From positions 31,730,610-31,794,609 of the forward strand of contig NC_030382.2 in NCBI RefSeq assembly GCF_001625215.2: a stretch of 64,000 nucleotides of DNA. The letters are read 5' to 3'. Below, in pieces: positions 1-64,000 of the stretch. The notes beneath the pieces were generated by a model that saw only the letters and a list, made by a program, of their open reading frames with translations, ran no database searches and was not told the DNA's origin. The translations under genes were made by a program, and so were the position numbers. This stretch comes from Daucus carota subsp. sativus. Lineage: Eukaryota; Streptophyta; Magnoliopsida; Apiales; Apiaceae. Position 1 is the stretch's first letter; every line of letters begins with the position of its first letter.

Positions 1-3000
1 GGTGGACACAAAGAAGAAAGCTAGACCAATACCTTGGACACTTTCTTAGGTAAATTTTGTCATGATACCTTTAACCAAATATGTGGAATGCATGCAGAAT
101 TGCAGTCTGCAGATGGTCGTTACTAAGTGCTTGTAATATAGTTTCATTTTCTTTCAAAATTGTCATTGCTCTTGAATATTGTCATCATTATTGTTTCAAC
201 CTCTTCTTATGATTCGTATATTGATTTGGTATACTGTGGGGTAATGTTTTATCTGCCAGGGATATAGAAGAAAAATGGTTTGGACCATGGAAATTCTTGT
301 TTTGTAGTGACTGGTCAGACTGCAAGCACCTAGATCTAGCAATCAATAAGCTGGCAGATGATCTTAAAGTGAAATGTGATGTTAATCTACATGAGAGTCT
401 TCTGAGAGTTATCTTGGCAGGTGGGCAACATGCCTGTGATAGCTCAAGATGTGTTCCAAACTTAATTTTGAATAATGGATGCCATGTTGACGGTGTGGAA
501 TGTAATATTGATGAAATGTCCATGGTGTTCAAGCTTATTCTTGAAACAATCCATGAGTTTGAGGAGGACCTTTGTGTAAATAGAGAACCGATCATCTTAG
601 TGCTGGATCATGAGATTCAGGTGACTTTTGTTTCCTTCATTTGTTATTTCATGGAAGTTTTCTTGATTAGTTTCATATCTTTCACTGTTTTATGTAATTA
701 GTTTAGCTTACAACCTGCATGTCTTACTTTATCTCTGTTAGAGATTCTGCAGTAGGATTCTTGTAAATTTGTCCTTTCTCGAATTATTAGTTATTATTAC
801 TTTTTATGGTACTATGTGCTTCTGTTGTTACAGTCTTTGTCACTACAAGCATTTAAACTAATTATTGTCTTCGACAGATGCTTCCTTGGGAGAGTTTGCC
901 GATATTAAGAAATCAGGAGGTTTACCGCATGCCTTCTATTTGCAGCATTTTTGCATCCCTTGATCGACATGATCATAAAAAGCTCGGAACGGGTTCCATG
1001 GTCTTTCCATCGATAGATCCCCTAGATGCCTATTATTTGTTAAATCCCAGTGGAGACCTTATTAGCACTGAAGTTGAATTCGATAAGTGGTTTAAAGATC
1101 AGAATTTGGAGGTAATTATGTTCTATTTTTCTATTGTGATTGCCTCATAGAATTTAGGCCCATATATACATCCCGTTATTTTCCTAAAAAAAGTTGGTCA
1201 TACTAGGGCGTGTTTAACACATGTCGAACTGCACATAAGACTGTATATGTGTGTGTGTGTTGCAATGTTTAGATATTGTATAATTTGCTTTTATTTATTG
1301 TGAGCATATGATAAGACCCTTCTCTGAAATTGTGCCTACGAAGTTTTGCTGTTGACATCGCTAGGTGCTCCAGTTTCACTCCAGTATTAGTTAATTTAGC
1401 ATATTTAAAAAAATTTAATATTGTAGGGTTTTTTTCACTTTGTTCTTTTGACATTGCTAGGATGCTCAATTTTCACAGCAATAGTAATTACTTTAGCTTT
1501 TTAATTTTTTTAATATTCTAGTTTTTTGCCTTCTGCTTTAGGCTTTTTTACTACATGCCTTTTTTGCCAAATGCCAACAGTCACGGAGGAAATATGTTAG
1601 GGTAACTCGTGATTATTGTCAAGAAACCAAGTTTGTGATATTGAGAAGCTTAAAATATTAATTAAGCTTTCTAATATGATCAATATCTCTACTTAATATG
1701 CTTAATGTTTGAGTATGAATGTAAATGTTTTTTTTTGCTGCTAAATAGTATAAATGCAAATGTGATTAATTTAAGAAATATATGCACACAATTGCAAGTT
1801 CAGTTGGGTCAATATATACATATACATGGAGATATATAGTTCACAATTTACATGTTTAGAATGAATAGCTTATATATAAAAATAAAAAGTTGGAATAATT
1901 ATTACGCAGCTATCAAATTTAATGAAAATGCATTTTGTGGTATGGAAGTGTGATTTTTTGATTTCACTTGGAATTAATTTCTTATTCTATACATCTTAGG
2001 TCGCAGATGCTACAATTTTGTCAAATTGTGTGTGTGTGTGTTTGTGTCTATAGGGTAGTGATCAAATACAAACCAACCCTTAAATACAAACTAAAAACCA
2101 GTCTAATTTAGTGATATTTTCTTTAGGATTTAGTTATTTGTGTTACATAAATTGGTGAAAACTTCCACAAACTGTTGAAAATCTCCAGAATTGTTCTAGT
2201 TTTCGATTCTGGTGGTAGTTGCGGTGGTGGAGATAGTGGAAGTGTTGGAAGATAGTAGGTCAGGTATTTCCTCAGAAACAAATGGAGTGGGAATAAGGCT
2301 TTTTCACTCAGCTCCACTGGTCACCTTACATTACTGTACGATAATTCATTTTAATTAAGCTTCCACAATCGATTCGTGAGCACTAGATGGTACTAGGGTG
2401 AGTAAGCCTGAGGTGGAGTGGAGATGGAAGTGGAGGTGGAGGTGTGTTGGATTTGGTGGTGATATAAATAATGGAGCTGGACATGGAGGTGGAGGGAGCG
2501 GCAGACTTGGCCGGGGGGGGTGGGGGTGGTGGTGTGAAGTTGCCGGAAGTGGGGTGGAGGCAGAGGCTGGCTTGGAGAAGAGAAGAAGGAGAAGGTGGGG
2601 TTGTTAGAGAATTTAGTGATATTCTCTTAGGAATTTAGCGAAATAGTTTTTAGTTTGTAAAATAAGGAGGTTTGTATTAGAGTAAAACTCTATATTCTAT
2701 TCACTATAGATGCATTATAGAACACTGTATCTGCGAAGGAGAATTCAAATATCACAGGAGATCTTGTGAAATACTACCACCATTTTTTTATATGACGCTT
2801 TGACTTTTGGCATACACTTTTAGGTCCTTTGACCGCATAGTTAATAATATTAATTTTAAAGATTTCATTTTTGAATAAATATATTTAATGCAAATTTTAT
2901 TTAACAAAAAAAATCAAAGAAAAATAATAATTTCTACAACATATTCAAAGCGTTGTATAATAAAAACGGCAGAAGTAGTAATCTGGTGATGCTAGTTGTT

Positions 3001-4163
3001 ATATGTTTCATCTATTTGATGAATTAAATATTAAGGTAAACACTAAATAATTAGAGGAGTTTCAAATTTACCATCGATAAATATTGGGTCTCAAATTCAC
3101 TACTTTCAAATTTGGGGTCTTGAATTGACCACTTATAAGTCTGTGTTAAACTAACAAAATCTCAAACTTACCCCCGATCATTGGCAATTTTGCCTTGAAA
3201 GTTGTGAATTTGAGACTCCTAATTTGTTGGTGGTAAATATAAAGCTTCTCTAATTATATAGTGGTTGACTTGATATTTAACCCTCTATCTGATAACCCTT
3301 GGATATTCTGAAGTAAAATGTTTTTTATTTATTATATCTATTACTAGTTTTGTAGATATGAAGCGGTGTTTTGATCACTGCAAAATTGTGTTAATCTGCA
3401 AATAAACTGACTATTTGCCTTTGGTGGTGCTCATGTCTTCAGGGGAAAACTGGAATGACACCAACAATCGAAGAACTGACCGGTGCCTTGGAGAGCCATG
3501 AACTTTTTATCTACTTTGGTCATGGAAGTGGTAAGCCTTGTAATTTGAACTATCTGCTGCTCAGTATCTTTAACAAATAGTACAAGATTAAATCAAATCT
3601 AGATTATAGTTTCGTACACTTCTATTGATGAAGTTGAATGTGCCACAGGGGCGCAATATATTCCCAATCACGAAATTCAGAAGCTTAGAACGTGTGCTGC
3701 TACTCTCCTGATGGGATGCAGTAGTGGATCTTTATCTTTGAGTGGATCTTACAGCCCACAAGGAGCTCCACTGTGCTACCTTATAGCCGGATCTCCTGTA
3801 ATTGTTGCTAATTTATGGGAGGTAACTGACAAAGATATTGATCGATTTGGTAAGGCCATGCTTGATGCTTGGTTAAGAGAGAGATCAATGGATCAAGCAA
3901 GTTGTGCTCAATGTGATGCTATTACAGACGAACTAAAATCTCTGAGCATAAGTGCAGCTAAAGGAAAGGGGAAGAAAAAGACTTCACGAAAAATTTTATC
4001 TGCTATTTGTGATGTTAGTAAATGTAATACTTGTAGACACAGACCAAAGATTGGAACTTTTACGAGTCAAGCTCGAGAAGCATGCACTTTGCCATTTTTG
4101 ATTGGAGCATCACCAGTGTGTTATGGTGTTCCAACAGGCATAAAAAAGAAAGTAATCTTATAG
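1..4163 (+). CDS. ESP: Separase, C-terminal protease part (5' end outside window)
   Basis: Separase is the caspase-fold cysteine protease (peptidase C50) that cuts the cohesin kleisin at anaphase. Exons in the window: up to 49 (frame starts at base 3), 260-620, 878-1111, 3443-3530 and 3649-4163. All junctions are GT-AG and the phases add up to 414 residues plus a TAG stop. The catalytic His lies in YFGHGSG, split by the last intron, and the catalytic Cys in LLMGCSSG. The segment after it ([26 protein letters not shown], given here only in part as [10 protein letters not shown] and NLWEVTD) is typical of the family's protease domain. Family proteins are about 2000 residues, so most of the gene lies to the left. 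Intron 3 is long (2.3 kb) because of repeats. No defect is seen in the visible part. Confidence 0.95.
2055..2690. mobile_element. Long-inverted-repeat MITE-like element in separase intron 3
   Basis: Imperfect inverted repeats of about 40-45 bp lie at 2057-2104 and 2645-2684. They share the motif CAAATACAAACC at the outside and ACAAACTAAAAACC further in, followed by a matching TAGTGATATT/AATATCACTAA pair. The middle is G-rich on the + strand (2400-2600). I could not fix the target-site duplication, so the superfamily is open; long inverted repeats would fit a Mutator-like MITE. Confidence 0.5.
2691..3442. other. Rest of separase intron 3, repeat remnants
   Basis: The stretch 2771-2970 contains the TTTGACCGCATAG motif, also present at 26540-26560, so it looks like a worn copy of the same Stowaway-like family. 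The remainder (2980-3440) is AT-rich, with no coding signal beyond the acceptor at 3441-3442. Confidence 0.4.
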
Positions 4164-5227
4164 CATTCACATGTGTGACTTCTTTACACAACCAATCTCC
4201 GCCTACTGGTCTAACATAACAATTGTATACGAACTTCAATTATATAGAGCAGTCATCTGCACTGTATCATTGCATGTCTCCCTCTCTTGTTTTTTTTTTT
4301 GAGGGGAAGGAAGAGCAGTGCATATTTTAACCCCTTCACATCTATTTGTTTTTGCTGTAAAGTTGTTTTACGTACCGTGATTGTACTATACATTCTGCCC
4401 TAAAAACAATTGGGTTTTGTATCATTGTAAAGAATTATAGAATGTTGTTGGGAAAGCAAACAAATTTGAGAATGGAGTTAGTGAATTTGTACCGTGTTAA
4501 TGCGGTGACTCACTGTTAGGCATGTGAATGGATGAGATTTCTAATCGGAGTTAAATATGGAGTTATTAAAAAATAATCTTGTGTCAAATTTGATTCGATT
4601 AGATATGAATTTAGGTTGATTTTAGTTATCTCCGATTTAATCACTATATGTTATAAAAAATAAAATTTAATACATATATATTAATTCTGTCTAATTTATG
4701 TTATTATTAAAAATCACACTTTTAAAAAATATTAGTTGAATGCGGACTCTATAACATTCTTATTTTGACTTCACCTAGTTATATTAATCAAATTTAATCA
4801 ACAATTATATAAAGTTTATTATATAATTACAACTTTTAATTATATAGCATTCAACAAATATATATTCGACTTGTAATGTATTTTTAGTTTTAGACTTTTT
4901 GAAATTAAAAAAGAATAAAGGTTTATATATAATCAAAATTTTCTCATTTTAATTATAAAAAAGGTCGAACAATTCTATTATTTTGAGAAAGGAAATAATT
5001 TATTGCCTTAATTGTCTCTCATGTATTATTAATTTGAGTCATTATTACATTCAAATTAGTTAATAATAAAATATTAATGATATATAAATGATATTTTGAG
5101 AAATATATGAAAAGTTATTTTGGAAAAGGGAGAAAATAAAATATTTAGACAAACCTTATTTCTTCAATTAAGAAGCTGAAATGAGACGAAAATAATAACT
5201 TAAATTTATAACATGACATTTGTTATC
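4164..5227. other. Intergenic, 3' side of separase
   Basis: The first 250 bases are likely 3' UTR, including a T-run at 4291-4301. The rest is AT-rich DNA with no coding frame, RNA gene or clear element ends that I can support. Confidence 0.4.
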
Positions 5228-5455
5228 TGTCCTAAAAGTCAGTGATTATAATCACCGATTAATTTCTGTTCCGTAACTCGTCGAACTAATTAAATTTTCG
5301 ACTAATCACCGACTAATTCATGTTCCGTAACTCGTCGAACTGATTACATTTTCGATTAATCACCGATTAATTCGATCAATCCTCGATCAATTCAATTAAT
5401 CTCTGATTAATCCTTGTTCCGTGACATCATCAATTAAGGTCGATTGCTACTTTTT
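5228..5455. repeat. Dispersed repeat family rich in CGATTAATC
   Basis: A block built of ATCACCGATTAATT and TGTTCCGTAACTCGTCGAACT words, the latter seen at about 5268 and 5332. It ends in TTTTTATAACACTGT. Related blocks occur near 38000-38515 (ending TTTTTTATAACACTG), 44940-45060 and 52430-52490. The shared ATAACACTG end suggests a non-autonomous DNA element, but I could not define both termini. Confidence 0.5.
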
Positions 5456-5827
5456 ATAACACTGTCTTACATATAAATATGTTGAAAAATATTCCATTAC
5501 TCAAATAAAACTCCATGTTTTATTCATGTTCTTAAATTTTGTAAATTATGTTAATCCTTGTGATTTATTTTATTTCAATATTAACGGTAAATATTCACCG
5601 AATTTGATAATTTTTAATCATAAGTGTAGTGGTAAATTTCAACACTATATATTAAAAATTCTTATTTTTATATTTTAAGTTAAAATAAATAATTTACTAA
5701 AATATCCTAAACCAATGCAATTATCGAACACATAATACAGGCACATATATATCATTAAAATTTACATCACCATTCATTTATACACTTTTTTATTTGGTAA
5801 TAAATTTTATTTGATATCATGTGTCAG

Positions 5828-5925
5828 AAACATTACTGCATATAAAATATAGTTTGGATTAGTTATATAACTATTTAAACATTACTGCATATAAAATATA
5901 GTTTGGATTAGTTATATAACTATCT
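5828..5925. repeat. Two-copy tandem repeat, 49-bp unit
   Basis: The unit beginning AAACATTACTGCATATAAAA occurs at 5828 and again at 5877 with almost no change. This suggests a recent local duplication in otherwise featureless AT-rich DNA (5456-6357). Confidence 0.85.
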
Positions 5926-6360
5926 AAATATGTACTCATTACATTCAATTATTTACGTCTTAAATTTTTTTTCTACAATAAAATATATTAATTTTTATTT
6001 TTAAAAATTAAAACTTAAATTTATTGAATTGCGAAAAAGATCATAATATCATAATTTAAAATCAACATGCGTTCAATATCACACCACAAAAAATACCCTT
6101 GTAACTAACACGTAAGATCTGCGTTAAATAAATTTTCACGTGAAACATGAAGTTGGGTTTTTACCTTTTAAAACTTTTCTTTTTTACTTTTCTTTCTTAA
6201 AAATTAATTTGGTAATATAGGATAAAGTTGCGTTTTGCATCCAGAACACAACTTAAAGTAGTTTTTAAATGCAAGACACCACTTTTTTTGGCCTAAAACA
6301 CTTCATGATGTGATATTTTGTATAAACATATCTTAAAACTACATTTTGAAGTAACAATTA

Positions 6361-6754
6361 AGGGTGTATGCAATTGGATTTTAATGGATTGATTTTAATA
6401 TATGGATTTTAATAGATTGTATATGATTTTAATTTTGTAATGATTGTTGATCAAATGTCGCGCATAATTTATATAGTTTTTTAAGGATTTAAGTACAATA
6501 CAAATCTCATGAATGTTGGTGCAATTTCAAAAAATTTACTATACAGTGAATAATCTCATAAAAAATTTATCATTTTATAAAGTTCAAAAAAGTCAATCAG
6601 CATTTGAATACTATCAGATTATAATAAATTTCAAATCCAAATTATATAATTTAAAATTTCAGTTAGATATCTTAAAACTCATAAATTTTTTAAAATCCAA
6701 ATTGAATATTCTTGAATGAAAAAAATCTTTTAAAATCTGAATTGAATACATTCA
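6361..6754. mobile_element. Harbinger-like MITE, copy 1 (GGGTGTATT family)
   Basis: The left end AGGGTGTATGCAATTGG follows a TTA. The right end, AATTGAATACATTCA, is a degraded inverted copy followed by TTTA. The interior matches copies at 7080-7470 and 20110-20573, sharing CAGCATTTGAATAC and similar words. The TTA-type target site and terminal GGGTGTATT suit the PIF/Harbinger superfamily. This is the most diverged of the three copies. Confidence 0.7.
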
Positions 6755-7079
6755 TTTAGATTATTATATTTTTTTTTCGGAGAATGCGAAAAATGCTACG
6801 ATTAAAGCCGCAATTGGATTTTAAAATCCAATTGGATTTTTTTTTCCTCAAGTAAAGCCGCAATTGGATCCTACAAGGAAAAAAAACCGCAATTGGATTG
6901 CTAAGAGTAATTAACATCAACATCCATAAAATATTATATAGTTTTCCTACGATGATTCAATCGCCCAAATAATGAGAAATGATGAGTTGGTGTTCTGTAA
7001 CGGACGATGCTTTTTCAATAGTAGCAGCCTGCTACTACGTGTAAAATGTCCACGAAAGGAGGCTACTGTGTCAATATAA
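6755..7079. other. Intergenic between two MITE copies
   Basis: Contains three short repeats of CCGCAATTGGAT (6808, 6857 and 6888 regions), probably broken ends of the same MITE family. The stretch 6940-7079 has no recognised content. Confidence 0.35.
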
Positions 7080-7470
7080 GAAGGGGATTGGGATTTTAAT
7101 GGATCGTTGGACTGTGTCTGATTTTGATTTTGTACGGATTCAAAATCCCATTGATTTTGATGGGATTTCAAAAAACTTAAAATACACTGAAAAATACCAC
7201 AAAATCCATTATTTTATGAAATGCAAAAAAATCCATCAGCATTTGAATACCATCAGATTTTAATAGATTTTAAACAATCTCAATTGAATACCATCCGATT
7301 TTAAAGCATAATTTAGAATCCCAATTGAATATCACCAGATTTTGTAACATAATTTAAAATCTCAATTGAATATTTCAAGATTTTAATGGATTTCAAACAA
7401 TCCGAATCGAATACCTTCCGATTTCATGAATGCAAAAAAATCTTTAAAATCCCAATCCAATACACCCATA
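7080..7470. mobile_element. Harbinger-like MITE, copy 2, just upstream of BOU
   Basis: The right end TTTAAAATCCCAATCCAATA runs into CACCC and then TAA at 7471-7473. The left end has GGGATTGGGATTTTAATGG after TAA at 7077-7079. The left terminus lacks several bases compared with the right, but the TAA duplication and the interior match copy 3 at 20110. It lies within about 40 bases of the likely 5' UTR of BOU. Confidence 0.75.
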
Positions 7471-7499
7471 TAAATTTCTGCCTATAACCCATTAAAATA

Positions 7500-8110
7500 T
7501 ATTTGCATTAAGGACGCCAGTTGAAGCTTTCTAATCACAGGAAGGAGTGAATCTGTTGGATCATCGGTAAGCTTTTGTGTTCTTCAACTTGTATATGTTG
7601 TTCAAATATTAGGCTTAGGATTTGCTCAAAATCTAAACTAAACATTGATATTATCCGCTATATGTTATACTGTGATATTTGTTCAGATTGTTCACTTTTT
7701 AAGCGTTATGAGTTTGATAAATGTACTTAGCAATGAAAGAAATTACGGAAGTCTTGTGTACTGGGTTCGGTAATTTTAAGCTCACTAACTAATCAAATAT
7801 CTGCTGGTTATGGCTTTGTCAAATCTCATTAAACTTTTCTATAAATTAGCAGACACTGACATAAGTCTAAACCGTACTATGAACAAATATGACAGATTGG
7901 ACTCACCTTATAAACTGAAGTGATGATTTTTGCTTCAGTATCTTTATATTTTCAAATTTTGTCTAGGCACTTTTATAATTTTTTAAAATTTAAAATGATG
8001 GGAAAATGTCAAAAGAGTAATTAGGAGGACATATGTCCTCCCGTGTCCCTTCTAGATCCGCCCGTAGTTTTATGGCACATCTAATGGTGTTCCTGGATCT
8101 GCTTCTGTAG
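7500..8110 (+). promoter_or_regulatory. Likely 5' leader and leader intron of BOU
   Basis: A good donor (ATCGGTAAGC at 7563-7572) and an acceptor CTGTAG ending at 8110, immediately before the ATG, suggest one intron of about 540 bases inside the 5' UTR. The palindrome AGGAGGACATATGTCCTCC lies in this putative intron at about 8023-8041. This is inferred from splice signals only. Confidence 0.5.
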
Positions 8111-9211
8111 ATGGGTGATGTAGCCAAGGACTTGGTTGCTGGCACTATAGGAGGGGCATCACAGCTGATATGTGGACATCCTTTCGATACCATCAAAGTC
8201 AAACTCCAGAGCCAGCCAGTTCCTTTACCTGGCCAGGCTCCTAAATTTTCTGGAGCATTTGATGCTGTCAGACAGACAATAGCAAGAGAAGGCGCTGGCG
8301 GTCTGTTCAAGGGCATGGGGGCGCCGCTTGCCACTGTTGCAGCCTTGAATGCCATCCTTTTCACGGCTAGAGGGCAAATGGAAGCACTTCTCAGGTCTCA
8401 ACCTGATTCTCTGCTTACAGTAAAACAGCAAATTCTTTGTGGAGCTGGGGCTGGGCTTGCTGTTTCCTTTCCAGCCTGCCCAACTGAGTTGATTAAGTGC
8501 AGGTCAGCATTTTCTGTGCTAGATAGTCATGCCTATAAAAATATCCTGCAGATGTAGTTTGCTCAAAAACTGACTTATCATTAATGGTTCCCAATTCACA
8601 TCTTACTTGCTAATTTACATTCTTTAAAGCTAGCTCTAATAGTCCCGTCTGCCACAATGAATTATATTTCTCTTTATGTACTAGCTGATCAGATTTGTTT
8701 GCCAAACCACAGACTGCAAGCTCAGAGTGCGTTGCCAGAAGCTAGCTCCGGTGCTGTTGCTGTGAAGTATGGTGGGCCAATCGATGTGGCAAGACATGTA
8801 TTCAAGACTGCAGGTGCTAGGGGTCTCTTTCGAGGATTGGTGCCTACCCTAGCACGTGAAATTCCAGGAAATGCAGCCATGTTTGGAATCTATGAATGCC
8901 TGAAGCAGTACTTAGCAGGAGGACTAGATACGTCAAAATTAGGAAGAGGTTCATTGATGTTATCCGGTGGCCTGGCTGGAGGTTCCATCTGGATATTTAT
9001 ATACCCAGCTGATGTGGTAAAGAGCGCAATCCAGGTTGATGATTTCAAGAAACCGAAGTATTCTGGCTCAATTGATGCTTTTCGAAAGATACTGGCTGCA
9101 GAAGGACTCAAAGGCTTATACAAGGGCTTCACACCTGCAATGGCTAGAAGTGTTCCTGCAAATGCAGCATGCTTTTTGGCTTATGAGGTAACGAGGTCAA
9201 GTTTAGGGTGA
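8111..9211 (+). CDS. BOU: Mitochondrial carrier BOU (A BOUT DE SOUFFLE)
   Basis: Two exons, 8111-8502 and 8713-9211, give 296 residues, close to the roughly 300 of Arabidopsis BOU. The protein shows the three mitochondrial-carrier repeats, with signatures HPFDTIKVKLQ (near residue 23), CPTELIKCRLQ (spanning the intron) and YPADVVKSAIQ. The ends MGDVAKDLVAGTIGGA and ACFLAYEVTRSSLG match BOU rather than other carriers. BOU sits in the inner mitochondrial membrane. It was first described as a carnitine/acylcarnitine-type carrier and later as a glutamate transporter needed in photorespiration. The first ATG after the leader-intron acceptor is the start. The gene looks intact. Confidence 0.95.
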
Positions 9212-9947
9212 TCTTACATAACATTTAATAAAGCAAACTCAATGCTTGTAGCGAAACACTTGGCGCTGCTTTCATTTAGAACAGTTTGCCTCAGCTAGCT
9301 ACATTAAGCTCAGCTTCCTTTGACTTGGCCAGCAAAAAAAGAAGAAAAGGATTTGTTTTTTTTTCTTGATTCCCAGCCCTCTTTCCCAGGATTGTTTTGT
9401 GATGAGTCCTAGACACTTGGACAATATACAAATTTGTTGCCAAATCTCTTTTACGCATTTTTAAATTTGGACTGAAATTTAAGGGGCCCGATGATGGCTA
9501 AGGGATCATTTACAGACCCATCAGTTCTCTTCTGACAATTGTCCAAGAATTAGAATTATAAAAAAAAAAAAATCCCGCCATCCAATCTTTTTTAAAATTG
9601 GAATATAAATTGTTTTCCGGCTAAAAATTATAACTTGAAAATGAATTGCTTTTCGGCTATAATTTTGTGCAGGTAGGAAGAGCAAATATATTTTATACTT
9701 AACGTTCCAACGACTATAGAAAAGGTGATGCATCGATGGACATGGATTGTTTGCCAAAATTTAAATACAACTAAAATAAAAAAAAAGTGCACGAGCCAGA
9801 GGAGCAACAAAAATACTCTGTCGAGCCACAAAATTAATGATATAACATGGAACATTTTGATGGCTATAATTTAGGAATTTGTTAGACCCAAACCGAGTCT
9901 TATTATGCTAACTAACTTTTATCCGCGGACTTGTAACTTGATTGGAA
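9212..9947. other. Intergenic between BOU and the next gene
   Basis: The first 250 bases are probably BOU 3' UTR. The rest is AT-rich, with an A-run at 9557-9572. I see no coding frame or element ends. Confidence 0.4.
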
Positions 9948-10925
9948 ATGAAACTGTCTTCAACTACAAATATGGCAGTTTCCCTATATGAAAAGAGTGA
10001 GCTGAGCAAGTACATAACAAACACCATGGAAGATGAGCAGCACCTGCATTCTCTCTCTTTCATGCCTCTCCTTTCAAGGGTCGATTGCTTGGATTCCGTG
10101 GTCAGTTATGCGTCTTTGTGCTTTCTTTCTTTCTTTCTTTTGTTTCATCTTTAGATTGCAATGTTTTTATGCATACCATTTGAGTTTATGATAAATAGAT
10201 TAAAGATGTGGAGAAGAAGAAGAAGCAAGAGCAGTGTTCTGTGTGGAGCAGCGGCGCTCGAAAACTAATTGGTAGATGTAGTAGACAAGGTGGTCTGCCA
10301 TTGACTACGGCAACCAGAGAGGCTGTGGCTGCCTCCAAAGCCTCTCTGATGGACCGCGTTCGCTCTCTAGAAGATCGACTTCTCCAGGTTATACTCTCTT
10401 CTATGTTTGTAAGAAGGCTATACATAGACTATATATCCAGAACAAAAGGTTCAAAGAATAAACATGAGTATGTTGATGCATAAAATTGCAGCTTTCGCAA
10501 GAGATTGATCATGCTAGCAGCAAAGCATCAAGTAGTTCCAGCATTCTCAGTACATCTCTATGGACCACATCATCTAGCTCCTGTGCTCAACTGAAAAGTG
10601 ACTTACCATACCCTACTTTTCATACAACTCGAGAATCCAGACTCCCTTGTCATGAATATTTCCAGGTAATAAACTGCGTTAACATAACTCATGCATTGTA
10701 TTCAAATACACTTACATATGACAATCAGTTGATTTGAGCAACTTGTTTCGCTTATATATGCAGAAACCCCTTGCACCACGGCATAGGATGAAGACTCCTG
10801 GCAACAGTATGCAGCAGAAAGCGGGGAAAGTGACAATCATCGAGAAGGATTGCTTTAATCGAAAGAGGAAGAATAAGAAGAAAACATCCCCATGTTGGCC
10901 ACGCATGAAATTACTTGGCTGCTAA
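9948..10925 (+). CDS. Plant protein of unknown function, four exons, 225 residues
   Basis: I do not recognise the family by name. Exons 9948-10100, 10199-10387, 10492-10665 and 10764-10925 are all phase 0 with GT-AG junctions, which supports a real gene. Exon 2 holds a charged stretch and a likely short coiled coil (ASKASLMDRVRSLEDRLLQ, continuing LSQEID in exon 3). Exon 3 is serine-rich. Exon 4 is basic (NRKRKNKKK) and ends PCWPRMKLLGC. The basic tail could be a nuclear-localisation or nucleic-acid-binding signal; this is inference. There is no signal peptide or membrane segment. A second in-frame ATG at 9972 (MAVSLYEK) is an alternative start. The neighbours give no functional clue. Confidence 0.75.
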
Positions 10926-11979
10926 TTACCCATTTATCTCTTCTCCTTGTTTGTCACTCATTTCCAGTAGTTTTGTCCTGCAAATAATACTTACAAACTC
11001 TCTGTCCCTTTGACTATTATATTTGTCCACATAATCAATATCTGCCATTATTTATTAGAAACCTTGTTTGGGGTCTGTACATCTATCACCCAAATAAATA
11101 CCAAACCAAAATACAGATGCCATACAAGAACAAAAAAAAAAGTTATAAACTACCTCATCAGTCTCAATCCATACTTTGAAATTAACTAAATTATACTTAC
11201 TGATGTTTTCTTATTGGATTGCAACTAAACTGGAACCAATCTTTTAATAGAAGGGTCAAGTCAAAAGCAAGTATGAAGGTGGGTGAAACCTTCAGATTTA
11301 AATATACTTTGACTGAATATACTCCGTTCAACAAAAGGCGCAAAGTCAACTAGCTTCAGAATTTTAGCGTAAACAGCGCAAAGCCAAACTAAAAACACTC
11401 TTTCAACAAAACCTGCAACATAACCACTCTCAGGCTTAAACAGCAAAAAACCAAACCAAATAGATTGACAATTGACAAAACCTACAATTTAGAACTCAAC
11501 CCATTAGAAACAAAACCAAATATACTGACCACCAACAAATCCAAATATACATATGGTTATGAAAAGTAGATTGCAACCAACATCTTAACATCAACTTTGA
11601 ACTAGTGTTTTATCTAAAACTTCTTGTTTAAATTCAGTAACTCCTCGAAGCCGTGAGCTATTGAAAACCTTGTTCAGGCATAAACTCTGTAATTTGTCAA
11701 ACACAGAATGAAAACTGTACTTGTGATCCATCAAAAACATAATTAGCACTTGAACATATATTAAAACGAACCAAATGTATTTTTTCTCTATCATAAACCA
11801 AATACAAACTTAAACAACTTGTCATATATCAAAAACAAATCTATAATCTAATGAAAAACACATCAAAATTATGCTTCAGTAGTTTCCTTGCATACATACA
11901 AAATCAGCTGACTTGCTAAATTTACGTGTAGAAACCAACTAAATTTGCTATATTTACATTTAGAAACCCTAACTAGATA
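10926..11979. other. Intergenic, AT-rich
   Basis: Probable 3' UTR of the preceding gene to about 11100. After that come repetitive AAACCAAAT/AAACCAACT words (11380-11960) without a defined unit. No gene is seen. Confidence 0.35.
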
Positions 11980-12167
11980 CTCCCTCCATCCCAAATAGAT
12001 GAGCTACATAATTTATTTTTTTATTTTTCTGTTGTAAATAAAAATTTCATTCTTCATTTTTTATTTACAAGAATTTTTTTTGAAATAAATTATGTAGTTA
12101 TGCAGTCAATGTACCTTAAACTGTGTGCCCAAAGTCAACGAGCTCATCTAATTTGGGATGGAGGGAG
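11980..12167. mobile_element. Stowaway-type MITE, 188 bp
   Basis: Near-perfect terminal inverted repeats: CTCCCTCCATCCCAAATAGA at the left, and GGGATGGAGGGAG at the right, preceded by GAGCTCATCTAATTT. The element is flanked by TA at 11978-11979 and 12168-12169. CTCCCTCC ends with a TA target are the mark of Stowaway (Tc1/mariner) MITEs in plants. Confidence 0.92.
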
Positions 12168-13735
12168 TAATTAATGATTAATATATTGAAAATTAGTGAC
12201 GCTGGATAAAGGTGATTTTAAAAGTAGGTAAAATTGTTGTATTTGGATGATAAAAACTAGATATCACAGGGTGTGACTTGCCGAAATAGAAGAAACTCGA
12301 AACTCAACTTGCCTTAAATGACGTAACTATTGACGATATCATGCTGTTCAAAAACAAAGAACATCCCTGACAGCAATAGTATTAAAGGTATTTGAAGGCC
12401 TCTCATTTTCACAGTCCACAAATCCATGCAATTTATAAAACTCGAGAGTGCACTGCCATATTACCTCTGATATTTTAAAACAAATTTTTTTATAAGAAAA
12501 ATCTATAATGTTTAAACGTCATGCAAGTTAAAATAACTCAAGTAGACTCTACAGTCTATACTGTAAGAATTAGATCTGAGTGATCATACCTGGACTTAAA
12601 TTGATTACTACTACATGCACATAATAACCAGCGGCCAAGATCGCTTTTTAACCGCTGGGCGGGGACAGTGAACTCACTAAACTATTTTTTGGCACGCATT
12701 GCATGCACAATGGCAGTCATAGGCTATTTAAGGCATTCACATGAACCTGCTAGACGACTATAGTGCTATTCATTAAGCACGTGCCTTGTGAGGACAAAAA
12801 CATAACACATAAAAGTACAAATACAGTGTAAAAGATCCAGCCCTGGTCTCGTCTCTTTATATCAGTCTAGACGGTGCTGAATCTAATTTTGAAAAACTTG
12901 TTGAAAACAACAAAATAATTCTGATTGTGAGAAATAAAACAGGACTGCACAAAACAACATATGATAGAGTACTTGTGCACTGAACTTCCTAAACCTGAAG
13001 CCCCCATGCAGACACATGACCTACCATGTAATATAAAATGAAGTATATTTCAGTTTTACGGTACCAACCACATTGCACCTAAATAATTACTGCTTGAAAC
13101 CTTGATCATCTTTTTATTCGGTTAAATAGCTATATTATGTTGGTTGTTGCATGTACAATGACTGACTTCATGTATCATAGTAAGAGTTAAACATGAAATT
13201 TTTGGCAGGTAACTAAACTAGTACAAGTGATAAATCTCTGCCAGATGTCTATCCGCAGTAAGAATTCTGTAAAAAAATATTAAATTAATTCAGAAGCAAT
13301 TTCAATAAATGGTTGCAGAATTTTAATTTACAAAATTACAGGAAGATTAAATAGTCATCCATCGAAAACACCACAAGATATTTGAAGATTAAAATTCCTA
13401 CCCTTATCTAACAAAACATGTATGCGCATTTCAAATAAGTTATACATCTTCACTATATATCAATTGATGTAAATAATAATTTCAAGGAATCAACAATTAC
13501 AACTGTTAAAGAGTACTACATATCTCAAAATACTTTTTTGAAATGTGTATTAACAAAATAAAAAATAATGGCTAAAAGAAGACTAAAAAGTTCAACAAGA
13601 TATCTTACACTGCTGGTCTACATTATACCTTTCACGGAAGAAGCTTCCATTACGAAGATGGGTCACTATGAGGTATGAAGAATCTATAGAGACTCAAAGG
13701 TGTAACTCGGTGCATAATCAGGCATCCATCTAACA
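12168..13735. other. Intergenic, downstream of HAIKU1
   Basis: AT-rich sequence with no supported frame on either strand. The last 150 bases before 13736 are probably the 3' UTR of the minus-strand HAIKU1 gene. Confidence 0.4.
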
Positions 13736-14821
13736 CTACTGATCCCTCCATCTTGGGCTTGCAATTTGATCCCTCCATCTTGGGCTTGACATAGGGAAAA
13801 ATCCCGAAGGAGATAACGGGAACCCATAACCAGGAGAGGGGGGAGGATGCGGCCCAGGACCTAAAACCCCTAGCTGAGGAAATGGCGAGAACGAAAAATT
13901 TGGTGACAGTGGAGGAAATTGATATCCAGGAGAAAGCAATGGGTAAGGTGATCGTGGAGATAACATGTTCATGTAACCATTGGGCGAAGGCAATAGGAAT
14001 TGTGAAGTAGGAGATGGTAAAAGTGGAGGACCATTCATTCTAGGAGAAGGGAGGGGTGGAGGACCATTCATCCTATCTGATGGTAGGGGCGGAGGACCAT
14101 TTACCCTAGGTGATGGTAAAAGGGAAGGACCATTCATCCTGGGCGAAGGTAGAACAGGAGGGCCATTCATCCTTGGTGATGGCAAAGGAGGGGGACCAGA
14201 TGGATTAGGATGTAATCCGGATGAAGGCGGGTATGCTTGATTTTGACTTGGATATGGTGGCTGATTTTGTGGTTGCATATGGCTTTGTCTTGGACCGGAA
14301 TCTAGGATGGAATGTTGAAGATATCTCATGTACGCCGATATAGGAGACTCAGCTGTATTCGACCAAACTTGATCACCAGGTGGGTAAGGTGGTGGCATCA
14401 TCGATGGTGATGGGGGACCAAAATGACCTGGTGGTGGTCTAGAGAAGTTATTACTAAACGGAGGAGCAGCCCTAGGAGGAGGCAGGGCAGGTATAGGGGG
14501 TGGAGGTGGGCGCATAGGCATTTGGGGTCTGTTTACAGTTATAGCACCCAATGGAGGAGGCCTAATCTTCTGCAACCTCATACTTGCTGGCTTTGATGGG
14601 TTCTGAGCAGGTCTAGGAAGTGGATCATGGTGGGAAGGCGACCCAGTAAGCTGCTGAACAATGTTCCTAAAGTCATTTTTGTTAATATTGTACACTTGAG
14701 GCTGGGGTTGCTGCCGCGCTGTATTAGTAAAACTAGGTTGATGCAATGGAGACTTTCTGATATTTTTGCCTATCTTGTTAACACCCAAGTGATCATTATG
14801 CCTATTTCTCGAATCATCCAT
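13736..14821 (-). CDS. IKU1: HAIKU1 / VQ14, VQ-motif protein
   Basis: A single coding exon of 361 residues. The start MDDSRNRHNDHLGVNKIGKN, the VQ motif FRNIVQQLTG at residues 51-60, and the later SNTAESPISAYMRYLQ, SPTSQFLLPSPNGY and SPRSPYPLLSPG all match Arabidopsis HAIKU1 closely. HAIKU1 is nuclear and acts with the WRKY factor MINISEED3 in endosperm growth and seed size. The middle is proline-rich, with six tandem variants of PRMNGPPLLPS. The C-terminus carries a doubled SPRWRDQ, where the family usually has one. An upstream in-frame ATG at 14896 would add 25 hydrophobic residues unlike the family, so I prefer 14821. The degenerate 4.2-kb Helitron begins about 870 bases upstream. Confidence 0.95.
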   Translation of the reverse strand: MDDSRNRHNDHLGVNKIGKNIRKSPLHQPSFTNTARQQPQPQVYNINKNDFRNIVQQLTGSPSHHDPLPRPAQNPSKPASMRLQKIRPPPLGAITVNRPQMPMRPPPPPIPALPPPRAAPPFSNNFSRPPPGHFGPPSPSMMPPPYPPGDQVWSNTAESPISAYMRYLQHSILDSGPRQSHMQPQNQPPYPSQNQAYPPSSGLHPNPSGPPPLPSPRMNGPPVLPSPRMNGPSLLPSPRVNGPPPLPSDRMNGPPPLPSPRMNGPPLLPSPTSQFLLPSPNGYMNMLSPRSPYPLLSPGYQFPPLSPNFSFSPFPQLGVLGPGPHPPPSPGYGFPLSPSGFFPMSSPRWRDQIASPRWRDQ

Positions 14822-15469
14822 ACTTATGAGCTCGATAATAAAACTTGATCCAAATATCCAATACACGAAAACCCCAGAAAGATTAAACCATTTCAAAGCA
14901 CATTAAAGTAACCAAGAACATCAATTTGGGGCTCAAACAATTCTACTAACTTCCAAGATATAAACAACTAAATTCCTAAAATTTCAAAATTAAAGCATCA
15001 GAAATCATACCCTTTTCTTGGAAATCCAATATGAAACAGCACAATTCACACCCATTTCTCGAAACTTGAAATTGAACAACTAAAACCCATTTCAAGAAAA
15101 ACCCTAGATCGAATCAGCTTCACCAACACAAAAAACCCATCTCACAAATTCACCTCAGGCAATAAAGAAGCCAAAATTTCAGCTAAAGATTGAATCTTTG
15201 ATCAATTTTCAACCCAAAATATTGCAAGAATTTTCACTTGAAAAGGGTAAAGGCAAAGTCTTTAGGCAAAGTCTAAAGTAGGGGAAAGAAGTAAAAGAGG
15301 GGATGATAATTACTCTATTAAAAGTTGGGAAAGGGAAAACACAAGGGAAAAGAGAGAGAAGGGGGTTGAAAACAAGCTAACGTGAATCAGCGGCTAATGT
15401 TCGGGGTTGGTCAATGGGAAAATAAAAACAGAGTATTGGCTAAATCGGAGCGGTGTAATATAAAATTTA
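14822..15469 (-). promoter_or_regulatory. 5' leader and promoter region of HAIKU1
   Basis: On the minus strand this stretch is the likely 5' UTR (to about 15370) and core promoter of HAIKU1. A purine-rich zone at 15240-15370 on the + strand corresponds to a CT-rich leader on the gene strand, common near plant transcription starts. No TATA box is clear. Confidence 0.35.
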
Positions 15470-15687
15470 TTGAGCTCATGACGAATTCTATTTTGATGGT
15501 ATTAATTATATTTGTTTTTGTCAGAAATTGAGTATATTTTAAAAATATTATTATTAATAGTATTTTAGATTATTATGAATAGAATACATCAATTTAGTAT
15601 AATAGTGTGTATTTTTTTCCCAAATTTCTTACGGATACGAAGAGTTTCGACAAATATAGTCTAACATCACGAGGTTGACTATATTAA
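15470..15687. mobile_element. Left part of a Harbinger-like MITE split by the Helitron
   Basis: It aligns along its length with the MITE at 31549-31942, through shared words such as GATGGTATT, TAAAAATA, GACAAATATAGTC and GAGGTTG. The match stops near 15688 and resumes at 19893. The left terminus is worn (about 15464-15475). Confidence 0.7.
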
Positions 15688-16269
15688 TTATGCTTTTTTA
15701 CCCGCTACGCATGGTTATATTATTAATATTTGTTTATATTTAAATTATATATATATATATTTTATATATTTATTTTATTTTATAATTTGAATAGATGAAA
15801 TAAAAAGAATAATTAATATAAATTATAACGAATGCTCTGTATTTTGTTGCCCAATTTTTTTGTTTATTTATTATAATGATATCAATAACTTATTCAAAAA
15901 ATTATTGTAACAAAATTATAATAGAAATGACATAATCAAAAATTTTGAAATTTAAATATAGCAATTTTAGACATTCATGTATTATTGGAGGGAAGTCATT
16001 TTTACTAAATTAAAGTCATCATTTCTTGACTGAACATATAAATCAAATATTATCATATACTAATTATATTTAAAGGCTTCTCAGCAGGACCATGTCTAGA
16101 TTTTATATAGATTATCTTTTTTTAGTTAAGGTCAGATATGATATACAAATGCACAATCCAAATTCAAAAACCATCCATGCTAGTCTAAATAAGCATCCAT
16201 GCTAGTCTAAATTGTCAGTACAAAAACCTCATAAAATTTGAGCAGAAACTTCTTTGCAACATCATCAGA

Positions 16270-17090
16270 TTCTCATCTAAAACTACATGTTGCATGAGTC
16301 ATCATCTTCGTCTTTGGAGAAACTGGATAAATCTTGTTCTAGAACTCAAGAAAAGTCAACAGGCTCGAATATAGATATATGGTTCGCATCAGCAAAACGT
16401 GGACTCTCTGCATCGAAAACATCACACTTGGCTAACTTGTATCCTCCCTACTTTATTGTTATCACATTTGCACTGATCACATTCTGAGAATCTGGACTTG
16501 ATTATGGCATTTTTGCTGGTTCTGGATCAACTGAACTTTATATTTCGCAGCTCAAACTCAAGCCTCTTCTTAAATGCTTTTTCTTTGAGTGATTTAACTT
16601 GGTGGATACAAAAAATTAAACTTCTAACTAAAACCAATAATTGAACTTGATTATGAAAACTATTTACCAATTTGGACAACTGAACTGTCTGAACATTTAT
16701 AATTCTATATAAATATATCATACTTGCATATAATGAAATTATGTTACTCAACTCTTTAAGACTAATAATTACTCGAGCCTCTATTTCTCGTTATCTTTAG
16801 AAAGGCTGTCATAATCCACTTCTAGCTTATCATAGCTTTCTTTCAAGATATCATAATCCTTTTCAAGTTGTTTAGTTTTTAAACTGGACTCGTCGGTTTT
16901 GAAACCATATGACAACTTGCCTAGACCGCAAACCAAGATCCTTTGCGAGTTGATATTCTCTCTCAGGTTCAAGTTTGTTCTCTACCTCAAATATTTTCTG
17001 AAGAAACTTAACCTGATCAACTGTAATTCATCTTTTCTTTTCAGGCTGATGAAAGCCAGAATCATAATCCAACTATATGCAAATTCACTG
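16270..17090 (-). pseudogene. HD-Zip class I transcription factor fragment
   Basis: The minus strand reads through homeodomain helix 3 ([16 protein letters not shown]), then in another frame the leucine zipper ([20 protein letters not shown]), as in ATHB5/6/16-type proteins. Upstream lies a homeodomain start resembling [13 protein letters not shown], with a stop codon at the second R of the usual KKRR. A frameshift separates WFQNRR from KTKQLE. A C-terminal piece near 16300-16390 resembles the acidic FEP.DFS...DLSSFSKDEDDD tail of the class. An intron-like gap lies between the zipper and the tail. It was captured as genomic DNA and cannot encode a full factor. Leucine-zipper residues are still recognisable, so decay is moderate. 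Confidence 0.88.
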
Positions 17091-17228
17091 GAAAAATTTC
17101 ATTTAGATCTTTTAGTAATTGTTATTTCATTTATATCTTTTATGAACGTAAACTGATTCTACGCTTAGATGTGCTGTAGCTCAAAACTTTAGAGTGCAAT
17201 AGTAACTTGACCGATCATTAATTCTTAC

Positions 17229-17998
17229 CATTCAACATGAAAGTCCCTTGCTCTCTGAGTTGCATAATTATCAGCCTTTGATTTTGTAAGACGTACATAT
17301 CATACAAAATCCAAGAGAATTCCAATCCTCCTCTTCTGTATGTTCTGGAACATATTTTTTGAATGTCATCCAGTTCTTCACTCTATCTCCAAATGTCTTG
17401 AAACAGAAGTCCTCATAATCAGCAAAATCTTTCCTGTACAGATTACATTAAGATTTATAAGCATAGTATACAATTTTGTTGTAGAAAAAATTGTGTTACT
17501 GTAGGAAATATGCTATAGAATTACTAATTTCTTTCCCTTTATACTTACACTAATTCGTGGCCTAACCATCCATTGTACTTCTCTTGAAGTGCTTGAGGTA
17601 GATGGTAGTGATTAAGATTAGCATATGGTGTTATGCCTGCAAAATAAAATGATAAATTGTGATTGATTATGAAGGATTACAATTTATTTGTCAACTGCAA
17701 AACTCTCAATCATTTTAAGCAAACCAATAAATTGTCTATGAATTAACTAACTTCTTTTAAGCATGTAATAGATTGGCATGTTATAGTACGCAACTCCCTT
17801 TCAATTCATTTTCTCAGTTCCATCTAAATTGAAAGTACAAACAATGAGAAACGTATGCATTTACTACTCTTTATACAGAATGCATTGAATGTTCTTGAAG
17901 TTGATTATTAGAATATTACTTGGAAAAATCCTGGACCATGAGATGGAAAATCTGTAGGCATCGAAGTTCAGCTTCTTCGTTAGATCAATATCTTCATG
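17229..17998 (-). pseudogene. GH1 beta-glucosidase fragment, four exon pieces
   Basis: Four exon-like pieces keep GT-AG borders and the order of a plant GH1 gene on the minus strand: about 17998-17920 (LNFDAYRFSISWSRIFP), 17823-17752 (KGVAYYN...YYMLKR), 17636-17549 (ITPYANLNHYHLPQALQEKY) and 17433-17229 ([20 protein letters not shown], then after a deletion and shift [16 protein letters not shown]). The NEP motif with the acid/base Glu, expected after KNWMTF, is deleted, and stop codons are present. The closest type is the BGLU44-like group; this is judged from memory of family sequences. The rest of the barrel, including the nucleophile, is absent. Confidence 0.9.
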
Positions 17999-18284
17999 TA
18001 TAAACAAAGATGCATACACAAACCAACAATATGAAATCCTACGAACCCTTAAACATCAGTCATGTAGCTAGCTACTTACATGGTACCTTAGCTGAGCCAG
18101 TATCGTTATCAAGAAAGCTAGCATCCGTTCACACAAAAGAAGGAATGAATTATAATTTAGAAAAACTCTTGCAGTATATTACATATTAACACATTATAGA
18201 CTTTTGATTAGCAAAAAAAGAACATAATAAATTTTTAGTTGAGTCAAAAACAAACTATGAGGTTTTGGAGCTGTGCTAGTGTAA

Positions 18285-18375
18285 AGCCACCTTCCATTTC
18301 TGTCCTGGACTTCGCCATTAACAGTATAATCCCTGTTTGCAGCTTCTACATATTTGAGGATACGCATGTAGAAAT
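18285..18375 (-). pseudogene. Unidentified coding-like fragment
   Basis: The minus strand keeps an open, protein-like stretch (EAANRDYTVNGEVQDRNG followed by RWLYTSTAPKP) between the GH1 and OLA1 fragments. I cannot name its source. It may belong to a fourth captured gene, or be an exon of the gene that supplied the OLA1 piece, although it does not resemble OLA1. Confidence 0.4.
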
Positions 18376-18435
18376 TTATGATATTAGATTCATGTAGTGT
18401 CCTAAACTAATAATGCAGAAAAGAAGATATGAATC

Positions 18436-18522
18436 TTACGTAAGATATGAAAAATGCCATCAACTGTATGAATGTGAGACATGTTATTGTTTCCAAGTCC
18501 TTGACCTTCATGAGCGCTTTTA
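18436..18522 (-). pseudogene. Obg-like ATPase (OLA1/YchF) fragment
   Basis: A single exon-sized piece reads SAHEGQGLGNNNMSHIHTVD and then GIFHILR. This matches the stretch after the G3 motif of plant OLA1 (family form GAHEGQGLGN.FLSHIRAVDGIFHVLR). Only about 29 residues remain, so it has no activity. It lies in the same orientation as the other captured fragments. Confidence 0.85.
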
Positions 18523-19687
18523 GAAATTGAAATTTATTATAAACTGTAATACCAGGAATCAAGAAAGAAATCAAGTAAATAGAAATTTATTAAAAACAGA
18601 AACCACGAAAGAAATCAAGCAAATAAATTACACAGAATATATGCTTCTACACAGAGTCCTCTCTTATACGCTTATTAAAAATAGGAGTCAATGTATTACA
18701 AAAATGAATAAATTATCATGTCTACACACTCACAAACATCCTCTCTCTTTTTAAACACATCACCATAGTTTCAAGTTGTAAAGTGAATCAATTCATTATA
18801 AGAAGCATCACAAAATTAATAATTAAATTAAATGAATGAAATTAATAGATGTAATAATCTGGAACAAACTCGTGGCTTGTTATGTGGTCAGAATTAACAT
18901 AGCCAAATTGAAACTCATCTTTGCATAATAACAAATATAGGCAGATGTATTGAAAATAAAGATAGGTCACAGAAAAGTACCCAACTGTCGAGGCGTGGAT
19001 TTGAGAGTACTCCGTTCCAACTGTGGAGCCGGCGACTTAAGATTACTCATTTCCAGAGAATCCATCCATTAGACTTCAAACCATTACAGCTGAGAAACGT
19101 AAGAAATGAAGAACTGATATAATCGATTAAGACATATGAAAATATATATACAACACTTGTAACTTGTAATATTTGACCATAATAGATATGCAACAATTGC
19201 AAGAAGATAAATCAATATATGCATACACACTCAAATTAACCAAAAAAATCATTAAAATAGCAGGCACAATTCAGAGAAAATCTAGAAAAAATTAGAAGTA
19301 CCAAATTCATTGATGCATTATATCAGACAGTTGGTGGTATAAAGAAACAAAAGCAAGAAAGAGAAAGATAATGAAATCAAGAACTAACCAAAAATTCGGA
19401 GAGATGGCGGAGGTTACATATCAATATCCGAAAGATCTTCAAATAGTTAATCACTACACCTGAGACAAATTAAACAACCAAAATTAGTAGGGTGGTTGAA
19501 TAACTAAATCCGCCGCATCTTTACCCAGCTTCAATTTCTCTCCATCTGGGTGCAAGCAATTGGAGAAGCAGCAAAAAGATTTTGTAAACTAATCCATTGA
19601 TTACTAATTTGAAATCGGATTAGAGATGGTACTGAAATTGCAAGAATGTTTTAATCGGCCGACACGTCTTTGAATTTAATGATGGAT
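18523..19687 (-). other. Helitron interior, possible captured leader and first exon
   Basis: At 18970-19062 the minus strand has an ATG followed by an open stretch (MDSLEMSNLKSPAPQLERST). Further upstream, 19395-19560 looks like a 5' leader with an intron (AG acceptor TCTCAG on the minus strand near 19460). I do not recognise the protein. It may be the captured start of another gene; no similarity search could be run. Confidence 0.3.
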
Positions 19688-19892
19688 GAGCTCTGTACTT
19701 GGTAAAGTAGATGGAGACAGAGGATTTTCTTTTGTAAGTATGTAGTTCAGCTTCAGCACGTGTGTAAGGAGGAGACAGCTGTAACAGTATGAGGCAGTGG
19801 CATATCCTTGTAAATACGCAGTTTTTTAGAAAGCTTTTTCGTAATCAGGCACTGTATTAGCCTTCAGGCTTTATAATATAAATAGAAATAGA

Positions 19893-20010
19893 TAGAAAAG
19901 GAAATATAGTATTCAAATTTGACTTTTTTACATAATTTTTATAATTTTTTTATATATTGTATGTTTTAAAAAAATTTAGTTAAGAGTTGTACATGGTTGG
20001 AGATATACTC
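19893..20010. mobile_element. Right part of the split Harbinger-like MITE
   Basis: It begins TAGAAAAGGAAATATAGT, matching the MITE interior, and ends TTTAGTTAAGAG...ATGGTTGGAGATATACTC, matching TTTAGCCAAGG...ATGGTTGGAGATGCTC at 31942. With 15470-15687 it forms one element of about 335 bases. Confidence 0.72.
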
Positions 20011-20109
20011 TGATTTGACACAAACACATGTAATCGACATATATTAAGGGCCCGAACCTAACTTAAAAGAAGTGTTTTTTAGTGAGAAGTCATTTAAAAG
20101 TAAAACTTA

Positions 20110-20573
20110 CGGGGGTGTATTCGATTGAGATTTTAATGGATTGTTTTTAGTCTATGAATTTTAATGGATTGTATGTGATTTTGATTTTGTGCGGATTTTT
20201 GATAAAACGTCGCAGAGTTGATAGGATTTGAGCACAATGCTTCAAAATCCCATTGATTTTGCTGGGATTTCAAAAAACTTAAAATACACTGAAGAATGCC
20301 ACAAAATCCATCATTTTATGAAATGCAAAAAAATCCATCAGCATTTGAATACCATCAGATTTTAATGGATTTTAAACAATCCCAATTGAATACCATTAGA
20401 TTTTAAAGCATAATTTAAAATTCCAATTGAATACCACTAGATTTTGTAGCATAATTTAAAATCCCAATTGAATACCTCAAGATTTAAATGGATTTCAAAC
20501 AATCCCAATCGAATACCCTCGGATTTCATGAATGCAAAAAAAATGCTTTAAAATCTCAATCAATACACCCCTC
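20110..20573. mobile_element. Harbinger-like MITE, copy 3 (464 bp)
   Basis: The best-kept copy of the GGGTGTATT family. Terminal inverted repeats run from GGGGTGTATTCGATTGAGAT at the left to ATCTCAATCAATACACCCC at the right. A TTA duplication lies at 20107-20109 and 20574-20576. The interior matches 7080-7470 almost word for word. No transposase frame is present. Confidence 0.88.
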
Positions 20574-20639
20574 TTAATTTCAAATTTATGTGTGTATAGA
20601 TTTTTTGATATTTACAACTTATCAGGTAAATATTTTTTA

Positions 20640-21025
20640 ATGTAATGATGCATGATAATAAAATATCTTTCAAAGTGGTTTAGTAAAAAGAAAAATTCAA
20701 TTTCAACTTCATCTGTAGAAGCCGAATACAATGTTACTGGAAGTTATGCATAAATTTTGTGAATGAAAAATCAACTTATTGATTATGGTTTAAAGGTAAA
20801 TTAAATTCTCATTTTCTGTGACAATGCTAGTGCAATTGCTATTGCAAAGAATCTAGTTCAACCATCAAAGGCCAATTTCATAAACATCAAATATCATGCC
20901 ATTAGGGATATGTTATGAATGGAATTAGAATTGCATTTTGTTTCCAATGAAAAATAGTTAGCAGACATTTTCACCAAACCACTTGATGAATCTACATTCT
21001 CAAGATTAGTAGTGAACTAGGTATG
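20640..21025 (+). mobile_element. Ty1/copia fossil, RNase H end
   Basis: A short relic of the 3' end of a copia-type polyprotein (RNase H region), recognised from the conserved order of its motifs. It is broken. No LTR pair could be assigned to it. Confidence 0.75.
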
Positions 21026-21844
21026 CTTATTTCTCTTAATTATTTCAATGTTTTGTTAATTTCTTTTGCAGCCACTGAAGTGTGAAGAATTTTTTCTAAG
21101 ATTTGATTCTGAAATTCGAGTTGAATTTATCGATTGCTAATGACTAGTCGTTGATAGTCTTCACTTATCAATGGATAATAATATTATCAACGAATACTCC
21201 TATAATTCAGAATCTAGCTTCTTGTTCATGGATGTATATGAATCTCAACTGTTGATGTCCACTAAATTATGTGTTGATGTATGCATACAGTCATGTTTAT
21301 ATCAGTTGATAATTTTTGACATTGTTAGCATTAACTTTTTATCTGAACGATTATAATCCTTACATATAAATGGTAATTATTTTGAGTAAGTATAAAAACT
21401 TCAATTTTTTATTGCGGTGAACATGATTTTCACATAGGTATGATAATATGTATCCAATTTATAACGGATGAATATAATCCCAGACATGGAATTACGAATG
21501 AGAGATACTGGTCAGATAATATATAGCCAATCGGTGACATGTATGATTAAAGTTTGCTATATATATAAGGAGTAGCTTATTTTTCGAAGAAAATATAATA
21601 ATGACCGATAAACAATTACATCAACTACAATTTACTTTCTTCACAAACAAATCGGGATATTGAAAATTCTTAACACCTTAACAAAACTGCATGCATGCAC
21701 CGGATCAAATATGATCTCCCCATGCATGCGAGTTTTGAGTAGGTTAACATTTAGAATCTTCAACCGCATGCAATCATAAATCATTTTCTTTTTCTTTAAA
21801 TTATATATAACCTAATCATAATCGTGACAAAACCAAGCAAGAAG
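21026..21844. other. Intergenic, promoter side of the 104-residue gene
   Basis: AT-rich. A TATATATAAG at about 21559-21568 could be a TATA box for the following gene, which would give a leader of about 250 bases. CATGCATGCACC and CATGCATGCGAG (21690 and 21722 areas) contain RY-type CATGCATG words, known as targets of seed B3 factors. Function here is inference. Confidence 0.35.
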
Positions 21845-22159
21845 ATGAATTGCTTAGCATGTCAAAGTGTCGCTAGGACGAACTCCGAAAACGAAGGAGA
21901 TCTAATTGATATAACAATTGGTTTAAGAATTATTCTGGAAAAAGACGAAATTTCAGCGAAAATGGAATATCCTAAGCCTAAGTATGGAAAGATGAGGTGT
22001 GCTTCGAGCATTAATGTCCCACCTGACAAAAATATTCATCGAAGGTGTCATTCCACCGTTGCCGGATCAGTGGAAGGTCAACCAAAGTTGGTGAGAAGCT
22101 GTGGTATGAGAAGGGATTGGAGCTTTGAGGACCTGCGACGCCATACACTCAAAGCTTAA
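21845..22159 (+). CDS. Small plant protein of unknown function, 104 residues
   Basis: An intronless frame from ATG at 21845 (MNCLACQSVARTNSENEG) to a TAA stop at 22157-22159. The end, KLVRSCGMRRDWSFEDLRRH, resembles small uncharacterised plant proteins that I recall ending in a similar RRDWSFEDL motif. That resemblance is from memory and has not been checked. A HRRCHSTVAG segment sits before it. There is no signal peptide or membrane span; the protein is basic overall. The strength of the C-terminal motif argues for a real gene despite its size. Confidence 0.65.
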   Translation: MNCLACQSVARTNSENEGDLIDITIGLRIILEKDEISAKMEYPKPKYGKMRCASSINVPPDKNIHRRCHSTVAGSVEGQPKLVRSCGMRRDWSFEDLRRHTLKA

Positions 22160-24371
22160 TATATTGTAATCTTGATGGTAAATCATAAGTTTTATAGAAC
22201 AAGAAATTGATCTCTAAAACATTGTATGTTTACTTACTAAATTTTATGGTGGGAGTATTTCATTCTGCTTGAAGTTAATTATTAATTAATTGTGAATCAT
22301 GCATCAAACATATTTCATATTTGTTCTTAGGAAAATTTGTTACAAATGACTAAGAAATAATAATAATAATATAGCTACAGGATGAATGTTTTTGAAACTT
22401 TCGAGGATGTGGTATAAGTTGAAATACTAAATCTTGAAAACTGCTATTTGACAAAAGAATCAAAATTTCAAAATTTTATTCCGACATGATATAATATTGC
22501 AAGCACGTTTGGAGATATTTGGTTCGAGAGGATTGTCCTGATGTCAAATTTTAATTTATTTTCTTTTAGGATTGTCGTGTTGTATTTCACCCCTACAGTA
22601 TAAATCCTCATCTATAAATATAGCCAATATCCTGATATTGAATATATTTGTCGAACTTATGGGATCTATAATGAAATGTCATATTATCTGTTATCGTATT
22701 AAAATAATATCTTTATTATGACAAAAAAATATACTATCTTTACTGATAATAACTTAAGATAATAATAATATATTATTTTTAAACTATAGTTAGTGAAACT
22801 GGAGCACGATCTTCTCCAGATTCAACAAATTTTACACAATCAATTATTAATTCAATTTAATCGACTATTATTTTAATCGGCTATTATACCAAAATTTAAC
22901 CATAGGTTAGTTCTTAGAGCATAGCAGCAAATCATAGATTTAAATCCTACAAATAATATATAATTTTTAGGATTAAATGATTGCGATAGAAAATTAGATG
23001 AGTATAACATCTTTCTATAATTATTAGTTAAATTATTAAGTAAAATAATGTGTGTGAGATTATAATAATATATAGTTATATAATAATCATTCTTTAAAAT
23101 AAAAATAATATATATAGAAAAGGTATGGTACATGTATATATATAGTTAGCTTTAGTTTTTCTAATAATATGAATATATTAATTTAAATTTAGAACTATTC
23201 ATGCTTTTAATTAATGCATTGATGGTCTTGATAAATGTTATTAGTTCTGAATTATATAATCAAATTTATTATACACTTTACTCCAATATACAATATAAAA
23301 TCGGACTATATTGATAAAAAAGACATATATGAATTGCAAATAATAAAATAATATCACTTGCCAGAACTACTAACTAAAAGCAATAGTATAACAAAAAGAG
23401 CACAAACTCTGAACTTATAAACTAGATATATTGTATGCTTTGCTTTTTCAAATAATACTAGTATTTTTTTTTATAAAGAATTAGAGATATAATGTAGCTA
23501 TTGTGTTTCTTTATACAGTTTCAACCCAGGCTTTGATATACCCCTATATTTGAGCGGCCAACTTGTGTCTTATTCTCATTTGGCCTACCTCAAATTCCTG
23601 AACGGCATTGCTTATTCTTAATAAATCAGGGAATAGATCTCAGTTTTTTAATATTTTTATTTTTATTCCTTTGATATTTGAATATGTGCTTCAGAATCTG
23701 ATAGAGACATTCATAAAGCATACAAACTTTTGACAATGTTGGTGCATGTACCAGAGATGAGAATGAAAACCACCTCAAGCACATTGGTATATGTTCACAT
23801 ACAAATTTATTATAAACATTTTATTTGCTAGTTAAATAATGCCTAATTGGCAAACCAATTGACAACTTTATGAATGATTTGTAGTTTGTAATATGAATCT
23901 GATGTTAAGATAATTTATTTAATTATCAAATCTAAATACTTAGAACCAGGTCATGACCACTTGATTTTAAAAACAAAAGCACACTCAAGAATCTCTATCA
24001 AAGGCCTGCTAAGATTAATAATTATGTTTAAGGTGTGATCAATGAGTTCTCAATACACAGAATACATATATTATCAGAACATGTGTTCTACCTTTAACTT
24101 GATGCCATTGACTATAAACAGTAGAGACAATCAAATTTATGCAAACATTGGATTAAGATTTTTAATAAGTCAAGAGGTTCTGTGAACATAATACAAGTGT
24201 ATCATTTGCATTATCATAATAACATGAACAAAGAAACTATAACACTGTGCTACAACAATTTACTTATGGAAGAACATGTACATGGATCATCACACATCTC
24301 TAGCTACTGGGATATTAAGAATTTCCCAGAGCCTTGATACATTCAGTAAAGAAAAACAAAAGTTATATTGT
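22160..24371. other. Intergenic, AT-rich
   Basis: Long AT-rich stretch between the small gene and the MYC gene. I see poly(AT) runs and no supported coding frame, RNA gene or element with both ends. The last 150-200 bases before 24372 are probably MYC 3' UTR. Confidence 0.4.
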
Positions 24372-26138
24372 TTACGAGACTCTGGCTGTTAATGCTACTC
24401 TAAGCTGTTCTTGGGTATATAATCGACTCCCCATCTTCACAGTAGCTTGTTGGATCGTCAAATCTTTGACAGCAGATACACTTGCATGGATGACATCAAG
24501 ATCCAGATCTTCCAATGCTGCCATCAACTTGGCTGCAGGGTGATTCTTTTTAGAGCTTTGTACACGAATCATTGCATCCCAGCCAATAATCTTGACGTCG
24601 ATGTCCAAATCTATCAACTTGCTTCCATGTACCTTTGACAAGTTAGAATCCTTCTTAGGTCCTGATTGAACTAAACATTGTGCTTCTTTAATGCTCAATT
24701 GCTTTCTTAAAGTCTCCAGCTGACTCCTCAGCTCATCTTTCTCTGAATCCGCCGCCTGCACCTTAGATTTTAGCTCGTTGATATACATAATAGAGTCTCC
24801 AAGAAGTGAAGCTTTATCCATTTTCGATACATTAGGTACCACAACACGAAGAGCATAAAATTTCTGATTAAGCCTCTCCCTCCTCTGCCTCTCCGCCTCA
24901 ACATGATTCAACGGTTCTTCTCTCCCATTTGCAGGCTTTCTTCCCCTCTTTCGTGGCTTCTTTTCTGGCTCCACAACTTGAAGACTCTCAACCTCTTTTA
25001 ACATAGAAGGCTCAAGATCCGAATGATCAGAATCACCCACACCACCTCCACTAGATTTCACACCAGAAAACGACCACATACCATCATCCCGAGACCTCTT
25101 CTTACTCTCCACAACTCCCCCAAATTGCGAATTCCCAGTGAACTCATTTCCATTACTCGTTTTACTTTCCCCAAAATTCAGTATCTCACTTGATTTCCCC
25201 TTACAACCATTCCCAACATTAGTACTACTAATCCCATCAATCCCACTGTGCGAAAAGTTCACTTCTTCAATCACAACTGCACTCCTACCTCCTTGATTCC
25301 GATCAAATTGTTGACTCTGGACATGACTTGCACTACTAAAACTCGGGTTAAAATTCTCTGTCAAAGTACTAGAACTATGATTCTCAACCACAACACTCTT
25401 AGACTTAGACAAATCCACTTCCCTGACAAAACCCTCAGACGGATCACACTCACTATGATCCAAACCCAATGTCCAATCCCCCGATTGGCCGCCATTTGAA
25501 TCGAACAAAATATTCACCTGATTCAACAAACCCGAGCTCCGAAAAATCAAATCAGTAGATCCCAACTCTACAACTCCATTCCCAACAGGAACACAGACCA
25601 AAGTCTGCAACCCAAAACTCTGAGCTTGTGCAGCTCTATCACACTCACAACTCATCAACCGATCACCTCCACTGACCCAGATGAACGAATTCGTCTGAAA
25701 AGCCCGACCCGGAAGACCCGACCCGGATCCGAAACTCTGGGTCATCGAAATCAAAAAGAACCACTCAGTATCAGTGACTTCCTCATCACCATTGTCGTCA
25801 CTAGAAGAAGCCTCAGCGCCGGAAATCAAAGAATTGAGGCTCCGAAGCACTTCTTTCCGGTGCTGCTGCTCAGCAGCTGAAGCAGCGCTGATTGGTTGCG
25901 ATTTCTTCTGTTTATCATCGCCTTGGTAGTAGCCATCAGCCCATCCGAGAACAGAGGATGTGGGTTGCCAGAAGATAGCGTAAGTCCAGGGCTGTTTAGC
26001 ATTTTCGATGAGAGATTGGAGGCCGTGTTGGAGAGATTCTTGTGCTGGGGCCCACGTGTCTGTGGAGGAGACGAAGGGGTCGAGCGTTGAGAGGGTGGTG
26101 GTGGTGGTGGCGACGGGGAAGGGGTGGTAGTGTGTCAT
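24372..26138 (-). CDS. MYC2-clade bHLH transcription factor
   Basis: An intronless gene of 588 residues, as usual for MYC2/3/4. Order of parts: an N-terminal bHLH-MYC_N domain (WTYAIFWQ...[10 protein letters not shown] near residues 50-75), the acidic [18 protein letters not shown] segment of the activation region, a JAZ-interacting region ([19 protein letters not shown]), a serine-rich linker, [20 protein letters not shown], and the bHLH from about residue 408 ([11 protein letters not shown], with His412, Glu416 and Arg420 for E-box contact). An ACT-like dimerisation domain ends in [19 protein letters not shown]. Such factors bind G-boxes and are released from JAZ repressors by jasmonate. 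The start at 26138 is preferred, because the 68 upstream in-frame residues run into a MITE. Assignment to MYC2, 3 or 4 is open. Confidence 0.93.
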
Positions 26139-26289
26139 TTGGGGAGTGTTGAAAACGTGGGAAATGAGAGGATGGTGGAGACAGAGTTTGTAAACGTGGG
26201 GGTTTGTTTGTGTAGGAATGAATGGGTAAATAGAGGCGGCTTTTATCAATGTGTTTCCGAGTAGTGAGTAGTTTCTTGTGAAGTTTCCA

Positions 26290-26476
26290 AGCCTTCTAGA
26301 TAATGCTAGGTGCATATAATTGTGTACAGAAAATTTGTACATAATGATGTGACAAGTGATGTGGTAGATTTTAATCGGGGTTGTTGGTGTAAATGCAGGG
26401 GGTCATTCAATTAAAATCCGCCACATGTTATTATGTACATGTTTTTGTACACAATTATGTGCACCAAGCATTTTCC
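26290..26476. mobile_element. MITE in the MYC promoter
   Basis: Inverted ends: AATGCTAGGTGCATATAATT with GTGTACA at the left, and TGTACACAATTATGTGCACC with AAGCATTTTCC at the right. The AATGCT start resembles the Mutator-like MITE at 35902 (GGAAAATGCTAGAG). I could not confirm a target duplication. It lies about 150 bases upstream of the MYC start codon. Confidence 0.65.
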
Positions 26477-26488
26477 TTCCTAAAATAT

Positions 26489-26700
26489 TACTCCCTCCTT
26501 CTTGAAATATAAATCGTTTCACTTTCTTATACACACTTTTAAATTTTTTGACCGCATAGATAAATTCATTATTTTCACAATTTTTTTTAATAAAAATACA
26601 AGTCATATATTTTTATTCAAGAAAAAAAAATTCAAAAATAATGATTTTAACTATGTAAGATAAAGAAGCGTGTGTGTGCCATAGATACAAATGAACTTTT
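26489..26700. repeat. Truncated Stowaway-like repeat
   Basis: Begins TACTCCCTCCTTCTTGAAAT and contains TTTTTTGACCGCATAG, as in the separase intron. The opposite CTCCCTCC end is missing, so this is a one-ended relic. Confidence 0.5.
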
Positions 26701-26802
26701 GACTTTTTTGATAATTAAGTTGATCAATTTTTTATTATAAATTCACAAATGTTGGTCTCAAAAAGCTTTATAATGCTTAAACTGGACTATTATCAATTCA
26801 AG

Positions 26803-27465
26803 TAGGGAACAGAAATCGCATCGAAAATCAAAACCTAACCAAAAACTGCAAAAATCGAATGAAACCACACAAAATAAAACCGCAATGAATAAAACCGAAC
26901 CAAATAAAAACCGTACTGATACTTTGTTTTTGGTTTTTAAAATTTTTAAAAGCGAATACAAATCGAACCGAACGACAATAATATCTATATTTATTTAATT
27001 ATTTTTTATATATTTAAATATAATATATAAATTATATGTATTATAAAACAAATAACATATGTTTTATACACTGCCTGCCTTTGCCAGAAGAAGCTGATTT
27101 GCTACATTAACCTGCCTTTGCCAGAGCCTAAACTAGATGAAGGGTGATGCTACTCAATTGTTGACAGAGCTCTGTCCATGGACTCACCGCAACCGGACTC
27201 ACCGCAAGAGTGCCGGTAAGTATAACTTAATCAAACTAAAATTTGTTTTGTTTTCTCCCCTCAAATGTAGATATCATGATTTTTAATTTTTCGGACTTTG
27301 TACGGTTTGAAAACCGAACCGCACTATATGAAACCGGATTCGCTTATATTATAAACCGAACCGCATCATAGGTTTTTGGTTTGGTTTTGATTTTTGATTT
27401 TAGAAACCGCACTTTTGTGGTTCCGGTTGCGGTTTTAGGTGCAAACCGCACCATGCACATCCCTA
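26803..27465. mobile_element. Non-autonomous hAT element, 663 bp
   Basis: It ends in TAGGGA at the left and TCCCTA at the right. The right flank reads inwards as TAGGGATGTGCATGGTGCGG, and both subterminal zones are full of AACCGAACCG/CGGTTTTGGTT words. The 8-base flanks AATTCAAG (26795-26802) and ATTTCAAG (27466-27473) match at 7 of 8 positions, as expected for hAT. The centre (27060-27220) holds a doubled CTGCCTTTGCCAGA and a doubled GGACTCACCGCAA of unknown origin. No transposase frame. Confidence 0.85.
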
Positions 27466-27473
27466 ATTTCAAG

Positions 27474-28221
27474 ATAGAAATATCAGATCACGTATTTCAC
27501 AGATAGTCTACTCTTTTGGGTTGAACAATGCTGCAGAAAATTGGATATGAAAAAGAAAATGTCGCAGAAGCTTAACAAGGGAGGCTTGCCAGTGCTGATG
27601 AGTTCATAAGGTGCCATTGACTTATCAGTTTGACAGTTTCCCCTCATCTTCACATTATCGAGAGAGGTCTCATAAGTTTTAAGCTTTCCAAATTTCTACA
27701 ATGCAGCTCTACAAAAGATGGATACTTAACTTATTGCTGTGATTAACGAGGAAAACGTCTGCTTGCAAGGATCACATATCGACTTTGTTGCTCCTGGCAA
27801 TAGTGGTTCTTAGTACTTTGTAGCAAATCTATAAGGGGAAGGTCATGAATATATTTTGAAATTTTTGGGAGTACAAACTTCGTTTTTTAGGATGATATAT
27901 TACGGTTTATCATGTTTCTCGGATTAGATAGTACCAATTTGACACTCTCAGGAAAGGATCAAATTTGATACCTGAAAATTGGTTAATGATATCAGATGGA
28001 ACTGAGAGCTGGTGAGACAAAAAATCTATATAGTACTAATACAAGACAATGGGCAAGACTTATGTGATTAAATTTATTATCCGCAGAAGAATTTTTTTCT
28101 AAATTTGACTCGTATCAGATCGATACGGTCCAAAATTTTGGTCTGCTTTCAACTGCTCCCAACCATGCATACTTTGTTTGCAGAAACTCTTGAATGTCAA
28201 AATTGAGAATGTGATTAGATA
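27474..28221. other. Intergenic, downstream of the GRAS gene
   Basis: No coding frame or element ends seen. The last 200 bases are likely 3' UTR of the minus-strand GRAS gene. Confidence 0.35.
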
Positions 28222-29661
28222 CTAACAGGGCTTCCACGCACTCGCCCACACCACAGCCTGATCCTTCCATATCAAGAAAATGCCAGCTTCAGGGCACGTC
28301 GACATTGTCCACCCTTCCCTGTACCTCCTCAAAAGAGCGGCTACATCCTCAGTCACTTCATTGCTAAAACCAACACCACTGAATCCAGCTGCTTGAAGCC
28401 TGCTTGACCATTGCCTCTGAGTCTCTCGCTGCTCAGTAGACTCAGACAAAGGGCATGCCACCAGGTCCACAATAGCGCGTCCCGCGGCCTTCTCTAAAGC
28501 CAACTTCTCATTGCTGATCTTTGGAAAACAGTCATCCAAACACTCAAAATAAACCCTGAACCATCTCAAACATTCTTCAAATCCTCTCACAAACTCGTAT
28601 CCCTCCACACCTACATCAAGATCAGCTTCTTCTTCGACAACCGTGACAATCCTCGGCTGCAACCTTGATAGCATGCTAATGAAAACACCTCTGCGGTCAC
28701 TTTGAACAGAGTGGAACGAGCCCACACAGTTTATCACAAGTGCCTCATCTTGCTGAACATCCAACATTGCTGAATTCAATTGAGACAAATCTCTAGTGTG
28801 GTAAATCACATTGAATTTAAACGGCACTCCCATGAGTCTCGCAAACTTCTCCATTCTGTAACCGATCTCCCTCATCACTTTCTGCAACGTTGCTGCAGAG
28901 CCACCAACGACGCAGGTGAGACGAAGGCGTGTCGTTTCATAGCTTCTTGTGGCTAATAACTCCAAAAGAGTAGGCCACTGTGTACAATACGTGTTGCTAA
29001 AGTCAATTATGTGTAATTTGGACTTACCTTGGAATGCTTCCATAATTGCACCATTACAAGCAGTATGCCCGAATGTCGTCCAAGGGCTAACTTCTTGAAA
29101 CTTCAGAAGAGTGCTCCTCATCGAATCAAAAGAAAGATTTCTTTCTGATGCCAAGGTTAAGCTCTGGTAAAATTTGTAGCCTCGGCTGGTCATGCGGTTA
29201 AACAAGGCCTGTAGGAAATAATAAGCCAGCTTTTCATTCGTGTCCCCGTATTGTGAGCCAAGCTCATTAAGCATTGAGATGATCTCTTGGAGGCGCGTGC
29301 TGTTGTCTTCAGAGATTGCCCTGGCAGCTTCAAGGAGTATGTCAGATGACCACTTATCCGATACCAAAGGATTGAAATTTATGCTCAAGCAAGAAGAAGA
29401 GTTAATGTCACCGCGATTTGCTGATGAAGCTGACTCAATTAGGCCATACTGATGGTCTGGTAAGGTGGCTGTGGATGGAATCTGGTTATACTTATGATCA
29501 CGAGACGTCGAAGAGAAATCATCTTCTTCCATGAAACAAGTGAAGCATTCTTCCTCCTGTTGATGGAAATTACTGAACTGGCTCGAAATTTTGTTAGAGT
29601 TGAAGGAGGACTGCTGATGATCAGAAGATTGCAGGACTGGTATGGTAAACAAAGTGTCCAT
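28222..29661 (-). CDS. SHR-like: SHORT-ROOT-subfamily GRAS protein
   Basis: A single exon encoding 479 residues; Arabidopsis SHR has about 530. A variable N-terminus is followed by the GRAS domain from about residue 105. Within it, KLHIIDFSNTYCTQWPTLLE (near 215-235) is the VHIID region, LKFQEVSPWTTFGH precedes it, RMEKFARLMGVPFKFNVIYH and RIVTVVEEEADL follow, and VVWASAWKP at the end is the SAW motif. The line AAGRAIVDLVAC and the run RETQRQWSSRL match SHR more than SCR or DELLA proteins. SHR moves from stele to endodermis and patterns root and leaf tissue layers together with SCR; the role here is by family. The gene looks intact. It could be SHR itself or a lineage-specific paralogue. Confidence 0.9.
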   Translation of the reverse strand: MDTLFTIPVLQSSDHQQSSFNSNKISSQFSNFHQQEEECFTCFMEEDDFSSTSRDHKYNQIPSTATLPDHQYGLIESASSANRGDINSSSCLSINFNPLVSDKWSSDILLEAARAISEDNSTRLQEIISMLNELGSQYGDTNEKLAYYFLQALFNRMTSRGYKFYQSLTLASERNLSFDSMRSTLLKFQEVSPWTTFGHTACNGAIMEAFQGKSKLHIIDFSNTYCTQWPTLLELLATRSYETTRLRLTCVVGGSAATLQKVMREIGYRMEKFARLMGVPFKFNVIYHTRDLSQLNSAMLDVQQDEALVINCVGSFHSVQSDRRGVFISMLSRLQPRIVTVVEEEADLDVGVEGYEFVRGFEECLRWFRVYFECLDDCFPKISNEKLALEKAAGRAIVDLVACPLSESTEQRETQRQWSSRLQAAGFSGVGFSNEVTEDVAALLRRYREGWTMSTCPEAGIFLIWKDQAVVWASAWKPC

Positions 29662-31545
29662 TTCACAGAGGCCTAAGCTAAGTGATCAATCATAGAAGCA
29701 ATTATCTCAGTGTTGTAACCCAGACATGATAACAGAAAGAGAGAATCTGAGTCAGTGAAACACACACTATTCCTATTTTGGTGACTAACAATAACAAGTT
29801 ACAGTGCTGGTAAAGATGTTAAATTTGACAATAAGAATTGACCAGTACATAAAAGAAACTTGAATTAAACGGGGAAAATGAGACTCGTCCCACAAATAAG
29901 AAAAAAGAGATCTCAGTAACTTCTTTGTAGAGACAGCAACTAGTGTTAACCCTGACATGCACTTCTAGTTCAAATATTTCCACTTTTGCGGTTTACACTT
30001 ATACGCCTTATTACAATTGAGTATGATGAGCGAGAGTCGAACCCGGATGAGCGAGAGTCGACCTCAAATGTTCGAGGATAATAGACGATAACCAATTACT
30101 AGACTATCCAACCACGCTGAAGGAGAGAGTTAAGTATAAGAGTTTCGACATTTAAAAATTTTAAGAACGGATCAAGTATAAGAAAGTTTAATGTTTTGAA
30201 TAGAATCTACTATAAAAATTTGAAAAATGGTTTCAATAATAGTTTGGTCATCCAATGGGTTGAATCAGAAATATACACCTACCTTTCATGGACCCAATAT
30301 TAGTAGTTGTTTGTTGATTTTGCTATAGCCTACGAGACATGTGATACATATTAATAATGTCTCTGTGGTCTTCCTCATGGAACACCTCCTATTTCTTTCA
30401 ATTATTTTTAGTTTTATTTAAATTATTTAAGTGGAAGTAATGAAAACATATTAACCTTCTTAAATTTTTGAGATCTATTACAAACTCTCGCCCGAAGCAT
30501 TGAATCAAGGGTTAAGTGTCAAGCTGGTCATTGAAATGAAAGATGTATTTAGATATATCATTTTCATCATTAAAATCGTATAAAATATTAAAGGTATACC
30601 TTCAAATACGTGTCGAGAAAGTAAATATTTTCTTTTGTTAAGTTATAAACATTTTTCTTCAACGCTATTATAATCAAATGAAAATTGGTGAATTCTAATA
30701 TTTGAGATAATATATCTAAATTTTTTTAAAAAAAATATGTACTATATATTCTTGGTCAGTGAATCAACACCATGAAAATCCGGGAGATTTGTAATCTCGA
30801 AAATGATGAAGAACGAAAAAATCTACACAAAATTCAGACTCTTACAAAAGAAAAACAAGAGATGAATCAAGAATAATAAAAATAACATAAGATTTGGATT
30901 TTTCACGGATGAAAACTAATGAAAACCCGCCAAATATTTATCAGATAATAGAAGCAGCTAGTAGAGAATTATAGATATCCCCGGGAAAATATTCAAAACC
31001 CTTACCAATATTCTTCTTTTGTTAAATGTTGAAAATTAAGTTATAAACAAAAGAGTTTGAGTTACATCGGCTAATATTTATGAAAACAAATCATTTGTCT
31101 CAAAAGAAAGAATTTAAATTTAAGAACATAATTTTTAAACAAGAAAACAATTTATTTTTCTATGAACCTCTTACAAAATTTTCTTTGGATAATAGAAAGT
31201 GCATAGTCGTATGTTTCTTCGTATTTTAATAGATCTCTTGATAGATAATAATTTATGCATGATATAATCTGAAACAAAATTCTGTAGTCTGAGTTTTGAC
31301 AGAAAATTATGAAGAAAGCCTGCTTGGCTTTGAGAGAGCCGGCTAGTGATCTTTTAGAAGTCTTTAAATGAGTCTTATAATACTATTTTTTTTTTGTTTG
31401 ATAATATATAGTTTTATGTTGATCAAGAATATCCAAATTCTCCGGCCACTTGTGTTTTTCTCGCGATAATCTACAACATAACAATTGTGCTAACTGTTTT
31501 TAGTGTTTACAACTATGTGTACACTGAATCAATGCTACACACATA
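29662..31545. other. Intergenic between the GRAS and BAHD genes
   Basis: The 29662-29950 part is the likely leader and promoter of the minus-strand GRAS gene. A SINE-like head sits at 29995-30121 (listed separately). From 30122 to 31545 I see AT-rich sequence with no supported gene. Confidence 0.35.
29995..30121 (-). mobile_element. tRNA-derived SINE-like head
   Basis: On the minus strand, GTGGTTGGATAGTCTAGT is followed by a B-box-like GGTTCGACTCT (30033-30043), as in pol III promoters of plant SINEs. A 21-base duplication (GATGAGCGAGAGTCGA twice, 30025 and 30046) covers the B box. It does not fold as a complete tRNA, so I do not call a tRNA gene. Confidence 0.4.
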
Positions 31546-31548
31546 TAA

Positions 31549-31942
31549 GAGCATCTCCAACGGTGTTGGCTATATTCGTTGGCTAAATTGGACCTGTAAG
31601 ACATTATGTAAAATTTGTTGAACCTGTAAGACATTTTGCTTCAATGGTATTGGCTATACTGGTTGGCTATAATTTAAAAATAGTATGTTATTAATATTTT
31701 AAATTGTTAAAATAGAATATATCAGTTTAATATGGTAATAAATGATGTGTAATCTTCCTACAGATTTCTTACAGACCTGTAGAGGTTCGACAAATATAGT
31801 CATCCATAGGAGGTTGGCTAAAATTATAGACAACAGATTAGTGTGGTTGGAGTGCTATTTTTTCAGGACGTTGGCTATATTTTTTAATTTTGGAATGCCA
31901 ACTCATTTTTTAGCCAAGGGCTTTGTATGGTTGGAGATGCTC
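31549..31942. mobile_element. Harbinger-like MITE directly upstream of the BAHD gene
   Basis: Terminal inverted repeats are GAGCATCTCCAACGG at the left and GTTGGAGATGCTC at the right, flanked by TAA at 31546-31548 and 31943-31945. The interior has several TTGGCTATA/TTGGCTAAA words. The element ends only 42 bases before the BAHD start codon. The split element at 15470/19893 belongs to the same family. Confidence 0.88.
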
Positions 31943-31984
31943 TAAAGAGAAAGATTTTGTGTAACTTGTGATTGTGAAATAGTC

Positions 31985-33256
31985 ATGATCATGCAGGCAC
32001 CTCAGATAATCTCGAAAGAGCTCATTAGACCCTCCTCTCCAACACCAAATCACTTAAAAAATTTCAGTCTTTCTTTGCTGGATCAGCTCTCTCCTAATTT
32101 TTACCTTCCAATTGTCATGTTTTACCCTGACATGGGACTCAATGCCAGTGACATTTCAGATTTACTTAAAAAATCTTTGTCCGAAACTCTATCGCTTTAT
32201 TACCCTTTTGCAGGGAGGCCTGCAAGTAAAGGTGTCATCGAATGTACTGATGAAGGGGTTGAATTCTTTGTAGCCCGGATGGATTATAAGCTAGCTGAAG
32301 TTCTTGATGAGATTGAGCCGCGAAAAATTGATCTGTTCTATCCCAAGGGGGTTCTTTGGAATGAATCATATGAGGGCAGTCTTCTTGTCACTCAAGTCAC
32401 GTTTTTTAGTTGCGGTGCTTTGGCCATTAGTATGTGTTTTTTACACAAGATTTCTGATGCAGGAACAGTAGCTATATTTCTTAGTGATTGGGCATCACTG
32501 GCACGAAACTCGGGCTTGAATCTTCCACCTCCATATTTCATTTCAAAGTCACTCGTACCCCCCAATGACGCGCCAGTTGTTAAGGAAGTTACCAGGATTG
32601 AGACACTAGATGATTGTGTCACACGCAGGTTTGTTTTTGATGCTTCAAAACTAGCTGAGCTCAAGGCCATGGTAACAAAATTTGGAGTGCCTAATCCTTC
32701 CCGAGTTGAAGTTGTAGGGGCATTCATTTACAAATGTCTTATGGCAGCAAACTTTAAGGCAAAGGGTGAATCTTCAAGGCCTTATCTCTTCATTCAGCCC
32801 GTAAATTTAAGGTCAAGAACTACACCACCAGTTCCAGCAAATTCAGTTGGTAATTTTGCTTGGTTTTCGACGGTTATGGTAAAGAATGAGAGGGAAAAAG
32901 AATTGCATAATTTGGTTAGTGCAATAAAAAATGGAATGGCACAGTTTAATGATCGGTTTGGTAAAAACCAGACGTCGAATGAATGCTATGCCATGATCTG
33001 TGATATGATGAAGCATATGATGAACAAGGGTCTGAGTGATGAATGTAATGTTTACAAGGGATCAAGCTTGTGTAGGTTCCCATATGATGATATTGATTTT
33101 GGGTGGGGGAAGCCTATATGGGCTGGCCTTTCCAGCAGTGTTATAAGCAACACTTTTGCATTAAAGGATGCACCAGAGCGTGGAATCGAAGCCTGGATCA
33201 CTCTTCAAGAAGAAGAGATGGCTTTTTTTGCATCTGAGGTAGCTACTCTCGCGTGA
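31985..33256 (+). CDS. BAHD acyltransferase (vinorine-synthase-like)
   Basis: An intronless gene of 423 residues, about normal for BAHD enzymes, which transfer acyl groups from CoA thioesters to alcohols or amines in the cytosol. The catalytic HxxxD is HKISD (His154, Asp158), and the structural DFGWG is complete at residues 371-375. LYYPFAGRP near residue 72 is the usual N-terminal motif. The closest group seems to be the vinorine synthase/alcohol acyltransferase clade; substrate cannot be told from sequence. The start could be Met1 (31985) or Met3 (31991). The promoter is unusual in that a complete MITE ends 42 bases upstream, so the transcription start may lie inside that element. Confidence 0.93.
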   Translation: MIMQAPQIISKELIRPSSPTPNHLKNFSLSLLDQLSPNFYLPIVMFYPDMGLNASDISDLLKKSLSETLSLYYPFAGRPASKGVIECTDEGVEFFVARMDYKLAEVLDEIEPRKIDLFYPKGVLWNESYEGSLLVTQVTFFSCGALAISMCFLHKISDAGTVAIFLSDWASLARNSGLNLPPPYFISKSLVPPNDAPVVKEVTRIETLDDCVTRRFVFDASKLAELKAMVTKFGVPNPSRVEVVGAFIYKCLMAANFKAKGESSRPYLFIQPVNLRSRTTPPVPANSVGNFAWFSTVMVKNEREKELHNLVSAIKNGMAQFNDRFGKNQTSNECYAMICDMMKHMMNKGLSDECNVYKGSSLCRFPYDDIDFGWGKPIWAGLSSSVISNTFALKDAPERGIEAWITLQEEEMAFFASEVATLA

Positions 33257-33339
33257 AGAAGTTCACAAAATTATCAAACTAATAACAAAATTAGATATGA
33301 AGTGAGCTGTGGTCTATCTTGTATCAAAAGTTTCACTGC

Positions 33340-33545
33340 AAAGGTTAGCCAAACCGGTTATATATATGTGTGTCTATTCTCGCAAGTAAAATTCAGACCA
33401 ATATCTTTATCATCCTAGGATCGTAGGTTCGATTTCATTGGAATGCATGTTAGTAAGTGGACTGTCATGCTCGGTGGATACGAGTGTGCTAGCAGTTCTT
33501 CGAATCAGTCGAGATGTGCGAAAACTGGTTCGGACACTGGATAAA
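33340..33545 (+). mobile_element. SINE-like sequence in the BAHD 3' region
   Basis: An A-box-like TAGCCAAACCGG (33345-33356) and a B-box-like GGTTCGATTTC (33426-33436) are followed by GGATACGAGTG and GTTCGGACACTGG, words typical of plant tRNA-derived SINE bodies. The box spacing is longer than usual, which suggests an internal insertion. It may lie within the BAHD 3' UTR. Confidence 0.5.
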
Positions 33546-33754
33546 AAAATTACAGGACGCTTTTGACATCAACATGGTTGAAATATTATCGCTTTGGATT
33601 GTGGAGGCATCAAAAATCGATATGATTTTTGAGTTTTCTAATATTATTGTCTTATGTAATGGCCAATTAGCACTGAAAACTCAGCCGAAGTGACGAGGCT
33701 ACCGCCAATTAATTAGTTGCATTTTGTAATGACAAATTATGTAAGTTTTGTATG

Positions 33755-34010
33755 ATAGTGCCATGTTTCGTTACCTAATTAGATTTTTATACACTTGTGA
33801 AAACATATTGCCCAGCACAATCATTTTACAAGGGACACTCTTAAAACCAAACATAAATAGATTATTACGCACAATCATGCTTTGGTACCTAATTAGATTT
33901 TTCAGAGAATAGTGCCATGTTTCGGTATCTAATTAGAATTTTACACACTTGTGAATATTGCCCAGCACAATTATTACAAGGGGCAGCTGTTAAAACAGAA
34001 CATAAACCGT
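33755..34010. repeat. Diverged tandem duplication of about 155 bp
   Basis: AGTGCCATGTTTCG, then CCTAATTAGA and ATTGCCCAGCACAATCATT, are seen from 33755 and again from 33911 with small changes. Nothing suggests coding use. The sequence from 34011 to 34334 holds nothing I can name. Confidence 0.7.
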
Positions 34011-34334
34011 AGTGACATGTTACCATTCAGTATCAATCATGTTTTATCATCTCAACCCTAACATGTGTTATCTGATCACTGAAAATTTGTCTTGATTGAT
34101 CTTATAATTTTTAGAAGGAAATTGCTCTTATAACTTAACTAGCTTTGGACGTCTGCAATGTACACGTTAAATATCAAATATATAATTTTTTTTATATATC
34201 AACTTATGTTAATATGTTCTATGTATTTTGTTGCTTCTTATTTTCAGTATGCTAGAGAAATTTTATGGAATTCATGACAATCTATTTTTTTGAACATTAA
34301 AGTGTTGTTATCAAAATGTCTCTGGTCATATTGC

Positions 34335-34685
34335 ATTTGCGACTGTTAGATGATAAATTTATTTGGATGAAACAACTACTTCGATCCAGATTTTGAAAAA
34401 TATATTCTCTTACAATTTAAATAATTATGTTATTTCTTCTACATTTAAGAGATTATTATATAATTTTCATAAAAAGAATTAAGACAATTATCCGATGTGA
34501 AGTTTATAAAATTATAAATTATTATATTTGAGATAAATAAATAAGATAATAATTCAGAAATTATGTGGGTGTTTGGGCGGGGCTTAAAAACCCCGCTTCC
34601 GGAGTTTTGAGTTAGAACTGCTTATTCATACCGTTGGTGTAAAAAGTCGAGAAACACTAATAAAAAGTTAGGATTCCTAACTTTT
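34335..34685. repeat. Direct repeat copy A, 351 bp
   Basis: Near-identical to copy B (35814-37633 after its insertions are discounted). It starts ATTTGCGACTGTTAGATGAT and ends GTTAGGATTCCTAACTTTT, exactly where the T-run of the following insert begins. It includes the first 115 bases of the MITE that is complete at 37508-37763. Confidence 0.93.
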
Positions 34686-35813
34686 TTTTTTTTTTTTGAA
34701 AAGGAGATTAATTTCCATTGATACTAAATATCAAAGGTACAATGTCCGACGGAACAGAGTTTCTTTCATCCACAAAAGTATACCATCTAACTGAAAAGTA
34801 AGCTAGTACTCCCGGACGCTTAGATGATATGGCCTTTAATGTCCGAAAAGAAAACCCACCAATTGGGCCTCGTTAAAACCCCGCAAGAGTAAAAACCCTA
34901 TGGGAAAAAAACTCAAGGGGAAAAAGAGTACCCTACAAAGCAAATATACATCCTTTACAAAGAAATTACAAGATAAAACTCGTATCCTCCGATGCTAAAA
35001 AGATTTGTACACTTATGTCCTTTTCCATCTGCTACCTCTAAAATTCCGTAGAGTGCAATATTTAACATTGAACCTGCATAATATTATAAACATTAAATAA
35101 AAATAGTTAGTGAACACTAAAGATAAAACAGTATGGAAACAATTCAAATACACCAACATTAAATAATAATTAATTAAAATAAAAACACGTCAATAAATGA
35201 CACTTAATTGTGGTCAAAATATTCCACAAACATAACTCATAAAAGAGACAATTAAGCCTTCAATTAAGGCACAATTAACGCCGCAATTAACGCCGTAATT
35301 AAGGCACAATTAATGCATATTTTCTGAAACCGACACACGGATCTCATTCTGATCTCGGAACTGCCGCCGTCACCACCATCCTCTTCGGCTACCACCGCTA
35401 TCCTGTCTCTCCTCTCCTCTACGAGATCGTGGAGTCATTAGCCGAGTCTCGTCGGTAGCTTTTTTTAATTTTTATATATCCCTGAAAAAATAAAAAAACA
35501 CACAAAGCAAACACACAGCCATGGATTTCTGAAAAAGGGATTAGGAATCCTCGAGTTTTTAATCAATTTTAAGTAGAACTGGGGATTGTTAAAGGCGAAA
35601 GAGCACATTTTTTGTGAATCCAAAAGTCACAAGTGGTGCAAATATAGGAAGAGTCTTTAGCTTCTTCCGAACAAGCATCACAAGCAAATAACGATTCCCT
35701 GGGCACCAATGTTAGCGTGTGCTGCTCATGACCTGGATGATCAAGTGCTCTCTGTTGAAAAGCACAAAACACACCCACAACAAATCCACAATCATCAGAA
35801 CATACATAAGCGA
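34686..35813 (-). mobile_element. Retroposon-like insert with poly(A) end
   Basis: On the minus strand this insert starts inside a DC1-domain coding sequence (35813 down to 35569), continues through non-coding sequence, and ends GGAAATTAATCTCCTTTTC followed by about 18 A. Near that end is GGGTTTTAACGAGGCC, part of a terminal sequence common in plant retroposons. A poly(A) end placed against direct repeat copy A, with the 5' end placed against copy B, is the arrangement left by target-primed reverse transcription. No reverse transcriptase is present. I infer a retroposed chimeric or read-through transcript. Confidence 0.6.
35569..35813 (-). pseudogene. DC1-domain (Cys/His-rich C1) protein fragment
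   Basis: An open minus-strand frame of about 80 residues. It keeps a DC1 zinc-binding pattern: HPGHEQHTLTL, ACDACSEEAK, YICTTCDFWIHKKCA. It is cut off at its N-terminal side precisely at the insert border, and stops after SPLTIPSST. Full DC1 proteins are several hundred residues long with multiple modules, so this is a fragment. No promoter is evident. Confidence 0.85.
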
Positions 35814-35901
35814 ATTTGCGACTGTTAGATGATAAATTTATTTGGATGAAGCAACTACTTCGCAGATTTTGAAAAATATATTCTCTTACAATTTAAATAA
35901 T

Positions 35902-36091
35902 GGAAAATGCTAGAGACCCCAAAAAATTGTCCCAAAAAATTTTCCCAAATGATGTGTCTAAATCTGATTGGCTGAATTCACTCCCATAATAATGAGACAC
36001 CCCTGCAGATTCATCAATCACCCAATCAGAACTAGCCACATCATTTGGTAAAGATTTTTGGGAATTTTTTTTGGGGTCTCTAGCATTGCCC
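35902..36091. mobile_element. Mutator-like MITE, 190 bp
   Basis: Inverted ends are GGAAAATGCTAGAGACCCCA and TGGGGTCTCTAGCATTGCCC. It is flanked by a perfect 9-base duplication TTAAATAAT (35893-35901 and 36092-36100). Copy A, at about 34417, shows the uninterrupted target. A 9-base duplication is the mark of the Mutator superfamily. Confidence 0.93.
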
Positions 36092-36138
36092 TTAAATAAT
36101 TATGTTATTTCTTCTACATTTAAGAGATTATTATATAA

Positions 36139-37411
36139 CTAGTTGAGAATCCGCGCGTTGCGGCGGCTTATAAAAATTATATTAATGATCCAATGTTAAT
36201 ATTTGTAGAATAAAATAATTTTATGACTGTCTATAAAAAGTATATTAATGTTTCAAGTTAATATTTGTAGGATAAAATAAATTTATATTATAAAAATCTT
36301 GATGTAATACAAATACTAATATATAAAATTGCAAAATTGGACTATAATTCATGGTGAAAAAGTGAAAATAAATTTATACATGTAATTAACAATTTAAAGC
36401 ATGACGAATCTTAATTTTATTTGTTTTTTTTTTTTTGGAAAAATAATCACGTTCTTACATTGTCATCTTCCTCCGATTTTTTTAGATTGATTGTGTACAA
36501 AAACATTTAACTTAAATATAACTACCCTCTTAAAAGTTGCTTGAACGGAGCAAACAGATAATGCATGAATGATATTTTCATGCATACAAAGTAAATAATA
36601 TAAAAATTAACAACAAACATGTCCGATGAACAAAACAAATATTATAAAAGAATAACCAATAAACATACATCATTAAAAGTTAATTTATTGACATCAACCA
36701 TCAATATCATGTCAAGACTATATTTTTTTCCCGTGTTTGGATTTGTCGACTCCAATATAACGGTCTATAGCTACATTTGCTTGCAACAACCTTTACTTTA
36801 ACAGCCTTCACTTATCATTGTAGAAGAACGACACCTCCAAGTTAGAAATCGAGCAAGAGAAAGGTATTTCTAATTTTTGATATTTTTCATCCAAAAAATT
36901 CAAAAAATTATAAAATAAAACGGAGCGATGTGAGAGACGCCACCTACACGCCCCTCGCTTCTCCTTTAAAAATCGAGTAAGAGAACTATCAGGTAGGTTT
37001 GTGGTATTGAGGTAGGAGGTTGTGTTTAGAAGATTCAAAACCCTACGATCTATACGGGTATTTATAGGTGGAGAGAAACTTGTTTGCTACTCTTTCCCAT
37101 AATTAAATAATCTGAACAAAATCATATTAAAATTTTCAAGCTACTATATTCCATATATAATCTGCCTTTCCCATAAATAATTAATCTGAAATAAAATTAG
37201 ATTAAAACTTTCAAGCTACTATATTCCATAAATAATCTGAAACAAAATCAGATTCTGAAACTTGCTTCTAATATACCCGAAACTAAAAAAGGTAGTTCTA
37301 ATTTTTGATATTTTTCATCCAAAAATTCCAGTTAATTAGAAAAATAAAACGGAGCGATGTGAGAGGCGCCACCTACACGCCCCTCGCTTCTCCTTTATAT
37401 AAGTATATTGA
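36139..37411 (-). mobile_element. Non-autonomous Helitron, 1273 bp, with exact empty site
   Basis: Read on the minus strand it begins TCAATATACTTATATAAAGG after an A. It ends with a GC-rich hairpin zone (CCGCCGCAACGCGCGG), then ATTCTCAA and CTAG, followed by T. These are the defining Helitron features: 5' TC, hairpin about 10 bases before CTRR, and insertion between A and T without duplication. Copy A (about 34468) shows the joined target ATATAATTTTCAT. Inside, a 105-bp direct repeat (36865-36966 and 37289-37397, with CGGAGCGATGTGAGAG) duplicates the 5' end region. No Rep/helicase frame is seen. Confidence 0.92.
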
Positions 37412-37507
37412 TTTTCATAAAAAGAATTAAGACAATTATCCGATGTGAAGTTTATAAAATTATAAATTATTATATTTGAGATAAATAAATAAGATAATAA
37501 TTCAGAA

Positions 37508-37763
37508 ATTATGTGGGTGTTTGGGCGGGGCTTAAAAACCCCGCTTCCGGAGTTTTGAGTTAGAACTGCTTATTCATACCGTTGGTGTAAAAAGTCGAGA
37601 AACACTAATAAAAAGTTAGGATTCCTAACTTTTGTTTCATGACTTCTACTTTTTTCCCCAAACATTTTAATCACTTATAAGTTTTCATTAACTTCTAACT
37701 TTTATTTTACTTATTTTATTTTAAATAAGAAGCACTTATTTTAAACTCACCCAAACAGCTCCT
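37508..37763. mobile_element. MITE with GGTGTTTGGG ends
   Basis: Left end GGGTGTTTGGGCGGGGCTTA and right end CTCACCCAAACAGCTCC form short imperfect inverted repeats. It is complete here and truncated in copy A (34569-34685). A related sequence may lie at 58430-58645 (ending GTTCAAACGGCCTC). The superfamily is uncertain. Confidence 0.6.
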
Positions 37764-38999
37764 ATATTTTCTTAGCTGACCTCTAACCGTAAGACAAGGA
37801 GCAATAATCAAGATTTAAATCGTATTTTAGAATTAGGGAAGGCATTTACACCACAAAACTACTCCATATTCAAATTTATACACCTCAAGTATAAAAGAAA
37901 ATAATCAAGATTTCAATGTTTGATATTGGTTGTAATTCAAAATTAAGCAAATTTAAGCATGGTCAACAGACTTGTCACAATATCTTAAAGCAATATAGCC
38001 GATTAATCGCTGGTCGGACGGGCTCCGTCTCGATTAAGCGGTAATCGAGTTAAAAATTATTTTTTTTAAGAAATCGGTCAAAAGTTGGATTAATCGGTCA
38101 AAAATGGGTTAAAAGTCGGTCAAAGTCAGTTAATTATAAAAAATTTAAAAAATCAAATTTTAATTTGATATTTTAATTTAATTTAATTAAATTATGAAAA
38201 AAGATTTAGATTTTTGTGTGAAAACTTAAAAAAAAATATTGCTTTGTTAATGAGATATTATTTTATTTTTAGTTAAATTTGTTGATGATATTAGTTATAT
38301 ATATAATAAAAAATATTTTTCTTATATAAATTTATCCTATTTTGATGTTATAAAATATATGTGATATAATAGTTGTATATAAATTTATGAATAATATTTA
38401 ATTAATTCTAATTAATGGACCGATGAATCATTTCGATTAATTCCGATTATCCGATTAATCCATGAACGGTGTTTTCACTAACTAAGTCCGATTCCCCTTT
38501 TTTATAACACTGATTGATAAACTCATCTATAGATATAAAATACGTTTTTAACGAAATACTAATAGCAAAGAGAAATCGGTAAGAGAAATATATTTTCACT
38601 CATGTATTTATTTTCACATTTCCTCGTGTTTTTTTTTTTTTATTATCACATTTCCCCTAGTTTTTTGATTGCGTGAAGCCCTTCATACCTGCTATCGTAA
38701 AACATTTAAATTTACAAATATTCTAATTTTTTTTAATATCAAATACGAATATTTTAGAACTTATGTATGACTGCATGAGTAAAGCTTTTGCAGGGGTATT
38801 TGAGTAATTGAGCCGCACCGTTTGGTGAAAGTTGAAAACACAGAATGTAGGATAGATTCACGGAAGGCAGTTATACATATATTTGTTTCTCAAACGCGTT
38901 TTCATTACCATTTTCAATCTCTGTTCCTTGAGGAGGTCTCTGCATCTTCAACTCTTTTTCTTCCTCCTCTCGGAACTTTGATTCTCCTTCTCCTCATCA
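37764..38999. other. Intergenic with CGATTAATC repeat, promoter of the ARF-GAP gene
   Basis: The stretch 38000-38515 is a member of the CGATTAATC repeat family, ending TTTTTTATAACACTGATT. The last 200 bases, including a CT-rich leader at 38940-38999, are the likely promoter and 5' UTR of the ARF-GAP gene. Confidence 0.5.
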
Positions 39000-41900
39000 A
39001 TGGCGTCGGAGAATCTATCTGATAAAAATGCTGTTTTCAGGAAACTGAAAGCAAAATCTGAGAACAAGGTACCTTTTTCTTCTCATTAATTTCATCTAGA
39101 TTTTTATCTGGGTTGCTTTGTTTTCAAGTTTTAAGATCTGGGTTGTAGTTATATTTTTCTGGGTTGTTATAGTTTGATCTGATTGTGATTATGTTGTTTT
39201 GTAGATGTGTTTTGATTGCAATGCCAAGAATCCAACTTGGGCCTCAGTTACATATGGGATCTTTCTGTGTATTGATTGCTCAGCTGTTCATCGGAGTCTT
39301 GGTGTTCACATCAGCTTTGTCAGGTTAGAATTCGGTTATATGTCTATGTTTTCATTTGTAATTTTTGGGGTTGTGTTATTTTTTCTGCATTGCAAAAAGA
39401 TTGAATCTTTTTTCTCATGTTGTTTTCGATCTTTACTAATTGATGCTTGTTTTATATCTGTTGAAATCTGGGTTGATTTTTATTGTGACACGTGAATTGT
39501 GTGAATCCCATGGTTTGATCTGTTGGATCTTAGTTTGGATTTGTTTAGGTAATAAAAACTGTGATCTTTATGGGAGATCTAATTTGAACACTGTGTAATG
39601 TAGACTCGTAAAGTATTCAGACAGTTGCTAAACATCCTCGTATTGATGTTTAATCTTTGAGTTTGTGTTATTTTTTTATGCATCCTGAAAAGATTGAATC
39701 TTTATATTCATATATCTTTTATGTAGCTTTATTAGTCTGATGCTATTGTTATCTCTGTTAAAACTTGGGTACATTGTTATTTCACATTGTTGAATTCAGT
39801 GAATCCCATATATTTGTTGTTTTGAAATTTGCTGGGACTTGTTTGGCTAAGAAAGTTGTGATCTTTATGGGATCTATTATGGACACTGTGTAATTAGAGG
39901 TTATACAGTTGCTAAATATTCTCATTTTTATGTTGCATTTCCTTGAAAACTCTATTGCGCCCAGGTCAGTTTTGATTTCTAGAAGCTACTTAAAATTAAT
40001 TTCAAATTTAATTGTGTTTGTTTTGCTTTGTATTTCCTTTGTTGCATAACATTTCCCTTTGTAGTGTTAGAATTTAATGACAATATAAAGGTGTAATCTG
40101 TTTCTCCTATAGTTAAATTGGAGATGTGTTAGTCATCATCCCAAACTAAGTCTTGAAACATAATGATGGTCTTAGTTTCATAATATTTTCAGTCTTGGTT
40201 TTTAGGGTTGAGTTCTATGGAAACCATTTTTTATTAGAGAGTAGAGACTTTGGAGACTATATATGTTCTGCTCGCGGGACATTGCAAAACATATTTTATG
40301 TACAGTTCTGCTTGCAGAACATACATGGTCTGCGAGGTCTCCAATAAATGTGGTCTCCATATAACTTTTCCCTGGTTTTTATACCAACTTATATTCTGGT
40401 TAGTCTCTGTTTTGGTATGGGATTGTTTAATCTCTTTGTGGATAGGCAAAAGATTAAACTTTTACTATCATAAAGGTGTTACCAGATTTATTGAGTTGAT
40501 GCTCTGCTATTGTCCATAATAGTTATGGTAGAATACAGGTGTCTTAAGCTTTATCCAATGGTAAAGTGTTAACTTTCTTTTTGCTTGGTCGGGGTTTAGA
40601 CCCGTTAACTGTGATTTTATCAGAAGGGTAAGAGTGCGTACATTGGGACCTTTCCCAGACCCTGCATATGAGGGAGCCTTGAGCCCTCTATGCAGCCCAT
40701 ATATAATTATAATTTATAAATATTGTACACGTGTTAATATAATTATAAGTTTATTATTTATTTAAGGTACTCAATATTACAATATTCACACGTCCTTGTT
40801 GTTTTAGCTGCTTAAATGATGTTATGGTAATTTAGATTGTGTAAAGGAACTGACATGTATCTTAGTCAATCAGAGTCATATCTATGATATCCTGTGTGAA
40901 CCTCCAAATATTTGTGCCCATAGATCAGGAGGGCCAACCTCCAAATGTGTACATAAAGCATAGTTCATCTTTGATAATCATCAAATACGGGCAGTTTAAT
41001 TGCTGCCCAATGGGGACCATGTTAATAAGAAGCTTCCATAATATGCATGCCTTATAGCTAACTAGTTATGGGAGACAGATAACCTTTTTATTTTGTGTTA
41101 AATTTATTAAAATGAAAATAAAAAATTTGTAGCTAAAGAATATGTCATTTACTTTATTGTAATTGACAAAGAAATCGACAACATCATCATTTTTTGGTGC
41201 ATACATTTCAGAGTTGATTAAATGGGGGTAGTTCCCATCACTACTATTTTTCTTTTGGTATCGTGACCACTTTTTTACTTTGCAAGTATATTATAGTGAA
41301 AATACTGTTCTCTTAAATTTATATTAAAAAATTTGCTGTGCAGGTCTACCAACCTAGATTCATGGACTCCTGAGCAGTTAAAAATGATGACTTTTGGTGG
41401 AAATAATCGTGCTCAAGTTTTCTTTAAGCAACATGGCTGGACTGCTGGGGAAAAGAGTGAAGCAAAGTACACATCAAGAGCTGCTGAACTATATAAGCAA
41501 TTGCTTTTAAAGGAAGTTGCCAAAAGTTCGAAGGAGGAAATTGGTCTGCCGGCGTCTCCTGTTGGTCCTCAGTCGGTGCAAGCTGAAGACGGTTTTTTTG
41601 ATTTCAAAGTACAAGAGACCCCTAAAGAAAGTTTTCCAAAAAAGATTGAAACCCATGATGTACCTGCTTCACAGGGAACCAGAGCTCCTCATTCAGTGGT
41701 TGCCAGTTCAGTGAAGAAGCCTCTTGGTGGGAAGAAAACAGGGAAGGTTGGCGGGCTTGGTGCTAGAAAGCTTAGCTCCAAGGTACACCTCATTGTTCTT
41801 CTTTGGCTTCTCTGTAATTTCTGAAAACACATCTGTTGTCTCTGAGATATTTGAGTTACAAATTTACTCTTGCAGTTATTGTTATGATATCTAATTATTC

Positions 41901-44562
41901 ACTTTCTTGTCTGACTTCCCTTATTCGTGATTGCAGCCTAATGAAAGTCTTTATGACCAGAAGCCTGAAGAAGCACCCGCAAAAGTTTCCACATCAAAAG
42001 GTAGCACCCCACCAGTTGGGCCATCTTTTCCGTCTCGTTTTGAATATGTAGACAACATCCAAACTACAGACAAGGGTACTGGGGGCAACCAAGTAGTTAG
42101 CCATGTAACTTTGCCAACATCATCAAGCTTTTTCTCGGATTATGGGATGGATAATGGTTTTCAGAAGAAAACTAGCTCCTCATCAAAAGTGCAAGTAAGT
42201 TTATTGACATTTGATAATAATCTTACATGTCAAAGATTTTGTTTTACTGTAATTATAAGTATGTCAATATTCTACTTGCTATCCAGTACCCCACAAACCA
42301 CAAAACAGTTGGGTCTATAAGATTGCATACTTTGGGAATTTCCCCGGACCCTACTGATGCCAGAAGTCTTGTGCACTGGCGAAGAACTCCTTTCTTAATG
42401 ATTTCAGCAGCATATTAACAAAGTACTTATATCAAAGTCTATATTTTCATGTTAATAGGATTCGTTAATAATTTAGCAATATAACGAAGACTCATTTTTC
42501 TTTAAATATAGAGGGGGAACTTGATTCTGCGTGTGTCCATGTTTGTGGCATTATATCTGATTGTTTAATATATTTATGAGAGTACGATGACAAATTCTTT
42601 GAATATAAAGTGGAAGTGCATTACAGAATATGAGCAGGGGATTCTGAGTACCAGATGGGCACCCTTAGTTGTGTTTAATGTGGTATAGGGATGACGAATG
42701 TCCTTAGAAGTGTAAACAAATATATACTCATGGTACTAGACTACTTGGTGTAATTTGAGATGCACAAAATGTCCAAGTGCAAGAAGAATCTGGCCCAGAA
42801 AAGCCCTCCCCTGTCCTAATCCAGGCCCCTAGTATTTTTCGCTAAGTAGGGATCAGTTTGACTGGTTCAGGGCCTTGAAAAAAGCCCAATAATCAGCCTA
42901 TTTTTTGCTGAGTAATAAATGGTCATTCTTTCTCAAACTAAATTATTGTTGCCTTGTTTATTTCTTGTTTTAATAATTTAATATACATGTTTGTGTACAC
43001 ACAGAGGCCCCACAACAGACAATTCTTTTTCATAGTGAATTGTTGTTGCCTTATCTATTACTATTATGTATTAATTTACATGTATGTGGTAACAATTACA
43101 CATTCTTTTAATCAAAGGGTCATTACAATGTAATTATCATTTTTATTATTGTTATCATTATGTTATGTGATCAGGGGATAATACTAGAAATTGGGCACAA
43201 GCTTCATAAATTAACCACCGTTAACTTATTATAGTTGGTGTATCTAGCCTTGACCTTGACTTGCATGATTAGAGGAGGATGTGTGTGAAAATTGCCAAAG
43301 CTGTAATGGAAAACATATATTAATCTTTCTACATGTTATGGGTTTTTCTAGAGATACCTTAAAGGTGAAGAGTCCTTAAAGAATCAAATATGTAGCATAT
43401 CTAGTGTTTAAAACAGTCACCTATCTTTCGGCTGGGGTGTCAGTCACCCATCCATCTCTGTGGGGGGTTTACTTTGGTTGCAAAGACTCTTCCTTGGCAT
43501 CCAATTTCCAAAGATAATCCCAATTGCCACCACATATGGGTTGGAGAGAAATAGGAATGTTATCATTGGGTTTACTTTGTTCGGTGGTCAACCCGAAGCC
43601 AGTTGTTTCTATTTTTTCTTTGCTTCTGCAATCTAGGAGGGAGATTGGTACTCCTTCAGGCATACCCTTCCGGTAGGTTACCAGTATCGTGCTTTTGTAT
43701 ATGTAATTTCTTTAACAGCCGTGAGTTGATACAAGTGAATTATTGATGCTCATCTGATACAAGTGAATTGTTGATGCTCATCTCTAGACTATTATTAATT
43801 AATATTTTATATTTTCAGATTCAAGAAACTGATGAAGCACGGAAAAAGTTCTCTAATGCCAAATCTATTTCGTCATCTCAATTTTTTGGGGATCAAAACA
43901 AAGGGAATGACAATCAAGTTTCCTTGAAGAAATTCTCTGTAAGTACTCATTGTTACTTGTGGATGCCAATCAGCTACTACATCGTTGTGTGATTTAATTT
44001 GTACTTGGTTCAGTGTTCGGAATCTACATGTTCTTAAACTTACTTCATTGCTGCATGCGTTTCTTTGTTGGCTCGTATGACGCACTAAACTTTGCGACCC
44101 CACTCGATCATCAATGAATCAAAAGTTGCTAGAAACAAAATATCCTTAATCAAGTTGAGATTATTAATGATTTTGCTCACTGGACATGCAGAAGTACATT
44201 AGTTTTTGTGACAAATAAAGGTGCTTATGACATTCGTTCCCATCTTTTAGGGTTCCACGGCTATCTCGAGTGCAGATCTCTTTGGCAATGATGATGATGA
44301 TGATTTAGGTCTTGATCTCACTGCAAGCGACCTAATTAACAAGTTGTCTTTCCAGGTATGTAGTAATTGAGAAGCCGTGTTTTTTGAGCCAGCATAAAAA
44401 AAGAAGGAATCATGAACTTGTCATAGAGTAATAAGTATTGTGGCTGATGTCTAGCTTGTTTTTATTCAGGCACATCAAGATATCTCTTCCCTTAAGAATA
44501 TTGCCGGAGAAACTGGGAAAATGCTTAGTTCCATTGCATCATCATTTATGACCGACATGTAG
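39000..44562 (+). CDS. ARF GTPase-activating protein, AGD8/9/10 type
   Basis: Seven exons: 39000-39068, 39205-39323, 41344-41782, 41937-42194, 43819-43938, 44251-44355 and 44470-44562. They give 400 residues with all phases in order, near the roughly 400 of Arabidopsis AGD8-10. The ArfGAP zinc finger CFDC...CIDC (Cys25, 28, 45, 48; spacing 2-16-2) and the arginine finger (Arg53 in HRSLGVH) are intact, followed by [20 protein letters not shown]. The tail [20 protein letters not shown] with FGDQ is the C-terminal motif of ArfGAP2/3-like proteins, which act on COPI vesicle coats at the Golgi. Introns 2 (2.0 kb) and 4 (1.6 kb) carry Au-like SINE pieces. Confidence 0.95.
40540..40700 (+). mobile_element. 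Au-like SINE in ARF-GAP intron 2
   Basis: A tRNA-like head (TTATCCAATGGTAAAGTG, then B-box-like GGGGTTTAGACCC) is followed by a body with GTGCGTACATTGGGACC, CCCAGACCCTGCAT and GGGAGCCTTGAGC. The body words match the Au SINE family of plants (CCAGACCCCGC...GGGAGCC). Confidence 0.7.
42295..42405 (+). mobile_element. Au-like SINE fragment in ARF-GAP intron 4
   Basis: A body-only piece with GATTGCATACTTTGGG, CCCCGGACCCTACTGATGC and GTCTTGTGCACTGG, matching the Au SINE 3' half. The tRNA-like head is absent. Confidence 0.6.
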
Positions 44563-45129
44563 GATTGAGCGGTCCAAGCACAATTTTTTACCACCAATAT
44601 TTTTGAAATTTGTCAAGAACATGGAGCAGATATATATATTAAATGTAATTGTAATGGGTGTTGTGAAGAAAAAGAAAGTGTTCTCCCTGATATTCTTTTG
44701 TAGAGAAACAAAATATGAGAAAAGGTTTGCTATTCTTTTTATTTTTTGTATTCTTGCTACAGATTACATTTGAGCCTGTGAATGGTGTAGTTAGTTCTTT
44801 TTGGCTGCCAGAAAATGTATGTTTTTAACACTTCTCAATACTGTACTTGTTTCATAGTATCATGAACGTAGCTTTTTGTTACATTTTCTTCTGCATACTA
44901 AATAAAGTGTAATTATAATTATACCCGATCAGCTATAAAATAATGTTCTAGAAATCGACGACTAATCGGGATTAACCATCGATTAGTTATTGTTCAAATA
45001 AATTTCATTTTGATTAAATGTTAATCGAGTCAAAAATCATTTTCAAACTAATCGATCAAAAATAGATCAAATATAAAAAATTAAAAATATATCAAGATTG
45101 TACAGCAGTACAAGTAATAAACAGGGATA
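44563..45129. other. Intergenic, ARF-GAP 3' UTR and repeat
   Basis: Probable 3' UTR to about 44900. The stretch 44940-45060 is another CGATTAATC-family block. Confidence 0.4.
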
Positions 45130-45137
45130 CCTGATGC

Positions 45138-45729
45138 TAGAGTTAAAAATGGAGTGGGGAAAACGGGGAACCCGTCCTAACCCGCCCCGAATGTGATAGA
45201 TCCGCCCCACTAATATGGGGAATGGGGCAGTGAAGGAGAATGATTTTCTGCCCCGCCAAAATATGGGGCAAGTATGGTATTTGTTGAATCCCCGCGGGGA
45301 TTCCCCGCCCCGCCCCGCATATATTTAATATAAATAAATAATTATATTTAATATAATATATTTAATATAATATATTTGTTATATTTAATATTATTATTTT
45401 TAATACACAAAATTATAATTTTACAATGTATAACATGTCTCTTTGATTTCTATTATAATTAGTTTTTTGCTTTTAATATACATGTCTCGTATATTATTAT
45501 TAAATTCTGAAGAAAAAATTACTTAATTTAAAAGTAATTATTTAAGGTGTAATATTATAGAAACGGGGCGGGGCGGGGCGAAATTATATCAAGTCCCCGG
45601 TGGGGCAGGGATGGGGATTAAAAATAAATCCTCCCGGGGAATGGGGCGGAGATGGAGCAGGAAAAAATTATGTGAGGCGGGGTTGGGAAATGAAGTCCCC
45701 GCCCCGAACCCGCCCCATTTTTAACCCTA
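45138..45729. mobile_element. hAT MITE with GC-rich ends, 592 bp
   Basis: It starts TAGAGTTAAAAATGGAGTGG and ends CCGCCCCATTTTTAACCCTA. A perfect 8-base duplication CCTGATGC lies at 45130-45137 and 45730-45737. The subterminal zones are GC-rich (GGGGCGGGG words) around an AT-rich core. The 8-base duplication and TAGGG-type ends fit hAT. It ends 367 bases before the UBP20/21 start codon. Confidence 0.95.
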
Positions 45730-45892
45730 CCTGATGCCATAAAATCAAACAGACAGAAATCAAAACGTGTGTGTCGGTCCGAAACAAAAAATTGAAAAAC
45801 AAAAATTGGCGGCCCCTAATATTTTTCCCTCCCACCAAATTTTTTAATTCGCAAGTGTCACAAAATCTGGGGAAAAAACCTCATTTTTCACA

Positions 45893-45900
45893 TTTCCCGC
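45893..45900 (+). promoter_or_regulatory. E2F-type site in the UBP20/21 promoter
   Basis: TTTCCCGC (followed by CAAAA) fits the E2F consensus TTTSSCGC and lies about 200 bases before the start codon. A short match can occur by chance; cell-cycle control is inference. Confidence 0.35.
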
Positions 45901-46096
45901 CAAAACAAGACCCCTAATTCCACTGAAAAATTCAATTCAATCCAATATAATCCAATCCTCCTTTCCCACCTCTCTCAAATTTCCTCTTGCTCCATCTCTC
46001 CCATCTTTGTATCTCCCCACTTTCCAGAACACCCCAATTTAAAACACAAAAGACCCATTTTGTTTACAAACCCTAGCTTCATATTTCTTGAATTTG

Positions 46097-49000
46097 ATGG
46101 ATACCCATCTAATAGTTAGCGGTGAGGAGCAAAACCCACCTCCAGATTCACTTAGTTCACAGCAAACCCTTGATGGGTATTTGATCAAAGTACCTCCTCC
46201 ACCTACAGAAACCCTAGTTAATGTGGACACCCCATTTCCTGTCCCTGATGAATCCGTAAATATTGAAGAAAATGGAAAGGAGGAAGAAGCTCTTCTGTGT
46301 CCTTCGCCGATTAATACGTATTCTGGGTATTTATTTGATGATACGAAGCCCTTGAGTTCTTGTTTTTCGACTAAGAAGTCGAGGTCTTGTTCTCCGGTTT
46401 TCTTTGATGATAAGGCGCCTATGGTGGTATGTTTAGTGAATTTATGTGCGTTTTGGCTTGTAAATAGATTCATTGGTAATACTTATTCTATTTTGGTAAT
46501 ATTCTTTTTTTTTTTTTTTATGTTGGTTTGATTTTTGGGGTTTATGCAGGGTGCAGGGCTGACAAATTTGGGAAACACTTGTTTTCTTAATGCGATTGTG
46601 CAATGCTTTACGCATACTGTAAGGCTTATTGAGGGTCTTCGGTCTTTTGATCATGTTATGCCTTGCGATCGTAAGTACTTATAATAGATTTGTTGGTTTT
46701 GTGTTTTAGGTAATAGCTTTAATTGCAACTGTAATGGGTAATTACAAGGTGGAATTTAGTAAAGTGACAATTTTGGTCCGATTTTGTATTGCAGGTAATG
46801 TTGATGGATTCTGTTTGCTGTGTTCATTTCGTGCCCATGTTGAATATTCTTTGGCTTCTGTAGAGAGAGTTATATCCCCTTGGAAATTTGTGGACAACTT
46901 GAGTTGTATCCTTTATCACTTTCATATATTTCTGCCTCAATTAATATTGTTGTTTTTGTGTATAAGGTCAGAAGTGATAATAGAGGCTGTGTAGATTAAT
47001 CTTCATATGTTTCTCTGGTGAAAAAACTGCAGTATCATTGAGCTTACGGTCTTAACCCCTTTCCCTATAAAAACATGTTTAATTATGAAGAAAAATGTAC
47101 TATTGTTTAGATGTGTATTTATATTTCTGGACATGCCCTCAACTGAAAAAATTGATGAAAAATGATAGATGTACTGATCCTTGACCTGGCACCACTAGAT
47201 TTTTCATCTGATTTCCAGAAGTATCAGCAAGAAGATGCACATGAATTCCTGCAATGCTTTCTTGATAGACTCGAGAGCTCTTGTAGTGATTTGAAGTCAA
47301 AGGAGACCACTTTGTGTGCAAATAATGATAACTTTGTCAAACAGGTTTTTGGTGGCCGCCTTGTAAGCAAGGTAATTTCTTGATGCAATGATTAGTTTGT
47401 TCTTTGTACTCATTATTCTTTTGCATAAAGATAACTTTTAGTACATGTGTATGACTTTCAGCTGAAATGTTGCAATTGTGACCACATATCTGACACTTAT
47501 GAGCCTTCCATTGATTTGAGCCTGGAGATTAAAGACGTAACTACCCTCCAGGATGCTCTTGAATCATTTACAAAGCTTGAAAAGATAGAAGATCCAGATA
47601 CAAAGTTTATGTGTGAAAATTGCAAGGAAGAAGTGTCAATTGAGAAGCAGCTTATACTAGAGGAGGCTCCTTCAGTTGCTTCTTTCCACTTAAAGAGATT
47701 CGAGAATGATGGCTCATATGTTGAGAAAATTGACAAGCATGTAAAGTTCCCGCTGGAACTGGACTTGCAACCCTACACTAGCAGTCAAAACAGTGATGTG
47801 AGTGCCTTCTTCATCTTCAGTAATATCATTGTGCAATAGAAGAAATCATATGACACGAATTTAAAACATGCCTAAGCAGGAATTTTATTGAAGTCACTTC
47901 ATATCTGTAGTGAAGATTTTAATGACTTGCTTTAGATTGCTAATTCATAAGCAATAATTGTTCAAACTCATGAAAAAGTATGACCTTTAAATGTTCTCTA
48001 GAATTAATGAGTTTCCCATTAAACTTGTTTGTTAAAGACTGATAAATGGAATCTGTTTTGAGCAATTAGTTTAAGATTATTAACAATGTTATTACACAAT
48101 AAAATTCATAATATTTTATAGTGTATTCTTATATGCTTATTGTATTTCTCTGATGTCGTACTATAATATGGATGAGTCAGTGTAATGATGAGTGTTATTA
48201 AAAGTGCGCATATGTGAGAGATGTGATGCGCCTTCAATGATGCACTTGCTTTTATGCGCAATTCAAAAAGTGCAAGATAAGTGCACTTTTGTGAAGAACA
48301 GTCAGTATATATCAAAAAAACCTACACACCCTTGCAGCAGCTGATATAGATAGATACAAACCAGATATGCATACAAGAACGAGACAAAGATTCAACTCAT
48401 CATGCTTTTGTGCGCATATCGAGTTTAATAACACTGGTTATGATTATACAATCCTGCTTGCATTTATAAGATTATCATGTAATTTGTGCTATTCTGTTAG
48501 TATGCCGCAGTGTAATAATAATATTATCCTGCTTGCATTTTATAGGTTTCTAATTTTCTATGTACTTTTTGGTACATACTGTTTATCTAGCAAGCTTATT
48601 TTTATGCTATTGTGCATATATTTGTGATTAGATATCATTCATAATATTGGCATTTTTCCGATGCTTAATGAAATTTAAGCATACATATGCTCACCGGTTG
48701 TGGATTAATAGTAGTTTTGTGGTCTATATTTATATTTGATGAGCTGATGTCCAGAATTTTCTTCTTAGGCTGAACTGAAGTATGAACTATATGCAATTGT
48801 GGTGCATATCGGATTCTCTGCTACTTCAGGGCATTACTACTCTTTCATTCGTTCTGCCCCAGACACTTGGTACAAGTTTGATGACTCAAGGGTGAGCACA
48901 CTTTTCCTTTAGTTTAGTGCTACCTACCTTATTATTTGATATATACTGACTGTTTCTTCTTTGTTCCTTGAAGGTTGTTCGGGTTCGAGAAGAATTTGTT

Positions 49001-49927
49001 CTTTCACAAAGCGCTTATATATTATTTTATGCAAAGCAGGGGACCCCCTATTTTTCGAGTTACTTGGAAACTATAAAACCCTTCTTAGATCCACATGGTT
49101 ACGAAACATCACCCAAGTCGGTCTTAGATGATGTAGACATCCATATGTCATCTCCCAATATTGCAACTACTTGTAATGATAAAGTCAATGAAAGCAGTAA
49201 TACTGCTCATGAAAATGAGTATGCCAGTGTATCAAAAGATGACCAGGGTGTTGGTGTTACATACAAAAATGAGGTTCATGAAATGAGTGGGGTCAATTAT
49301 GCCATTGATGAGAGCAGTGACAAAGATGATAGACTTGGAGTGGACACCACATTGCAACCTGGAACAAGTATTCCAATGAAGGATAACGGTAATGGAATGA
49401 AAGTGTTTTCACCATCAGTTCTTCAAGAGTATGATGCTACAAGCAATGCTGATAACCCTCCTCAAACGCCACCAAGATCATCAAGCCCAGATATTTACAA
49501 AGATGAATCACCAGGTATACAATGTCTTCCTATAAATTATAATTTGGAGGTCTGGCTGCATCAATTATAATACGAGGTTAAAAAACTAATATTGCTAATT
49601 ATGGTTTGAATTTCAGAATTTAAGTTATACATCCAGCCTAGTCATCGGAAGCTAGTAAACCAAGTCTCTAACAAAAAGCAATTAAAAAAAGAGGTGGAGA
49701 GTGCTGAATCTTTACAGGCACGCAGATTGTTGAAAACAATGCCAGGCGGAAGGGGAAAGTCATTGTTGGCTGCCATGGCAGGGCAATTTAGTGAAGATGC
49801 ACAGAGAAATAAAAAGAGAAAAAGAATGCAGGTGACTCCAAATAAATATGACAGTCCTTCAACAACTCAAAGAAAGGATGGCCTTCGTTCTCTAGCGCGG
49901 CCATTGGCTGCTGCATATTCCCGTTGA
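46097..49927 (+). CDS. Ubiquitin carboxyl-terminal hydrolase, UBP20/UBP21 type
   Basis: Eight exons: 46097-46426, 46550-46670, 46795-46902, 47199-47371, 47462-47797, 48769-48891, 48974-49514 and 49617-49927. They code for 680 residues. The Cys box GAGLTNLGNTCFLNAIVQCF puts the catalytic Cys at about residue 121. QQEDAHEFLQCFLDRLE follows, then zinc-finger pairs CCNC and CENC, and the His box SATSGHYYSFIRSAP with His378 and Asp394/395 (FDDS). Introns break the phase only where GT-AG restores it. The enzyme removes ubiquitin from proteins in nucleus or cytosol; substrates are not known from sequence. The C-terminal 200 residues are charged and variable and end in a basic RNKKRKRM motif. Intron 5 (1.0 kb) holds AT-rich repeats only. 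Confidence 0.95.
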
Positions 49928-51159
49928 TTAGTTGCTGTTGTGGATAAATATACATGTCTCGTTCAGCTTGCGTAGATGATATTAGAATTTCCATGAGAAA
50001 CTCTCGTATAACCAAATCTTTCGAGATACACTGTTTTATTTTGTTCCTTCAGTTGGGAAATAATTGAGTAGCTTAGTTTGTTTTGTCGCAGTAGTCTTCT
50101 GGGATGTGGCTGTTATTGGTTTTTAGAAGTTGAAGCTTTAGATGATAACTAAGATGATATCCTCCTTTTTGCAAATATTGAACTTGTTATTTTGAGGAAA
50201 TGAAATTCTAGTAGGCTTATCTTGGCTGATTGTCAGCATTGTTGTTAGATTTACAGGATCTCAAGTTAAATGGCGCATCTCATTACTGCTATGGACTTAG
50301 TTTGAGGGAGGAGGGAACTGTAGCCTTCCACATCAAGAAGTCGCTCACACTCTTCACTAAGCTTGCTGCTGCTTGATTAAAATTGATAGTGATGACTGAT
50401 GACTCACGGTCTTGTGGTGTTGTCGAGTTTAAGTTGGTGCTGTTGTGTTGCTGGTATTGAAACCGTTTGGCTTAATTTAACGGAAGTGCTTGTTGCTCAT
50501 AAGTGTGAAGTTTACAAGGGAAAAAGTAACTTTTTTATTTATATGTCTGGATAATTTTTTTGGTATACACAACTTATCAGATTTACTTGTACGATTTTTA
50601 TACAAACAGCACCATTTATGCGATTTTTTTGGTGAAGCTTATTGTGGCGACAGTAACGCTCCATTTTCAATGAAAAAGTGCTGCACATTCCAATATGTGC
50701 CGTCCTAATTTGCCATTGTTGGTAAGAGATCCGTGCGGGTTAACCGTGTCTCATCCAATATTAAATCTTGTTTCATCATGAAACAAATTAGAATATACAG
50801 CACTGTTCATTTCTTTACCACTTCTCGTTTCTGAGTCGATCAATTAACTTCTACTCGCACAAAATTTTGATTTTAAAGTATAGCTAACCTTGACACATAA
50901 GACATCGAAACAAACATCCTAGGACACTGGAGGTGCTCTTTCAAAGTTAATTTGTCAACAAGGTAAAATTCATACAGAGAATCTCAAACCAAGAAGGCAT
51001 CCTAAGAATTTGCTAAAACCAATGCTTTAGATACAGACATTGCCTAATCTTGGCATCAACCATCTCACAACTAGGAATTCTCTTGTTTTTACAGCCTCTC
51101 TGTCAATAATTTTCAGTAACTCCAAACTCTGTACTCCTGTATATAAGGACTTCAAGTTT
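49928..51159. other. Intergenic between the UBP and USP-like genes
   Basis: UBP 3' UTR to about 50200. Beyond that there is no named element or coding frame. The interval 51040-51159 is open in the USP frame but has no ATG. Confidence 0.35.
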
Positions 51160-52126
51160 ATGCACCAGTTCCTTTTGTCATCTCGCTCGTTCTCTGCACA
51201 CGGTTTTGTCAGTTCTAACCCAGCCGAGAGAGAATTGAAAACGCGAGAGATGTTGTCAGCTGCAATATCATATCAGGAAAAGGGAAAGACACCAAGGACT
51301 TTCTCAAATAACAAGAGATCGCTAGCTCAAGCTTGTATGTTTCAAAATTCACCAGGCTCGTACGATCTTCCAAAAAATGCTATCATTGTAATGGACGGAT
51401 TGAAGTACCCTTCGATGGAACTGCTCCAGTGGGTGCTTAGGAATGTGGCTTCTGACGGTACTTGGACCATTACTCTCCTTGAAGTCATGCCCTGGCTCAA
51501 TATCCCGCGTAAGTAAACTACTTATTTTTAGTCCTAAATCATTACAAACACTATCAATATGGAGTCTTTTGGTTTTATTGCTCAGTGTCTTGCAAAAAAT
51601 GGTCTGAGGATGTAATGACTGACATTCACAATCTCTGTCGAAACTACGGGGTGGTTCCACAAGTCATAACTCTGATGGGCTATCCTCTGCGATCACTTGT
51701 TCTTGAGCGCATAGCAAGTCTGAACCCGACCTTGGTTGTCGTTGACAGGTATGCTTATGCAACTATATCGATCATAATTCTAAGACGACTAGTACAAACT
51801 CTGGCCATAATTCTCAAACCGAACTCAATTACATTAAGCTTTTATGTCTGTGCAAAATTAGGCACCATGACAGGAAAGACACCGAATTCTATGCTGAGAA
51901 AGTCCCCTGCAACATTGTGGCGATGAATGATGACGGAGAATATGACATGATCAAGGCCCGTACTCGTCTCAACGCCTCTGAGGATTACAGTTTCACTGGA
52001 CCGTCGCCTTCGCCAGCACCTACTCCGGAGGTGATCATCAATTCGGAGCATAGCATGAAAAGTATCAAGCCAAAACTTACCATAAGCTTTACCAGAGACA
52101 AGAAAATGAGTTTTGGAAGGAAGTAG
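51160..52126 (+). CDS. Universal-stress-protein-like (UspA-fold) protein
   Basis: Three exons, 51160-51508, 51586-51748 and 51862-52126, give 258 residues with consistent phase. A UspA-like/adenine-nucleotide alpha-hydrolase fold is suggested by NAIIVMDGLKYPSMELLQW, an alternating strand-helix pattern, LNPTLVVVDR and VPCNIVAMND. The domain resembles the N-terminal module of certain plant receptor-like cytoplasmic kinases, but no kinase follows here. The first in-frame ATG is 51160; the ATG at 51250 (MLSAAISYQEK) is also possible and would remove a serine-rich leader that might be a plastid or mitochondrial transit peptide. The C-terminus (SPSPAPTPEV...FTRDKKMSFGRK) is low in complexity and basic. 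Confidence 0.75.
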
Positions 52127-52668
52127 AGAAGATTTGGAGCTTATTACCTAGCTGCTACTATGTATGTTGCTAATTCCTCAATTTCTCTCAATGGATAAAT
52201 GGTTTGTGAGCACTGGCATCACAAGAACACCATTCTTCAATAATTCGAACTATTTCGTGTATAATATCATAAATAAGTGAATTAGCTTTAAGTAAGAGTG
52301 TGTTATCTAATAAACCACCTAGCTCCATGTCAATTTCAACTTGTAACAATGTATTGTTTGCTCTTATATATATACAAAACTACAGTTTCTGTTACAGTTA
52401 TGCGCCAGTTCAAAGCATTGTTCAAGTTACTCTTCGACTATCCGATTAATCTCCGATTTGTTCCAAGTCTTTACCGATTTATAACAGATTTGGCAATAGT
52501 AGTAAATCAGGAGGAATTATAATAAGTACTCCATGAATTGCAACATAGGATCAAGACATCCTGATTTACAATACCAAATAGTCAATAAATAATCAAATAA
52601 AACTCCAAATTTTAGTGAGGTAATCATTATTCATACTATATCCATGCATCATGATAAGTATTATTCTC
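52127..52668. other. Intergenic between convergent USP-like and glycine-rich genes
   Basis: Both genes end here, so the stretch is mostly 3' UTRs. A CGATTAATC-family scrap lies at 52430-52490. Confidence 0.35.
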
Positions 52669-53835
52669 TCAAGGCCAAGGGTAATAGCCACCATGGCCAC
52701 CACCAGAGCCTCCACCGCCCCCACCAGCATATCCCCCTCCTCCTGCACCACCACCTTCTCCACCGCCACTCCCATGTCCACCACCAGGACCGTAACCACC
52801 TCCGCCCCCTCCTCCGTGACCACCTCCTCCACCATGCTCACCCCCCGTCCCATATCCGCCACCACTGCCACTACCTGCACCTCCGCCATAGCCACCTCCA
52901 GGTACGTATCCACCACCACCTCCTCCACCACTACCACCACCACCGCCACCTCCATGTCCTCCGGGACCATATCCCCCGCCACCACTCCCACCACCTGCAC
53001 CTCCTCCACCTCCATATCCTCCTCCATGCTCACCACCAGTCCCATAACCACCTCCACCACCATTGCCACCTCCCCCACCATATGCTCCTCCATGTTCACC
53101 ACCAGCCCCATAACCACCTCCACCACCATTGCCACCTCCCCCACCATATGCTCCTCCATGTTCACCACCAGTCCCATAACCACCCCCACCACCATTTCCA
53201 CCTCCCCCACCGTATCCTCCTCCTCCATGTTCACCACCACCGCCGCCATTCCCACCACCATGTCCACCGCCGCCTCCTGCACCACCACCTCCATATCCCC
53301 CACCTTCCCCATTGCCACCACCTCCTCCACCTCCACCATATCCGGGGCCATGTTCCACTCCACCTCCATAGCCATTTCCACCACCATTCCCACCACCTGC
53401 ACCACTTCCATATCCCCCTCCATGCACCCCACCACCACCATAGCCTCCCCCTCCACCACTACCACCCCCTCCACCACCTCCACCATAACCCGGGCCATGC
53501 TCACCTACACCATAACCCCCACTACCACCACCACTGCCACCTCCTCCTCCACTTCCATATCCCCCTCCATGCGCCCCACCACCACCTCCTCCCCCTCCAC
53601 CATTGCCACCTCCACCGCCACCTCCACCAAAACCCGGACCATGCTCAGTTCCATAGCCAGCACCACCACTACCACTACCTCCACCACTCCCATAACCAAA
53701 AGCGTCATGATCACCACCTACAACACCACCATAGCCTTCTTCAACAGAAAGGAGAGCTCTAGCAGCAGAGCATAATGCCACACAAAGTAATATACAATAA
53801 ACAACACCAAGAACTTTGTGCATAGCCATTCTCAT
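52669..53835 (-). CDS. Secreted glycine-rich protein, 388 residues
   Basis: Residues 1-26 form a signal peptide (VLGVVYCILLCVALCSA before ARALLS), pointing to the apoplast or cell wall. After SVEEGYGGVVGGDHDAFGYG, the rest is Gly-rich, with Tyr, His, Glu and Asn in repeats such as GGEHGGAYGGGGGNGGGGGY (copies near 53020-53250, 66-bp unit). It ends GGYYPWP. This fits class I plant GRPs, which lie in cell walls; the exact role is not known. There is a single exon. Met1, Met3 and Met5 are all possible starts. A paralogue lies 6 kb away on the same strand. Repeat number is likely to vary between individuals. Confidence 0.88.
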   Translation of the reverse strand: MRMAMHKVLGVVYCILLCVALCSAARALLSVEEGYGGVVGGDHDAFGYGSGGGSGSGGAGYGTEHGPGFGGGGGGGGNGGGGGGGGGAHGGGYGSGGGGGSGGGSGGYGVGEHGPGYGGGGGGGGSGGGGGYGGGGVHGGGYGSGAGGGNGGGNGYGGGVEHGPGYGGGGGGGGNGEGGGYGGGGAGGGGGHGGGNGGGGGEHGGGGYGGGGGNGGGGGYGTGGEHGGAYGGGGGNGGGGGYGAGGEHGGAYGGGGGNGGGGGYGTGGEHGGGYGGGGGAGGGSGGGGYGPGGHGGGGGGGSGGGGGGGYVPGGGYGGGAGSGSGGGYGTGGEHGGGGGHGGGGGGGYGPGGGHGSGGGEGGGAGGGGYAGGGGGGSGGGHGGYYPWP

Positions 53836-53891
53836 GTCTAAGTGTCAAAACACAAAAGATGTACGAGCAAGAAATGTGATCGGAGTGTGAA

Positions 53892-53899
53892 TATTTATA
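53892..53899 (-). promoter_or_regulatory. TATA box of the first glycine-rich gene
   Basis: The minus strand reads TATAAATA 57-64 bases upstream of the start codon, giving a very short leader. The paralogue has the same motif at a similar distance. Confidence 0.65.
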
Positions 53900-54906
53900 G
53901 ACGCGGAGTAGATTTCGAATGACAATAGAGAGACCATGTCAACGGGACAAGGAGTTGTTGAAGCACATGCAAAAAGGAGATTTGTTCACTTAGACATGCA
54001 ACTCCCACTTTCATCCTCATCCAATGTTATTGCGCACCCACGCCACCATGCTCTCATCTCTCACTCAAATATAACTAGCTACCCTATGCCTATCCTATGT
54101 ATCAACTGCATGCCCATTGTTATGCTTATCACTGTGTGTGTATATTTGAAAATGCTTCATTGTTTTGATTGGAGTGAGTTCTGTATTTACGTAAATAATA
54201 TTAATTATAATATTATTTCTTAATTGTCATCCTATTTTTAGCGAAAATTTGTACCTAATTAATAATTAATATGTATATAAATTATAAAGTGCATGATGCG
54301 TATTCTCTAGCAATCTCATCATTATATAAGATTTACTCGACCATTATATATAATCACTGCAGTTTGAAAATAGACCCTTAATTAATTCAATTTATCATCA
54401 GCACAGACCACAGGGTGAAATCACGATGGCTTAAAAATTAAAATAATTGACTCCTTTGAATATATGTCAAGTAACGAATCGCTGATTCTATATGGTTTCA
54501 AAAGGATAGAGTTAGGTTAATCGTGTGTCACATAGCACATCGATCGTTAGTATACGAAACTATAAACACCTAGCACCAACTATGAATACTTTATAAAAAA
54601 CTTCTTCTTTTTCCATTACTATTAGAGGCATTATCTTTTCACAAAAGATATTGCTAATTGATTCTCCCCCTCTTTTTGATACGATCACTAACACAAATTT
54701 AAAGATCAACGAAGAGCACCCATCCTAAATTACATCATCTATCCGTGAATAACATCATCCAACCATTCCATCAAATTCATTTCAGGTTTTATTAGAATCT
54801 TACCAACACTCCAGGGAGGTTCAAAAGAATTCCAGACAATTCAATACTTAGACTAGTTCTACATCCCATCAAATCCCATTTTTGCTAATTAACCTGTTTG
54901 GCGTGA
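53900..54906. other. Intergenic, promoter side of the first glycine-rich gene
   Basis: No other gene seen. AT-rich, with CT-rich patches at 54590-54730. Nothing with two defined ends until the CACTA element. Confidence 0.35.
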
Positions 54907-55609
54907 CACTACACCAATTTTGGCCATTATTTTTTCCGCCTTTTCCGTCGTAATTAGTACCATTTACGACGGAACGTTTCCGTTGTTTTTGCTGGCGTTT
55001 GAAGTTAAAAAAATGACCGGCAATTTAAATTGTGTCGCAAGTTATCACTTCCATCGTAAGGTCATCCACGTGGACCCCACTGCTCAATTTTATCAGAACA
55101 CAATATATGACGAACAAATCCGTCGTAATTTCGACGGCAACGAAAACCATTTTATTTTCATTTATTTTTTGGCTTTAATTAGGTAGATATGTTAACTTAC
55201 GACGGAAAATTAAAACTTATAATTCTCATTTATTTTCCTTTTTCAAAACAGATATAATTATATGAACTTACGACGACGTAATTATGACGAAAAAAAATCA
55301 TTTTATTTTCATTTATTTTTTGTCTTTATGGAAACGAAAACCATTTTATTTTCATTTATTTTTTGTCTTTAATTAGGTAGTTATGTTAATTTACGACAGT
55401 TCGTTACGACGGTTTTTTTCGCGGGAAAAGATTTATTATATTTTATTAGGTCGCACCTGAAATCTAGTGAATCATACGACGGAAGGTTGGTATGTCGTAA
55501 GTATTGACGAGAACATATGACGAATAGTGGTTTTCCGTCATAAGTTTTGCGCTTCGTCTTTTCCGTCGTAAAATATCCATCGTAATTGGCCAGAAGAATT
55601 GGTGTAGTG
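54907..55609. mobile_element. Non-autonomous CACTA element, 703 bp
   Basis: It begins CACTACACCAATTTTGGCCA and ends TGGCCAGAAGAATTGGTGTA followed by GTG, with TGA duplications at 54904-54906 and 55610-55612. Repeated ACGACGGAA/TTCCGTCGTAA words along its length look like CACTA subterminal repeats. No transposase frame. Weathered relatives of the same words lie at 61075-61165. Confidence 0.93.
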
Positions 55610-55612
55610 TGA

Positions 55613-56539
55613 CAACAGTTTTTCGCTGAAAAGCATGTGAAAAATTATCTGATTAATTTAAAAGCAGTTTTTTCGAACAACAGCTTTTAGTTGAAAACTT
55701 GATTTTAGAATCTAAAATCAGGTACTCCCCTACTTTCAGAAAAAGCTACTTTTCAATTTTTGCAGAAAACTGTTACAGATTTCATTATCAAACCTCATCA
55801 AAAACATTATTATTTTTTATATTATAACCCAAGAAAAGTAAATATAAAAGAAATTACCAAACAATTATCTCATTTTTATGACAGCACCTTGAGACGGCAA
55901 ACCTCTTTATCTATTTGTTTGTATTTTATTTTGTATTTATTAGTTTGTACTAGAATAAACTCTGTATACATGCATGTCGTCGTCTTAGTTAGCTAGCTAG
56001 CCACCACTTCCCTTCAAGCATATAGTAGACCAGTACAACATTAATTTATCTTTCAGATATATATGGCATCACCGTGCTTCCACTTCCGTCTCCAATTACT
56101 CAAAATCTAATCAATGACTTCTCTAGTACTTGATCAACACTATCCCATATAACTTGCATCGTTGTTATCCACACAGGTCTTCCTGTTGTTGATAAAAACA
56201 ACTAAACAAGCAAGAACGAACTTCAGATTCAAACAATGGCACACAAATACTGGCCGAGTAGAGTGAGTCTTATATTTACACGGCACAATACTAAAATTGC
56301 TCCGGCTAATTTTACCTTTATTGTTTATATTTACCCCATGACTTTTTAAATTGGACCAGTGACTTTTTGCATAAATCGAATGACTGGGTTGCTAATTTTA
56401 AATCATACTAATATTTTTGAAAAATATATTTATTTAAATAATTCAAATAATATAGGGATATTTTGTGATGAAGATATTGGTGCAATAAAAAAGAAAGTTA
56501 CTTTGGAACTTACAAATCTTCACAATAAGTAATTGACAT
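55613..56539. other. Intergenic between the CACTA element and the copia fossil
   Basis: AT-rich. The start (55620-55760) has AAAGCAGTTTTT/AAAAGCTACTTTT words, as in hAT-type scraps. No coding frame supported. Confidence 0.3.
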
Positions 56540-57840
56540 CAAATGCATGTATAGGTCGAAGATGACTCAAGATGGAAAAGTGGAGAAGTAGAAGGCAAGA
56601 TTGGTGGCCAAAGACTACAAGTAAAGATAAAAGATTGATTATGATGAGTTATTTGTTCCGGTTGCAGGAATTGAAATCATAAGACGCCTTTTTATTGAAA
56701 TTGCTACTTGGAATCAATGGAAGATCTTTCAGATGGACATAAAGTCAATATTTCTAAATTTTAATTTCGAAGAAGAAGTTTACATCGAGTAACCTCCATA
56801 ATATATATAGTAAGGTCAGAAAGATTAAGTCGACTAAAAAAAATATTGTACGCTCTCAAATAAGTTTTGAGAGCATGGGACACACAGGTGGATGAATATT
56901 TCTAAAAAACTGGTTTTATGAAGAGTCAATATGAGCATGCATTCTACACAAATATAAATTTAGGGAGAGATATTATGATTATTTGCTTATACGTGGACAG
57001 TCTTTACCGGCAACAACCCAGATAAATCGGATGATTTTAAGACAATTATGACTAATGAATTTGAGATAACAGATATTGGTCAAAGGTCGTATTTTTTGGG
57101 AGTTGAATTCAAGCAAAACAAAGACGACATTTTTATATCATAGAAAAAATATGTTTAGCAGTTTTATGGAGGTTTAGAATGGAGGAATGCAAGTTAGTCA
57201 GCATGCCAGCAGAATAAAACATAATGTTGAGGGTTGAATCAACGAGAGAGCAGATAAATTCGACATTGTTCATAAATTTGGCTGGAAGTTTGATTTACCT
57301 AACTTCCACGCATCCATATGTTATATATACGGTTGGATTGGTTAGTAGGTACATGAAAAATCCGAAGCAAGATTTTGAGATACATTAAAGCTGGTACACT
57401 TGATAATGGACTATTTTATCTTCATCCCCAATATTCAAAATTAGTTGGCTATTTAGGTGGAGATTTGGATGATTTGAAAAAGTATTTTAAGATTGCATTT
57501 TATATTGGTTAGATAACATTTTCGTGGTTATCAAAGAAACAACGATAAAATAACTTACATATGTCAGTGGTGTGCGTGTGTTAAGCTAAGTACTTAAACT
57601 ATATTTTGCATGAGTTAAATCATACAAAGAAAGTACCGATTACTATTTCCATAAACAATAAATTCGATATTTCACTCGCGAAAATTTCAGTGTTACACCA
57701 TCGTAAAAAACATATCAACATAAAATTTATTTTTTCTTCATGAACAAGCTAGGTGTATGATAAACACTAAAGCTGATGCACTTTAGAAAATGTAGGAAAA
57801 CATAAAGATATTTTCATGAAGCCGTTCAAACGGGATGCAT
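56540..57840 (+). mobile_element. Ty1/copia fossil, reverse transcriptase to RNase H region
   Basis: A degraded stretch of a copia-type polyprotein, read on the + strand, showing reverse-transcriptase-like motifs followed by RNase-H-like motifs in the normal order. It is broken many times and looks old. No LTR pair or primer-binding site was identified. Confidence 0.8.
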
Positions 57841-59767
57841 TTCAAAAAATTAAAACAAAGTTCGGATTGAAAAGATGGGTTTGAGATAGAGTTCCAATGC
57901 AATGTTATAAGTGGTGTCATTTTCATAATTTGAAATCAATGCTAAATATATCAATTCCAAAGGAGTTCTATACTTGGATGCCAATATGCATATATGTCAC
58001 CTTGGTTCTAAATTTGAAACTAAGAATGCATTTATGCATCCATGCCATATCATCAACTAACTATAATTGGTATGTATAATGGTGAACTTTAAATAAAGTT
58101 TAGGAGAGAGGGACAAAAGTTACTTTGGAATTATTTGGATGCAAAATGCATCTAGTATTAGAGTTGAAGTTCTTCTTTAATTAGCAATAAAAAGTATTTT
58201 TTGATGTCAAATTATAACAATAGTTATAATTATCCATTGAACTTGCTCTTAGAAGTCCAATTATCCTATTGATTGAAATAGTAGCATATATGTCATATGT
58301 GCAGCGTGAAACACTAAAAACCAATATATTAAAATCCCGGATGAGTTGGAACTAAAGTAGAGTTCAATATTTTTGGGAAGCATGGAGTTATACATGTGAG
58401 ACAGAGACTTTGTATACAGGCTCTAAAACTAAGGGGCTTTTTGTATTGAAGAAACAGAAGGTGTTTTTGGTTTTTTATTTTTCTTGACCCGTTTATATAA
58501 ATAAGTAGAATGTTAGCTTCTTTCTCAGAGTTTTGCTTCTTTTCCAAATATTTTATTAACTAATCTACTTCTCGTTTTTAATCCACTTCTTTACTTTAAG
58601 TACCGAATCACTTCTTTTAAACTTGTTCAAACGGCCTCTAAATTTTATCTACATAAATAAATCAATCAACGGAGAAAGCTAAACACAGTTCGAAGAGCTA
58701 GAGCCGGTTTTACTAATGTTAATATTTTGATTTATGATTTAACGTGATTTGATAAATAAGTTCGAATTTTAAAATGTCTATTTGTATAATTTGGACTTAT
58801 TAGTTTTCTATGAGTTATTAATAATGTAATAAAAAATAAAAGTGATCTATGAATAACTTATGACTTATGAGCAACTTTTAGAAACAAAAAATTCAAAAAA
58901 TTAAGCGACTAATTAAAAAAGTACCTTAGACTAACTTACGACTATAAGTAACTGACTTATTTCTAATTTTAACTTCTGATTATAAATAACTGACTTATTT
59001 TTAACTTTAAATCGATTTTTGACTTATTTCATAAACAGACGTTATTCTTTAAAATAAAAATGATTTAAAATCTGATTTTAATCCTCTCCGGTCAAAATTC
59101 ATGAAAATAAGATGGGCTACCATGGAAGAAGCTTAACGAAATAACTGGACTTTTAACTTGTACTCCGAAAATTATAAATTGCTTTGTTCTGAAACTGATG
59201 TATGACATGTGACTTTTAACTTGTACTCCGAAAATTATAAACGGATTTACAGTATTTCATATGAGAATGTGAGAAAAATAATTGAAATAAAACCAGAGCA
59301 GAAACTATGAGTCTTGTATTCATAACAGTTAACTTGTATTTTGAAATATATAAATAAATTTACTGTATTTCATACGAGAGTGTAACGAAAATAATTGAAA
59401 CAATACAAGAACAGAAATCTAGTCTTGTATTGATATATAAAGGGTCTAGCCTCTATTATAAAAATTTGTTGCGCTCTTATTCACAAATATTACTGTGTTA
59501 GTTATAAAGTAATATCGCATTTCGAAACCAAACACAGTGCCACAACAAATCTGTTCCAACGAGAGCGAAGTGAAAATATAATCAGATAACACGAAAGAGC
59601 TTACAAGTTTACTTAGAGCTCTTGAAAACATATTAATTGCATGCATGCATCATAAGTTGATTTACACGCACGGACATAAGATCAGATTTTTACCAATCTT
59701 AATTTATTTGTAACCCTGTTGATAAACCGAACCAACTCAACCCCGAACATAGCACATGCATGTTTGA
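57841..59767. other. Intergenic with small-element relics and tandem repeats
   Basis: The stretch 58430-58645 resembles the GGTGTTTGGG-type MITE. The stretch 58690-59045 repeats AACTGACTTATTT words with a tail of CTTATTTCATAAACAGAC, MITE-like but without a clear partner end. The stretch 59150-59440 carries three related copies of AACTTGTACTCCGAAAATTA plus ATTTACTGTATTTCATA. The last 150 bases are the likely 3' UTR of the glycine-rich gene. Confidence 0.4.
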
Positions 59768-60457
59768 TCAAGGTGCATAGCCACCATGTCCACCACCTTC
59801 TCCGCTTCCGGAACCACTTCCATAACCGGAAGCAGCTCCATGTTCACCTCCAGCTGCCCCGTATCCACCGCCGCCGCCACCCCCAGAACCTCCACCGCCG
59901 CCACCACCAGCTGCACCACCATGCCCTCCTGAACCACCACCTGCACCAGAACCTCCTCCAGTCCCATATCCACTTCCCCCGGCTCCTCCTGCACCGGAAC
60001 CTCCGCCACCGCCACCACCATGACCTCCTCCACCACCGTATCCCCCAGCACCTCCATAACCAGCCCCCTCACCACCGCCTTCACCACCACCATAGCCACC
60101 ACCATGGGCACCACCAGAACCGCCACCACCTCCACCACCACTTCCAGCACCACCTCCACCACCACCACCACCACCTTCTCTTCCACCTCCATATCCAGCA
60201 CCGCCGCCTTCTCCAGCTCCCCTTCCAGATCCAGAACCATGATCACCTCCAGCACCGTAACCACCTCCTCCTCCTCCACCACTACCGCCACCGCCTCCAC
60301 CACCACCACCAGAAGCCAGTTCATGATCCGTAGCACCTGAGTGGTATGATCCGTAGCCAGCACTCTGTTCATAAGAGAAGAGAGTTCTAGCAGCGGAACA
60401 TATTCCTGAACATAACAATACCAGAAAAACTATAGTGGACCCTTTGTGAGTTGCCAT
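59768..60457 (-). CDS. Secreted glycine-rich protein, 229 residues
   Basis: Signal peptide STIVFLVLLCSGICSA, then ARTLFSYEQSAGYGSYHSG and a long Gly-rich region with Tyr, Ala, Ser and His (GGGGGGYGAGGDHGSGSG), ending GGGHGGYAP. The mature N-terminus, SA-ART/ALLFS-type, matches the 388-residue protein at 52669-53835, so the two are likely tandem duplicates that differ mostly in repeat number. Predicted cell-wall or apoplastic structural protein. Single exon. The start ATG at 60457 is the only in-frame choice before the signal peptide. Confidence 0.88.
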   Translation of the reverse strand: MATHKGSTIVFLVLLCSGICSAARTLFSYEQSAGYGSYHSGATDHELASGGGGGGGGGSGGGGGGGYGAGGDHGSGSGRGAGEGGGAGYGGGREGGGGGGGGGAGSGGGGGGGSGGAHGGGYGGGEGGGEGAGYGGAGGYGGGGGHGGGGGGGSGAGGAGGSGYGTGGGSGAGGGSGGHGGAAGGGGGGGSGGGGGGGYGAAGGEHGAASGYGSGSGSGEGGGHGGYAP

Positions 60458-60500
60458 TGAATTTAGACTCTGATATATGTAAAACCCTCTGTGAGCTACC

Positions 60501-60508
60501 TATTTATA
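60501..60508 (-). promoter_or_regulatory. TATA box of the second glycine-rich gene
   Basis: The minus strand reads TATAAATA about 45 bases upstream of the start codon, similar to its paralogue. Confidence 0.65.
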
Positions 60509-62269
60509 ATACATGCTAGGGTTTCAAAAGTTCAAATATTTTAATATATTTTCCATGTGCACCAACATATAGTCAGTGTATTTCTGTCTGCTTCGCATTA
60601 CGCTCTGTATTTAAATTTCATATATTCATGCACTGTAATTAAGCTTTATACATCCTGCACAGAAAGATAGGTATTTCTTTTTTAAGGAAAAAGATAGGTA
60701 TATAATTACATGTTATATTAAATATATCATGCGTTTGGATAATGTTAAAATAATTATACAAGATAAAATGAAATTGGAATGATACTTTTACTTTTGTGTT
60801 TGAATAGTTTTTATAAAAAATTTCAGTTTATGACAGAAAAATTTGGTATTTTTGTTCGAGTAGTAAATTTGAAAAATCATCATAATTTTCAACATCCGTT
60901 GCAAGTATTTAAACGTCGTAAGTTTCTGATTTACTACAAAATATTTTATCATTCACTCAAATAATAAGTTCAAAAAGCAGTCACAATCTTGAGCATTCGT
61001 CGCAATTGTACGGTAAAGTGTCGGAAGTTTAAGCTGGTTCACTATAATAATAGCTAAACTTATAAGACATAATTTGTTGTAAGATAGCTAATTTTACGAC
61101 AAAAAATCTCGTCATATGTAACTAAGGACGGAACCTGTGATGGACATCCGTCGTAATTCTGAGGAAAATTATCGTATGTTTGAATTTATATTTTCTGATA
61201 GTTTAGAGAATGTACAGAGAGCTTAATATATAATATTTTTGCATTACAATATTACGATATCATTAGGATTAGAATAATATACTTTTCCTTTTTATATCTC
61301 TCAATCTATCAAAATTAAGCTACATTCAAACCTTGATTCGGTTACTGATAATTAGTTAGGTCAATCTGAGCGTAACGTCAGTTTCCTACACGGTCAGTTT
61401 CCTACACATGCTCTCCACTTCTTAAATTAATCATATAACTACATGTATAATGCTCGACTAAACTGGAAAGAAAGCTATTTAAATCTGTTGTATTGCCCAC
61501 AGACCTAACTTTTTAACATACTACCTGGACAAGTGGAAAACATTTAAATTCAACCCCTTACATAATATATCATGCTTATCATATTAATTTAATATATATT
61601 TTGCATCTTAATATATTTACGGGGAGGGTGGAGAATAAATATTAGATCCAACCGTTCACCTATTCCTGGCTTATACTATTTAATATGTTAGTTTATAATT
61701 CATTCATATATATTTTAAAATATTATATTATTATTATATATAAATTATTTTGTAAATTAATTATATATTATGATATAATGATGTTTGAGCAAAATCTTGG
61801 TCAAATTGTTTTTGTGGAAGTAGAGAAATTTTAGTAATAATAAACGAATCCTTTACATCCAGGCCGTTCCAACCACACATAACGGTCAATTTTAAAAGTC
61901 CCCTCATTTATATACAAATGGTTTGGACACGGAGACCAAGAAAAAGTGTAAAAGATAGTAAGGTTAGAAGAAAAATGGGTAAAGTGGTGGGACGCATTTA
62001 TATTTACTGATAGATTTGAGATAGTGGAGGAAAGTAGTGGGTGTAATAGTGTTTATATTATTATAGAAAGAAGATAGTAGAAGAAAGTATTAGGTGTAAT
62101 AGTGTTTTATATTATTAAAAGTTACTAGTTTTGAAATGTGTAGAAATGTTGGGACATCCCAGAATGAAAACTGTATAGAATTGACTGGGACGGAGGGAGT
62201 ATAAGATTAACAATTTTAAATCAAGTCCATCACATACCCGATAATGATTTGTTTGTACACTTGATAGTA
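60509..62269. other. Intergenic, AT-rich, element remnants
   Basis: The stretch 61075-61165 holds ACGACAAAAAATCTCGTCAT and CATCCGTCGTAATTC, remnants of the CACTA family seen at 54907. A Stowaway-like end (GGGACGGAGGGAGTA) sits at 62190-62203 without a partner. No gene seen. Confidence 0.4.
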
Positions 62270-63034
62270 CTGCTTGTATTTATAAACCGAACTAGAGTCT
62301 CTGCGCTTCTCGATGGAATTAGGGTGTTATAAAATCCCTTAAATAAATTCTCTTTGGACTCTTGTCATTGTAGGTTAATACCACCCGTCTTCGTGACTCC
62401 ACCTCTAGCAACTTAACTAATCAAACTTTTTAGAGTTGGCTCGAATATCATATGTGACATCCATGTCAAATCTTGAGTTTTTTCGAGAATCGGGTCAAGT
62501 CACAAATTCCGAATCTGAAAATAAGCCGAAATACACCTGCCCAACTACAAAAACTTGGGTAATCCACAAGCCAACCACATTCCCCCAAAAGATCATGATT
62601 TGTAGGTGCAATTGGCAGGATCAGGGTGTTACAAACTCCCTCACTCAAAAATCTGACGTCCCCTTCAGGCTGAAGCCCATTGGCCCAAATTGTACCTCTC
62701 TAGCCATTATGGGATAATACCGTCTGACTTCGTGTCCCCGTCTTTGGACTCTTGCCATTGATTTGACTAATTAAGCTTTTGAGAGTTGTCTCGAATTCCA
62801 TATGTGACAACCCGAGTCAAATCCCGAGTTTTTTTTAAAAATTTGGTCAAGTCTGGAATTCCGAATCCGAAAATAAACCAAATTACACTTGCCCAACTAC
62901 AACACTTGGTAATCCACAATCCTACCACATGCTCCCAAAAGATCATGATATGTTGATACAATTGGTAGTAGTACTTATGCTTATAAACTGATCTAAAGTC
63001 TCCACACTCCTCGATGTGGGACTAAGATGTTACA
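62270..63034. repeat. Degenerate tandem repeat, LTR-like unit of about 350 bp
   Basis: Related blocks around 62270-62335, 62420-62650 and 62780-63034 share TGTGACA...GAGTCAAAT, CCCAACTACAA, CCCAAAAGATCATGAT and CTCGATG...GGTGTTA words. The unit TGTGACA...GATGTTACA has TG/CA-type ends, so it may derive from LTRs of an old retroelement. No coding part is linked to it. Confidence 0.55.
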
Positions 63035-63229
63035 TGATACACAGAGAGACCGTAGATGGTGAGATGGTGAGAGAGAGAGAGTATCGAGAAAGTGAGAAAG
63101 AAAGAGTATGTGTCGAGAGATATTGAAATTGGGAGGAATATAAAAAACCCTAAAGCAAGAGAAGTTTTGTTATAAAAAAAAGGGTAGAGTAGTTTGGCCT
63201 CGTTTTTTTTTTGACTTTTAAAATTTAAT

Positions 63230-63366
63230 TTAGATAACGGTCGTTTTGATAATTAATGTCGTTAATGATATCTAACATCGCTTTTTAAATATATGATGTA
63301 AGAAAGGTCTTTAACATCGGTGGTTTTTGCAACCGAGACTAAATGGGTGATGTCTAATCTCGTAGT
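63230..63366. mobile_element. CACTA-like terminus
   Basis: Reading inwards on the minus strand from 63366: CACTACGAGATTAGACATCA, then repeated ACCGATGTTAAAG/GCGATGTTAGAT subterminal words. The other end is not in the window, or is lost. Confidence 0.6.
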
Positions 63367-64000
63367 GTTACAGCCACAATCTGGCCGAATGGAGGGAGAA
63401 CATTTTTTGCTCCATAATTATTAATTGCATCACTAATATATCAAAGTAAAATACGATCAAAATCATTTGTTGAGAGTTTAATATTAACTTATAAAATTTA
63501 CATTAATCTGGCTTAGCAAACAAATTGGTGTTCCCAGTTCTCTCTCTTAACCCTATTTCTCTCCAGGCTCTCTCTTGTCGTAGTTGTTTGTGGTTTCCAT
63601 CGATTTTCAACGGTGGAATGCCCCAAATCAGCTAATTACTTTATTTTATTCTTAACTTTTGAATAACACTTGTTCTCGGGGAATTTAGATCTAAAATTAT
63701 CGGAGATTTCGCTCTTTTTTTCAAGCGGGTGGGTTTTCAATCCTATTTCTTTTATTTTTGTGGTTCTACTCCAGATCTATTCTCGAGAGAACTCTTAGAT
63801 CTAAAACCAGCGAGGATTTCGTTGTCTTTCTTCTCTGTTTCAAGCGGGTGGATTGTCAATCCGATTTCTCTTGTTTTTGTAGTTCTGCTCCAAATCTAAG
63901 GTTTATTTGTCTATTATTTGGGTTTGATGTAGTCTCTCTTTGGTAAGAGTTAGGTTGTTTCTTCTCTTGGTGAGAGTTTTGGTTATTTCCGTCTTTTGTT
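63367..64000. repeat. Tandem duplication near the right edge
   Basis: The unit containing TTTAGATCTAAAA, TTTCAAGCGGGTGG and GTTCTACTCCAGATCT occurs at about 63679-63780 and again at 63792-63902. A CT-rich 5'-leader-like character hints that a gene might begin to the right, but no start can be supported here. Confidence 0.5.

Follow-up and report, generated by a model that had tools for sequence, protein, structure and literature searches.

The segment between positions 15688 and 19892 of the window (the whole 64-kb stretch of carrot DNA that was analysed) is a whole non-autonomous Helitron, as indicated by empty sites and by termini that recur genome-wide. The minus strand is its sense strand, with the 5' end at 19892 and the 3' end at 15688. 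It is, with high confidence, a decayed element that would have been moved in trans by rolling circle and whose cargo, comprising pieces of three host genes, was built stepwise inside the element.

The element is a single insertion of approximately 4.2 kb into a dispersed host repeat, the left portion of which lies at 15621-15687 and the right portion at 19893-20004. The joined flanks (15687|19893) have counterparts in paralogous copies of this repeat that lack the 4.2 kb; among the other matches listed, 36 of 38 cross the junction uninterrupted, and one was aligned base by base. Comparison with the empty sites places the insertion at an A|T target without target-site duplication and gives boundaries accurate to 1-2 bases. 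A VQ-motif gene follows, its likely start codon some 0.87 kb beyond the 3' end. The sequence-only reading had taken this segment for one Helitron element, and the common termini, the empty sites and a sibling with both Rep and helicase bear this out.

The 5' terminus (19860-19892, minus strand) begins with TC after a flanking A and continues as ATTTATATTATAAAGCCTGAAGGC; across the junction at 19893/19892 it reads A|TCTATTTC, the TC after A expected of a Helitron. The motif has 26 genome matches, against none for a reversed-pattern control, and the proposal of a Helitron-type 5' end is thereby upheld. By-eye comparison of 19 5' ends of the family found TC after A in 15, with T preceding TC in L012a, L042 and L045 and no TC in L037. 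The 3' end motif has 66 genome matches with up to two mismatches, and its reversed-pattern control again gave none. Within the window each end motif was found once, with expected counts of 0.00 and 0.02. Genome-wide, 13 distinct pairs of 5' and 3' ends, including that of the window element, lie 2-14.5 kb apart, where the probability of a chance partner within 30 kb is about 0.002 per end.

The 3' terminal module (15688-15805, minus strand) is 84% identical to C7:40710027-40710159 and 82% identical to C2:53903983-53904087. Near this end lies a conserved imperfect palindrome, ACCATGCGTAGCGGGT (15700-15715, minus strand), which was proposed as a terminal hairpin. That proposal is not supported: in the window copy and two others the palindrome folds at an MFE of -0.9 to -1.3 kcal/mol and shuffled sequences do as well in all three, so that no stable hairpin was found in these copies. 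Two other 3' end variants were also folded, one giving -4.1 (equalled by 22 of 200 shuffles) and the other being equalled by 126 of 200. The window copy has no terminal CTAG and carries ATAA at the homologous place, and thus has no CTRR before T; this is taken as decay. CTAGT is present in seven of the eight other 3' ends with the same motif (L013, L016, L021, L022, L023, L031 and L051; not L025). By eye, the two termini of the window element read differently from each other.

The family to which these ends belong is further defined by internal modules. The 5' terminal module of about 400 bp (19491-19892, minus strand) is 68-80% identical to L009, L012, L016, L018, L023 and L025, counted from their 5' ends. 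A second module (19205-19406, minus strand) precedes the HD-Zip piece in the same order in L013, L021, L022 (19205-19263 only) and L023; it was considered as the HD-Zip promoter and rejected, because the examined locus of the C2 HD-Zip gene showed no copy of it on the upstream side. A third segment, beside the HD-Zip piece (16114-16190, minus strand), is common to L013, L023 and L025. Of the 13 paired elements, the window element, L023, L025 and L050+L051 were compared whole, L016 and L018 in part, and the remaining seven, at C1:20.30, C5:1.94, C6:3.65, C7:35.08, C7:35.20, C7:36.15 and C9:14.07 Mb, by inspection of the 5' end alone. An identity of 99.2% between L016 and L018, across 2,567 bp, is consistent with recent movement; two ORFs tried from the cargo of L016 had no Pfam match. 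L023 and L025 answer the call for a homologous element with the same 5' and 3' ends and other cargo: both carry HD-Zip, neither has a match to the GH1 or OLA1 parts of the window element, and both match mitochondrial carriers weakly (E 0.0016 and 0.0007, short of the cut-off in both cases).

The window element encodes neither Rep nor helicase. A 14.5-kb sibling with the same ends, C3:37546595-37561078, has Pfam matches to Helitron_like_N (7.3e-39) and PIF1 (2.1e-88), together with an ORF which we take to be RPA-like, an identity for which Pfam gave no support. This sibling is a candidate autonomous source of a Rep/helicase that would have acted in trans, with rolling-circle replication moving the window element into the A|T site upstream of the VQ gene.

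The claim that the cargo holds pieces of three unrelated host genes (HD-Zip I, GH1 beta-glucosidase and OLA1) is confirmed by three separate parent loci, at C2:47.25, C3:49.80 and C2:52.90 Mb, and by Pfam for the first two; the pieces do share one orientation, minus, which is that of the element, and do include introns. The HD-Zip I piece (16291-17070) holds the homeodomain (Pfam, 1.5e-14) and leucine zipper (HALZ, 1.4e-11) without the N-terminal exon, and is 81% identical to C2:47251767-47252498. HD-Zip is present at six family loci, the window and five others, and exon 1 is retained in L013 and L021. The GH1 piece (17137-18012), with introns, is 92% identical to C3:49797026-49798216 and gave GH1 Pfam matches at E 1.6e-5, 4.3e-4 (below the cut-off) and 1.7e-9. 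It lacks 312 bp of the parent, including NEP, at 17358/17359, and by eye it contains a nonsense codon. Both parent loci have open exons and Pfam domains. GH1 is the piece nearest its parent (Kimura distance 0.081; HD-Zip, 0.165) and was found solely in the window element. Between the two pieces lies a junction sequence (17071-17136, minus strand) with a 19-nt imperfect direct repeat, 17096-17114 and 17124-17142, that crosses the GH1 edge. On the other side of GH1, cargo at 18013-18339 (minus strand) contains an ORF (...NRDYTVNGEVQDRNGRWLYTS...) without a convincing match: Pfam gave none, the PDB one at E 0.0018 over 18 residues, and the genome one of 85% to part of the stretch (C6:15889334). 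This stretch and 15806-16113 have no explanation in the proposed model.

The OLA1 piece (18340-18522, minus strand) consists of an exon, 18394-18522, and intron, and is 90% identical to L014 over 183 bp. Its name comes from a 129-bp match to C2:52901086-52901214 (90% identity at the DNA level); matches to the YchF C-terminal domain lie roughly 5 kb from that interval, on the strand expected from the piece. Its ORF in the window had no Pfam match. The two best YchF matches have one internal TGA each, which may be an exon border. Adjoining the piece is a segment (18519-19147, minus strand) common to a second Helitron family, family b (5' end ...AAAGCCTGTTGCC), with partial matches in L014, L015, L017, L024 and L028; the family-b matches run in the correct order from 19147 to 18340. 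The segment was considered as an upstream part of OLA1 and rejected, being absent from 4.7 kb of sequence preceding the C2 exon and present in L015, L017 and L028 without any match to the OLA1 piece. At three sites, two of them adjacent, both OLA1 genes agree and all four Helitron copies carry another, common base, and at two further sites a derived base is common to the window and L009 only, in a short comparison of 126 common columns. These bases point to a single capture of the exon, and independent capture by each family is rejected because the three changed sites are common to all four copies, with the old base in both OLA1 genes. The piece was probably acquired second-hand, arriving together with sequence from another Helitron family. 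It appears somewhat probable that Helitron families here exchange cargo, the exon having been captured once (L014, L024) and passed to another family (window, L009) with donor flank; captured genes would thus spread beyond their first captor, and each acquisition inside the element would leave a readable order of layers.

In the proposed order, an HD-Zip I segment was probably acquired before a family-b segment already bearing the OLA1 exon, and the GH1 segment was probably added last. Against placing HD-Zip first, L009 has OLA1 and no HD-Zip match. At 0.156, the Kimura distance between the OLA1 piece and its C2 parent is no different from the HD-Zip value and therefore gives no order between the two; the parent genes are constrained, so distances date captures poorly. 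Each capture may have occurred via filler DNA in break repair, or by nested insertion followed by deletion. Cargo could also be appended by read-through beyond the 3' end to a later terminator, with transduction of flanking DNA, as shown for Helraiser in the accessible part of PMC4778049, and the weakness of the family palindrome would suit this. Such an origin is nevertheless improbable. OLA1 and GH1 are internal and precede the HD-Zip piece and the 3' module rather than following them, and therefore filler DNA or nesting fits better; HD-Zip exon 1 is gone at the GH1/HD-Zip junction, where repeat-bearing sequence stands; and no sibling with HD-Zip, an old 3' end and then OLA1 or GH1 occurs among the loci compared. 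As for the OLA1 segment, the chance that a whole family-b Helitron nested into the family-a element and then lost its ends, as against part-capture, is put at a little below even: the ordered matches favour nesting, and nested Helitrons are described for maize in the available text of PMC3288121, but no family-b 5' end motif occurs within the window element.

The decay of the fragments and the presence of introns might suggest a degenerate pseudogene cluster, or a segmental duplication, lying by chance between two Helitron-like motifs. This is extremely improbable given that both ends and internal modules are common to siblings and that the parents occupy three distant loci, and a chance pseudogene cluster is rejected on the empty sites in copies of the host repeat. 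It is also very unlikely that the Helitron is transcribed into a fused RNA or small RNAs acting on the HD-Zip, GH1 or OLA1 genes, or that it alters the downstream VQ gene. The common sense orientation, the identities to GH1 and HD-Zip and the proximity to the likely VQ start codon would favour such a role, but chance alone would give three pieces one orientation in 1/4 of cases and the element's orientation in 1/8, the longest sense ORF is 87 aa, and GH1 lacks the NEP stretch and contains a nonsense codon. A fused protein is unlikely, as the fragments are frameshifted, truncated and stop-bearing. For annotation, HD-Zip, GH1 or OLA1 gene models placed within 15688-19892 would be transposon cargo.

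Autonomous plant Helitrons encode RepHel, often with an RPA-like gene, according to the consulted portion of PMC4683698. The present family resembles them in the TC start, in the CTAG of most siblings and in the Rep and helicase of the 14.5-kb sibling, and the window element differs in having no such protein and an imperfect palindrome. Another Helitron in the carrot genome, a 17-kb insertion disrupting the coding sequence of the Y2 candidate gene on chromosome 7 in orange carrot, is described in the available part of PMC10581907. The sequence-only reading knew of no earlier description of this combination of cargo, and no description of the HD-Zip I, GH1 and OLA1 trio was found in the literature on carrot or Helitron gene capture, as far as the accessible texts extend, but stepwise capture of multiple gene fragments over successive transpositions is known from maize (Dong et al. 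2011, PMC3288121, in the portion available). The element illustrates a known process in well-resolved form and is not of a new kind. Its sources and much of its capture order can be read from siblings, with one piece apparently second-hand, and it offers a concrete eudicot test set for models of capture by filler DNA, read-through or nesting. As in the maize Helitrons of the same partial source, one element contains several gene pieces from different chromosomes, and related elements have common ends and some common pieces. It differs from them in species and end sequences, and in that its parents and the common derived bases, and for one piece also the Helitron family that was the likely donor, can be identified.

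Within the window, which spans C2:31730610-31794609, the interval 15688-19892 is a single insertion at an A|T site, with limits uncertain by a base or two, because 36 of the 38 non-self matches among the 40 listed cross the junction of the joined flanks (15687|19893). For this count, 40 of 135 candidates were scored in the genome searched (441 Mb, 11 contigs) and two of the 40 are the window's own flanks; the matches are copies of a dispersed repeat, one of which was aligned with the junction. These empty sites bear out the element that the sequence-only reading had placed here. Read from the sequence, it lies on the minus strand, with its 5' end, TCTATTTC...AAAGCCTGAAGGC, at 19892 and its 3' end at 15688. 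Tandem arrays of a similar 41-bp unit (TTGAATACCATCAGATTTTAA...) also occur twice, at 7233-7424 and at 20295-20526, the latter 0.4 kb from the Helitron.

The same reading's claim of HD-Zip I, GH1 and OLA1 fragments in one orientation was upheld, as all three are in the sense of the element (minus strand) and match parent genes on two chromosomes, both parents on contig C2 being ~5.6 Mb apart. The HD-Zip I piece (16291-17070) is 81% identical to C2:47251767-47252498; Pfam recognises in it a homeodomain and a zipper, each in a frame of its own, and the first exon is missing. The OLA1 piece (18394-18522) is 90% identical to a site on C2 ~5 kb from YchF-GTPase_C matches, and its 43-aa ORF gave no match in a Pfam search. 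The GH1 piece (17137-18012) is 92% identical to C3:49797026-49798216, from which it lacks 312 bp that include NEP, and in its copy of the parental NWKG exon a TGA replaces the W codon (by eye). With exon/intron limits placed by eye, GH1 identity to the parent is 94.4% in exons (469/497) and 89.7% in introns (339/378), a difference expected when an unconstrained copy is set against a parent under constraint, and with which constraint on the copy would also be compatible.

The pieces appear to have been gathered in layers. HD-Zip pieces also occur at five other loci (L013, L021, L022, L023 and L025), all matching the C2 HD-Zip gene; the first exon is present in L013 and L021, with adjoining parent start points at 3933 and 3912, and a module corresponding to 19205-19406 comes before HD-Zip in L013, L021, L022 and L023. 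L023 and L025 also share a weak mitochondrial-carrier match and are 88% identical over 1.67 kb. L009, with the same 5' end as the window element, matches 18371-19886, including OLA1, at 80%, and showed no match when compared for HD-Zip. We infer that HD-Zip was captured before OLA1, because L009 keeps the module that elsewhere accompanies HD-Zip.

The segment adjoining OLA1 (18519-19147) is present in L014, L015, L017, L024 and L028, which have a different 5' end (family b); in two of these, L014 and L024, an OLA1 piece comes next, and its alignment starts at the identical parent base, 4614. The window, L009, L014 and L024 copies were compared with two OLA1 genes at columns where both genes agree. 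Twenty-four such columns are variable among the four copies; at three, two of them neighbours, the four copies agree on a base that differs from that of the genes; at two a base is common to the window and L009 only, with one further such column where the start of L009 aligns poorly, and none of the 24 supports any other grouping of the four. On this pattern, a single capture of OLA1, followed by its passage between Helitron families, is most likely. Among the genome matches listed, whose counts are lower bounds, the GH1 piece was seen nowhere but in the window element and the parent gene. The Kimura distance to the parent is 0.081 for the GH1 piece, against 0.165 (HD-Zip) and 0.156 (OLA1), so that GH1 looks the youngest piece; distance does not separate the ages of the other two.

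In family b, L014:3955-8453 (C7:22.03 Mb) holds OLA1, Cupin_8 (below cut-off; presumably JMJ30-like) and NmrA pieces behind a single 5' end, and is another multi-gene Helitron-like stretch. L028:1-7860 (C4:24.57 Mb) is also a family-b element, with ORFs that we take to resemble sterol 4-alpha-methyl oxidase and JMJ30; the one ORF searched in Pfam gave no match. An arrangement very similar to it, judged by the spacing of genome matches, is found at C2:44.32 Mb.

Neither OLA1 nor GH1 looks like a product of read-through at the 3' end, a process demonstrated for Helraiser (PMC4778049), because both precede HD-Zip and the 3' module in the element. The OLA1 segment may also have arrived by nesting, with a later deletion, and nested Helitrons are described in maize by Dong et al. 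(PMC3288121). The GH1/HD-Zip junction contains 66 bp for which no source was found. A direct repeat there (19 nt, one mismatch) extends across the GH1 edge; a comparable repeat arose in 3 of 250 random window draws and 0 of 300 shuffles. This arrangement suggests filler DNA, on which one model of capture is based.

Genome-wide, 26 sites match the 5' motif and 66 match the 3' motif (≤2 mismatches), so that the latter is not confined to the window element's family; the reversed 5' and 3' patterns, used as controls, gave 0 matches each. A same-orientation 3' end lies within 30 kb of 15 of the 26 5' motifs, and 11 are without a partner. Counting once an element whose doubled motif accounts for two of the 15, the pairs represent 14 distinct elements, 13 spanning 2.0-14.5 kb and a doubtful one of 26 kb. 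The largest of the 13 (14.5 kb; C3:37546595-37561078; L050, L051), with both ends present, has Helitron_like_N in a 533-aa frame and PIF1 helicase in one of 552 aa (Pfam), and is a candidate autonomous member of the family; it has the ends alone (27 and 24 bp) in common with the window element. Recent movement is suggested by L016 and L018, two siblings with 99.2% identity over 2,567 bp. By eye, TC follows A in 15 of the 19 5' ends compared and T in three, and one has no TC end; L023 has a second, internal motif, which this tally omits together with its mirror match. CTAG followed by T is found in seven of the eight other 3' ends compared, and is absent from L025 and the window copy. Three family members lie on contig C7 at 35083471-36150048; published work places a 17-kb Helitron in the Y2 candidate gene of carrot, on chromosome 7 (PMC10581907).

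The terminal hairpin of the sequence-only reading did not prove stable, since the palindrome CCATGCGTAGCGGG folds no better than shuffles in three of three copies (128, 125 and 123 of 200 shuffles at least as good). With composite flanks typed in, an end variant with GCCC/GGGC flanks reached -4.1 kcal/mol (22/200 shuffles as good) and a second was equalled by 126/200. The window element would thus have a weakened hairpin at best.

A fused protein is unlikely because the longest sense ORF of the element is 87 aa. A promoter effect on a VQ-motif gene is possible, as the element's 3' end is ~0.87 kb upstream of its likely start codon on the same strand. Elsewhere in the window, two glycine-rich protein frames with tandem codon repeats occupy 52669-53844 and 59768-60499 (minus strand), with a GC skew of -0.50 around the former.

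In a search of the literature on carrot and Helitrons, with supplements and most subscription papers outside its range, the window element was not found described. In maize, Dong et al. describe Helitrons that combine fragments of multiple genes, drawn from different chromosomes and acquired by stepwise capture (PMC3288121). The window element is of the same kind in its stepwise multi-gene capture, and joins this known class of multi-gene Helitrons.
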